From Candidatus Desulfatibia profunda (GTDB lineage: Bacteria > Desulfobacterota > Desulfobacteria > Desulfobacterales > UBA11574): a stretch of DNA of 43,128 nt. The translations under genes and the position numbers were made by a program. This document shows, piece after piece, positions 1-43,128 of the stretch; within the stretch, counting starts at the first letter, position 1; the number at the start of each line of letters is the position of its first letter. The notes beneath the pieces were generated by a model, which saw nothing but the letters and a program-made list of their open reading frames with translations, was not told the origin of the DNA and searched no databases. Location: the NCBI GenBank assembly GCA_014382665.1, contig JACNJH010000145.1:1-43128 (forward strand). Direction: 5' to 3'.

Positions 1-1
1 T

Positions 2-97
2 TACTTCGCCTTCTACGCCGGCTACGCGGCCTGGGGCGAACGAGGCATCGCCAGCTACGGCGATCGGGGTTTTGCAGTGCGTTCCCGAAGACAATGA
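2..97 (+). CDS. 3' end of an unidentified gene (partial, left edge)
   Basis: An open frame enters from the left edge and stops with TGA at 95-97, giving 31 residues that end G-F-A-V-R-S-R-R-Q. It is GC-rich, unlike the AT-rich DNA after it. The ending (aromatic/Gly/Ala-rich stretch, then RGFAVRS) resembles the C-terminus of C-type-lectin-fold proteins such as the DUF1566/FGE-sulfatase type. That is a weak resemblance over a very short piece. Most codons in the first two thirds end in C (TAC, TTC, GCC, GGC, ATC, AGC), the pattern left by adenine mutagenesis of AAC codons in retroelement variable regions. No function can be assigned from this piece alone. Confidence 0.4.
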   Translation, partial: YFAFYAGYAAWGERGIASYGDRGFAVRSRRQ

Positions 98-327
98 TGA
101 TTTCTTCCTTTTATGATGTAATTCTGAGTCCTAAAATATAGTTGATTTTGTTACCGAATCTTGTATAAGCTTTATTAATTCCCAAGAAAAAATTAAGGCA
201 AGCAATCGACAACTATACATAACTCATTAATATTGAATATACACGAATTGTTATACTATTTGCTCGGATAGCAATTACCTTAGCGCACCTTTATTTTTAA
301 ACAAGCTTCATCTCGGGGGTTACCAAA
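98..327. other. AT-rich intergenic stretch, no gene seen
   Basis: About 230 bases between the partial left-edge gene and the next start. It is AT-rich and I see no open frame, strong hairpin or clear promoter pair. The run GGGGG at 315-319 serves as a plausible ribosome binding site for the TTG start at 328. Confidence 0.4.
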
Positions 328-714
328 TTGGAAGATAAAAATAAAATTCAAACATATGTAAATAATATACGAAGACATCTTTCAAAATCGCTCAAGCCAG
401 GAATTGGTATGAAAACTAAAATCCATCCTGTTGAAGGCCCTGGTGCAGTCATCACAATTTCTCTGGGTGAAGGTGAATCGAATACTGATGAATTCGTCTC
501 TTCCTCTCCTACGGTCAATTCCGCATTACAAACGATTGAGCAACATGCGATTGATGGGGATCTCTCAGCCACATCTTTTAGAGGTACCAACATAATTATG
601 GAACAGAATCGGATAATTTTGATTAAAGGGGAAGACGACCCTAAGCAATGGAGCGATGTTGGTTCTTCCAGCGATGTCAATATTATTTTGTCGTCAAGTG
701 GAGTCACGAAATGA
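328..714 (+). CDS. unknown 128-aa soluble protein, first gene of a coupled pair
   Basis: I do not recognise this protein. It begins at TTG (328) with a G-rich ribosome binding site 8-12 bases upstream, and has no signal peptide or membrane segment. The N-terminus is basic (IRRHLSKSLK), followed by beta-rich patterns (GAVITISLGEGE; RGTNIIMEQNRIILIKGEDD) that look like a small folded domain. Its stop overlaps the next gene's ATG by four bases (ATGA at 711-714), so the two are almost certainly translated together and may act together. Composition is AT-rich like the rest of this accessory segment. It could be an adaptor or regulator for the membrane protein that follows; that is inference from coupling only. 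Confidence 0.6.
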   Translation: MEDKNKIQTYVNNIRRHLSKSLKPGIGMKTKIHPVEGPGAVITISLGEGESNTDEFVSSSPTVNSALQTIEQHAIDGDLSATSFRGTNIIMEQNRIILIKGEDDPKQWSDVGSSSDVNIILSSSGVTK

Positions 715-1109
715 AAATAAAAACTAAAATTGGCGAGCTGGAAGGAGATCCACGCGAAATCCGTGATTTCTGTAAAATGATAGATTTCGATGCGATGCAA
801 TTTTTTCAACCCGAAAAAAAAATATCGATATTTTTTGTCCTATTACCTTTATTCATCTATCTTGTAATGGCAGTTGTATTGATATTTAAGCCGCAACAAG
901 ATCCTAAAATAATATTATTAGCGACCTTTGCGGCCTTGATACTAATGGCAATTATCGTTGCAGGCGTGCATCTCCGCTATAAAAATAGCTGGGTATCGGT
1001 CTTCACCGCATTAGTTTTTTTACTAACGCTGCCGATGTTATTGGGTTGGGTGGAGCCGCGTGAAGCTGTTAATAACCTTATCGATATCTATCAAAAACCA
1101 ACTAAATAA
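711..1109 (+). CDS. small membrane protein, about three transmembrane segments, second gene of a coupled pair
   Basis: A 132-aa protein starting at the ATG that overlaps the previous stop. The first ~40 residues are soluble and charged (KIKTKIGELEGDPREIRDF). Three hydrophobic stretches follow: roughly residues 43-63 (FFVLLPLFIYLVMAVVLIF), 69-90 (ILLATFAALILMAIIVAGV) and 96-113. A short soluble tail ends EAVNNLIDIYQKPTK. I cannot name the family. A short soluble domain leading into a few membrane helices, paired with a coupled soluble partner, is an architecture seen in bacterial conflict and signalling systems, but nothing here proves that role. Confidence 0.6.
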   Translation: MKIKTKIGELEGDPREIRDFCKMIDFDAMQFFQPEKKISIFFVLLPLFIYLVMAVVLIFKPQQDPKIILLATFAALILMAIIVAGVHLRYKNSWVSVFTALVFLLTLPMLLGWVEPREAVNNLIDIYQKPTK

Positions 1110-1365
1110 TGATAGAAATAGCCGACAAATGTTAAAAAATACTGATAAAACCTTTAAAGAACATTTCACGATTCCTGCCTTTATGTTGCGAGTGCACCTA
1201 ACCTGCTGAAAATGTTTTAATATTCATCGCGGCCCCTGGAAGTTCAAATTCGGTTAAAAAACAATATGTTATAAAAGAACTATCAAATTTGCAATAAAAG
1301 TGGCAACATAACGATTTGTGTTAAAACCTTCCACATCTGACCTGATCAATGGCAACAGTAGCCGT

Positions 1366-2385
1366 TTAGAGGCTATCGAGCCATTCCAGAATATCTTTTT
1401 TATTTTCCCAATCAATTAATTCTTCTATCTTCGAATCACAAGAGAGATTGGATTGGATATATTCGATAAATTTTTTCTGGACAGCTTGCCTGCGATTCAG
1501 GTCCATATGCAAGTACACCATAGTGGATTGGATATTTTCATGACCCAGGCGGTTTCTGATATCAGAGACTGGCTTACCGCAAGAGAGCATTCTTACCGCA
1601 CACGCATGCCGGAAGCTATGGACCGGATTGATATCTTTAAGACATTTAGAACTTAAAGCTTTGGTCAGATATTTTTTACAGATTCGATAAATACCGTGTC
1701 TGGTAAGTTCTGTTCCGCGTTGATTGATAAACAAGCGGTGTTGATACAGCAGTTTTGGTTTAACACGGTATTTGGTGATGTAGACTTTTATGAGCTGGAC
1801 GGTTTTCGGGTTTAGTTCAATCAGTCGAAAACGGTTTCCTTTACCCAGGATGGCCAGCGTTTTTTGGTCGGGGTTAAAATAATCGAGGTTAAGCGTTGCG
1901 ATTTCACTGGCTCTGGCGCCCGAGTCTTCGAGCAGATGCAAGATGGTATAGTCGCGGAAGCCCTCCTTTTTTTTGAGGTCGACCGATTCAAAGACGTTAA
2001 GGATTTCATCGGGGTACAAAAAGCCGATGAGTTGTTTTTGCGTACGTTTTTGAGGGATGCCCAGTATCCTTTCGGCGATTTCACGGTGTTCCGAGCACAT
2101 AAACCGGATCATTTTAGCCAGGGATTTTATAGCTGCCAGACGATGGTTCCGTGTACTGGTGACATTGTTGCGATCTGACTCAAGGTAATCGAGAAAGGCC
2201 AGGATCAAATCGGAAGAAAGATGTTTGACCCTGAGCGATTCGATTTTGATGGAAAGGTGCCGGGCAGCAAATGGCAGAAAGAGTGTAAAGGTATCCCGGT
2301 AAGCTTGAATAGTTCGCTTACTGCTACCCTTTATACGGGGAAGGTACTGATCGAAGAATTTATAAATACAGGTGGAAAGTTTCAT
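1366..2385 (-). CDS. ritC: tyrosine recombinase, third of trio (RitC-like)
   Basis: A 339-aa phage-integrase-family site-specific recombinase. It has an N-terminal SAM-like core-binding domain (about residues 1-110) and a C-terminal catalytic domain. Visible catalytic residues are R158 (SGARASE), H256-S-F-R259, H282 (LGHEN) and the nucleophile Y291 (VYLHMD). It would cut and rejoin DNA through a 3'-phosphotyrosine bond. Its ATG (2383-2385) overlaps the stop of the second recombinase (ATGA), so it is the last gene of a coupled leftward operon of three recombinases. Three adjacent, overlapping tyrosine recombinases are the defining feature of recombinase-in-trio (RIT) elements. The A/B/C name rests on gene order. 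Confidence 0.85.
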   Translation of the reverse strand: MKLSTCIYKFFDQYLPRIKGSSKRTIQAYRDTFTLFLPFAARHLSIKIESLRVKHLSSDLILAFLDYLESDRNNVTSTRNHRLAAIKSLAKMIRFMCSEHREIAERILGIPQKRTQKQLIGFLYPDEILNVFESVDLKKKEGFRDYTILHLLEDSGARASEIATLNLDYFNPDQKTLAILGKGNRFRLIELNPKTVQLIKVYITKYRVKPKLLYQHRLFINQRGTELTRHGIYRICKKYLTKALSSKCLKDINPVHSFRHACAVRMLSCGKPVSDIRNRLGHENIQSTMVYLHMDLNRRQAVQKKFIEYIQSNLSCDSKIEELIDWENKKDILEWLDSL

Positions 2386-3356
2386 GTATCCTCGCGATTA
2401 GAGAAAACAAAGTCAGCCAACCCTTTACGTTGCTCGGCATCTAATACTTTAAGATATTTGATGGTGTGCTTGTATTTACAGTGGCCCATATAGATAGCCA
2501 GCACGGGCAAGGCATTTTGGGGCGACCTGCCCTTTTCTTTGACACGCCTTAAGGTATTTACAGCAAAAGAATGCCTTAGACTGTGGGGCACAGGTGCACT
2601 GAAGACGGTGTTGCCAATAATCTGTCGAGCCTGATTGAGTCCGATATCTTTTACCGCCTGGTGGTAGGCAGAACGAATTTGATAATCTCTTACCATTTTT
2701 TGTTTATTGCGCGCTAAAAGGTATGGGTTTTGATCCTTGCCCAGCAAGGCATTTCGTACGGCCAGATAATTGTTGATTTCATCTGCCGCAGATAAAGGGA
2801 TCGGGATTAGGCGGTCTTTTTTAAATTTGGTTTTTTCAATATAAAGCGTTTTTTCGTCTGGGCGGTAGTGGCTGCGCAGCAGTCGCAGGGGTTCTGAGAT
2901 TCTCATTCCGCACCGGGCCAGTAGAACAATAGCAAGATAGACGCATAAATCTTTCAAATAGTATTTTGGGTATTTTCGTATTCTTTTACAAACGGCACCC
3001 AAGAGTTGATCGAGTTGATCTGGTGAGAAAACAAACGGGATAAATCTATTTTCAGACAGCGGTGGGATATCATGGAGAGGATTTGTTGTGTAGAGTCCCT
3101 TTCGCACCAGAAATTGAAAAAAGTCACGTGCGGTGTAAAGAACTCTATTTGCTGATGTTGGTTCCATTTTAAGATTTGCTCTTAACTCAAGAAAAAATGA
3201 AGGTTGTAATAAACTTCTCTCGTGCTTTGTTCTTTTTAGGTACCGGTCAAAAGTTTTTAGATGAGACCATAAAGTCTTTGTCGCATAGCCCAAGTTTTGA
3301 CGATAAGCCATAAACGCTTTAAGTTGGGGAGCAAGAAAGCTTTCAAAGTTCTTCAT
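2382..3356 (-). CDS. ritB: tyrosine recombinase, second of trio (RitB-like)
   Basis: A 324-aa tyrosine recombinase. I chose the ATG at 3354-3356 because GGAAGG lies about nine bases upstream and the protein then begins with a normal SAM-like domain (MKNFESFLAPQL). A longer frame exists but would run far into the preceding gene. Catalytic residues are R152 (CGMRISE), H258-S-L-R261, H292 (MGHCK) and Y301 (IKYLKV). The start overlaps the end of the first recombinase by 14 bases and the stop overlaps the start of the third by 4, so all three are coupled. In RIT elements the three recombinases are thought to act together in moving the element; individual roles are not settled. Confidence 0.85.
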   Translation of the reverse strand: MKNFESFLAPQLKAFMAYRQNLGYATKTLWSHLKTFDRYLKRTKHERSLLQPSFFLELRANLKMEPTSANRVLYTARDFFQFLVRKGLYTTNPLHDIPPLSENRFIPFVFSPDQLDQLLGAVCKRIRKYPKYYLKDLCVYLAIVLLARCGMRISEPLRLLRSHYRPDEKTLYIEKTKFKKDRLIPIPLSAADEINNYLAVRNALLGKDQNPYLLARNKQKMVRDYQIRSAYHQAVKDIGLNQARQIIGNTVFSAPVPHSLRHSFAVNTLRRVKEKGRSPQNALPVLAIYMGHCKYKHTIKYLKVLDAEQRKGLADFVFSNREDT

Positions 3357-4566
3357 CAAACAGTACCTTCCGCATGAGTTTAATGTGAATATGAAGATAT
3401 TTTCGAGTGGCCTCGATACTGTCGTGTCCCAGCATTTCTTTGATCTCATAAATCGACACACCGGCTTCCAAAAGGTTTTGAGCATAGGTATGCCGGAGCC
3501 AGTAAGCTGTCGAAGAAGGATGAATCGCTTTGATACATTGACTTACATATTGACCGACCACACCCGGACAAAGTGGCCCATGGGGCACTTTAAGGCTTAA
3601 AAACAGTATTCTGTGTTTACTCTCAGGTCTCACGCCGACCAGGTAGGCGGCGATGGTTTTGATGGTGATATCGGGTAGCGGCAGTTTGATGGGATTATCG
3701 CTTTTTCGGGTTCTAAGCGTCAGCTCTTTCTTTGTAAAGGAGATATCATCCAGGCTGATCCGGCTTATTTCCTGTGGCCGCAGTCCTAAAGTGTAGGCCA
3801 GATGTACCATAGCACAGGTGCGAATATCTTTTGAAGAAGAAAGCTTTAAGCCGGCAAAAATCCCTTGTACTTCCTGCGGTCGCAGAAACTTAGGTGGTTT
3901 GGCCTTGGCAAACATAGGAGCGCCGACTACCAGCGGTGCAAGATTTCTTTTTATAATTTTTCGCTCCTGATACAAATATCTTAAAAATCCCCGAATCATA
4001 GAGCGGTAGGTCTTGCATGTTGCCGGTGTAAAGGGCGCAAAAAATTCTACCAGGAAAGTATCTATCTGCTCGATCGTTAACGATGAAAGATTGATTTTAT
4101 GTCTTTGCAGGTAAGCATGTAGAGCAGTAAAGACTCTTTTGATCCGCTTAATTTGCTGATAAGCAATGCCATGGCTTCTTTGGTGATGGGCCAAATAATC
4201 TTCATAGATTTGCGGCAACCGATACTCTTTCTTTGCTATAGGCTGTGGAATTTTGTTTTGTCGGAAAAGATACCGTGAAATTCCTGTAATTGAATGGGTC
4301 GCAGCAACGGCATGTACTTTTTTAAAGCGCCGGAGCGTTTGTAATTTAAAAATCTCATCCCAGCCCAATCGGCTTTGTTTGATAAACCGAATAAATTGGT
4401 CGAGTTGCCGATGATAGTTTCGCCGGGTTTGACGCCTGTATCCAACAGATTCCATCCACTGCAAATAATCCGCGACTGCCCGCTCCAATGCGTTTACTGT
4501 CAGGCCAACTTGCTCAAGTTGCTTTTCGATCCACTCGATGGATTCTATGACGTGCTTGTCAATCAC
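3343..4566 (-). CDS. ritA: tyrosine recombinase, first of trio (RitA-like)
   Basis: A 407-aa tyrosine recombinase starting at GTG (4564-4566), only three bases after the stop of the upstream winged-helix-like gene. The N-terminal half (about 1-220) is longer than in the other two and seems to hold two SAM-like helical parts. Catalytic residues are R263 (GLRPQE), R358, H381 (LGHDS) and Y390 (RKYLHI). The usual box-II histidine two residues before the second Arg-1 position is Tyr (Y355-W-L-R358) rather than His. Length and position fit RitA of recombinase-in-trio elements. The enzyme may still be active because this His is tolerated as other residues in parts of the family. Confidence 0.85.
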   Translation of the reverse strand: MIDKHVIESIEWIEKQLEQVGLTVNALERAVADYLQWMESVGYRRQTRRNYHRQLDQFIRFIKQSRLGWDEIFKLQTLRRFKKVHAVAATHSITGISRYLFRQNKIPQPIAKKEYRLPQIYEDYLAHHQRSHGIAYQQIKRIKRVFTALHAYLQRHKINLSSLTIEQIDTFLVEFFAPFTPATCKTYRSMIRGFLRYLYQERKIIKRNLAPLVVGAPMFAKAKPPKFLRPQEVQGIFAGLKLSSSKDIRTCAMVHLAYTLGLRPQEISRISLDDISFTKKELTLRTRKSDNPIKLPLPDITIKTIAAYLVGVRPESKHRILFLSLKVPHGPLCPGVVGQYVSQCIKAIHPSSTAYWLRHTYAQNLLEAGVSIYEIKEMLGHDSIEATRKYLHIHIKLMRKVLFDEEL

Positions 4567-4569
4567 CGA

Positions 4570-4977
4570 TCAGCCTGCCTTAAAAAATCGCCCGATGATC
4601 TCCCCTGCGGATGCGGCACCTTCGTGCTGCCTGGAACCGATAACAGGTGTTGTAGATGAATTGGCTTGCGGTTTTTGCGGCAACGCAAGCACCTGGAAAA
4701 CAGTACCGTCAAAGGCGATCAGATCTTTGCCCACAAGGCTGTTTCTGGCTTCGACATATTGCTCCAGGCTCAACTGCAACAGCGTACAGATCGCATCATA
4801 GCTGTAAAATGAAAGGCCGTTGCGGTCCGAAGCCAAAATAAGGAACAAATACAACAACAGCTCTTTTTGACTCAAAGAAGCTAAAAACCCATCGGCAAGA
4901 AAACGGTGGGGAATAAAGCTAAAGCCGCCATCGATGCGCCTGATCCGTTCGGGGTCGAGAACTTTTTTCTTTATCAT
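4570..4977 (-). CDS. winged-helix-like DNA-binding accessory protein of the RIT operon
   Basis: A 135-aa protein. I place the start at the ATG at 4975-4977 (MIKKKVLDPERIRRID), with AGAGG about eight bases upstream; earlier in-frame starts would overlap the upstream gene. The middle (LSQKELLLYLFLILASDRNGLSFYSY, then AICTLLQLSLEQYVEARNSL) follows the pattern of a winged helix as in replication-initiator or GntR-like folds: a helix of hydrophobic Leu residues, a short turn, then a recognition-like helix. The remaining C-terminus is low-complexity (Gln/Ala/Ser). It is followed at 3 bases by ritA, so it probably binds DNA for or regulates the element. Function is inferred from fold pattern and context. 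Confidence 0.65.
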   Translation of the reverse strand: MIKKKVLDPERIRRIDGGFSFIPHRFLADGFLASLSQKELLLYLFLILASDRNGLSFYSYDAICTLLQLSLEQYVEARNSLVGKDLIAFDGTVFQVLALPQKPQANSSTTPVIGSRQHEGAASAGEIIGRFFKAG

Positions 4978-5002
4978 GGCCAACGCCTCTTTATTTTTTG
5001 GC

Positions 5003-5398
5003 TTAACCGTAGCCTCGACGGGGAAATTCATCCACAATGACACCCAAACATCCGCAAAAATGGCAATGTGGCGTTTTCTCCAAATGAAAAATACGACTCC
5101 AAACACGCCATAATAGCTCCATACACCATGCCGGTAGGACTGTTGTAGATGCATCATCCATGTTTTTTTGATTTTTTTTACTCAGACCATACCGACGACG
5201 GTTTTCGGCTTGGCGGTGGGCTTTTTTGCCTTTAAGAGTTTGGCGATATCGCCTTTGGGCCTCGCGGTGGTTTTTGCGTTTGCCGGCAAGACGGCATTCA
5301 TCACAGCAGTAAGCCTGTCCTCTCCAACAACACCGACAGACATAAAAAACAAAACCACACCAGCTACAACGAACTTGACGTAATAGCAGAATTGACAT
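5003..5398 (-). CDS. cysteine-rich zinc-finger-like protein, first gene of the RIT operon
   Basis: A 131-aa protein with a Cys cluster at the N-terminus (C11-x2-C14, C21, C23/C24, C31/C32, C35) followed by a strongly basic segment (REAQRRYRQTLKGKKAHRQA, about residues 45-65). This is the look of a small zinc ribbon plus a DNA- or RNA-binding tail. It ends 25 bases before the winged-helix-like gene and heads the leftward operon. The ATG at 5396-5398 has GGAGG only about two bases upstream, so the exact start is uncertain; an upstream or internal alternative codon is possible. Proteins of this type accompany mobile-element genes in other Proteobacteria as far as I recall; its precise role is unknown. 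Confidence 0.6.
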   Translation of the reverse strand: MSILLLRQVRCSWCGFVFYVCRCCWRGQAYCCDECRLAGKRKNHREAQRRYRQTLKGKKAHRQAENRRRYGLSKKNQKNMDDASTTVLPAWCMELLWRVWSRIFHLEKTPHCHFCGCLGVIVDEFPRRGYG

Positions 5399-6013
5399 GC
5401 CTCCGTGCTTGCAAGCAGCCGGAGAATGTAGTAGAAAAGAAGTATCATGGTGGAGCTTCCGGCTGTTGGCGGCAGCTCTTCTTTAAAGCCCGAAGATGCA
5501 CCTTCGGGCTTTTCATTTTATCCTTTCGGGATAATTGCAAAATATCTGCAAAGAATTCAATGAGTTTTTTCAAAAAACTTTCTCCGAATAGTGCCTCTGA
5601 TGCGATGAAATATAATCACCGGAAAGACTCTTTCCGTTAAACCGAAATAATATAAATGTTAGCGGGCCGAGCTGGATGAAAATGCGGGGTGAGAAAATTA
5701 TATGGAATAAAAAAAATTAAAAGGAGTTTTAAAACCCTTCGGAAGGAAATGGAATTATATGGGAATTAAATTCACAACATAACTAAACTGACAACCTAAC
5801 TGCCTTGCCTGCAAAACACTCCAGGAGCGGTATAGATTGGGGTTCGGAATCATCTATCCGCATCTTGTACTATCTGCAATGTTGGTCAGGCGCTATAAAA
5901 TCATTTAAATTTAATGATATGTGATATGTATCTCGTTTGGCATACCATCATCATCTCATCCATGGGTTGTCTTCGGGATCGCTTGTAATTGGACTTATGC
6001 CGGCAGATCTCAT
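5399..6013. other. non-coding spacer between RIT operon and metacaspase
   Basis: About 615 bases without a convincing gene. It holds a 10-bp palindrome GCTTGCAAGC near 5407-5416, a strong 11-bp-stem hairpin (separate entry), a small hairpin GGAAAG-act-CTTTCC near 5620, and AT-rich DNA. One RIT end probably lies here, and the promoter of the leftward RIT operon must lie in the first part. Confidence 0.4.
5485..5512. terminator. strong hairpin, terminator-like
   Basis: AAAGCCCGAAG (5485-5495), a 6-base loop ATGCAC, and CTTCGGGCTTT (5502-5512) form a perfect 11-bp stem with A- and T-tracts at the two ends, so it could end transcription in either direction. Read leftward it would stop transcripts coming from the metacaspase operon before the RIT genes. 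Confidence 0.65.
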
Positions 6014-6829
6014 TTACTCTGCAAGGACACGCCATTTGGTCCGCTGCTGCCAGGAACCGGAAAGTTGGGGTGTCTGAGGATAATTGACGTTGGGCAATAT
6101 TTTTCGAATCTCCCTGTGCCAATCGCTATAAGTAGCATTGCCCGGCAGGTTCATGAGTGTCTGCAGCGCCGTATAGGTGAATGCTCCGTTTGATCGTCCA
6201 TTGAACAAAGCGTCGTAGCTGTACTCCTCGTCCTTGCAACCAGAGAGCAGAACAGCCGCTGCCCGGATTTTCCCATTGGCCTTAACCTTTTCCGCTCGCC
6301 GCGCCCTTCTCAAGCGAACTTCGTCATTTTTGATGTAGATTTCCGGTGCCAGGAACCGGATTTTCTGAAAGGCCTGGTAATCGCTTGCGGTTCCCGGCAT
6401 TAGGTTGCATGCTCTAGTTACAGTTCCTGAATGGCACGAGTCGCTGATAACAATGATCCGAGCCCCTCGCGCTCGTTTGCTCAAGATCTCGTAAAGCTCG
6501 TCGTCTGTCAGGATCTGTCCCCGAGTGATATCATGTGGGCAAAAAGCCTCATCGCGCCCATCTACTTCGTCGCCGTCTTCATCCGGCACCCAGGTGCCAT
6601 GTCCCGAGTAAGTGATGACAGCGATATCATCATGGCCTGTGTCGCCCACGATCTTGGATAGGGCCTCAATCATATTGCTCTTGGAGGCTTCGGCGTCGAG
6701 AAGCGCGAGTGTCTGGAATCCGCGGGCCTCCAGATTCTCTTTCCAGTCATTGGCATCGTTAACGCAACCGGAGAGATCGCTACCTGTACCAGGGTAGTCG
6801 TTGATTCCGATGTGAAGTGATCGTTTCAT
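6014..6829 (-). CDS. metacaspase-like caspase-fold protease (peptidase family C14)
   Basis: A 271-aa caspase-fold cysteine protease, close to the size of a bare catalytic domain. The catalytic dyad is visible: H77 in YSGHG and C132 in SDSCHSG, with acidic D130 two residues before the Cys as in metacaspases, which cut after Arg/Lys. The start region (LHIGINDYPGTGSDLSGCVND) and the DEDGDEVDGRDEAFCPHD loop are typical. There is no signal peptide and no fused sensor domain. Its ATG (6827-6829) overlaps the stop of the upstream small membrane-protein gene, so the two are coupled. In bacteria such proteins serve in programmed cell death, stress or defence signalling; which applies here is not shown. 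Substrate unknown. Confidence 0.85.
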   Translation of the reverse strand: MKRSLHIGINDYPGTGSDLSGCVNDANDWKENLEARGFQTLALLDAEASKSNMIEALSKIVGDTGHDDIAVITYSGHGTWVPDEDGDEVDGRDEAFCPHDITRGQILTDDELYEILSKRARGARIIVISDSCHSGTVTRACNLMPGTASDYQAFQKIRFLAPEIYIKNDEVRLRRARRAEKVKANGKIRAAAVLLSGCKDEEYSYDALFNGRSNGAFTYTALQTLMNLPGNATYSDWHREIRKILPNVNYPQTPQLSGSWQQRTKWRVLAE

Positions 6830-7047
6830 AGATCTTTTCCTTCCTTTTGCAAGGGATAATTTGCACCCAGCAAAACAAGCCGAAAATCACCGAAGTCTTT
6901 CCCAAGGATCAATTTCATGGGAACGATGGAGATTAATAAGCCGATGACAAAACCAGTGATCTTCACTATCAGTTTTAAGGTGTCTTTCGGTAGTCCGAGC
7001 ATGGCGAATAGGATGCCCATAACAAAACCAAATACCAGGCTGATCAC
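6826..7047 (-). CDS. small membrane protein coupled to the metacaspase
   Basis: A 73-aa protein from the GTG at 7045-7047, with two hydrophobic segments (about residues 1-20 ISLVFGFVMGILFAMLGL and 26-48 LIVKITGFVIGLLISIVPMKLIL) and a tail with GDFRLVLL. Its stop overlaps the metacaspase ATG. The same frame continues upstream of the GTG for about 20 codons encoding V-K-F-W-W-A-Y-L-W-R-S-L-I-A-T-I-P, which looks like the true first membrane segment of this protein type. No ATG, GTG or TTG is available before the in-frame stop near 7108. So either an unusual start codon is used or the gene has lost its start. Possible membrane anchor or regulator for the protease. Confidence 0.6.
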   Translation of the reverse strand: MISLVFGFVMGILFAMLGLPKDTLKLIVKITGFVIGLLISIVPMKLILGKDFGDFRLVLLGANYPLQKEGKDL

Positions 7048-7520
7048 AAACGCCGGTATCGTCGCAATTAAACTTCTCCACAGATAGGCCCACCAAAACT
7101 TTACACCCTAATTGATCGTAAACAAAATTGGAAAGCTATTTTTTATGTCTTAGATTTATTAGATATTTTGCAAATTTGGGTGAATGCTCATAGCGCTTCT
7201 ATAAGTGAGATATATATTTTTGTGAAAATTTCCATTTTGTTTACCAAGCGGGAAAGCTTATGATACCCCATCTCCCTCGTTATCAAGGGCTCGCGGTAGA
7301 CGAATACAGCTTCGCCCTTTCCGCCTCAGATCTGAGGCATCCTAAACTTTCGCTCATTTAGCGTTACAGTTATGCCCCACGTCGGCTCTAATTCGTACAT
7401 TGTTTCCTCCTTTTGAATTTTTTGTGCTTTCGTAAAATAATTTATAAGGATTTAGCAAGGATTGTGCCATTCAGGGAATGCATGATTGACGCGGGTTTTT
7501 AAAAAACTACAATTAATTTT

Positions 7521-7558
7521 GCACATTTTTGTGTGCGTCAGCGCACATTTTTTTGTGC
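7521..7558. repeat. two tandem GCACA/TGTGC hairpins
   Basis: Two adjacent T-loop hairpins: GCACATTTTTGTGTGC (7521-7536) and, four bases later, GCGCACATTTTTTTGTGC (7541-7558). Both share the arm GCACA...TGTGC with a T-rich loop. They lie about 170 bases before the por promoter. They could be a binding site, a terminator pair for rightward transcripts, or decayed repeats. Confidence 0.5.
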
Positions 7559-7722
7559 AATTACAACTTGTCGGCGGATTAAACGGGATGCCTTTTCAAT
7601 AGGTAGAAATATTATTATTTTTGGCAATATTTTTCAAGTTAATAATAAAGGTTTGAAAACTTAGCAAAATTGTGGATTGATATCTGAGTTCAAAAAAAAT
7701 GGATTTCTCAATCTGCTTTCTT

Positions 7723-7751
7723 TTGACACAATATTGTTTATGCTATATTAC
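7723..7751 (+). promoter_or_regulatory. candidate sigma-70 promoter of the por operon
   Basis: TTGACA at 7723-7728 is a perfect -35 box. The -10 box would be TATTAC at 7746-7751 (17-base spacing) or TATATT at 7744-7749 (15 bases). It leaves a leader of about 70 bases before the porG start. Confidence 0.5.
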
Positions 7752-7819
7752 CCGTCTTAACCTAACCAGTTACGGTTTTTTTAATTTTTTACGAAACTGT
7801 CAAAGTGGGTTTAATAAAG

Positions 7820-8383
7820 ATGCTGGAAATCCGTTTTCACGGACGCGGCGGACAGGGTACCGTGGTAGCCTCGATCTTGCTGGCCAAGGCCTTTTTTAAC
7901 GCCGGCCATTATGTTCAGACCTTTCCCGTCTTCGGTGTCGAAAGGCGGGGGGCGCCGGTGGAGGCGTATTTGCGGCTGGATCAAAAAAAGATTCTGATTC
8001 GCAGCAACGTATACACTCCGGACCATGTTGTTGTGCAGGACATTAAATTACTCGGTAACGTTAATGTCTGCGGCGGCCTCAGGCCGGGCGGCTCGATCTT
8101 GATAAATGCCAAAGATGTCCCGGAAAATCTCGAACCTTTTTCCGGTTTTCGCCTGGCGGTCGTAGATGCCACTCGCATTGCCGTCGATAATCATCTGGGC
8201 ACCCGCACCCAACCCATTATCAATACCGCCATGATCGGCGCTTTTGCCCGGGTTCTTGAAATGCCCCCTCTGGATTCGGTTGCGGCCGCGATCGAAAAAG
8301 AAATTCAGGTTAAAACCAAGCAGAATGTCCAGGCAGCGCAACAGGCTTATGAACGCGTAAATATTTACGGCCTGGTAAATTGA
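7820..8383 (+). CDS. porG: 2-oxoacid:ferredoxin oxidoreductase gamma subunit
   Basis: A 187-aa gamma subunit of a pyruvate (or related 2-oxoacid) ferredoxin oxidoreductase. The family signature HGRGGQGTVVAS appears at residues 7-18 and the VFGVERRGAPVEAYLR stretch follows. The length matches the family. I start at the ATG 7820-7822 because homologues begin MxEIRFHGRGGQG; a GTG at 7805 is in frame but adds five residues. The complex converts a 2-oxoacid and CoA to acyl-CoA, CO2 and reduced ferredoxin in the cytoplasm. It opens the operon gamma, delta-reductase fusion, alpha, beta. The substrate (pyruvate, 2-oxoglutarate or branched-chain acid) cannot be fixed from sequence by eye. Confidence 0.88.
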   Translation: MLEIRFHGRGGQGTVVASILLAKAFFNAGHYVQTFPVFGVERRGAPVEAYLRLDQKKILIRSNVYTPDHVVVQDIKLLGNVNVCGGLRPGGSILINAKDVPENLEPFSGFRLAVVDATRIAVDNHLGTRTQPIINTAMIGAFARVLEMPPLDSVAAAIEKEIQVKTKQNVQAAQQAYERVNIYGLVN

Positions 8384-8405
8384 TGATTGTAGATAAGGTG
8401 TTAAA

Positions 8406-10145
8406 ATGACAAAAGCAAATGAATCCTTCGAGGAGGTTTCCATCCACATTTCTCGCTCGAGCATGACCACGGAAGTCAACAAGACCGGATCATGGCGGTT
8501 TGTGCGTCCGAAATACGACGAAAAGACGGCACCCTGCAGCGCGGCCTGCCCGGCCGGAGAGGATGTCGCTCGGATCGAAATGCTGGCAGGGCAGGGCTTG
8601 TTCGAGGCGGCGGTCGAGACCGTCCTGCTTGAAAATCCCTTCCCGGCGGTCTGCGGCCGGGTCTGTTTTCATCCCTGTGAAAACGCCTGCAACCGGGCCG
8701 GGCTGGACGAGCCCGTTGCCATCCACAGTCTTGAACGGTTTTTAGGTGATGCTGCTGCCGGCGGTGGTTTGAGGCTTTCTTTGGATAAACTGCCGGACAA
8801 CGGTAAAAAAGTGTGTATCGTCGGGTCGGGTCCGGCAGGTCTGGCGGCCGCTTATTTTTTGACGCGTTTGGGGTTTTTGTGTGACGTTTTCGAGGCCGGT
8901 ACCGAACCCGGCGGACTGCTGCGATGGGGAATCCCGGAATATCGCCTGCCGGCTTCTGTTTTAAAGCATGACATCGATCGGATCGAAAACTTAGGGATCA
9001 ACATCCATTGTAATACCCCGGTGACCCGGCGCTTTTTAAAAGATGCCAAGCAGCGCTACGATGCCGTTTTTATCGGCTGCGGTCACGGCCGCAGTTTACA
9101 GATGGGGATTGCCGGAGAAGAGCTGGCCTCTGACGGTCTTGGGTTTCTCTATCACCTGCGGCGGGGACAGATCAGCGCTGCCGGTGGAACCGCAGCGGTT
9201 ATCGGCGGCGGCAATGCCGCCGTCGACGTCGCCCGGTCCCTGGTTCGTTTGGGTACGACGGTGGTTCTGGCGTATCGCCGCCGCCGACAGGATATGCCGG
9301 CCTTTCAAAGCGAGGTCGCCATGGCTGTGGAGGAGGGCGTGGAAATCATGGAACTGGTTGCCCCGGTAAGGATCGAAGCCGATGGCGGGGAATCGGTTTT
9401 AACGCTGCAGAAGATAAAGGTCAGTGCCGCGCAGACCGGCGGCGGACGGGCGCGGGTGGTGCCGGACGGTGAAACGACCCGGTGCCTTAAGGTCGACAGA
9501 ATTTTCACGGCCATTGGCGCCGAAGCATTGGAACCCTGGCAGTTGCCGCCGGCGGAAAACAGCCAAACCCTGAGGATGAGCCATTGCACGCTTACGATTA
9601 AAGAGCAGCCGATGGTGTTTGGCGGCGATTTGACCAATCGGCTGAAAAGCGTAACCGATGCCATCGCTTCCGGGAAACAGGCGGCCATGGCTCTGGACAT
9701 ATTCTTTAAAAGCGGGCTTGAGGTGATCCAAGAGCGGCTAAGTGCCTGCCTGGTCGGAAAGGGGCCGGCGCTTTCCATGGCAAGATATCTGGGGGTCGGA
9801 CGAACCACCAGAAATTCCCATATCGTTTTGTATGACGAAATCAATCGCGATTATTTTTTGCCTGCGGCTCGAGCTGCAGCGATCCGTCTTGATGTTGACA
9901 AACGCATGCAATCCTTTGCCCAAATCGAACAAACTCTGACGAGCACTCAGGTCCTGGAAGAGACCGGGCGGTGTTTCAATTGCGGTATCTGTAACGACTG
10001 CGACAACTGCCGTCTTTTCTGCCCGGAGATTGCCGTAACACTTACAGGCACCCGTCGGCAGGTAAACCTGGATTACTGCAAGGGCTGCGGGATCTGCGTC
10101 GTGGAATGTCCCCGTAACGCCATGGCTTTGGAGGAGGAACCATGA
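8406..10145 (+). CDS. GltD-like NAD(P)H oxidoreductase fused to PorD-type ferredoxin (delta subunit)
   Basis: A 579-aa fusion. The N-terminus has the Fe-S Cys cluster of the GltD/dihydropyrimidine-dehydrogenase domain (CSAACPAGED and CGRVCFHPCENACN, about residues 39-98). Next comes an FAD site VGSGPAGLAAAY (about 138-149), YRLPASVLKHDI, and the NAD(P)H site IGGGNAAVDVA (about 265-275). The C-terminus (about 520-575) carries ferredoxin-type clusters CFNCGICNDCDNCRLFCP and CKGCGICVVECP, the place of the delta subunit. So one polypeptide would link NAD(P)H to the ferredoxin-type clusters of the 2-oxoacid oxidoreductase. Its stop overlaps the porA ATG. Plausible use: moving electrons between the enzyme and NAD(P)H. 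Fusions of this kind are known in anaerobes. Confidence 0.85.
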   Translation: MTKANESFEEVSIHISRSSMTTEVNKTGSWRFVRPKYDEKTAPCSAACPAGEDVARIEMLAGQGLFEAAVETVLLENPFPAVCGRVCFHPCENACNRAGLDEPVAIHSLERFLGDAAAGGGLRLSLDKLPDNGKKVCIVGSGPAGLAAAYFLTRLGFLCDVFEAGTEPGGLLRWGIPEYRLPASVLKHDIDRIENLGINIHCNTPVTRRFLKDAKQRYDAVFIGCGHGRSLQMGIAGEELASDGLGFLYHLRRGQISAAGGTAAVIGGGNAAVDVARSLVRLGTTVVLAYRRRRQDMPAFQSEVAMAVEEGVEIMELVAPVRIEADGGESVLTLQKIKVSAAQTGGGRARVVPDGETTRCLKVDRIFTAIGAEALEPWQLPPAENSQTLRMSHCTLTIKEQPMVFGGDLTNRLKSVTDAIASGKQAAMALDIFFKSGLEVIQERLSACLVGKGPALSMARYLGVGRTTRNSHIVLYDEINRDYFLPAARAAAIRLDVDKRMQSFAQIEQTLTSTQVLEETGRCFNCGICNDCDNCRLFCPEIAVTLTGTRRQVNLDYCKGCGICVVECPRNAMALEEEP

Positions 10146-11296
10146 GAACGGTTTTAGAGGGAAGCCATGCCGTATCCGAAGCGGTAAGGCTGGCAAGGGT
10201 GCAGGTGATGTCAGCCTATCCCATCACTCCGCAGACGCATATTGTCGAGGCCCTGTCGGAATATTGCGCCGCAGGAACTATGAACGCCCGCTTTATCTGT
10301 GTGGAAAGCGAGCATTCGGCCATGGCGGCCGTGATCGGCGTTTCCAGCGGCGGCGTGCGGACCTTCACCGCCACTTCTTCGCAGGGACTGGCGCTGATGC
10401 ATGAGCTGTTGCATTGGGCTTCAGCGGCTCGCCTGCCGATTGTTATGGCCGAAGTAAATCGTGCCCTGGCACCGGGATGGAACATCTGGATGGATCAGAC
10501 CGACAGTCTGGCCCAGCGCGACACCGGCTGGATCCAGCTTTACTGCGAGGACGGCCAGGAAGTTTTCGACACGACCCTCCAGGCGTTTCGGCTGGCCGAA
10601 AGCGTGAACCTGCCGGTCATGGTGGTTCTGGATGCCTTTTTCCTTTCGCACACCTTTGAACCTGTGGATGTCCCTGATCAGGAGACGGTGGATCGTTTCC
10701 TGCCGGCGTTTTCTCCTCGTATCAGCCTCGACCTGTCGAATCCTTGTGCTTTTGGACAGATGGCGGGGCCGGCCGTCTATATGGAAATGCGCCACGACAT
10801 CCAGAAGGCCATGCAACAAGTACCGGCACGGTTTGAGCACATCGAGACAGAGTATGCCGCCCTATTCAATCGCCGCTACGGGCCGGTCGAACCGGTCCAA
10901 TGCGACGATGCCGAAATCATCATGGTCGTCACCGGTACGGCTGCCAGTACCTGTCGCCAGGTCATTTCTGAATTGCGCCGGCAGGGCGAAAAAGTCGGGA
11001 TGCTCAAACTCAGGATGTTTCGACCGTTTCCCACGGATCTTATTCGCCGGATTTTAGGACCGGCCCGGAAGGTGGCGGTGGTCGACAGGAATTTTTCTTT
11101 TGGTGCCAGCGGCATCTTTGCCCAGGAAATCCGGGCGGCGCTGTGCAACCGTGACGGACACCCCCCGGTATTCGGTTATATTGCCGGACTCGGAGGACGC
11201 GATGTACCTCCGGAAACGCTTGCCCAGATTTATCGCATGGCAAAAGACAGTGCCGCACCGGAGCAGGAAAGTGTGTGGGTAGGCCTTAGGGATTGA
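10142..11296 (+). CDS. porA: 2-oxoacid:ferredoxin oxidoreductase alpha subunit
   Basis: A 384-aa alpha subunit, the usual length. The N-terminal pyrimidine-binding domain has the motif SAYPITPQTHIVE (about residues 23-35) and the catalytic-type VESEHSAMAAVIG. The later SQGLALMHELLHWASAARLP and the C-terminal domain (IIMVVTGTAASTCRQVI, LRMFRPFP) are typical of domains I and II. It shares thiamine diphosphate with the beta subunit. The ATG overlaps the preceding stop (ATGA) and has GGAGGA just upstream, so production is coupled to the reductase fusion. A 95-base gap with its own ribosome binding site separates it from porB. Confidence 0.88.
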   Translation: MRTVLEGSHAVSEAVRLARVQVMSAYPITPQTHIVEALSEYCAAGTMNARFICVESEHSAMAAVIGVSSGGVRTFTATSSQGLALMHELLHWASAARLPIVMAEVNRALAPGWNIWMDQTDSLAQRDTGWIQLYCEDGQEVFDTTLQAFRLAESVNLPVMVVLDAFFLSHTFEPVDVPDQETVDRFLPAFSPRISLDLSNPCAFGQMAGPAVYMEMRHDIQKAMQQVPARFEHIETEYAALFNRRYGPVEPVQCDDAEIIMVVTGTAASTCRQVISELRRQGEKVGMLKLRMFRPFPTDLIRRILGPARKVAVVDRNFSFGASGIFAQEIRAALCNRDGHPPVFGYIAGLGGRDVPPETLAQIYRMAKDSAAPEQESVWVGLRD

Positions 11297-11391
11297 TGAT
11301 TGACGATTAAATTCCGAACATTACAAACATCGACAAAATTCTATCGATATACCTTCAATAAGAGTGTAATTGAGCGGGAGGTTTCTCAAGA

Positions 11392-12282
11392 ATGACCCAG
11401 TTGAATATTCCTGATGAAGATTACATGTACCCCGGGCATGTGGGCTGTCCCGGATGCGGTGCCGCCATTGCCATGAAGTTTGCGCTGAAGGCGATGGGGG
11501 CAAGAACCATCGTGGTGATTCCGGCCTGCTGTTGGGGCGTAATGGCAGGTCAATATCCTCAATCTTCCCTGAAGGTGCCGATTCTGCAAACAGCTTTTGC
11601 CACCGCCGGGGCTACGGCCAGCGGGTTGCGGGCCGCCCTGGACATGCAAGGCGACACGGAAACCACCGTGATGGCCTGGGCCGGGGACGGCGGCACCTTT
11701 GATATCGGTATCCAGGCCCTCAGCGGGGCCGTGGAGCGTAATGAAGATTTTGTTTATGCATGCTATGACAATGAAGCCTACATGAATACCGGCGTCCAGC
11801 GCAGTTCGGCCACGCCCTTTGGAACCCGCACCACCACAACGCCGGGTGAAGGCTGGAAAAAAAGTCGCAAGAAGAATATGGTTGAAATTCTGGCGGCCCA
11901 CCGCATTCCTTATGCCGCCACCGCCAGCATCGCTTTCCCCGAAGACATGATCCGAAAGTTCGACAAGGCCAGGCAGATGAAAGGCGGGACAAGATTTTTG
12001 CATGTGTTTGCTTCCTGTCCCACGGGCTGGCGGGTTCCATCGGAGCTGTCGGTTAAAATCGCCCGGCTGGCGGTTCAAACCAACATCTTTCCCTTATATG
12101 AAGTCGAAAACGGTGTAAATTATACGCTGAACTACCGGGGAGCTCGCCCGGCCGCAGATTACATGAAGGTCCAGGGCCGTTTCAAACATCTAAGTGACGC
12201 TGATTTTCTCAAGATTCAGCAGATGGTGGATGAGGATTGGCAGCTCTTGCTGCGCAAGGTAACGCATTTTTCGGGGAACTAA
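11392..12282 (+). CDS. porB: 2-oxoacid:ferredoxin oxidoreductase beta subunit
   Basis: A 296-aa beta subunit. GCPGCGAAIAMK (about residues 18-29) gives the first two Cys of the proximal [4Fe-4S] cluster, with further Cys in ACCWGV and ASCPTGW. The thiamine-diphosphate motif is GDGGTFDIGIQAL with the later DNEAYMNTGVQRSS, which is characteristic of pyruvate-type enzymes. The ATG at 11392 has GGGAGG about 12 bases upstream. It completes the complex with the three upstream genes. No Cys-containing extension for oxygen protection is present, in line with an anaerobe. Confidence 0.9.
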   Translation: MTQLNIPDEDYMYPGHVGCPGCGAAIAMKFALKAMGARTIVVIPACCWGVMAGQYPQSSLKVPILQTAFATAGATASGLRAALDMQGDTETTVMAWAGDGGTFDIGIQALSGAVERNEDFVYACYDNEAYMNTGVQRSSATPFGTRTTTTPGEGWKKSRKKNMVEILAAHRIPYAATASIAFPEDMIRKFDKARQMKGGTRFLHVFASCPTGWRVPSELSVKIARLAVQTNIFPLYEVENGVNYTLNYRGARPAADYMKVQGRFKHLSDADFLKIQQMVDEDWQLLLRKVTHFSGN

Positions 12283-12457
12283 GGTGGTCTCGTAAAAAGT
12301 CAAAAAGCCAACCCCAAAATACTAAACAATAGACATCGTCTTACCTAATTTTACTGTCAGCAATTGAATGTACCGTGTTTTTGATTGTATTCTTTTTGTT
12401 AGCCTGGTATCCTTTTTTAGATATGTCAAACACCAAAAAAATGTGGGAATCCCGGCC

Positions 12458-12748
12458 ATGGAACAATCGGAAATATTAATAAAATTAGAGCAATACAAAA
12501 AAAACAACCAGGGAAAATATCGTTTTAGCAAAATAGGGATATTTGGTTCCGTTGCAAAAGGAACGGCAGGGGAAAAAAGCGATATTGATATCGTTATTGA
12601 GCAGAAAGAACCGGACCTGTTCCTTTTGGGAACCATTAAAACGGATCTGGAAGACGAATTTGGCAGAAAAGTTGATATTATTCGAATTCGTAAAGAGATG
12701 AATGTGTTTTTAAGAAAGAGAATCGAGCAAGAGGCTATTTATGTATGA
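12458..12748 (+). CDS. mntA: MntA-type nucleotidyltransferase antitoxin
   Basis: A 96-aa minimal nucleotidyltransferase. The signature G-S-x10-D-x-D is visible (G30-S31 ... D42-I-D44 within FGSVAKGTAGEKSDIDIVIE). In studied MntA-HepT pairs this enzyme adds AMP groups to a Tyr of the HEPN toxin and so blocks its RNase. I start at the ATG 12458; the frame opens 90 bases earlier but the extra residues look unlike the family. Its stop overlaps the start of the HEPN gene by eight bases, the expected antitoxin-then-toxin order. Confidence 0.85.
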   Translation: MEQSEILIKLEQYKKNNQGKYRFSKIGIFGSVAKGTAGEKSDIDIVIEQKEPDLFLLGTIKTDLEDEFGRKVDIIRIRKEMNVFLRKRIEQEAIYV

Positions 12749-13109
12749 CAGGGATCTCGTGAGAGAAATCTTATCCCAGATACTCAAAGCCCTGGATACT
12801 GTTATCCACCGGTTTGACCCTGTAAAAACATTGGCCGACTTTTCAGGTTCACCCGCAGGAATGGAAAAGCTTGATGCGATATGCATGCAATTGATTGCAA
12901 TCGGTGAAGGCTTAAAAAATGTGGATAAAATCACCAGCAATTCTCTATTCTCCCAATATCCCGAAATTAACTGGAAAGGCGCGAAGGCCATGAGGGATAT
13001 CATCAGTCATCATTATTTCGAAATTGATGCTGAAATAATTTTTGAAGTCTGCCAAAACAAAATAAAACCGTTGTGCAATACCATCAAGAAAATCTTGGAT
13101 AATTTGTAA
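12741..13109 (+). CDS. hepT: HepT-type HEPN RNase toxin (DUF86)
   Basis: A 122-aa helical HEPN protein of the DUF86/HepT type. The active-site motif R-x4-H-x-Y is seen as R85-DIIS-H90-H-Y92, and Y92 is the Tyr that would be AMP-modified by the partner. Upstream DAICMQLIAIGEGLK matches the conserved dimer helix. The gene overlaps mntA and completes a type VII toxin-antitoxin system. Such modules are common in accessory patches, in keeping with the broken genes next door. Confidence 0.85.
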   Translation: MYDRDLVREILSQILKALDTVIHRFDPVKTLADFSGSPAGMEKLDAICMQLIAIGEGLKNVDKITSNSLFSQYPEINWKGAKAMRDIISHHYFEIDAEIIFEVCQNKIKPLCNTIKKILDNL

Positions 13110-13284
13110 GGGGTCATAGCATGTAAGCAAAAACCTGAATGTAAAAAATGTAATAGAATTTAGTAAGTTACTTCGCAATTTCACCTATTTCCCTTGAATT
13201 CGCAGACCTGATCTTGTCCTAAATTGAAGGTCTCTGTATAAATGAAAAAATTTAAGGGGATTCCCCATAAAATACTAAAGCCCC

Positions 13285-14031
13285 ATGAACAATCTTCCTT
13301 ACATGACCGTTTACGATCCTATCGGATACGGTGAAGGTTCGCTTGATCCGCTGGGGCTCTATCTTGTTGCCGATCAGCTGGCTATGAAGCTCGTTCCAGG
13401 CGTGCGAGAACGTATGCGCCGGGTGCGCTTTCTCACTCCAATGGCAGTTGGAGCGCTTGTTACCGAAGGTTTGGAAGCCAATCCGCGCCACCCTGAAACG
13501 CCCCCCTTTCTGGTTTGGGAATGGCTCGTCGTCGAGGCCATTATCCGGTCATTTGGAGATGATCAGGACCATCGCGTATGGGGACTGCCGGGCAGCCTGG
13601 TCGTTCGCAGAGCTATTACACAATACAATTATGTTGATCACCGCAGTTATTTAAAAACGCCCACAGTTTTCGGCTTTCATGGTGTGTACAAACGCTTGGC
13701 CGTCTATCTGGGGATTGTCGACACGCAGATGCGCTTCTGTGAAGCCAAAGGGCTCAAACTGATAGACAGATGGAGCAGGGATCAGGGACTCGGTGATTTT
13801 AACCATTCCCATAACCTTTGCGCCATTTGGCGCAACATGCCGCCGTGCTGGGCAATGTTCATCTCGATCCTGACCCGGACGGGATCTACCGCCGTGTCAA
13901 GCTGTTTGGTGTTTTTGATGGCAAGGTTTTGCCTTCCCTGGGTCTGGGGACTTACCTGGCGGCAAATCCGCAAGGCCGGATCCGGATCGATTACAATAAG
14001 CTGGATATCGGAGGAACGATCGTACCGATAG
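13285..14031 (+). pseudogene. unknown protein, 3'-truncated and joined to foreign frame
   Basis: An open frame from the ATG at 13285 (an ATG at 13303 is an alternative; neither has a clear ribosome binding site). The first ~175 residues read as a real, mostly helical soluble protein (MTVYDPIGYGEGSLDPLG; FLVWEWLVVEAIIRSFG; VFGFHGVYKRLAVYLGI). From about 13805 the frame runs antagonistically over the adenylate cyclase gene and stops making protein sense. The true protein is thus cut off near ...DRWSRDQGLGDF. I do not recognise the family. It is most likely the 5' part of a gene destroyed by a rearrangement whose other side is the cyclase gene. Confidence 0.5.
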
Positions 14032-15423
14032 ACAGGCAGGGCAATGCTGTTTTGCGCTACCGGGGGCCCTCGGGCACGCACAAGGCATACAGTGCGGCCG
14101 CGATACTGCAGTCCGAAATCCGGATGCTTTCCGGCGAAACGCCCACAATTGTCGAAAAAGATGCGTTCAAGGACAAATATGTGCTGTTTGGATTTTCGGC
14201 GCCGGGTCTGTATGACCTTCGTTCGGCGCCCGTCAGCGGCGTATATCCCGGGGTAGAGATCCAGGCAACCATGCTCGATAATTTTATTTCCGAAGATTTT
14301 ATGCAGACGGTACCCTCCGGGCTAATTGTCGTGCTTGTTATCATTTTGGCCCTGGCCGGTGCGGCGGGGGTCTCTATTTTCAGTAGTGTCACGGGAAGCG
14401 TGGCAATCGGTGCGATATCGGTGACTTTACCGGTGCTGCTTGCCCTGGGGGCATACGTGGCCGGGTTCTGGCTGCCGCTGGTGGTCCAGGAAGTTGCCGC
14501 AGTCGTGTCAATTGTCCTGGCGCTGGTAGTCAACTACGCTACCGAAGGCCGCCAAAAACGGTTCATTAAAAGTGCGTTTAAACAGTATCTCAGCCCGGAA
14601 GTTATCGAGCAGCTCATCCAGCAACCGGAACGGTTGAAACTGGGCGGTGAACGCAGGGTTCTTTCCATCTTCTTTTCGGATTTGCAGGGCTTTACCTCCA
14701 TATCCGAGGGGCTTTTGCCCGAAGAACTCACCGCACTGTTAAACGATTATCTTTCAGCCATGACCGATATTATTTATGAAGAGGGGGGCACCGTAGACAA
14801 GTATGAAGGTGATGCCATTATCGCCTTTTGGAACGCACCCCTGGAAGTGAGCGGACATGCGGTGCGGGCTGTCCGGGCTGCGCTGCGCTGCCAGGCCCGC
14901 CTGGCACAGATGCGGCCGGAATTCAAGGATCGGATCGGTAAAGACATGTTTATGCGCATCGGCATCAACACCGGTCCGGCCGTGGTCGGCAACATGGGCT
15001 CGCACAACCGCTTCAACTACACCATGCTGGGCGACGCCGTGAACCTGGCGGCCCGATTGGAAGGCGTCAACAAGCAGTTCGGCACCTACACCATCATTTC
15101 ACGGTCAACCAGGGACATGCTCGCCGGCGTGTTTTCCGCACGGGAACTGTCCAGGGTGGCCGTGGTGGGCCGCAAGGAACCGGTTACTGTTTTTGAGCCC
15201 ATGTTTTTAGAAGAATATGAAGTTCGCAAAGATATTTTCGAAACATTTGCCCAAGGCTTGGCGTTGTTTTATGAAGGCGATTTTTCAAAAGCTTTAAAGA
15301 TTTTTTCCGCCATTCACGATCTTGATTCGGCCGCGGCCGCCTATCTATGCTGAAAAGTGCCGGTTTCTGGCGGCTAACCGGCCTGAGGACTGGCAGGGCG
15401 TGTGGGTCATGACCAGCAAATAG
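13818..15423 (+). pseudogene. CHASE2-domain adenylate/guanylate cyclase, truncated at 5' and frameshifted at 3'
   Basis: The main frame (13818-15353) lacks the N-terminal ~200 residues of the family: it starts within the CHASE2 sensor (AAVLGNVHLDPDPDGIYRR). It then has the rest of CHASE2 (ending YPGVEIQATMLDNFI), three hydrophobic segments (about residues 165-255), and a class III cyclase domain with metal-binding Asp in FSDLQGFTSIS and GDAIIAFWN and the catalytic NYTMLGDAVNLAARLEG. The stop at 15351 follows a tandem CTATCTAT; removing one CTAT restores the expected tail (YAEKCRFL...DWQGVWVMTSK), ending at 15423. No ATG start exists near 13818 (only TTG). A broken membrane cAMP/cGMP signalling gene. 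Confidence 0.8.
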
Positions 15424-15445
15424 AACCTAAGCTGAGCGTTTCAAA

Positions 15446-15820
15446 TTATTCCAAGTTTTTTATTTTCCAAGCCTTGATGGTATCCTTTAAATTACCCGCA
15501 AGATTTTCAACTTCGTTGATTGCATTTTGGGCAGCGACCTTTAAATTATGTTGAAATTCTTTTTCATAACGTCGTTTTTGTTTTTCAAGTTCATCAGCAA
15601 TCCGCTCTTGGCTCCATTCGGGGTGTGAGCATTGAATCTTTTTTAGGGCTTGGTATTCGTCAAAACCGGAATCAATATTTTCAAGAAGGTAAGATTCCAT
15701 TTGTGTTTGGGACGGCATCTTGAATTCCCCGATTAATATATCTTCGAAAAATTCTTTTACGATCTGCTTGGCACACCTTTTTACACTGGCTGAATACCTG
15801 ATATCTTCTTTAAAAGCCAT
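15446..15820 (-). CDS. hypothetical 124-aa helical protein
   Basis: A charged, helical protein with no signal peptide. The first half (KRCAKQIVKEFFEDILIGEF) looks like a folded helix bundle; the second half (ERIADELEKQKRRYEKEFQHNLK) is likely coiled coil. The ATG has TGAGG about ten bases upstream. It converges with the cyclase remnant. I do not recognise a family and see no functional motif. Low-GC codon use resembles the accessory neighbourhood. Confidence 0.5.
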   Translation of the reverse strand: MAFKEDIRYSASVKRCAKQIVKEFFEDILIGEFKMPSQTQMESYLLENIDSGFDEYQALKKIQCSHPEWSQERIADELEKQKRRYEKEFQHNLKVAAQNAINEVENLAGNLKDTIKAWKIKNLE

Positions 15821-16420
15821 CTGATAAACCTCAAATTCTCCAAAGCCTGTCGGGGGAGAGTGAATTGATTGAGTTTCCTAAACCTTTCGAAATGCCTAAC
15901 CCTGCTATTTCACGCACCTGATGCCTGCATTAATATGCTGAAAAATTTTCATGAATGAACATGGCCTTCCGGCTCCAACCAATAATGAAAAAGGCTTAAA
16001 CACATTATCGTCGTGGGATAATCCCGTTGTAAACCGTGAAGAACTCGTGCAAAGGTGCTCGAAAAACCGAACAGGGCCTTTATCTTAAGGGTGTCGTTGC
16101 TAGGGCAACTGATGATATTCGCTTGCATGGGGAACTATCTGTTCGGTTCAACGATCACCAAGGAACTCAAACAGCTTCACGCTTTACAACGGCACCACCC
16201 GACAGTTGCGGGCCGACTTAATTAAGCATATTTGATATAAATTAAGACAGTTAGACCAAAAAGCCTTTTTCATAGAAAATATCAGGGCTAAACAGAGACA
16301 AAATTATATCTTAAATCTGTCAAATCTACAAGAATAAAACAAGTCCCAAAAATTTATCGATTTCTTTCGTAATCTTCAATGCTTTAAAATAGCTGATAGC
16401 CGCATTCGTCCGTGCCAGGC
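15821..16420. other. intergenic region with small coding remnants
   Basis: About 600 bases. Two short frames in different registers look partly protein-like: 15951-16088 (45 codons, ...SSWDNPVVNREELVQRCSKN, vaguely like the start of a histidine-phosphotransfer domain) and 16055-16225 (56 codons from a GTG, with a hydrophobic stretch FILRVSLLGQLMIFACMG and a charged tail). They overlap and neither has a good ribosome binding site. I read them as debris of decayed genes. No terminator for the MFS gene is evident. Confidence 0.3.
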
Positions 16421-17581
16421 TTAGCAGCGTCCGCGGTGTTCCATTACCTGAAAGCCTTTAAACAGCAGACCTCCGCCGAGGGCGATGAATCCGCTTATAA
16501 AAAATAACCTGAAAGAACCCAGGCTTTCAAAAAAATACCCGCTGACAAAAAATCCAACCATCAGCCCCAGGCCGTAGGTTACGGCGTTATTGGCAGCCTG
16601 CCCTAAGGTTTTGGCCTCGGCCGGCGTCAGCGAATCAATGTAAAGAATGCTGGCCACATGAAAGGTGCCGTAGGTTAGGGCGTGCAACAGTTGCAGTATC
16701 AGGATCGCCGGCGGTGATGTTGCCCAAGAAAGGGCAAACCATCTGAAGGCCGCCACCATGAATGAAAAAATTAGAACATTTTCCATGGAGAAACGTTTAA
16801 ATATCCAGTCCGATTTGATCATGACCGTGATTTCGGCGATTGTCGCCAAGGCCCAGGCAATGCCGATAAATGTGTTGCCGTAACCTATATTTTCAAGATG
16901 GATGGAAAAGAAACCATAGTAGGCTCCATGGCTCACCAGCATTAAAAAAGCGCAGAACAGAAAAACAACAACGCGCCTTTTGCAAAGTACTCCGGCTTTC
17001 AGGGTGAATGCTGCCTCCTTTTCTATCCGCATGCCGGGAATTTTGGTGGAAACGGCGGCCTGGATCAAAGAACCGCAAAAAATAAGTGCGATAATTACTT
17101 CTACGGAATATAAATCGATAATCCTGCCCAGCGCAATGACCGTTATGATAAAGGCCATGGAGCCCCATACTCGGAGGCGGCCGTAGCTTTTCTTCTCCGC
17201 GCCTAACACATCCATGGTAAACGCTTCCAGAAAGGAGATAATCGGCGCATAAAAGACCGCGTAAAAGATGGTAATGACCAGCATGGCCTTGAAGTCCGTG
17301 CTGAAAAAATAAAAGGCCCATATGGCCGTGCTGATAAAGTTACATAGGATATACAGGGGCTTTCGGATCTGAAACCGGTCTGCCAGGGCACTCCAGATCA
17401 GAGCAAACATAATCGTTACCACGGACCTTAACGCCGACAGAAGGCCGATTTGAAAGCCGCTGAAATCGAGATGGTAGCAATAGAGATTAAAATAGGGCAG
17501 AAAAATGCCCATAACGCCGAAGTATATAAAGTATTGGGAGGCGATAACGATTTTGAATGAATGATTGATAACTTTATCCAT
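16421..17581 (-). CDS. MFS transporter, LacY/HcaT-like (MFS_1_like)
   Basis: A 386-aa inner-membrane transporter with about 12 hydrophobic segments. I start at the ATG 17579-17581 (MDKVINHSFKIVIASQYF); a longer TTG start is possible. Features of the MFS_1_like/3-phenylpropionate-nucleoside symporter group include YFGVMGIFLPYFNLY in helix 1, the loop motif ADRFQIRKP after helix 2, YGRLRVWGSMAFI at helix 5, and LQLLHALTYGTFHVA in the second half. The substrate is unknown; related proteins carry sugars, nucleosides or aromatic acids by proton symport. It stands alone, divergent from the hsp20 gene with a ~230-base spacer. Confidence 0.8.
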   Translation of the reverse strand: MDKVINHSFKIVIASQYFIYFGVMGIFLPYFNLYCYHLDFSGFQIGLLSALRSVVTIMFALIWSALADRFQIRKPLYILCNFISTAIWAFYFFSTDFKAMLVITIFYAVFYAPIISFLEAFTMDVLGAEKKSYGRLRVWGSMAFIITVIALGRIIDLYSVEVIIALIFCGSLIQAAVSTKIPGMRIEKEAAFTLKAGVLCKRRVVVFLFCAFLMLVSHGAYYGFFSIHLENIGYGNTFIGIAWALATIAEITVMIKSDWIFKRFSMENVLIFSFMVAAFRWFALSWATSPPAILILQLLHALTYGTFHVASILYIDSLTPAEAKTLGQAANNAVTYGLGLMVGFFVSGYFFESLGSFRLFFISGFIALGGGLLFKGFQVMEHRGRC

Positions 17582-17716
17582 AAACCACAATCGAGCGTAA
17601 ACAAAACGCTTTGCAAAAATGAAATTATTTACTTTTTATGAAACCTCATACGGCATTTGCAGGCAAAATACAAATTGTAATCGGGCCCGCTTGCTTTTTT
17701 GATTTCTTTTACAACT

Positions 17717-17742
17717 TTACAAATTATTGTAATGGTGATAAT
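17717..17742 (+). promoter_or_regulatory. candidate hsp20 promoter overlapping a palindrome
   Basis: TTACAA-ATTA-TTGTAA (17717-17732) is a perfect 6-bp-arm palindrome, followed by GATAAT (17737-17742) as a possible -10 box with TTTACA at 17716-17721 as a -35 box (15-base spacing). A repressor bound to the palindrome would cover the promoter. Confidence 0.35.
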
Positions 17743-17812
17743 TTAAAGCGGTCTGAAGGAGGCAAGGACAAAGGCTAACACAGGTATTAGCCTTAATATG
17801 CAGGAGCCCGAA

Positions 17813-18259
17813 ATGGAATATATCAAGATTCGATTCACCAACGATGTTGACCGGCTCAGTTCCGAGTTCGAAAAAACCTTTGAGGAAATGTTTCGATCGA
17901 TCAATCCCAGGTTTATACTTTCGGAACGGACATGGAAACCTCAAATGGATATCTATGAGACCCCCGATGAGATCATCATTCTGGCAGAAATTGCCGGGGT
18001 CAGCAAAGAGAATCTCGAACTGGAAATCAGCAGCAAGGCTGTCAGGATTTATGGTAACCGCATGGAATTTCCAAGGATCGAAAACGCTACATACAGACTG
18101 GCGGAAATCCAGTACGGTAAATTTGAGCGGATCCTGTTTCTCCCGACTCCAATTGATCCTGAAGTCGTGTCGGCATCCTATTCAAACGGCTTTCTTCAGG
18201 TCCGTCTTGCCAAACTTGTGCTGGATAAAACCCACAAGATACCGATTTCGGAAAGATAA
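17813..18259 (+). CDS. hsp20: Hsp20/alpha-crystallin small heat-shock protein
   Basis: A 148-aa small heat-shock protein from the ATG at 17813, which has AGGAG seven bases upstream; an ATG 15 bases earlier lacks a binding site. The alpha-crystallin domain covers about residues 40-140, with PQMDIYETPDEIIILAEIAG at its start, the helix-like VSKENLELEIS, and the beta strand SNGFLQVRLAK. The C-terminal I-P-I motif (HKIPIS) that docks neighbouring subunits is present. It is an ATP-independent holdase in the cytoplasm. It lies just before lon, pairing protein holding with protein degradation under stress. Confidence 0.9.
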   Translation: MEYIKIRFTNDVDRLSSEFEKTFEEMFRSINPRFILSERTWKPQMDIYETPDEIIILAEIAGVSKENLELEISSKAVRIYGNRMEFPRIENATYRLAEIQYGKFERILFLPTPIDPEVVSASYSNGFLQVRLAKLVLDKTHKIPISER

Positions 18260-18349
18260 TCGCTTTGAGTGATTCCGAGCATCGCCGGATAGGGGTTTTT
18301 AAAAGCTGCTTTTCAATTTTAGTTTCAGAAACAGATGTTGGAGGTAACC

Positions 18350-20695
18350 ATGACTCAGCCGCCGTCCATGGATTTCAGAACGGAAAAGATGCCCGAAGTT
18401 CTATCTATTCTACCTTTGTTTGATGCAACGCTTTTCCCTAGAATGGTTTTGCCTCTGGTCGTCCGGCAGGGCGAATCGATTCAACTGGTTGACGAAGCAA
18501 TGTCCCAAAGTCGAATTATCGGCCTGGTCGTATCTAAAAAGCAGACCCAGGAATCCGGTCATGCACCTAAAGATTTAAATGCCGTGGGCACCAGCGCTTT
18601 GATCCTGAAAATGGCAAAAGCCGAAGACAGCAAAGCCCAATTGCTGGTTCAGGGTCTCGGCAGATTCAGGATAAGAGAGTATGCAGAGGGTAAGCCGTAT
18701 CTTCAGGCCCGGGTCGAACATGTTCAGGACATTGAAAAAAAGGACAAGGAAATCGAAGCCCTGATGTCGAACCTGGTCAGCCAGTTTGCCAGAGTGGCCG
18801 AACTTTCTCCCGGCTTGCCCCCGGAAATCGTTGCGATGGCCAGGTCGATACAGGAGTCCGGCACGCTGGCCGATATGATCGCTTCCACAATCAACTGCAC
18901 CCTGGAAGAGAAACAGGCGGTTTTGGAATTGTTTGACGTTAAAAAGCGCTTAAAAGAAGTTACCCGGCTGGTGAACTATCAGTTGGAAATTCTCGAACTC
19001 GGCAACAAGATCCAGTCTCAGGTCAAGGGAGACATGGACAAGCGCCAAAGAGAATATTATCTGCGCGAACAGCTCAAGGCGATTCAGGAGGAGCTTGGTG
19101 AAAAGGACAAGACCACGGTTGAGGTTGACGACTACCGGGCCAAGATCGAGGAAAAGAATCTTCCCGAGGAAGCCCGCAAGGAGGCCGAGCGTGAACTCGA
19201 CCGCCTCAGCCGCATGCATCCGTCGTCGGCCGAGTATACGGTGGCCTCAACCTACCTGGACTGGCTGACGTCGCTTCCCTGGCATGACAGCACCCAGGAC
19301 AACCTCGACATCAAAAAGGCCAGAAAAATTTTGGATCAAGACCATTTCGGGCTCAAAAATGCCAAGAAGCGAATTTTAGAATTCCTGGCCGTACGCAAGT
19401 TGAAACCGGAGTCAAAGGGGCCGATCCTTTGCTTTGCCGGTCCGCCCGGTACCGGCAAGACATCTTTGGGGCGATCCATCGCCCGGGCTCTGGGGCGCCA
19501 GTTTTTCCGGATATCTTTAGGCGGTGTCAGGGATGAAGCCGAAATCAGAGGACATCGGCGCACCTATGTCGGGGCCCTGCCCGGGCGGATTATCCAGGGG
19601 ATCCGGCGGTCCGGATCGAACAATCCGGTCTTTATGCTCGATGAAATCGACAAGGTGGGCAGCGATTTTCGCGGGGACCCGTCATCCGCCCTGTTGGAGG
19701 TTTTGGATCCTGAGCAGAACTTTTCGTTTTCAGATCATTACCTGGATGTTGCTTTTGACCTGTCCAAGGTCATGTTCATCACAACGGCCAATATTCTAGA
19801 CACCATTCCCCCTGCCCTGCGGGACAGGATGGAAGTGTTGCAGCTTTTGGGGTACACGCAGGACGAAAAAATAAAAATTGCCAACCGTTACCTCGTACCG
19901 CGCCAGCGGGAAGCCCACGGCCTCAAAGCGAACCAGATATCTTTCACAAAAGGTGCGGTAAACCATATCATTTCGGGCTATACCCGTGAAGCGGGCTTGA
20001 GGAATCTTGAGCGCGAAATTGCGAGCATCTGCCGCGGTGTCGCTGCCAAAATTGCCGAAGACGATGTAACCTCCATTAACATTAAGGTCGAGAATGTTTC
20101 CGAGTATCTTGGCCCCCTGCGCATGACCTCCGAAGCAAAGGCCAGAACTTCCACGCCCGGTGTGGCCATGGGGCTTGCCTGGACTCCGACCGGCGGCGAG
20201 CTTCTCTTTATTGAAGCGACGTCCATGACGGGGAGCAAAGGGCTGACCCTGACCGGTCAGTTAGGGGATGTCATGAAAGAATCAGCGACCGCGGCACTCA
20301 GCTTCATTCGAACCAACGCGGTTTCCTTGGGGATTGCTGATGATTATTTTCAAACGCACGATATCCATATTCACGTACCGGCCGGTGCCATCCCCAAAGA
20401 CGGTCCTTCCGCCGGTGTCACCATGCTGACGGCCTTGACATCCCTGTTGACCAATAAGACCATCAAAAAGGATCTTGCAATGACGGGTGAAATCACATTA
20501 AGGGGTCAGGTTTTACCCGTTGGCGGTATCAAAGAAAAGGTTCTGGCTGCCCACCGGGCAGGTATCAAAACGGTTATACTTCCAAAGTGGAATGCAAAAG
20601 ACCTGGAGGATATACCCAAAGAGGTTCAAAATAAAATTGACTTTTGCTTCGTAGACAAGATGAGGGATGTGTTAAACATCGCACTTGAAAACTAA
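18350..20695 (+). CDS. lon: ATP-dependent protease Lon
   Basis: A 781-aa Lon (La) protease of the usual bacterial length. The start is the ATG at 18350 with GGAGG six bases upstream, rather than an ATG 15 bases earlier. The N-terminal substrate domain (about 20-210) is followed by a coiled part, the AAA+ module with Walker A GPPGTGKT (364-371) and Walker [10 protein letters not shown], and the C-terminal protease domain. The Ser-Lys dyad is S687 (PKDGPSAG) and K730 (IKEKVLAA), spaced 43 as in E. coli. It degrades misfolded and regulatory proteins in the cytoplasm. Its stop overlaps the ATG of rlpA by one base. Confidence 0.97.
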
Positions 20696-21465
20696 TGATG
20701 ACCATTACCTCAGAAAAAGGACGCCTTCCTGTAATCCCCTGTCTTATAGCTGTTTGCGGGCTATTATTGCTTTTGGTTTTCGGCTGCGCCACGCCCGGGC
20801 CCCCGCCAACGCCCCCGGGGCATCCCAAACCATACCGGATCGGAACGAATTGGTACCAGCCCTTGCCGCACGCCCGGGATTTCAGGCAGCGGGGAAAAGC
20901 ATCTTGGTATGGCAGTGACTTTCACGGCCGCCAAACGGCCAGCGGCGAAATTTATGATATGTATGCCATGACCGCCGCCCATAAAACCCTGCCCCTGGGA
21001 ACTTATGTCAGGGTTAACAATCTGGACAACAACAAAACCATTGATGTTCGCGTTAACGACCGGGGTCCCTTTGTTCGCGGCAGGATTATCGACCTTTCCT
21101 ACACAGCGGCGCAAAAAATTGGGGTTGTAGGGCCGGGCACCGCACCGGTTGAAATCGTCGCTCTCGGTACCGCCGCAAAAACCCAGGGCAGCGCCGGTAT
21201 ATCCTATGTTCCGGTAGACTTTTACAAGGGGAATTTTACCGTTCAGGTGGGTGCCTTCAGCGACCGGGAGAATGCTGAAAAACTGAAACTCAAGCTTGAT
21301 AAGGAGTATAAAAACACCCATATTACAACCTATAACGACGGACAGGAGACCTTTTACAGGGTGCGGGTGGGCCGGTGTTCAACCTTGGAGCAGGCCGGGA
21401 AATATGAAGAAATCATGATCCAAAGGGGATTTGAGGGTGCCTTTGCCATTGCGGAAGATAAGTGA
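20695..21465 (+). CDS. rlpA: RlpA-family lipoprotein with SPOR domain
   Basis: A 256-aa septal lytic-transglycosylase-type lipoprotein. A signal peptide ends in a lipobox LVFGC with lipidated C31. The double-psi beta-barrel domain (about 62-150) has GKASWYGSDFHGRQTASGE, MTAAHKTLPLGT and VRVNDRGPFVRGRIIDLS, including the family's catalytic-region residues. The C-terminal SPOR domain (about 178-250, NFTVQVGAFSDRENAEKL) binds bare septal glycan. It would act in the periplasm on denuded peptidoglycan at division sites. Two consecutive ATGs (20695, 20698) are possible starts. The 3' end overlaps gmhB. Confidence 0.93.
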   Translation: MMTITSEKGRLPVIPCLIAVCGLLLLLVFGCATPGPPPTPPGHPKPYRIGTNWYQPLPHARDFRQRGKASWYGSDFHGRQTASGEIYDMYAMTAAHKTLPLGTYVRVNNLDNNKTIDVRVNDRGPFVRGRIIDLSYTAAQKIGVVGPGTAPVEIVALGTAAKTQGSAGISYVPVDFYKGNFTVQVGAFSDRENAEKLKLKLDKEYKNTHITTYNDGQETFYRVRVGRCSTLEQAGKYEEIMIQRGFEGAFAIAEDK

Positions 21466-22033
21466 AGATGAAAGTGAGCGAAAGGTTGTTTTTCTGGACC
21501 GGGACGGTGTCATCAACCGCGATTCTGCGGAATACATCAAGAGCTGGTCCGAATTTGAGTTTCTTCCCGGAAGCTTGGAAGCAATCAGACGTCTGACGTT
21601 GAGAGGATTTACAACCATCGTCATTACGAACCAATCGGTGATCAATCGCAACATGACATCCAGAACGGGGCTGGAATATATGCACACCATGATGAAGACC
21701 GCCGTTCGGGCTCATGGCGGCGAGATTAAAGACATTTTTTTTTGTCCGCATATCCCGGAAGACCGATGCGACTGCCGTAAGCCGAAGCCGGGTTTGATTT
21801 ATCAGGCCAGGCATAAGTACCAAGTCGATCTTGCAGCGGCGGTCATGGTCGGCGACAGTGCCAAGGATATCGAGTGCGCGCGCAACGCCGGATGCGGTCA
21901 TGCCGTTCTGGTCCATACCGGAAAAGGAGCTGCCGCCGAGAGCATCCTCAAAGCCAAGAAGATTTTCCCCGATTATGTCGCCCGGGATCTTTTGGATGCC
22001 GTTGACTGGATACTGTCCATATATGATACCTAG
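21437..22033 (+). CDS. gmhB: HAD-family D-glycero-D-manno-heptose-1,7-bisphosphate 7-phosphatase
   Basis: A ~198-aa HAD histidinol-phosphatase-type enzyme. The nucleophile motif is VVFLDRDGVIN, motif II is VITNQS, and the late motifs are CRKPKPG and MVGDSAKDIECARNAG. The zinc loop CPHIPEDRCDCRKPKPG marks the GmhB subgroup, which removes the 7-phosphate in making ADP-heptose for lipopolysaccharide core. There is no ATG; I use the GTG at 21437 with GGGGA upstream, but TTG at 21431, 21443 or 21449 could serve. All lie inside the end of rlpA, so translation is coupled. It ends 11 bases inside the recD2 start. Confidence 0.82.
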   Translation: MPLPLRKISEDESERKVVFLDRDGVINRDSAEYIKSWSEFEFLPGSLEAIRRLTLRGFTTIVITNQSVINRNMTSRTGLEYMHTMMKTAVRAHGGEIKDIFFCPHIPEDRCDCRKPKPGLIYQARHKYQVDLAAAVMVGDSAKDIECARNAGCGHAVLVHTGKGAAAESILKAKKIFPDYVARDLLDAVDWILSIYDT

Positions 22034-23608
22034 CCCGCCGGATTCCGTTACCACCCTTGAGGGACAGCTGGAACGCATCAGCTATTTTAACGCCGAGAGC
22101 CATTATACCATCGCAACCTTAAAGACCAGCAAAACGGATAATCTTGTGACGGTTGTCGGGCCGATGGCAGGCGTGAGTGCGGGGCAAGGCCTCAGACTCA
22201 AAGGCACATGGGAAACACACCCCAAATACGGCCAGCAGTTTAAAATTGAATCCTATGAGATAACGTTGCCGGCATCGGTAGGCGGTATCAAGAAATACCT
22301 GGAATCCGGCATAATTAAAGGGATAGGGCCTTCAATGGCCACCAGGCTGGTTCGTCGCTTTGGCTCCGAAACGCTTGAGATCATCGAAAAGCATCCTGAA
22401 CATCTTCTTGAAGTTGAAGGTATCGGAAAAGCAAAAGCAGCATTAATCTGCAATGCCTGGAGAGATCATCATGTCATCAGGGGCTTGATGCAGTTTTTGC
22501 AGGAAATGGGCGTCAAAGCTTCGTTTTGCGCCAGGATATTCAAGGAATTCGGTCTTGATGCTGTCAACGTTATCCGCAGGGATCCTTATCGTCTGGCCAA
22601 CGATATCCCGGGGATCGGTTTTTATGTTGCCGATGCGGTTGCCCGCAGACTGGGTGCACCGAAAGACGATCCCAAAAGGATGGGGGCCTGCATTCGGCAT
22701 TTGATGAAGCCTCCATGGTGGATATTGTCTTGATGTTTCATTTGATGCAGGCCGTACCCATGACGGCTGTTTTGATATTGGTGGGTGATGTTTTTCAGCT
22801 CCCGTCCGTAGGCCCCGGAAATGTCCTTGCCGACATGATCGCCTCCAAGCGCATACCGGTTTATTATCTTCATAAAATCTTCAGGCAGGCCCATGAAAGC
22901 CCTATCGTCGTAAACGCCCACCTGGTTCGCCGGGGTGAATTTCCGGCTCTCACAAAGCTGGATGCATCCCAAGACCTTTCAGAGTTCTATTTTATCCAGC
23001 AGAGCGATCCTGATAAGGTTGCCGCCACAATTGTTGAATTATGCAGCCAGGCGATTCCCAGGCGTTTTGATTTTGATCCGGTGCACGAAGTTCAGGTGCT
23101 CACACCGATGCATAAAGGAGTGGTCGGGACCACCAACCTGAACCAGGTTCTTCAGAACGTGTTGAACCCAAACCCTGTGCTGATAAAAACCCAAGGCAGC
23201 GTCTTCAAGTCCGGTGACAAGGTTATGCATTTGAAAAACAACTATCAGAAGGAGGTCTTCAACGGAGATATCGGAACGATAAGCACTATCGACCGAAAAA
23301 ATGAGGTGCTGTCGGTGGACTACTACGGTCGAACCGTCGATTATGATTTTTCAGAGATGGACGAAATCTCGCTGGCATATGCCATATCGGTACATAAATC
23401 CCAAGGGTCTGAGTATCCGGCGGTAATTGTACCGATCGTGACTCAGCATTTCGTTTTGCTCCAGCGAAACCTGCTTTACACCGCAATTACACGGGCTACA
23501 AAACTGGTTATTCTGATCGGTACCCAAAAAGCCCTTGCCATTGCCCTGAAAAACAATAAACCCCGCAAGCGTCTCAGCAGTCTCGCTGTTCAACTTCAGG
23601 GCAACTGA
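22023..23608 (+). pseudogene. recD2: RecD2-type helicase with internal deletion and frameshift
   Basis: The 5' part (22023 to about 22710, ATG start overlapping gmhB) encodes the RecD2 N-terminal OB-like region and helix-hairpin-helix motifs (GIIKGIGPSMATRLVRRFG; VEGIGKAKAALI; DIPGIGFYVADAVARRLG). It then breaks off. A second frame picks up at F-DEASMVDIVLM (Walker B, from 22700) and continues through motif III (VGDVFQLPSVGPGNVLAD), KVMHLKNNY and LAYAISVHKSQGSEYP to LLQRNLLYTAITRATK. The whole stretch between, with Walker A, is missing (about 200 residues compared with full RecD2). Without Walker A and with the frame broken, a working 5'-3' helicase cannot be made. Confidence 0.85.
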
Positions 23609-23841
23609 CCGGCCTGCTCCCCGCCGCGAAGCACTGAGGCCCATCAGAACCTTCCCCTTTAGGACGGACACTCACTATGATCCAACCTGGATATTTCTTG
23701 ACAATCCTAACTGTTTCAATTACGTAAACCCAAACCTTGAGCAACCGGTTTGATTTAAAAAATATAATTATAATACAATCGGTTAGGAGCTTATCATGGC
23801 GATGCCAAAACACAACATATCCAAACATTAAGGATCAAACC
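23609..23841. other. spacer before rpiB
   Basis: About 230 bases. It holds no gene; an in-frame TTG-free extension of rpiB exists but looks non-coding. TTGAGC (23737) and TATAAT-like TATAATTATAATAC around 23764-23777 could be part of a promoter for the housekeeping run that follows. Confidence 0.3.
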
Positions 23842-24291
23842 ATGTATGAAAAAAACACCCCGATTGTCATAGGTTGTGATCATGCCGCTTATGATTTGAA
23901 GGAGAAAATCAAAACATTCATCGTTGAAAAGGGTATCGAAGTCGAAGATATTGGTACCTACAGCCAAGATTCAGTCGATTATCCGGATTTCGGAAAAAAG
24001 GTTGCGTCGCTGGTTTCCAGTGGAAAATTCGAGCGCGGTATACTCCTCTGCGGCACCGGAATCGGCATGTCCATGGTCGCCAACAGATTTCCGCATGTCC
24101 GCGCTGCGCTTTGCAGTGATCTTTTTTCTGCGATCATGAGCAGGCGACACAATGATTCCAATATACTGGTGCTGGGCGGCCGTGTTATCGGAGAGGCGCT
24201 TGCTTTAGAATTGGTAAAGGTCTGGCTGGAAACTCCGTTCGAGGGCGGACGTCACAGGCTTCGACTGGATAAGTTCGACCGGGTGGATTAG
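23842..24291 (+). CDS. rpiB: ribose-5-phosphate isomerase B
   Basis: A 149-aa RpiB/LacAB-family isomerase that interconverts ribose 5-phosphate and ribulose 5-phosphate in the pentose phosphate pathway. Signature stretches are IGCDHAAYDLKEKI near the start, DYPDFGKKVA, and the active-site Cys region GILLCGTGIGMSMVAN. HNDSNILVLGGRVIG is also typical. The ATG at 23842 has AAGGA seven bases upstream. It starts the rightward run rpiB-glyA-dCMP deaminase-nrdR-rib genes, an order common in Desulfobacterota. Confidence 0.93.
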   Translation: MYEKNTPIVIGCDHAAYDLKEKIKTFIVEKGIEVEDIGTYSQDSVDYPDFGKKVASLVSSGKFERGILLCGTGIGMSMVANRFPHVRAALCSDLFSAIMSRRHNDSNILVLGGRVIGEALALELVKVWLETPFEGGRHRLRLDKFDRVD

Positions 24292-24363
24292 CAAAATCGT
24301 TTTGAGGTTTTACTTGGACATCTTGTGTTTCTTTTTGTATAAGAGACCATTATCTGGTATTGT

Positions 24364-24389
24364 CCGAATTGAGTTAACTCTCAATTCGG
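24364..24389 (+). terminator. hairpin between rpiB and glyA
   Basis: CCGAATTGAG (24364-24373), loop TTAACT, CTCAATTCGG (24380-24389): a perfect 10-bp stem. The following bases (CGTTATTGG) are only weakly T-rich, so it may be a leaky terminator or a leader element of glyA. Confidence 0.45.
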
Positions 24390-24429
24390 CGTTATTGGTT
24401 ATTAAAAATTTTCAAAGGGGTAATCATAC

Positions 24430-25692
24430 TTGGACTCGAAACTTATTGAGAAAGTAGATCCTGATATTGCCAGTGCGATTGACAATGAACTCGACAGGCA
24501 GCAAAACACCCTGGAAATGATCGCATCAGAGAATATCGCCAGCCCTGCAGTTATGGCTGCTCAGGCCAGTGTGCTTACCAATAAGTATGCCGAAGGTTAT
24601 CCGGACAAACGGTATTACGGCGGATGTGAATATGTCGATGTGGTCGAGAAACTGGCTGTTGAAAGGGTAAAAGAGCTGTTCGGTGCGGCGTATGCCAATG
24701 TTCAGCCGCACTCAGGATCACAGGCCAACATGGCTGTATATTTTGCCCTGCTTCAGCCGGGGGACGTGGTCCTCGGGATGAAATTATCGCATGGCGGACA
24801 CCTTACCCATGGAAGTCCGGCTAATTTTTCGGGAAAGCTTTATCATTTTATCAGCTATGGCGTCAACAAAGATACCGGTATCATCGATTATGATGAAGTC
24901 GCCCGGATAGCGGAAAGACACAGGCCCAAATTGATTGTCGCCGGGGCCAGCGCCTATCCGCGTATCATTGATTTTGAAGCCTTTGCCCAAATAGCCGCAG
25001 CGGTTAAAGCCTATTTGATGGTAGACATGGCGCACATTGCCGGCCTGGTGGCGGCAGGGCTTCACCCCTCACCGATACCCTTTGCGGACGTTGTAACTTC
25101 AACGACCCACAAAACCTTGCGGGGGCCGCGGGGAGGCCTTATTTTGGCTAAAGAGGACTACAGTGACATCCTGGACAAAGAGATATTCCCCGGGATTCAG
25201 GGCGGGCCGCTGATGCATATCATTGCTGCTAAGGCAGTGGCTTTTAAGGAAGCCCTGCACCAATCGTTCAAAGATTACCAGATCCGTATCGTTCAAAATG
25301 CCAAAGCCCTTGCCTCGCATTTGATGGATCAAGGCCTAACACTTGTGTCCGGCGGCACGGACAACCACTTGATGATTTTGGATTTAAGAAACTTAAACAT
25401 TACCGGAAAAGATGCCGAGGAAGCCTTGGGGCGTGCCGGTATTACCGTTAATAAAAATTCCATACCCTTTGAAAAACTCAGCCCAATGGTAACGAGCGGC
25501 ATTCGCATTGGAACACCTGCCATTACCACAAGAGGCATGCAGGTGCCGGAGATGGAAATCATCGCAAAACTTTTAGTGAATGTGCTTAAAAACCCCGCGG
25601 ATGAAAAAGGTATCATGCACGTGAGGGAGAACGTTCGCGAGCTCTGTGAAGCGTTTCCATTGCATGGGACCTGGTTTAAGGAGGTTGAATAA
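24430..25692 (+). CDS. glyA: serine hydroxymethyltransferase
   Basis: A 420-aa pyridoxal-phosphate enzyme that converts serine plus tetrahydrofolate to glycine plus methylene-tetrahydrofolate. The start is TTG (24430) with AAAGGGG about eight bases upstream. The PLP lysine is K228 in [48 protein letters not shown] and [15 protein letters not shown] are classic. It supplies one-carbon units, matching the nucleotide and flavin genes downstream. The dCMP deaminase gene starts two bases after its stop. Confidence 0.97.
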
Positions 25693-25694
25693 TC

Positions 25695-26156
25695 GTGGCC
25701 GGGGAATGCGCTCGCCCTTCCTGGGAGACCTATTTTATGGATATAACCTTTTTGGTGGCTAGACGTTCCACGTGCTTGAGGCGTGCGGTCGGCGCTATCA
25801 TCATAAAGGATAAACGGATTCTGTCCACCGGCTATAACGGTGCTCCCAGCGGCATTACACATTGCGTTGACGTCGGATGCCTGCGTGAGAAATTGAATGT
25901 GGCGTCGGGTGAAAATCATGAACTGTGCCGGGGAATCCATGCCGAACAGAATGCAATCATTCAGGCCGCATTTCATGGTGTTTCCATCAAGGGATCAACG
26001 CTTTTCTGCACAAATTTGCCGTGTTCCATATGTGCGAAAATGATTATCAATGCCGGTATCCAAAAAATATTTTACCATTCGGGATACGCCGATACCATGT
26101 CCAGCGAGATGTTGGAAGCTGCCGGTATTGAACTCATAAAGCTGGGTGACAAATAA
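25695..26156 (+). CDS. comEB: dCMP deaminase family protein
   Basis: A 153-aa zinc deaminase that converts dCMP to dUMP, feeding thymidylate synthesis. The GTG start at 25695 follows glyA by two bases, with GGAGG 11 bases upstream. The zinc site is H-A-E ([13 protein letters not shown]) and [28 protein letters not shown] and [13 protein letters not shown] are family features. ComEB is the name used in Bacillus for the same family; a role in competence is not implied here. The methylene-folate made by GlyA and the dUMP made here meet in dTMP synthesis. Confidence 0.9.
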
Positions 26157-26207
26157 CTTGCTATATGTTCTAATTATCAAAAGCAGAAATACAAGCAGGG
26201 GGGATTC

Positions 26208-26663
26208 ATGAAGTGTCCGTTTTGTGGTGAAATTGACAACAAAGTTATCGACTCCAGGATGAGTAAGGATGGATGTGCCATCCGCAGACGGAGGGAATGC
26301 ATTTTATGCAGCCGGCGCTTTACGACCTACGAGTATATTGAAGAAATTCCGGTTATGATTATTAAAAAGGATGGACGCCGCGAAGTTTTTTCCCGTGAAA
26401 AGGTACGAACAGGAATAAACAGGGCCTGTGAAAAACGGAATATCAGTGTACATGTGATCGAAGAATTTCTCGACGAACTGGAACGCGATCTCAGGGAGAC
26501 CGGCGAAAAAGAGATACCTGCCCACATCATCGGCGAAAAAATCATGGCCAAACTCAATGAAATAGACGATGTCGCCTATGTAAGGTTTGCGTCGGTATAC
26601 AGGGAATTCAAGGATGTAAACGATTTTGTGGCTGAACTTAAGAGCCTCCTGAGCAAGCATTGA
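26208..26663 (+). CDS. nrdR: transcriptional repressor NrdR
   Basis: A 151-aa regulator of ribonucleotide reductase genes. The N-terminal zinc ribbon uses C3, C6, C31 and C34, with the DNA-binding [18 protein letters not shown]. The ATP-cone (about residues 49-139: [22 protein letters not shown]) senses ATP/dATP. GGGGG lies five bases before the ATG. It sits among nucleotide and riboflavin genes, as in many bacteria. I see no NrdR box inside this window. Confidence 0.96.
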
Positions 26664-26895
26664 TCCGGAGCCTAAGGGCCCGGAATTGAATATGCCGCTT
26701 GATAAAAAATAACTTTATACGAGTTCGATATCTTTTTTCCAGTATCAAGCATCCCCGCTGAGTCGGGATTTATGCCTGAGGCGCACAAGTCCGCTTTGCT
26801 CCAACGGGCATCCATGATCTGATGCAACTTCGGGTAAAAGCATCAGGGCGGGCTTGACATAAATTTTAAAGTCTTAGTTTACAAAGACGGCCGGT
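26664..26895 (+). other. nrdR-ribD spacer, no FMN riboswitch
   Basis: 232 bases. I looked for the FMN (RFN) element core (AGGGGCAGGGTGAAATTCCC type) and did not find it. TTGACA at 26854-26859 could be a -35 box, but the bases 15-17 further on (TAGTTT) are a poor -10. Confidence 0.4.
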
Positions 26896-28005
26896 GTGGA
26901 CGACAAACGCTTCATGAAAATGGCACTTGACCTTGCCGCCAGGGGGCGGGGGTTCACATCTCCCAACCCCATGGTCGGTGCCGTAATTGTAAAAGACGGC
27001 AACGTTGTCGGAAAGGGGTATCACAAAGCCGCCGGCAAGGCTCATGCTGAAGTGAATGCCATTGATGATGCCGGAATGGATGCAAAAGGTGCCACCCTTT
27101 ATGTAAACCTTGAGCCCTGTCATCATACCGGAAGGACACCCCCCTGCACCGAAAAAATCCTCAGCGCCGGCATCCGTCGGGTCGTAGCTGCCATGCATGA
27201 TCCCAATCCCGATGTCCGGGGAGGGGGGCTGGATTATTTAAAAAGCCGGGGCCTGAAGGTTGCCGTAGGCATTTGTGAAGACCAGGCCAAAAGACTGAAT
27301 GAAGTTTTTATCAAGTACGTTAAAACCAAACGCCCGTTTTCAATTATCAAATGCGCAGCCACGTTGGACGGCCGGATTGCAACCAGGACCGGTGACTCCA
27401 AGTGGGTGACCGGCGAAGCCGCCAGAAAATTTGTCCATCGGCTCCGGCATGCAGTAGATGCCATCATGGTCGGCGTCAATACAATCATCAGGGACGATCC
27501 CATGTTAACAACCCGCTTAAGCGGCGGTTTGCAAAAAAAAGGCCTGGATCCGACCAGGATTGTTCTCGACACCCGGCTGCGAATCCCTGAATCAGCTAAA
27601 CTGTTGCGGCCTGGTTCTGATTCTGATACACTTATTATATGCGGGCCCTCTGTTTCAGCCGAAAAAAAGGCCAAACTAGAGAGGGAAGGTGTCAAAATTA
27701 TAGAATCCCCGGTTAAAGACGGGCTGATCGATCTTGACAGGCTTATGGATCGCTTGGGCGCTTTAGGCCTGACGAGTCTTTTGATAGAAGGGGGCAGTCG
27801 GGTGATTGCATCCTCCCTTTCGGCAGGTATCGCCGAAAAGATCGTATTTTTTTACGCGCCCAAAATTTTGGGCGGAGATGACGGCGCCCCTGTATGCCGG
27901 GGGCCGGGTCCGGATTTGATGAAGGGATGCATAGCGGTTAAAAATATTCGGGTCAGACGGTTCGGCGATGATGTAATGATTGAAGGGTATATTGACAAGA
28001 CTTAA
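26896..28005 (+). CDS. ribD: bifunctional riboflavin biosynthesis deaminase/reductase RibD
   Basis: A 369-aa fusion for the second and third steps of riboflavin synthesis from GTP. The deaminase half (1-~145) has the zinc site H-A-E (KAHAEVNAID) and EPCHHTGRTPPCTEKI. The reductase half (~146-365) has IIKCAATLDGRIATRTGDSKW, the MVGVNTIIRDDP turn and LLIEGGSRVIAS. The start is GTG (26896). It is 12 bases upstream of ribE. The set ribD-ribE-ribBA-ribH gives the whole pathway to riboflavin except the phosphatase step. Confidence 0.96.
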   Translation: MDDKRFMKMALDLAARGRGFTSPNPMVGAVIVKDGNVVGKGYHKAAGKAHAEVNAIDDAGMDAKGATLYVNLEPCHHTGRTPPCTEKILSAGIRRVVAAMHDPNPDVRGGGLDYLKSRGLKVAVGICEDQAKRLNEVFIKYVKTKRPFSIIKCAATLDGRIATRTGDSKWVTGEAARKFVHRLRHAVDAIMVGVNTIIRDDPMLTTRLSGGLQKKGLDPTRIVLDTRLRIPESAKLLRPGSDSDTLIICGPSVSAEKKAKLEREGVKIIESPVKDGLIDLDRLMDRLGALGLTSLLIEGGSRVIASSLSAGIAEKIVFFYAPKILGGDDGAPVCRGPGPDLMKGCIAVKNIRVRRFGDDVMIEGYIDKT

Positions 28006-28017
28006 AAGTTATAAACG

Positions 28018-28683
28018 ATGTTTACAGGCATCATAGAAGGTTTCGGCACCATCAGAGAGATCCGGCCGGCCGGCCAGGGCAAACGCTTGACCATAGAGGC
28101 GGATTTTTTTCTGGATCAGACCAAGATCGGTGACAGTATTGCCGTCAGCGGCGCCTGCTTGACAGCGGTTGCCCTTGACGGGAAACGTTTTAAAGTTGAT
28201 GTGTCTCCTGAAACCCTTGCAAAGACCACTTTTGGAAGGGCAAAGATCGGAGAGCGTGTTAACCTTGAACGCGCTCTGCGTCTTTCCGACCGGCTTGACG
28301 GCCATCTGGTTTCCGGGCATATCGACGGGTTGGGGACCGTAAAAGCAAAAAGAGCCGCAGGCAATGCCGTTGTTGTCACCATCGGAGTGCCGGAATCTCT
28401 CTTGTGTTACATGATAACAAAGGGTTCGGTGGCGGTAGACGGCATCAGTCTTACCATTAACGACTGCGGTCGCGACAGTTTTACGGTCAGCATTATTCCG
28501 CATACCGCCAGGATGACAACCATCGGCTTTAAAAACATAGAAGATTCCGTCAATATCGAAACCGACATGATCGGGAAGTATGTTGAACGTTTTGTTGTAG
28601 AAAAGTACACCCATGGTAAGGAAAAAGAAACCGGTAAGGATTCAATAGACATGCAGTTTTTGGCAAAAACCGGTTTTATTTAA
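28018..28683 (+). CDS. ribE: riboflavin synthase alpha chain
   Basis: A 221-aa riboflavin synthase (dismutation of two lumazines). It has two lumazine-binding barrels: repeat one starts [12 protein letters not shown], contains [12 protein letters not shown] and ends near residue 97; repeat two starts with [10 protein letters not shown] and has [13 protein letters not shown]. The C-terminal helix ([19 protein letters not shown]) makes the trimer. It lies between ribD and ribBA in one transcription unit. (Called ribC in some species.). Confidence 0.95.
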
Positions 28684-28703
28684 ACAGGAGAAAACCAAGA
28701 AGT

Positions 28704-29918
28704 ATGCCACAGTTAACCATTCAAGAAGCTATCGCAGAAATCAGAGCTGGCCGCATGCTCATTCTGGTTGATGACGAAGACCGTGAAAATGAAGGTGATT
28801 TGTGCCTGGCCGCCGAACACGTTACGCCTGAGGCCATTAATTTTATGGCGAAATATGGGCGCGGACTGATCTGCCTTCCAATGACTCCGGAAAAGATCGA
28901 CAGTCTTAATCTTCCGTTGATGGTCGACCACAACACATCCCCGTTAAAGACCGGTTTTACCGTTTCGATAGAAGCCAGGTGCGGCGTAACCACCGGTATT
29001 TCGGCGGCAGACCGTGCGACTACAATCCTGACGGCCGTGGCTGACGATGCCGTACCGCAGGATCTTGTGCGGCCGGGGCATGTATTCCCTTTGCGCGGCC
29101 GCAAAGGCGGTGTGATGGTACGCGCCGGTCAGACCGAGGGTTCTATTGATCTGGCGCGTCTTGCCGGCTTGAAGCCGGCCGCCGTAATTTGTGAGATCAT
29201 GGACGAAGACGGCACCATGGCCAGAATGCCGGCGCTCGAAAAATTCAGTGAAAAACACGGTATCGGTATTTGCACCATCGCTGACCTGATTAAATACCGG
29301 ATGAGTAACGAATCGTTTGTTAAAAGGGCGTCCGAAACCGTCATTCCCACTTCGATTGCAGGAGAATTCAAAGCGATTGTTTACGAAAATCAGGTCGACG
29401 ATCTGCTGCATATTGCCCTTGTCAAAGGGAAAATTGATCCGGAAAAGCCAACCCTTGTTCGGGTTCATTCCGAGTGCCTGACCGGAGACATTTTTGGTTC
29501 CCTGCGTTGCGACTGTGGTGAGCAGTTACAGGCGGCGATGGAAATGATCGACCAGGAGGGCAGCGGTGTATTCCTTTATATTCGGCAGGAAGGCCGCGGC
29601 ATCGGCCTGGTGAATAAGATCAAAGCCTATGCGCTCCAGGATCAGGGATTTGATACGGTTGAAGCCAATGAAAAGCTTGGTTTCAAACCGGATCTGAGGA
29701 ATTATGGTATCGGCGCCCAGATTCTGGTCGACATCGGAGTTAGAAAGATGAGGCTTATTACCAACAATCCCAAAAAGATGGTCGGACTTGAAGGGTATGG
29801 TCTCAGTATTGTGGAACAGGTTCCGACTGAAATCAAACCGAATGAATACAACCGGGGTTACCTTGAGTGCAAGAAAATCAAGATGGGGCATTTGTTGAAT
29901 ATTGATGCAATCCCTTAA
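28704..29918 (+). CDS. ribBA: bifunctional 3,4-dihydroxy-2-butanone 4-phosphate synthase / GTP cyclohydrolase II
   Basis: A 404-aa fusion of the two entry enzymes of riboflavin synthesis. The N-terminal DHBP synthase (1-~200) has [20 protein letters not shown], the metal/substrate region, and [20 protein letters not shown]. The C-terminal GTP cyclohydrolase II (~205-400) has the zinc site [20 protein letters not shown] and [20 protein letters not shown]; the catalytic Tyr/Arg region [14 protein letters not shown] is present. Both halves look intact. AGGAG lies 12 bases before the ATG. Confidence 0.96.
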
Positions 29919-30013
29919 ATCATCAATTTTCCTAAAGGTAATCTTTGATATTAAAAGCACGAACAGTATGATGCGATTCAACTCTTTATGCTTAAAAAAC
30001 CGGGAGGCGCACG

Positions 30014-30487
30014 ATGCCAAAAATTCTTGAAGCCGATCTGCTGGCAGCAGGCAAAAAGTTTGCAGTGGTTGTAAGCCGTTTTAACGATTTTATCACCGAC
30101 AGGTTACTGGGAGGTGCCGTTGACGCGCTGAAACGTTCCGGAGCCAGAGACGAGGATATTGAAGTCGTGAAGGTTCCCGGAGCATTCGAGATACCGCTGA
30201 TAGCAAAGAAGATGGCCGAGTCGGGTCGATATAACGCTGTTATCTGTCTGGGGGCCGTGATCCGCGGAGCGACACCGCATTTTGATTATGTGAGTGCCGA
30301 AGTATCCAAAGGGATTGCCATGGTCAGCCTGGAATCCGGAGTCCCGGTAATTTTTGGAGTTGTGACAACCGATACCATTGAACAGGCTATCGAGCGTGCC
30401 GGAGCCAAATCCGGCAATAAGGGCTGGAGTGCGGCAATAACTGCCGTGGAAATGGCTAATTTGATTGAGGTCGTCGATCAGGCGTAA
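30014..30487 (+). CDS. ribH: 6,7-dimethyl-8-ribityllumazine synthase
   Basis: A 157-aa lumazine synthase, the penultimate enzyme of riboflavin synthesis; it forms an icosahedral shell in many bacteria. Signatures are VVSRFND at the substrate site, VPGAFEIP, and [14 protein letters not shown]; the last carries the catalytic His. [17 protein letters not shown] follows. The ATG has GGGAGG about ten bases upstream. A 95-base gap with A/T-rich DNA separates it from ribBA, and nusB begins two bases after its stop. Confidence 0.95.
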
Positions 30488-30489
30488 TC

Positions 30490-30942
30490 ATGGGATACCG
30501 TCGCAAGTCACGAGAACTTGCCATGCAGGCGCTCTTTTATATGGATATGGGCCAGAATGACTCAAAAGAGATGCTGGAACGCTTTTGCGAGAATTTTACC
30601 CCATCAAAAAAAGCGCTGCCCTTTTTTCTTAAACTCGTAAAGGGTGTTATGCATGCCAGACCTGAGATCGACGCTGTCATTGAGCGCTTTTCCAATAACT
30701 GGAAGCTCAGCCGGATGGCCGGCGTTGACAGGAACATCATGCGGATTGCGGTCTATGAATTGATCTGCTGCCATGATATTCCGTGTAAAGTATCCATAAA
30801 TGAGGCGATAGATATCGGGAAAAAATTCGGCACGGAAGAATCCGGTGCGTTTATCAATGGAATTCTCGACAGTATTCGTTTGGCACTGGAAAAAAAAGAT
30901 ATTGATGTAAAGCTCGATATTCCTACGAATGACATGGTGTAG
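30490..30942 (+). CDS. nusB: transcription antitermination factor NusB
   Basis: A 150-aa NusB that binds boxA RNA with NusE (S10) in rRNA antitermination. The arginine-rich start (YRRKSRELAMQALFYMDM), KLVKGVMHARPEIDAVI, NWKLSRMAGVDRNIMRIAVYE and the final helix (VSINEAIDIGKKFGTEESGAFINGILD) are the family pattern. It directly follows ribH, a pairing conserved across bacteria. Confidence 0.95.
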   Translation: MGYRRKSRELAMQALFYMDMGQNDSKEMLERFCENFTPSKKALPFFLKLVKGVMHARPEIDAVIERFSNNWKLSRMAGVDRNIMRIAVYELICCHDIPCKVSINEAIDIGKKFGTEESGAFINGILDSIRLALEKKDIDVKLDIPTNDMV

Positions 30943-30957
30943 CTATTGGAGGGTTGT

Positions 30958-31014
30958 ATGGAGGTTAGAAAGGTTGTTTTAACTAAAGAGGATCAAAAGT
31001 TACTAGATGATTGA
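30958..31014 (+). CDS. possible 18-codon leader ORF
   Basis: ATG at 30958 with an excellent GGAGGG five bases upstream opens an 18-codon frame (MEVRKVVLTKEDQKLLDD) ending in TGA at 31012-31014. It overlaps the next gene's ATG (31007) by eight bases. The downstream gene lacks a nearby ribosome binding site of its own, so this short frame may deliver ribosomes to it. Confidence 0.4.
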   Translation: MEVRKVVLTKEDQKLLDD

Positions 31015-31279
31015 GAGCAAAGACCACCTGGAGCAAAGATGCCCCCGGTTGGGCAGTCAGGTTTCCTTTCGCTATTGCCGGATGAACGGGAACGACGGTT
31101 CGGCCTGCTGGAAGATTTTTGACTGCTGGTGGGAATACTTTGATGTGGTGGGGCATTTAAATAAGCACTTGCCGCAGGATACGTTTAAAGCGCTGGCAGA
31201 TGCCAGGCCGCAGCCTAAGATGGTGAGTCTTGTAGAATTGATTGAACAGGCAAAGCAGCGAACGGCTGCTGATAAATAA
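31007..31279 (+). CDS. small four-cysteine conserved protein
   Basis: A 90-aa protein with no membrane segment. Cysteines C12, C24, C34 and C40 are arranged as C-x11-C-x9-C-x5-C around RCPRLGSQVSFRYCR and SACWKIFDCWWEYF, which suggests a metal or Fe-S site. The ending is a charged helix. Similar small proteins occur next to housekeeping genes in Desulfobacterota as far as I recall, but the function is unknown. It overlaps the 18-codon leader frame and is followed by the hairpin before the metallo-hydrolase. Confidence 0.65.
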   Translation: MIESKDHLEQRCPRLGSQVSFRYCRMNGNDGSACWKIFDCWWEYFDVVGHLNKHLPQDTFKALADARPQPKMVSLVELIEQAKQRTAADK

Positions 31280-31280
31280 C

Positions 31281-31307
31281 GTATAAAATCGCCAAGCGAT
31301 TTTATAC
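31281..31307. repeat. palindromic hairpin repeat, copy 1
   Basis: GTATAAAATCGC (31281-31292), loop CAA, GCGATTTTATAC (31296-31307): a perfect 12-bp stem with a 3-base loop, just before the ribosome binding site of the next gene. A near copy sits at 32825-32847. Confidence 0.7.
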
Positions 31308-31319
31308 CTGGAGGTTGCT

Positions 31320-31949
31320 TTGATTATAAAAGAGTTGGTTGTTGGACCGCTGATGGCAAATTGTTTTATTTTCGGGTGTGAAAAAACCAAAGAGGCTGTC
31401 GTTATCGATCCCGGTGGTGATGCCGATAGAATTCTACTGTCGCTGGCCGATGCCAAGTTGCAGGTGAAGTATATCATCAATACCCACGGTCATTTCGACC
31501 ATGTCGGCGGCAACGGTAAAATGAAGAAAGCAACCGGTGCAGACATCCTGATTCATCCCCTTGATGCGCCCATGCTGGGCAGTCTTTCATCAAATGCCGC
31601 TATTTTTGGAATTTCAGTGGAAAACTCCCCGCCGTGCGACCGGACAATCCAGGAGGGTGAAACCGTTTCCTTCGGGGAGATTACCTTAGAAGTTATTCAT
31701 ACACCCGGGCATACGCCGGGCGGTATTTCCCTTCTCACGGATGGAATTCTTTTTGTGGGGGATACGCTTTTTGCCGGTTCCATCGGGCGTACGGATTTTC
31801 CCGGCGGAGATTTTAACACCCTGATATCGAGTATCCAGAACAAACTCTTTAAAATGAAAAATGATGTCAGGGTTTTTTCAGGTCACGGTCCCGAAACGAC
31901 CATCGGGACGGAAAAGCGCTATAATCCCTTTGTGGGTCAGTTTGTCTAG
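31320..31949 (+). CDS. metallo-beta-lactamase-fold hydrolase (glyoxalase II-like)
   Basis: A 209-aa soluble metallo-hydrolase. The metal site THGHFDHVGG (about residues 56-65), HTPGHTPGG, VGDTLF and FSGHGPETTIG give the full His/Asp ligand set for two metals. The start is TTG (31320) with GGAGG six bases upstream. Such small proteins hydrolyse thioesters (glyoxalase II, persulfide dioxygenase relatives) or other esters; the exact substrate is not clear. A nearly perfect hairpin precedes the gene. Confidence 0.85.
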   Translation: MIIKELVVGPLMANCFIFGCEKTKEAVVIDPGGDADRILLSLADAKLQVKYIINTHGHFDHVGGNGKMKKATGADILIHPLDAPMLGSLSSNAAIFGISVENSPPCDRTIQEGETVSFGEITLEVIHTPGHTPGGISLLTDGILFVGDTLFAGSIGRTDFPGGDFNTLISSIQNKLFKMKNDVRVFSGHGPETTIGTEKRYNPFVGQFV

Positions 31950-32075
31950 TTTCCATCCACAAATGGTCTTTTTGCCCAATATCTTCGTCAATCAGCGCTG
32001 CCGCTTGTGCGGCGTAACACGCTACGCCTCCGCGCAACAGCTTGATTCCCTTGATTCCGGCAACTCTGTCAGGAG

Positions 32076-32510
32076 CTAGAAGGCTCCCAACTGGCAAGGT
32101 TTTATCTTTACCTTCAAGGCTTCGCAGGAGCCACTGACGGCCATTTTGCGGGCCTTCAGCCGGGAAGCGATTTCCCAGGCCCTTTTGCAGGGGAGTTTAT
32201 CTTCGACCAGGGCCTCCAGGATGGCGTCTTTTAAGGCAGGGTCGATCCGAGTCTGAGGCGTTATTATCTTTTTCCGGGGGCGGTAACCAAATAACCCCAT
32301 CTGGCATTGAATAAGCCTGAAGTTGGAAAGATCGGCGGTCATGCCGACCAGTTCAGGCGTAACCCCCAGGTCTTTTGCGATTTCAAAGGCAACGGCGCAA
32401 GCAAGTTCGTCATTTTGGGTACGTTTTAAAATTTCGGTCTGAATCCGGCTGTCCGGTTTTGCATCGGGTGCGTATTTTTCTGAAAATCGTTTACTCTTGC
32501 GGTGTGCCAC
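32076..32510 (-). CDS. internally duplicated Cys/CQ-G-F protein, unknown function
   Basis: A 144-aa soluble protein from a GTG at 32508-32510 with AGGA just upstream. Two related ~38-residue units are visible: residues 36-74 (LACAVAFEIAKDLGV...LIQCQMGLF) and 107-144 (LPCKRAWEIASRLKA...IKPCQLGAF). Each has C-x2-A-[FW]-E-I-A at its start and C-Q-[ML]-G-x-F at its end. The paired Cys (C38/C69 and C108/C139) could bind metal, and the helices look like a helix-turn-helix-like fold. The gene is leftward, among rightward housekeeping genes. I cannot name it. Confidence 0.65.
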   Translation of the reverse strand: MAHRKSKRFSEKYAPDAKPDSRIQTEILKRTQNDELACAVAFEIAKDLGVTPELVGMTADLSNFRLIQCQMGLFGYRPRKKIITPQTRIDPALKDAILEALVEDKLPCKRAWEIASRLKARKMAVSGSCEALKVKIKPCQLGAF

Positions 32511-32845
32511 TTTCCTGCCGCCTCCATTTTTTAAGGATTTATTATTTTAACAGCTTGTAATCACAAGCAAAAAATGTAGCCGCCAACGGAATGAATTCCA
32601 CTTTTTGCGAATTCATTATACTTTAATTATCAGAGGAAAACAATCACGAAGCAGTTGGTGCCTATTTCACTTGAACAAAGAGAGTCTGTCTGATATTTAT
32701 ATAAATTACGGCAGGAAACAGTCCAAGATGCCATTATTCACCCGCCGGGCAATGTGAGCAAAGTAAACGAACTCGATTGCTTGGAGATTTCTTTTTTTAA
32801 GTCCTGCTTTAAACGGGACGTTCTATAAAATTGCGAAGCAATTTT
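32511..32845. other. intergenic region with small hairpins before ispG
   Basis: 335 bases. GCTTGT-aatc-ACAAGC followed by A-tract (32553-32568) and AATGAATTC...GAATTCATT (32590-32598 with 32609-32617) are small hairpins. The repeat hairpin at 32825-32847 overlaps the ispG start. No gene seen; it must hold the divergent promoters. Confidence 0.4.
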
Positions 32846-32847
32846 AT
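32825..32847. repeat. palindromic hairpin repeat, copy 2, covering the ispG start
   Basis: ATAAAATTGC (32825-32834), loop GAA, GCAATTTTAT (32838-32847). The ATG of ispG (32846-32848) lies in the right arm. It matches the copy at 31281-31307 except for the paired C/T and G/A change, which keeps the stem. Confidence 0.7.
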
Positions 32848-33913
32848 GTCTTTGATTATAAAACGGAAAAATACGCTTCAGATCAAGGTCGGAAAAGTTA
32901 AGATCGGTGGTATGGCCCCGATAGCCGTCCAGTCCATGACCAAAACGTTTACCCAGGATGTTCCGGCTACGGTGTCACAAATAAAGCGCCTGGAAAAAGC
33001 AGGCTGTGAAATTGTCAGGGTGGCGGTTCCCGATAAAGAGGCTGCCGCGGCAATTTCGGCGATTAAGGAAAAGATTTCAATTCCGTTAATTGCCGACATA
33101 CATTTTGACTTCCGTCTGGCCATTGCTGCGGCCAAGGCGGGTGCTGACGGGCTTCGAATAAACCCAGGAAATATCGGAAGCAAGAAAAAAGTCAAAGCTG
33201 TTGTTGATATCGCCAGGGAATTTAATATACCGATTCGAATCGGCGTGAATTCAGGCTCCCTGGAAAAGGACCTTTTAAAAAAATATGGCGGCGCGAGTGC
33301 GGAAGCAATGGTTGAAAGTGCCGCACGGCATATCGAGCTCTTAAAATCATTCGATTTCCACAGCATTAAGATTTCAATCAAGGCATCTGATGTTCATCGT
33401 ACCGTAGATGCTTACAGGCTGCTTTCCTCAAAAACCAATCTTCCGCTGCATGTAGGAGTGACAGAGGCCGGGGCTTTGTACAGCGGCATTGTCAAATCCG
33501 CCCTCGGTATTGGAATGCTTCTTGAGGAGGGTGTCGGTGATACGATCCGGGTGTCGCTGACACGGGACCCGGTTGAAGAGGTGCGGGTTGGATATGAAAT
33601 TCTAAAAGCGCTCGATATCCGCCGGCATGGACCAGAAATCATTTCATGTCCCACCTGCGGCCGGTGTAATATCGATCTGTTTGCGATCGTCGAACAGGTT
33701 GAAAAAGCACTCTTGTTGAAGCCGCTGCCGATCAAACTGGCCATCATGGGCTGTGTGGTAAACGGTCCGGGAGAGGCCAGGGAGGCCGATATCGGTATTG
33801 CCGGCGGTGATGGTACCGGGATACTTTTTAAGAAAGGGAAAGTGATTAAAAAATTTCCTCAGGAAAAGCTCGTGGAGGTTTTGCTAAACGAGGTCGAGAA
33901 GTACGAAAGATGA
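32846..33913 (+). CDS. ispG: 4-hydroxy-3-methylbut-2-en-1-yl diphosphate synthase (flavodoxin/ferredoxin)
   Basis: A 355-aa GcpE/IspG of the MEP isoprenoid pathway, which turns MEcPP into HMBPP with a [4Fe-4S] cluster. The barrel starts with IKVGKVKIGGMAPIAVQSMTKT; GADGLRINPGNIG, GVTEAGALYSGIVKSALG and RVSLTRDPVEEVR are characteristic. The cluster Cys come from CPTCGRCNIDL and the region MGCVVNGPGEAREADIGIAGG. I start at the ATG 32846; no clear ribosome binding site precedes it, and the ATG lies inside a hairpin arm. A TTG at 32852 could also initiate. Confidence 0.95.
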   Translation: MSLIIKRKNTLQIKVGKVKIGGMAPIAVQSMTKTFTQDVPATVSQIKRLEKAGCEIVRVAVPDKEAAAAISAIKEKISIPLIADIHFDFRLAIAAAKAGADGLRINPGNIGSKKKVKAVVDIAREFNIPIRIGVNSGSLEKDLLKKYGGASAEAMVESAARHIELLKSFDFHSIKISIKASDVHRTVDAYRLLSSKTNLPLHVGVTEAGALYSGIVKSALGIGMLLEEGVGDTIRVSLTRDPVEEVRVGYEILKALDIRRHGPEIISCPTCGRCNIDLFAIVEQVEKALLLKPLPIKLAIMGCVVNGPGEAREADIGIAGGDGTGILFKKGKVIKKFPQEKLVEVLLNEVEKYER

Positions 33914-34212
33914 CAAAAGCTTCGCCCACTGGTAATAAAATATAAAATGTCTGAAACTCGCATGCAGGTGAGCCTTAAGAAAAAACAGGGGTCAGTCTTT
34001 TAGAACCGGTTATTTATAAATCAAATCTTATGTTAAAAACCTTAATTGTCTGCGCTGTTTTTTCTTAAGGCTCACTAACATGCTCAAACAGCCAGACCTT
34101 TTATATTTTATTACCAGTGGGCTCAACAGTTTATTATCATTTGTAACACCCTGACCACTTGCGGCGGGGTGTGTAATTAGATTAAAATGATACAAATAGA
34201 AAAGGAAACAGG
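33914..34212. other. ispG-proS spacer holding a long inverted repeat
   Basis: 299 bases, almost wholly taken up by the 33924-34122 inverted repeat (separate entry). Between its right arm and proS are ~90 bases with a candidate ribosome binding site AAAGGAAA just before the proS ATG. Confidence 0.5.
33924..34122. repeat. 199-bp MITE-like inverted repeat
   Basis: The left arm 33924-33988 and right arm 34055-34122 are inverted copies. The outer 24 bases are identical (GCCCACTGGTAATAAAATAT and the next AAAA), and the inner 21 bases (starting GTGAGCCTTAAGAAAAAACA) are identical. The middle ~20 bases differ slightly in sequence and length. The 66-base centre is AT-rich and without a gene. No target-site duplication is obvious beside the arms. 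It could be a non-autonomous transposable element, or a large terminator for ispG. Confidence 0.75.
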
Positions 34213-35733
34213 ATGTCGAGACTGACGAAAACCGCGATTGCACCGACAAGGGACCAAGATTATCCGGAATGGTATCAGCAGGTGGTTAAGGCTTCGGATC
34301 TGGCAGAACGATCGGCGGTCAGGGGCTGTATGGTGATCAAACCCTGGGGGTATGCGCTTTGGGAAAACATCACGCGTGTGCTTGACGGCATGTTCAAGGA
34401 AACAGGCGTTAAAAATGCATATTTTCCTTTATTTATTCCGCTTTCCTTTTTCGAGAAAGAGGCGGAACATGTCGAGGGCTTTGCCAAAGAGTGTGCGGTC
34501 GTATCCCACCACAGACTTGAAAAGGGGGCGGACGGTGGTCTGGTGCCTGCGGGAGCGCTGGCCGAGCCGTTGGTTGTGCGCCCCACCTCGGAGACGATTA
34601 TTGGAGATTCCTTTTCCAGGTGGGTCAGCAGTTACCGCGATCTCCCGATTCTGATCAACCAGTGGGCCAATGTGGTCAGATGGGAGATGCGGCCCCGTGT
34701 TTTTTTAAGAACCACTGAATTTTTATGGCAGGAGGGCCATACCGCGCATGCCTCGGCAGCAGAAGCTGTCGAACGCACTCAAATGATGCTTGACGTTTAT
34801 GCCCGCTTCGCCGAAGAATTTCTGGCTATGCCCGTCATCAAGGGCCGTAAAACAGCCTCAGAGAGATTTCCGGGCGCAGTCGACACCCTGTGCATCGAGG
34901 CCATGATGCAGGACAGGAAAGGGCTTCAGGCCGGCACCTCACATTTTTTGGGGCAAAATTTTGCCAGGGCGTCCCAGATCAAATTTCAATCTGCTCAGGA
35001 AACAGAAGAATATGCCTGGACAACGTCATGGGGCGTATCCACCCGGCTTATCGGAGGGCTTATTATGATCCATGGTGATGATGACGGTATCATCCTTCCG
35101 CCCAAAATAGCCTCATCCCATGTCGTTCTGATGCCCATTTTCAGAAAGTCGGAGGACAAAACGAGTGTAATGGCCTATGTTGAAAACCTGGCCAAAGAAC
35201 TGAAAGAAAAAATTTATTATCACCGCCGCCTGGAAGTCGAGATCGACGACCGGGATACGGGTGGCGCCAGGGGTTGGGAATGGATCAAAAAAGGGATTCC
35301 GCTGCGGGTAGAAATCGGCCCGCGAGACATTGCCGACGATTCCGTGTATGTCGGCAGGAGAGATCAGGACCATCAGACAAAAGTCTCATTAAAAAGGGAG
35401 TATTTTGTCGGGGAAGTAGTGAACATCCTGGATGAAATCCAGCAGAATCTTTTCGAGCGCGCTTTGTCCTTAAAAGAAGCACATACCGTAACCATCGACA
35501 ACAAAAATGATTTTTACGATTTTTTCACACCATTGAATACGGAAAAACCTGAAATTCATGGCGGCTTTGCATTGTCCAACTGGTGCGGTGCCGATGAATG
35601 CGAATCAAAAATAAAAGAAGACCTTACCGTTACCATCCGGTGCATTCCCTTTCAAGGCAATACTCCAACAGGAACGTGCATTTGCTGCGGCAAGCCCGGT
35701 GAAAGCCGGGCAGTATTTGCAAAGGCCTATTGA
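34213..35733 (+). CDS. proS: prolyl-tRNA synthetase, archaeal/eukaryal-like (type 3)
   Basis: A 506-aa class II synthetase that charges tRNA-Pro. It lacks the bacterial INS editing domain and has the C-terminal zinc-type extension (CESKIKED ... CICCGKPGES, ending FAKAY), as in the archaeal/eukaryal form. Motif 2 is visible in NVVRWEMRPRVFLRTTEFLWQEGHT, and motif 1/3 in YFPLFIPLSF and GARGWEWIKKGIPLRVEIGPRD. AAAGGAAAC lies just before the ATG. It comes after the MITE-like repeat and just before the RSH gene. Such type 3 enzymes are spread in Desulfobacterota. Confidence 0.95.
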   Translation: MSRLTKTAIAPTRDQDYPEWYQQVVKASDLAERSAVRGCMVIKPWGYALWENITRVLDGMFKETGVKNAYFPLFIPLSFFEKEAEHVEGFAKECAVVSHHRLEKGADGGLVPAGALAEPLVVRPTSETIIGDSFSRWVSSYRDLPILINQWANVVRWEMRPRVFLRTTEFLWQEGHTAHASAAEAVERTQMMLDVYARFAEEFLAMPVIKGRKTASERFPGAVDTLCIEAMMQDRKGLQAGTSHFLGQNFARASQIKFQSAQETEEYAWTTSWGVSTRLIGGLIMIHGDDDGIILPPKIASSHVVLMPIFRKSEDKTSVMAYVENLAKELKEKIYYHRRLEVEIDDRDTGGARGWEWIKKGIPLRVEIGPRDIADDSVYVGRRDQDHQTKVSLKREYFVGEVVNILDEIQQNLFERALSLKEAHTVTIDNKNDFYDFFTPLNTEKPEIHGGFALSNWCGADECESKIKEDLTVTIRCIPFQGNTPTGTCICCGKPGESRAVFAKAY

Positions 35734-35743
35734 TTTTATAGCT

Positions 35744-37888
35744 ATGATCCGCATCAACGACATACTTGACAAGATTGCCGAGTATAATCCGGAAGCAGAT
35801 CTGGATATTATTGAGCGGGCCTATGTTTATTCTGCCAGGGTTCATGATGGGCAAACTCGGCTCTCCGGAGAGCCGTATCTGTCGCACCCTCTGGAAGTGG
35901 CCGGTATTCTCGCAGACATGAAACTCGATGTTGTCAGTGTCGCCGCCAGCCTATTGCATGACGTGATCGAAGACACGCATGCGACTTTGGAAGAAATAAA
36001 GGGGATGTTTGGAGATGATATTACCAATATCGTCTCCGGGGTCACCAAACTGAGTGTTCTTCCATTTGACGGTTCTCAGGCCCGCCAGGCAGAAAGTATC
36101 CGCAAGATGATCCTGGCCATGGCGGACGACATCCGGGTGATCCTGATCAAACTGGCCGACCGACTCCACAATATGAGAACATTGAAGTTTCATTCAGAGT
36201 CGAAAAGAATAAAAATTGCCAAGGAAACCCTTGATATCTACGCACCTATTGCTGCACGTCTCGGAATTTACTGGATCAAAAAGGAGCTTGAAGACACATC
36301 GTTTATGTATCTTCAACCCGAGGAATATGAAAGAATCAGAAATCTCGTCAACACGGACCGGGAGGCGCGCGATCAATATATCCAGACCGTCAAAAGCTTC
36401 CTCGAAAAAAATATGGATGGCGACGGTTTAAAATGCGAGATTCTGGGCCGTTACAAGTACTATTACAGTATCTATCAGAAAATGATCAAACAGGGCCTGG
36501 CATTTGAGGAAGTTTACGATATTATCGCGTTCAGAATTATTCTTGATACAATCCCGAAGTGTTATGAAGCACTTGGTATCGTCCATTCATTGTGGAAACC
36601 GGTTTCCGGAAAGTTCAAGGATTATATCGGCGTCCCTAAACCCAACATGTATCAGTCCCTGCATACCACCGTTATCGGATCCTATGGGGAACGAATTGAA
36701 ATCCAGATTAGAACCCATGAAATGGATAAAGTGGCCCAAGCCGGCATCGCCGCTCACTGGAGTTATAAAGAAGGCAGAAGCTTCGATGAGAATATTAACA
36801 AGACGTTTGCCTGGATACAGAATCTGGTTGAAAACCAGGAAAATATAAGGGACCCCGATGAATTTCTGGAAAATGTGCGCATTGATCTCTTTCCCGATGA
36901 GGTTTATGTTTTTACGCCGCGCGGTGAAATCAAATCGATTCCCCGGGGTGCCACACCGGTTGATTTTGCTTATTTAATCCATACGGAGGTGGGAAATCAG
37001 TGCATCGGAGCCAAGGTAAACGGCCGGATTGTTCCGCTGCCGTATGAACTGCAAACCGGTGACACGGTTGAAATTATCACATCAAAGAAGGGGCGACCGA
37101 GCAAAGACTGGCTTAATTTTGTCAAAACGGTCAAAGCGCGCGGCAGAATCAGACAGTGGATTAAGACACTCGAAAAAGAACGCAGTCTCACCCTTGGGCG
37201 CGAAATGTGCGAAAAGGCTTTTCGCAAGCACCGCTTGAATTTTAACACGCTTTTGAAATCAGAAGAAATGGAGAAATCTGTTGAACATTTCGGCTTTAAG
37301 ACCCTTGACGACCTTATCGCCAGTGTTGGCTACGGTAAGATCACTCCTCTGCAGATTATTCATAGAGTCGCCCCCAAACCCGAAGAAGAAGTAAAGCCGG
37401 AATCGATCTTAGACAAGATTATTGGGCGGGTGCGGAAGAAGAAACCCAAAACGGGCGTGATTGTAAAGGGCGTTGACGACATTCTGATTAAGTTCGGCAA
37501 GTGCTGTCAGCCGGTTCCCGGTGATTCGATAACCGGTTACATCACCAGAGGTTATGGTGTCACCGTTCACCGATCCCGATGTGTAAATGCTTTAAAAATG
37601 AGTCCTGAAAGACAGATCGATGTCCAGTGGGATACGAGTATCGGCGATACTTATCCGGTCAAGATTTGTGTCCGCTCCTATGACAGGGTTGGAATGCTGG
37701 CGGATATTGCCTCCAATATCAGCAAGAACGGCGCCAACATACTCAGCGCAAGCACCGAAACCCGGCAAAGCAAGATCGTTGACAGCTTTTTTACCATAGC
37801 GGTTAAAGACACCGACCATTTGAACAGGGTTCTAACATCGATCAGGAAGGTAAAGCATGTTCAGGATGTTAAGCGGATTGACAAATGA
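35744..37888 (+). CDS. rsh: bifunctional (p)ppGpp synthetase/hydrolase
   Basis: A 714-aa Rel/SpoT homologue starting at the ATG 35744, ten bases after proS. The HD hydrolase domain is intact (H72-D73 and E76-D77 in LLHDVIED). The synthetase domain has GRYKYYYSIYQKMIKQG and YDIIAFRIILDT, with GNRIEIQIRT-type motif. The TGS (about 390-450: YVFTPRGEIKSIPRGATPVDFAYLIH), a middle helical part and C-terminal ACT (about 645-714: VCVRSYDRVGMLADIASNIS) follow. Both activities look present, so it sets the stringent-response alarmone alone unless another synthetase exists. It ends seven bases from the end of the convergent rpmB. Confidence 0.95.
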   Translation: MIRINDILDKIAEYNPEADLDIIERAYVYSARVHDGQTRLSGEPYLSHPLEVAGILADMKLDVVSVAASLLHDVIEDTHATLEEIKGMFGDDITNIVSGVTKLSVLPFDGSQARQAESIRKMILAMADDIRVILIKLADRLHNMRTLKFHSESKRIKIAKETLDIYAPIAARLGIYWIKKELEDTSFMYLQPEEYERIRNLVNTDREARDQYIQTVKSFLEKNMDGDGLKCEILGRYKYYYSIYQKMIKQGLAFEEVYDIIAFRIILDTIPKCYEALGIVHSLWKPVSGKFKDYIGVPKPNMYQSLHTTVIGSYGERIEIQIRTHEMDKVAQAGIAAHWSYKEGRSFDENINKTFAWIQNLVENQENIRDPDEFLENVRIDLFPDEVYVFTPRGEIKSIPRGATPVDFAYLIHTEVGNQCIGAKVNGRIVPLPYELQTGDTVEIITSKKGRPSKDWLNFVKTVKARGRIRQWIKTLEKERSLTLGREMCEKAFRKHRLNFNTLLKSEEMEKSVEHFGFKTLDDLIASVGYGKITPLQIIHRVAPKPEEEVKPESILDKIIGRVRKKKPKTGVIVKGVDDILIKFGKCCQPVPGDSITGYITRGYGVTVHRSRCVNALKMSPERQIDVQWDTSIGDTYPVKICVRSYDRVGMLADIASNISKNGANILSASTETRQSKIVDSFFTIAVKDTDHLNRVLTSIRKVKHVQDVKRIDK

Positions 37889-37894
37889 CCCGGG

Positions 37895-38086
37895 CTAAGG
37901 TGCTTTGACAACATGACCGGATTTTATGCAACTGGTGCAAACCCTCAGCCGTTTGACCCTTCCGTTTTGAATTGTCCGCACTTTCTGCAGATTTGGATTG
38001 AAACGACGTTTGGTTACATTATGGGCATGGCTTACATTATGGCCGGACATCGGCTTTTTCCCGCATATTTCACACATCTTTGACAT
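37895..38086 (-). CDS. rpmB: ribosomal protein L28, zinc-binding form
   Basis: A 63-aa bL28 of the C+ type: [12 protein letters not shown] gives C5/C8 and [10 protein letters not shown] gives the second pair. [18 protein letters not shown] matches the rRNA-binding stretch. It belongs to the 50S subunit. It is leftward and converges with rsh; the two stops are separated by six bases, so their transcripts may overlap. Confidence 0.96.
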
Positions 38087-38207
38087 GATTATTACTCCGC
38101 CAATAAGGTTGATATTCTATAAAATCAGAACATGACCACTTACAACAAATTATTATTGGTGTAAAGGGTTATTTTACCAAGCCTGCTTCCGAGTTCTATG
38201 TAAGCAT

Positions 38208-39230
38208 CTATTTATCAGCCGTTTGTTTAATATTTTTAAGTATATTTTCCAATAGTGTTTTCCCTGCTTCTGTGGTGCTCAGATCGTAGACCCCTACCAC
38301 AAACGTCCCCGCCTGGGTCTCGATTATCGTTTTATGATAGGGTTCCTCTGAAATAAAACCGTGTTTCCCGAACCCATCAAGGGGCAGGCATTTTTCCCCG
38401 GACTTATTTAAAAAAGACCTGTGTTGTTCCACGGCGCCAACGGCATCCTGGTATGAGGGCATAATGGCAATGAATACCGAAGCGTTTTGGCCTTCAACTT
38501 GATAATTGCACATAATGCCTTTGTCCAGAAACTCGTGTCCGAGTATGCCTCCTTTTATATAGTGTTCCGATCCGGCAATCCTTCCCTTTTCAGGAAGATA
38601 GGAAAGCTCCTGCGGCAAGGTATTGTCACCCGGCAAATGCCGGGCAATGATGGCGGCCATGGTCTGAATCACGCTCTTTTCGTTCTTGCTGATAATATAG
38701 GCCTGTATTTCAACGTAAAATCTGTCTTTATGGAAAGCCAGGTAATCATCGGAACCAATGGCCGCCGTGCCGAAGTTCAAAGAAGATGCCTGGCCGTTTC
38801 TTCTTGACTGGAACACGCCAAAGGCATTCAACTTGGTGCCCATATCATAAATATCGACCGTCACAGCGTCTTTATTTTCTGGAACAGAAGCGTAATTTGC
38901 CCCTGTCAGTTCGATAAAACCAAATCCGATAAAAAATTCTGCGGCACCGTTGATATATTCATAAAGGTTTTGGGGGGTATAACGATAGGGCTGTGCTTCC
39001 AGCTTCCATCCCGGTACCGGCAGAGCAGTGCTGAAAATGGCCCCGATACCGGATTCAGCCTCGGTGTCGGTACATGTTCCGATCATAATGAGCAGAACCA
39101 AAAGCAAACTTTTACAGCAGCGCAAAACCGGTTTAACCGGGCCGCATTTATGCAAAATGAATGTGTGCACGGCGCATTCGCTCCGAAATGTTGATGCCGT
39201 TAATACATCGTAGATCTCCGGGACGTCCAT
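38208..39230 (-). CDS. DUF6599-like exported protein
   Basis: A frame of up to 340 residues. The exported part after a hydrophobic stretch (SLLLVLLIMIGTCTDTEAESG) has the pattern LYEYINGAAEFFIGFGFIEL, VDIYDMGTKLNAFGVFQSRR, which I take as a DUF6599 protein (known mainly from Deltaproteobacteria and Acidobacteria). The actual start is uncertain: the ATG at 39228-39230 adds ~45 extra residues before the signal, and TTG codons nearer the hydrophobic stretch (for example the one giving LRCCKSLLLVLL) would give a normal signal peptide. Role unknown; probably periplasmic. Confidence 0.7.
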   Translation of the reverse strand: MDVPEIYDVLTASTFRSECAVHTFILHKCGPVKPVLRCCKSLLLVLLIMIGTCTDTEAESGIGAIFSTALPVPGWKLEAQPYRYTPQNLYEYINGAAEFFIGFGFIELTGANYASVPENKDAVTVDIYDMGTKLNAFGVFQSRRNGQASSLNFGTAAIGSDDYLAFHKDRFYVEIQAYIISKNEKSVIQTMAAIIARHLPGDNTLPQELSYLPEKGRIAGSEHYIKGGILGHEFLDKGIMCNYQVEGQNASVFIAIMPSYQDAVGAVEQHRSFLNKSGEKCLPLDGFGKHGFISEEPYHKTIIETQAGTFVVGVYDLSTTEAGKTLLENILKNIKQTADK

Positions 39231-39316
39231 AAATATATAAACAACTTTATATTCTGATGATATAATTATTTTATTTTAGTCTTTTTCGCCTTTTGCTGAA
39301 ACTTATTTTGCCACTT

Positions 39317-39341
39317 TTGAGGTCACAATTTGTGACCTCAA
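39317..39341. promoter_or_regulatory. perfect 12-bp-arm palindrome, possible operator
   Basis: TTGAGGTCACAA-T-TTGTGACCTCAA, a 25-base palindrome with a single central base. It lies ~90 bases upstream of the leftward DUF6599 gene. The shape fits a dimeric repressor operator; the short loop makes a simple terminator less likely. Confidence 0.5.
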
Positions 39342-39371
39342 GTTGTACTTCCAGGAGCCTCAAAAAAAGAA

Positions 39372-39410
39372 AAAGCCCTTCTAAGCATTCTTTGAGCAAA
39401 GAAGGGCTTT
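39372..39410. terminator. terminator-like hairpin
   Basis: AAAGCCCTTCT (39372-39382) pairs with AGAAGGGCTTT (39400-39410) in an 11-bp stem, flanked by an A-tract on the left and TTTCATT on the right. It could stop transcription in both directions. Confidence 0.55.
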
Positions 39411-39515
39411 CATTATTTGTAGAGCCATAAGGCCCCCTATATGTAAGAAGTTTGTACCTATCCGTGCCGGCAAAATAACTGTCTGACCTTAAATGAAAAA
39501 ATTAAGTGTATCAAT

Positions 39516-39701
39516 ATGTTACAAAACAGGGGTTTTGGCGAAGGGAAAATTGTATCGTTTCTACACACTGAAAATCGCGGGTTAGGGTTTATTTCACGCA
39601 AAGGCCAGGGATCTAAGGAATTAGAAGACATCGTAATTAGAGGGGACGTTAGTGCAGAAAGTTCTTGGCAATCGATTTCAATTTTGAAAGCTATGGATTA
39701 G
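39516..39701 (+). CDS. possible small cold-shock-like protein
   Basis: A 61-aa frame. GEGKIVSFLHTENRGLGFISRKG resembles the start of an OB-fold/cold-shock domain (G-x-I-x-x-F ... G-F-G-F-I), and IVIRGDVSAE could be the next strand. It is shorter than a typical Csp (65-70) and there is no good ribosome binding site before the ATG. It may be a real nucleic-acid-binding protein or a decayed copy. Confidence 0.35.
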   Translation: MLQNRGFGEGKIVSFLHTENRGLGFISRKGQGSKELEDIVIRGDVSAESSWQSISILKAMD

Positions 39702-39828
39702 GCCGAGATTAGCGAGATTTGATGCCCCCAGGTAGCGCATAATCTAATTTTTATGATTACAGGCAAACTCATCATAGAAACTGATCGTTCCAGATATCAC
39801 TGCAGACCCTCAGAGTATCAGTCCGCCA

Positions 39829-39850
39829 AAAAACCTGAGATATGTCTGAC
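39829..39850. repeat. 22-bp direct repeat, left copy
   Basis: AAAAACCTGAGATATGTCTGAC recurs at 42807-42828 with one mismatch (CCTGAG/CCTGTG). The two copies bracket the TPR-CHAT gene. Confidence 0.6.
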
Positions 39851-40144
39851 TTTGACGGTTTTTTTATGAAATTTCGAACCCTTCTCTCATTTCTCCGACC
39901 AGCTGCAGATTGAGATTGAGGATTGGCACGAGGTTTCCTTTTATCCGTACCTCAACTTTTCTGAAGCTGCAATCCATAGCAGCTATCCTGAGTTTCGGAT
40001 TGATGATTCCGAATCCCAATCCATGCCCTTCATGGGATGGCATGGATTTATGATTGAAGGCAGAGTACCAGTACTCAATCATCAAGTCAATATGAAAAAA
40101 TCAGGGTCAACCCCCAATTCTGTATTAATAAAATCCTTGTCTTC

Positions 40145-42451
40145 TTATTGCACTGATCCTGTTATTTGAAACGCAGCCCAGAAGTATGGATGGGAATTAT
40201 AGGTATCTTTGACCTTCAATTGCGCTAAGCGCAGCGCGCTCCGTTTGTCACTTTCTTTTAAGGATTTGTAAAACTCCTGCATCAGGATGGAGGTTGCTTT
40301 GTCATCAACTTTCCAAAGGCTGGAAACGATTGAACTTGTCCCTGCGTAAAGAAAACCACGGGTAAAACCGACCACGTCGTCGCCGTTGGCCACCTTGCCC
40401 AGTGCAGTTTCACAGGCGGAAAGGGTCACCAAGTCGGCAGGCAAACGCAGATCGTAAAGTTCTCCCACTGTAAGCGTACCATCATTTTCACTATCGCTGG
40501 ACATTAGCAGGCCAGATGACAATGGTTTTTCCGCATCAAATGTTCCATGAGTGGCAAAATGAAGATAGCGGAATCCAGCGCCATATTGTTTTACGGCAGT
40601 CTCTGTGGCTTGGCTACGGAGGAGCAACTTGGATTTGGGTTGGTCTTTTGTTATTGCTATCACTTCATTTTGGGCTCCAGGCAAATCATAAGTCGGATCA
40701 CCCAAATCAGGATTACCAAAGGCAAGCAAATTGCCTGCATGACCTTCACGCCGATCTTTTAGGAACTTCATAACACTGGCGCTGGGTAATACCCGTATAT
40801 TGTATCTGTCGATCAGATATTCCTCCCCTGAATTAAGCGCATTGAATGGCAGATAGTGAAGCGCTCCATGAGGGACAATGGTAAGATTTGTTGATTGAAT
40901 TGTCCTTTCTAAAGGTTTAATTAGCTTTTCGTATAAGGATTGACCCTCCAATTGGCATTGGTAGGAGTCTCGACTCATAATATGCTGTCTAAACAACTCT
41001 ATCCTCCGCCTTAAGTCTTTTACATCCAGCTTCACCCCTTTTACTTGGTCACGGTTGACTATGAATGCATAGAATGTATCTCCAGACCCAAAGTATTCGA
41101 TCAAGGTTTCTCTCGGTGGGATCAATTGTTGGATTCCTGCAATGTCAGGCTGGGTAACAGTTACAAGGGATGCCAGTTCGGGGTCGGCTATCTTAATTTC
41201 TCTTTTAAGCTTGATGACAATAGCACGTTGTTTGCTGGCCTGATCTAAATTAACAGTTCCATCCTGTACAGTAGATTCGTATTCTGCTATGTATAGCTTT
41301 GCAAGCAGTTCAGTTGAATCCTTGAGCTTTTCATTAACCCCAGCAAATCGCTCACGAGCAGATAGCATATCAACCAAAGCCCGTGCTTTAGCCCTTTCAA
41401 CGTACTCAAATGCCTCTGAATATTGGCCTTGATTAAATAGCAGAGCGACTATGTTGTTGTAAACTTGCTGCTTGTCACCAACAAATCCAATTTTCCCTGC
41501 TTCAGTATTAATATTAGCTCTGTGCAGTTCAATTACATTAACTGCAAGTTGATAAAACTTTATTGCTTCTTTCCTATTTCCTTCCGCAAGCGATATGGCT
41601 CCTCTATCTGCTAAAATTTGATAATAGATCGAGGCATTGGTTTCAATGGCTGGATGTTTTAAAAGCTCGTCATAACCAGCCTTTGACTTTATAAAATCCC
41701 CCGTTTCAAAATGTATCTTTTGATATAAAAAGTTCTTCAGTAAATCTTCATATTCGGAACGATTACCAGCACCTATTCTATAAAAAAATGGAGCACCCCC
41801 ATAACTCTCTAAAAAGCTTTTAGCTCTATTATAATCCCCGAGTGCAACACAAATCTTTATCTTTCCTAACTGCAGAATTGTATATAGTGCATCCCCTCTA
41901 ATTACTGCTTTGTAACTTTCAAGCTTTTCAAGCATATTTAATGCCTTCTCTTTTTCCCCAGATAACGCATATGCAACCCCTAATCGACCAAGGGCATCGA
42001 TATAGGGATAATCGGTACTTTTCCATGCGCTAACGCCTTCAGCAGTAATAAAATTTAAACTTTTTTCTCCATATTGAATTGCCTTTTCCCAATCACCAAG
42101 TTCTAAGAATGCCTCAGATTTTAAATTGTAAGCTCGGGTTTTGAATATCGTTTCAGTAAAGAATTGACCAAGTGCGTTAACCTCCGTTTTTTCAATCTTT
42201 TCCATCTTATCTGTGCACCTAAAAAAATCATTGTACTGCCTAACAGTGAGATAAGATGGGCACAAATAATAGAGGTCTATGCCTGAAGCCGACTCTAAAC
42301 CCCCATTTTTATTCACTGTGTTTATAATGCCATAGTGATCACCAGAGGAGTATTGGCTTTGAATTGTTGAAGCGCACCCGCCTAATAGGAAAAATATCAA
42401 AATTATGAAACCTAATGATTTAATCGTAGATGGTCTATTTATAACAATCAT
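40145..42451 (-). CDS. TPR-CHAT lipoprotein (caspase-fold protease)
   Basis: A 768-aa protein. A signal peptide ends in the lipobox LGGC (C26), so it is likely lipid-anchored facing the periplasm. A TPR array follows (about residues 95-350: for example AYNLKSEAFLELGDWEKAIQYGEKSL, EAFEYVERAKARALVDM). The C-terminal CHAT domain (about 480-765) has the catalytic dyad H635 in FATHG and C680 in SACETALG. CHAT proteins are caspase-like proteases, as in the Craspase/TPR-CHAT partner of type III-E CRISPR and other death/defence systems. Here there is no CRISPR array in the window. Substrate and trigger are unknown. Confidence 0.88.
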   Translation of the reverse strand: MIVINRPSTIKSLGFIILIFFLLGGCASTIQSQYSSGDHYGIINTVNKNGGLESASGIDLYYLCPSYLTVRQYNDFFRCTDKMEKIEKTEVNALGQFFTETIFKTRAYNLKSEAFLELGDWEKAIQYGEKSLNFITAEGVSAWKSTDYPYIDALGRLGVAYALSGEKEKALNMLEKLESYKAVIRGDALYTILQLGKIKICVALGDYNRAKSFLESYGGAPFFYRIGAGNRSEYEDLLKNFLYQKIHFETGDFIKSKAGYDELLKHPAIETNASIYYQILADRGAISLAEGNRKEAIKFYQLAVNVIELHRANINTEAGKIGFVGDKQQVYNNIVALLFNQGQYSEAFEYVERAKARALVDMLSARERFAGVNEKLKDSTELLAKLYIAEYESTVQDGTVNLDQASKQRAIVIKLKREIKIADPELASLVTVTQPDIAGIQQLIPPRETLIEYFGSGDTFYAFIVNRDQVKGVKLDVKDLRRRIELFRQHIMSRDSYQCQLEGQSLYEKLIKPLERTIQSTNLTIVPHGALHYLPFNALNSGEEYLIDRYNIRVLPSASVMKFLKDRREGHAGNLLAFGNPDLGDPTYDLPGAQNEVIAITKDQPKSKLLLRSQATETAVKQYGAGFRYLHFATHGTFDAEKPLSSGLLMSSDSENDGTLTVGELYDLRLPADLVTLSACETALGKVANGDDVVGFTRGFLYAGTSSIVSSLWKVDDKATSILMQEFYKSLKESDKRSALRLAQLKVKDTYNSHPYFWAAFQITGSVQ

Positions 42452-42877
42452 ATCTCAGCCTCAAAACTAATGAAATGAATGATAATGATAATAACTTTCT
42501 TTTTGAAAGCGGGTAATTCGAAATTGTTTGTATATGGGGCTCAGATAAGCAGCAACATATTGAAAGACCGAACTCAGTTCATGTGAGATTTCAGTGCAGA
42601 TTGGAATCGATATTCCACCTTATATGATATAGGAATCAGACGCAAGATGTTGGGATGCTTCAGATCGAGAGCCAGTTTCAGATTTTTTTTAAATATCACA
42701 CGGGAAGCTGGTATTGCAATATGTAATAGTGGTCAAAAAACCCCGTGCGAAGGCTGCTTTTAAGACCTGTGATAGTACGCATTAGGGTGAAAATATCAGC
42801 CCCCTCAAAAACCTGTGATATGTCTGACATAGAGGGCCAAGAGGAACATCCGCAAATAAGAAGTAAATAAAATAAAT
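42452..42877. other. intergenic region with right copy of the direct repeat
   Basis: 426 bases between the CHAT gene and the Fic gene. It contains the right copy of the 22-bp repeat (42807-42828) and a partial related word (ACCTGTGATAGT at about 42768). No gene supported. Promoter of the leftward CHAT gene should be in its left part. Confidence 0.4.
42807..42828. repeat. 22-bp direct repeat, right copy
   Basis: AAAAACCTGTGATATGTCTGAC, same orientation as the copy at 39829-39850, one mismatch, about 2.98 kb apart. Confidence 0.6.
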
Positions 42878-43128
42878 CTAAGGGTGGTTATATACTTGTT
42901 TACATTCCAAACTTTCAGAAACGAGGCGCCCAAGAAAAATTGCAAACGGCGCAATATCCTGTTCCACACTCCCGCTTTCCAACGCATTCATATAGTCGTC
43001 TCGTTTTTCAAGTGGAATAACGGTCCAGGGGTACCCGCCCGCAGCGAGCATCACGTTCATAAGAAATCTTCCAATACGGCCATTGCCATCCATGTACGGA
43101 TGGATATATACGAACACGAAGTGCCCCA
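42878..43128 (-). CDS. Fic-domain protein, 3' part (partial at right edge)
   Basis: About 82 residues of a Fic protein, running off the right edge at its 5' side. The catalytic Fic motif HPYMDGNGRIGRF (HPFx[D/E]GNGRxxR) is complete, with the His that starts AMP or other nucleotide transfer to a Ser/Thr/Tyr. The stop is TAG at 42878-42880. The inhibitory helix motif [ST]xxxE[GN] cannot be judged from this part because it may lie outside. Fic proteins act as toxins, effectors or housekeeping modifiers. Confidence 0.8.
   Translation of the reverse strand, partial: GHFVFVYIHPYMDGNGRIGRFLMNVMLAAGGYPWTVIPLEKRDDYMNALESGSVEQDIAPFAIFLGRLVSESLECKQVYNHP

Follow-up and report, generated by a model that had tools for sequence, protein, structure and literature searches.

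The window, a stretch of 43,128 nucleotides from Candidatus Desulfatibia profunda, contains a complete RIT element together with an exchangeable accessory cassette, which we judge, with some reservation, to be most likely a control gate. The cassette probably controls or assists jumping whichever enzyme does the cutting. The element is a genuine RIT of a distinct clade centred on Desulfobacterota, and its anatomy is well supported; its membership, its ends, the behaviour of its 6-bp flanks, the exchange of the cassette and the covarying leader are all read from the sequence itself. From these features we infer its function, including a circle intermediate, the gating and all protein activities.

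Five intact genes are encoded on the minus strand, from 5398 to 1366. This same-strand block is present as originally predicted, and the predicted spacings are exact (25 bp between the Cys-rich gene and the HTH gene, 3 bp between the HTH gene and YR-A). YR-A and YR-B overlap by 14 bp, and YR-B and YR-C by 4 bp (ATGA).

5003 to 5398, minus strand: accessory gene 1, type-II Cys-rich basic protein, 131 aa, with an N-terminal Cys cluster and a C-terminal CxxC...FPRRGYG
4570 to 4977, minus strand: accessory gene 2, HTH_36 winged-helix protein, 135 aa (Pfam PF13730)
3343 to 4566, minus strand: RitA-type tyrosine recombinase (YR-A), 407 aa, GTG start, two core-binding-like stretches (Pfam and tree)
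2382 to 3356, minus strand: RitB-type tyrosine recombinase (YR-B), 324 aa (Pfam and tree)
1366 to 2385, minus strand: RitC-type tyrosine recombinase (YR-C), 339 aa, about 35 residues past the catalytic domain (Pfam and tree)

Each of the three recombinases scores far above the Phage_integrase cut-off, and in a quick tree YR-A, YR-B and YR-C join the canonical RitA, RitB and RitC clades (SH-aLRT 94, 98 and 99, respectively), forming their own subclade in each. The trio is thus an RIT trio, as had been proposed, and is monophyletic with RitA, RitB and RitC. The genes are adjacent and co-oriented with short overlaps, and their subfamily order is RitA, RitB, RitC. RitA proteins have two core-binding domains (PMC8138268), and YR-A likewise shows SAM-like core-binding matches at residues 42-72 and 121-209, ahead of the catalytic domain at 226-393; RitC proteins carry an additional C-terminal helix (PMC8138268), and the catalytic match of YR-C stops at residue 295 of 339. 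The same three adjacent, overlapping recombinases in the same order are found in ritABC of Cupriavidus metallidurans CH34 (PMC2864759, PMC3414803). In contrast to canonical RITs, the window element belongs to a separate subclade, is longer (4.6 kb versus about 3.5 kb), and has two accessory genes and a leader in front of ritA. Its recombinases resolve as RitA/B/C rather than as the GInt/SE set (GinA, GinB, GinC/Tfp, GinD/Srap), and the GInt-like integrases of locus L080 fall outside the RitA/B/C clades (on long branches). We dismiss an assembly artefact or chance because the same genome has another complete element of five genes (contig C292; HTH 59-61%, YR-A 60%), a fragment of a third trio (C129; YR-A 78%) and one more Cys gene with the same leader (C111), and because the five-gene order is repeated in dozens of other genomes.

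The coordinates originally given correspond to the gene block alone; the element extends further, from 1181 to 5799.

1181 to 5799, minus strand (operon direction 5799 to 1181): whole element, 4,619 bp, delimited by conserved end motifs and exact flanking 6-bp direct repeats
5800 to 5805, unstranded: flanking 6-bp repeat CTGCCT (minus strand AGGCAG), upstream side, identical to 1175-1180
1175 to 1180, unstranded: flanking 6-bp repeat CTGCCT, downstream side, identical to 5800-5805
5790 to 5799, minus strand: terminal recombinase site, upstream end, TTAGGTTGTC (relatives' consensus TTATGTTGCC)
5773 to 5782, minus strand: second direct site, 17 bp inwards, TTATGTTGTG, spacing kept in most relatives
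1181 to 1189, plus strand: downstream terminal site, inverted, TTATGTTGC, 177 bp past the YR-C stop (174-181 bp in most relatives)
1302 to 1312, minus strand: internal direct site GTTATGTTGCC, 54 bp past the YR-C stop (50-58 bp in relatives)

The ends and direct repeats, whose mapping had been suggested, could thus be located from conserved end motifs and exact 6-bp repeats, and the same end arrangement with 6-mers is found in about 20 relatives. The putative recombinase end sites are of the TTATGTTG type. Besides the terminal inverted pair of TTATGTTGC-type sites, extra conserved sites lie inwards of both ends, by 17 bp at the left and 123 bp at the right; in the window only the left side shows a clear second site, and the canonical RITs L083/L085 have one at both ends. 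These canonical elements share the TTATGTG-type end sites, two of them with the same 17-bp spacing, and canonical members have terminal inverted repeats of 34 bp. The window ends are resolved to a 6-bp core plus one extra site per side, unlike those in the 2012 paper on canonical RITs, which reported no convincing core and arm sites.

When the two flanking 6-mers are not identical, the left one belongs to the target itself and the element supplies the right one. In genome G110, copies L062 and L063 differ between left and right (ATCTAT/GTCTAT), and the left 6-mer of L063 is that of unoccupied repeat copies, while in G184 the left 6-mer is variable and the right constant. Since the 6-mers are unequal in several copies, a plain target-site duplication is ruled out. 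Near-identical copies occupy 5 sites in G110 and 6 in G184, which indicates past movement. Among the hosts, Desulfosarcina alkanivorans carries two full copies. In Tn554 and SE elements, a 6-bp segment is likewise reported to pass from the donor's left to the right of the new site (PMC10214605). SE/GInt and Tn554-type elements are, like the window element, tyrosine-recombinase elements, with the 6-bp likeness taken from the literature, but their recombinases come from different subfamilies, and their small accessory proteins (Tfp, Srap/GinD, TnpC) are different too. To our knowledge, they carry no Cys or HTH_36 cassette. The window insertion lies beside an intergenic repeat.

5806 to 5905, unstranded: dispersed intergenic repeat copy, with 75-86% element-free matches in family members G248, G260, G293, G134 and G254

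The empty-site comparison originally envisaged succeeded in part: it yielded unoccupied repeat copies in relatives (G110), but for the window insertion itself no clean empty site was found, only related repeats in other species, the one in G248 with a 7-bp length difference. As a plausible pathway, the two element ends would be recombined by RitA, RitB and RitC, and their joining would create an inverted pair of TTATGTTGC-like sites flanking the 6-bp core, with the circle junction GCAACATAA-N6-TTATGTTGC. The circle, or a copied-out circle, would then integrate at a core-like target, often in or beside dispersed intergenic repeats, with the target's 6 bp retained on the left and the element's 6 bp delivered on the right.

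The accessory genes, which might have proved peculiar to this locus, are present in nearly all members of the clade. In 57 of 59 testable members (RitA hits within the window element's RIT clade), the trio is preceded by HTH_36 (48) or by CHC2 (9), a DnaG-type zinc finger replacing the HTH (PF01807, E 4e-7), and the HTH or CHC2 gene nearly always stands behind a Cys-rich gene, of which there are four kinds. The accessory pair also occurs ahead of IS21 transposases, a setting the original prediction had not seen, and is exchanged between both. The same HTH gene occupies the corresponding place before IS21 IstA in one third of HTH loci; among 98 distinct HTHs, 53 are linked to RitA, 33 to IstA, 4 to ParB plus IstA and 8 to other genes. 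A single clade of RitA-linked HTHs is rejected (lnL difference 109, p-AU 2.3e-6), and the cassette has therefore been exchanged. On this phylogenetic and gene-order evidence, the Cys and HTH pair is not RIT-specific. Many IS21 members (IstA DDE transposase, IstB ATPase) have the same cassette before istA, some with the same leader hairpin, although their chemistry and ends are unlike those of the window element; gene calls and Pfam place neither istA nor istB within 1181-5799. A generic role would allow the cassette to work before both tyrosine recombinases and IS21 DDE transposases despite their dissimilar ends. Most RITs on alpha- and betaproteobacterial plasmids are without the cassette, as are most canonical RITs, and it is therefore not needed for RIT chemistry as such. 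In the RITs of Marinobacter pMAQU02 and Rhizobium etli (L218, L220), a CysIV-type Cys-rich gene, which lacks annotation in the records, stands directly before the trio as in the window; these elements differ in having this single accessory gene, with no HTH, and a trio closer to canonical RITs.

Some candidates were set aside. An HTH-IstA fusion in L079 (631 aa) was discounted as evidence, its HTH part being frameshifted before the join. In type-I Cys genes, LAKMDA and similar repeats were taken to be protein repeats rather than DNA iterons because the residues between them are also conserved. The Cys gene near the RIT of P. phytofirmans OLGA172 (L212) is ruled out as its cassette because this RIT sits within, and disrupts, the istA gene of an IS21 that carries a Cys gene.

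Upstream of the type-II Cys gene, the leader RNA contains three predicted helices.

5485 to 5512, minus strand: hairpin P1, AAAGCCCGAAG-N6-CTTCGGGCTTT, compensatory changes in 4 of 11 pairs
5416 to 5465, minus strand: helix P2 (5455-5465 with 5416-5426), alternative to P3, both-side changes in 5 of 11 pairs
5400 to 5425, minus strand: hairpin P3 over the GGAGG ribosome-binding site of the Cys gene, both-side changes in 5 of 8 pairs

Whether the type-II Cys gene stands in an RIT or in an IS21, P1 is conserved about 90 nt ahead of it, and the leader is common to the RIT and IS21 versions of the window's Cys gene. Its covariation exceeds all 500 shuffles and the slid controls, and folding energy is low in 9 of 10 type-II leaders, which is not so for other Cys types; an Rfam search with the leader gave no match. 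P2 and P3 are mutually exclusive, as both use the CUCCGG strand. In the window the start codon lies unusually near GGAGG; this, together with P2 being paired in 77% of cells, makes a P2/P3 switch tentative. Because only the type-II Cys gene comes with the structured leader, an RNA gate cannot account for everything the cassette class does.

As a gate, the exchangeable cassette would comprise the two leading genes and the leader RNA of the Cys gene. Translation would begin at the Cys gene, whose ribosome-binding site lies inside a hairpin, and would pass by translational coupling to the HTH and then to the recombinases. The Cys protein, which is zinc-binding-like, and the winged-helix protein would meanwhile bind nucleic acid, either setting expression or recruiting DNA or host factors. 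The HTH protein matches Pfam HTH_36 (E 1.8e-6) above the gathering score; the Cys-rich protein has no family above cut-off in Pfam and NCBIfam, and no weighty match in these or the PDB that would point to a function by family or fold.

The accessory proteins could instead be replication or target recruiters usable by any recombinase, with the HTH or CHC2 protein bringing the element to replicating or single-stranded DNA or aiding copy-out, and the Cys protein helping target choice; we regard this as possible, if rather unlikely. The nearest folds of the HTH structure model are plasmid RepA_N initiator DNA-binding domains (5kbj, 4pt7, 4pql, 4pta) and, lower down, a DnaB primosome protein, but these matches score weakly (Foldseek E about 0.01, TM 0.45, Z 8.5), the winged helix is a generic fold, and a PDB profile search using the HTH alignment gave no match. 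Replacement of the HTH by a DnaG-type CHC2 and the sharing of one cassette by unrelated recombinases point the same way, as does the copy-out thought to apply to related SE elements (PMC10214605), although replicative movement of the window element is only supposed. Initiator-like HTH folds and a DnaG-type zinc finger suit replication recruitment at least as well as regulation. We consider it improbable that the accessory proteins serve as Xis-like or architectural factors that bind at the element ends, occupying the extra sites 17 bp (left) and 123 bp (right) inwards. Such factors are needed by many tyrosine-recombinase elements (e.g., lambda Xis, Tn916 Xis), and conserved sites do exist beyond the terminal inverted pair; however, canonical RITs that lack the cassette also have the sites spaced 17 bp apart, which hence look like recombinase sites, and the cassette moves between YR and DDE elements, a passage that should not be easy for end-specific binders. 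That the Cys and HTH proteins are passengers with no part in movement is very improbable: most plasmid RITs manage without them, but the genes hold a fixed place before the transposase, overlapping or only a few bases apart, occur throughout nearly the whole clade, have been repeatedly regained as a whole unit or in part, and in a single case (L058) the HTH is fused in frame to RitA.

Although RITs are abundant, no explanation exists for their ends, their choice of target or their use of three recombinases; the RIT literature consulted lists target specificity as not tested and end repeats as unconvincing. The multi-copy relatives fix the ends exactly, reveal a 6-bp core, show in which direction the 6 bp are transferred and include unoccupied copies of the target, thereby making RIT movement directly testable. 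We see about an even chance that a mobile control or recruitment cassette (Cys-rich; winged-helix or primase-type zinc finger; sometimes a riboregulatory leader) is exchanged as a plug-in among mechanistically unrelated recombinases, namely the tyrosine trio and the IS21 DDE transposase, and that the Cys gene by itself also sits beside serine recombinases. Exchange of the cassette points to transposition control or host contact at a level separate from the recombination chemistry.

The element comprises five minus-strand genes, encoding a Cys-rich protein, a winged-helix protein and three tyrosine recombinases, in the order and with the spacing originally predicted (gaps of 25 and 3 bp); the recombinase genes overlap by 14 bp and then by 4 bp. 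The host genome is a metagenome-type genome, and its relatives are Desulfobacterota. In family searches, the winged-helix protein (HTH) matches Pfam HTH_36 and all three recombinases match Phage_integrase; no family match was obtained for the Cys-rich protein. Using a quick tree search on 6 canonical or distant trios and 20 relatives of the window trio, together with same-genome Xer proteins, GInt-like integrases and one IS91-type integrase, we find that the A, B and C proteins each form one group (SH-aLRT 94, 98 and 99), bearing out the assignment of the trio to RitA, RitB and RitC of recombinase-in-trio (RIT) elements. Within the A, B and C groups of this quick tree, the accessory-bearing elements form one subclade beside the canonical ones (support 100, 99 and 100). 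At one locus (L058, 6870-8462), a single 530-aa protein is an in-frame HTH-RitA fusion. According to PMC3414803, a RIT measures about 3.5 kb and consists of three genes, its end repeats being unconvincing; peculiarities of RitA and RitC have also been reported (PMC8138268). We found no report in the open-access literature of accessory genes of this kind for RIT or IS21, and an earlier mention elsewhere is possible.

The same genes also precede other RITs of this clade. When 291 genomes of the class were searched with HTH and with RitA and the match coordinates were paired, HTH lay directly upstream in 48 of the 63 RitA-clade matches. Nine of the 15 without it carry a DnaG-type CHC2 zinc finger in its place, four run off the contig, one is truncated, and one has neither HTH nor CHC2 within 414 bp. 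The gene upstream of HTH is one of four Cys-rich kinds, labeled types I-IV in this analysis. At the G184 loci (L065-L070), a type-II-like Cys gene lies divergently, about 200 bp before HTH.

Scanning the HTH alignment against 84,980 species genomes yielded 279 relatives; 80 of these were retrieved for inspection. Nearly all retrieved loci with enough sequence have a Cys gene before HTH and, after it, either RitA or IstA, the IS21 transposase, in many cases overlapping HTH by 4 bp; in some HTH loci a ParB-like gene comes next, then IstA and the ATPase IstB. One cassette-bearing IS21 resides in the window's own genome (contig C84) and another on Caballeronia plasmids. Cys, (HTH), ParB-like, IstA and IstB genes make up the IS21 at L034, L036, L150, L152-L159 and L214, and the pHRM2a IS21 has a CHC2 gene downstream of istB. 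The linked-gene label changes 15 times across the HTH tree (98 distinct sequences); because this tree has few alignment columns and few strong branches, we tested monophyly of the RitA-linked HTHs directly, and their union in one clade was rejected (lnL difference 109, p-AU 2.3e-6). Among plasmid records, a RitC relative occurs in 556 and HTH in only six, all Caballeronia and linked to IS21. Type-II Cys genes stand ahead of IS21 in Burkholderiales records, type-I genes beside serine recombinases that are accompanied by ParB and RepB genes, and type-IV genes directly ahead of trios in Marinobacter and Rhizobium. At L215 and L217 (Burkholderiales plasmids), a type-I Cys gene precedes a large serine recombinase, and the loci also hold ParB and RepB C-terminal genes; at L218, L219 and L220 (Marinobacter, Cupriavidus and Rhizobium plasmids), the type-IV gene before the trio is unannotated.

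As modelled by AlphaFold (pLDDT 79), the HTH protein has as its nearest, weak fold matches RepA_N plasmid initiator DNA-binding domains (Foldseek E 0.009-0.03; VIA Z 8.5 over 82 residues, rmsd 2.7); a structure search with the Cys protein model gave no significant match. About 90 nt upstream of all type-II Cys genes of the clade, whether ahead of RitA or of ParB-IS21, lies a hairpin, P1, followed by a CUCCGG strand that can pair either upstream (P2) or downstream with the ribosome-binding site (P3). For P1 with P3 (14 sequences), nine pairs are changed on both sides and the covariation score exceeds all 500 shuffles and slid versions; P1 with P2 likewise exceeds both, with weaker pairing. Low folding energy characterizes 9 of 10 type-II leaders, versus 15% of type I, 38% of type III and 0% of type IV. 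P1 is absent from the divergently oriented type-II-like Cys genes (L039, L065) and from the Burkholderiales ones, and the leader has no match in Rfam. On the plus strand, a T-rich tail comes after P1. Two IS21 versions have a T run on the sense strand, and P1 could therefore, judging from sequence, be a terminator there.

Boundaries were set from genomes with several near-identical copies (G110, n=5; G184, n=6; G131, n=3). The upstream end opens with two direct TTATGTTG-type sites spaced by 17 bp; the downstream end, counted downstream from the YR-C (RitC-type) stop, has a direct internal site at about 54 bp and a terminal inverted site at about 177 bp. The features of the window are as follows.

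1181-5799, minus strand: the element
1175-1180 and 5800-5805: flanks, CTGCCT at both
5806-5905: dispersed intergenic repeat adjoining the element
6014-6829, minus strand: caspase-like gene (C14 type; SGHG and DSCHSG motifs), next to the element
13285-15353, plus strand: CHASE2-adenylate cyclase-like gene in two overlapping frames (13285-14031, 13818-15353), possibly a frameshift
21831-23608, plus strand: RecD2-like helicase in two frames, middle apparently missing
40145-42451, minus strand: large tetratricopeptide/CHAT-like protein, at the opposite end of the window from the element

Among relatives with both end motifs located, most have identical 6-mers outside the two ends and a few have 6-mers that agree at 5 of 6 bases; the six-base match was counted in scoring this comparison, the motif scores of the quoted rows being high even without it, and it played no part in scoring two other end analyses. 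Joined around the 6-mer, the ends would form an inverted site pair with a 6-bp spacer, the usual tyrosine recombinase core.

Duplication as the origin of the 6-mers is ruled out by left/right differences among the G110 and G184 copies. In G110, one copy (L062) has ATCTAT on the left and GTCTAT on the right, L063 has the opposite, and the other three have GTCTAT at left and right alike. Where the repeat targeted by L063 is unoccupied, in three other species (L203, L204, L209), it carries GTCTAT, equal to the left 6-mer of L063; another copy in its own genome (L226) reads GTCAAT. Every G184 copy has CCGGCG on the right and, on the left, CACCGG, GAACCG, CAGTCG or CCGGCG. Since the unoccupied repeats match the left 6-mer and the G184 right 6-mer is constant while the left varies, the left is the target's own and the right is imported, the behavior described for SE elements and Tn554 (PMC10214605). 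RIT target specificity is given there as untested. GGCAAG or a near variant opens many downstream flanks of other elements, so the target is chosen by sequence. Element-free copies of the repeat adjoining the window element (seen also at L196, 62-320) occur in several same-family members, once as a tandem 61-bp array (G293), and the G110 element likewise lies inside a dispersed repeat family. Canonical RITs may target IS21 genes. Two (L083 and L085, around 2660 and 6080) sit exactly at the istB Walker-B codons (DVLLLD), and at L212 istA is interrupted by a RIT.

Taken from these sequence features, RitA-C would most likely move the element through recombination at the 6-bp core. For the cassette, the main rival reading is that it recruits host factors rather than controlling expression. 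Because it serves enzymes of differing chemistry and ends, its role is most likely not RIT-end binding; the cassette would instead control expression, through the leader and coupled translation, and/or recruit host factors.
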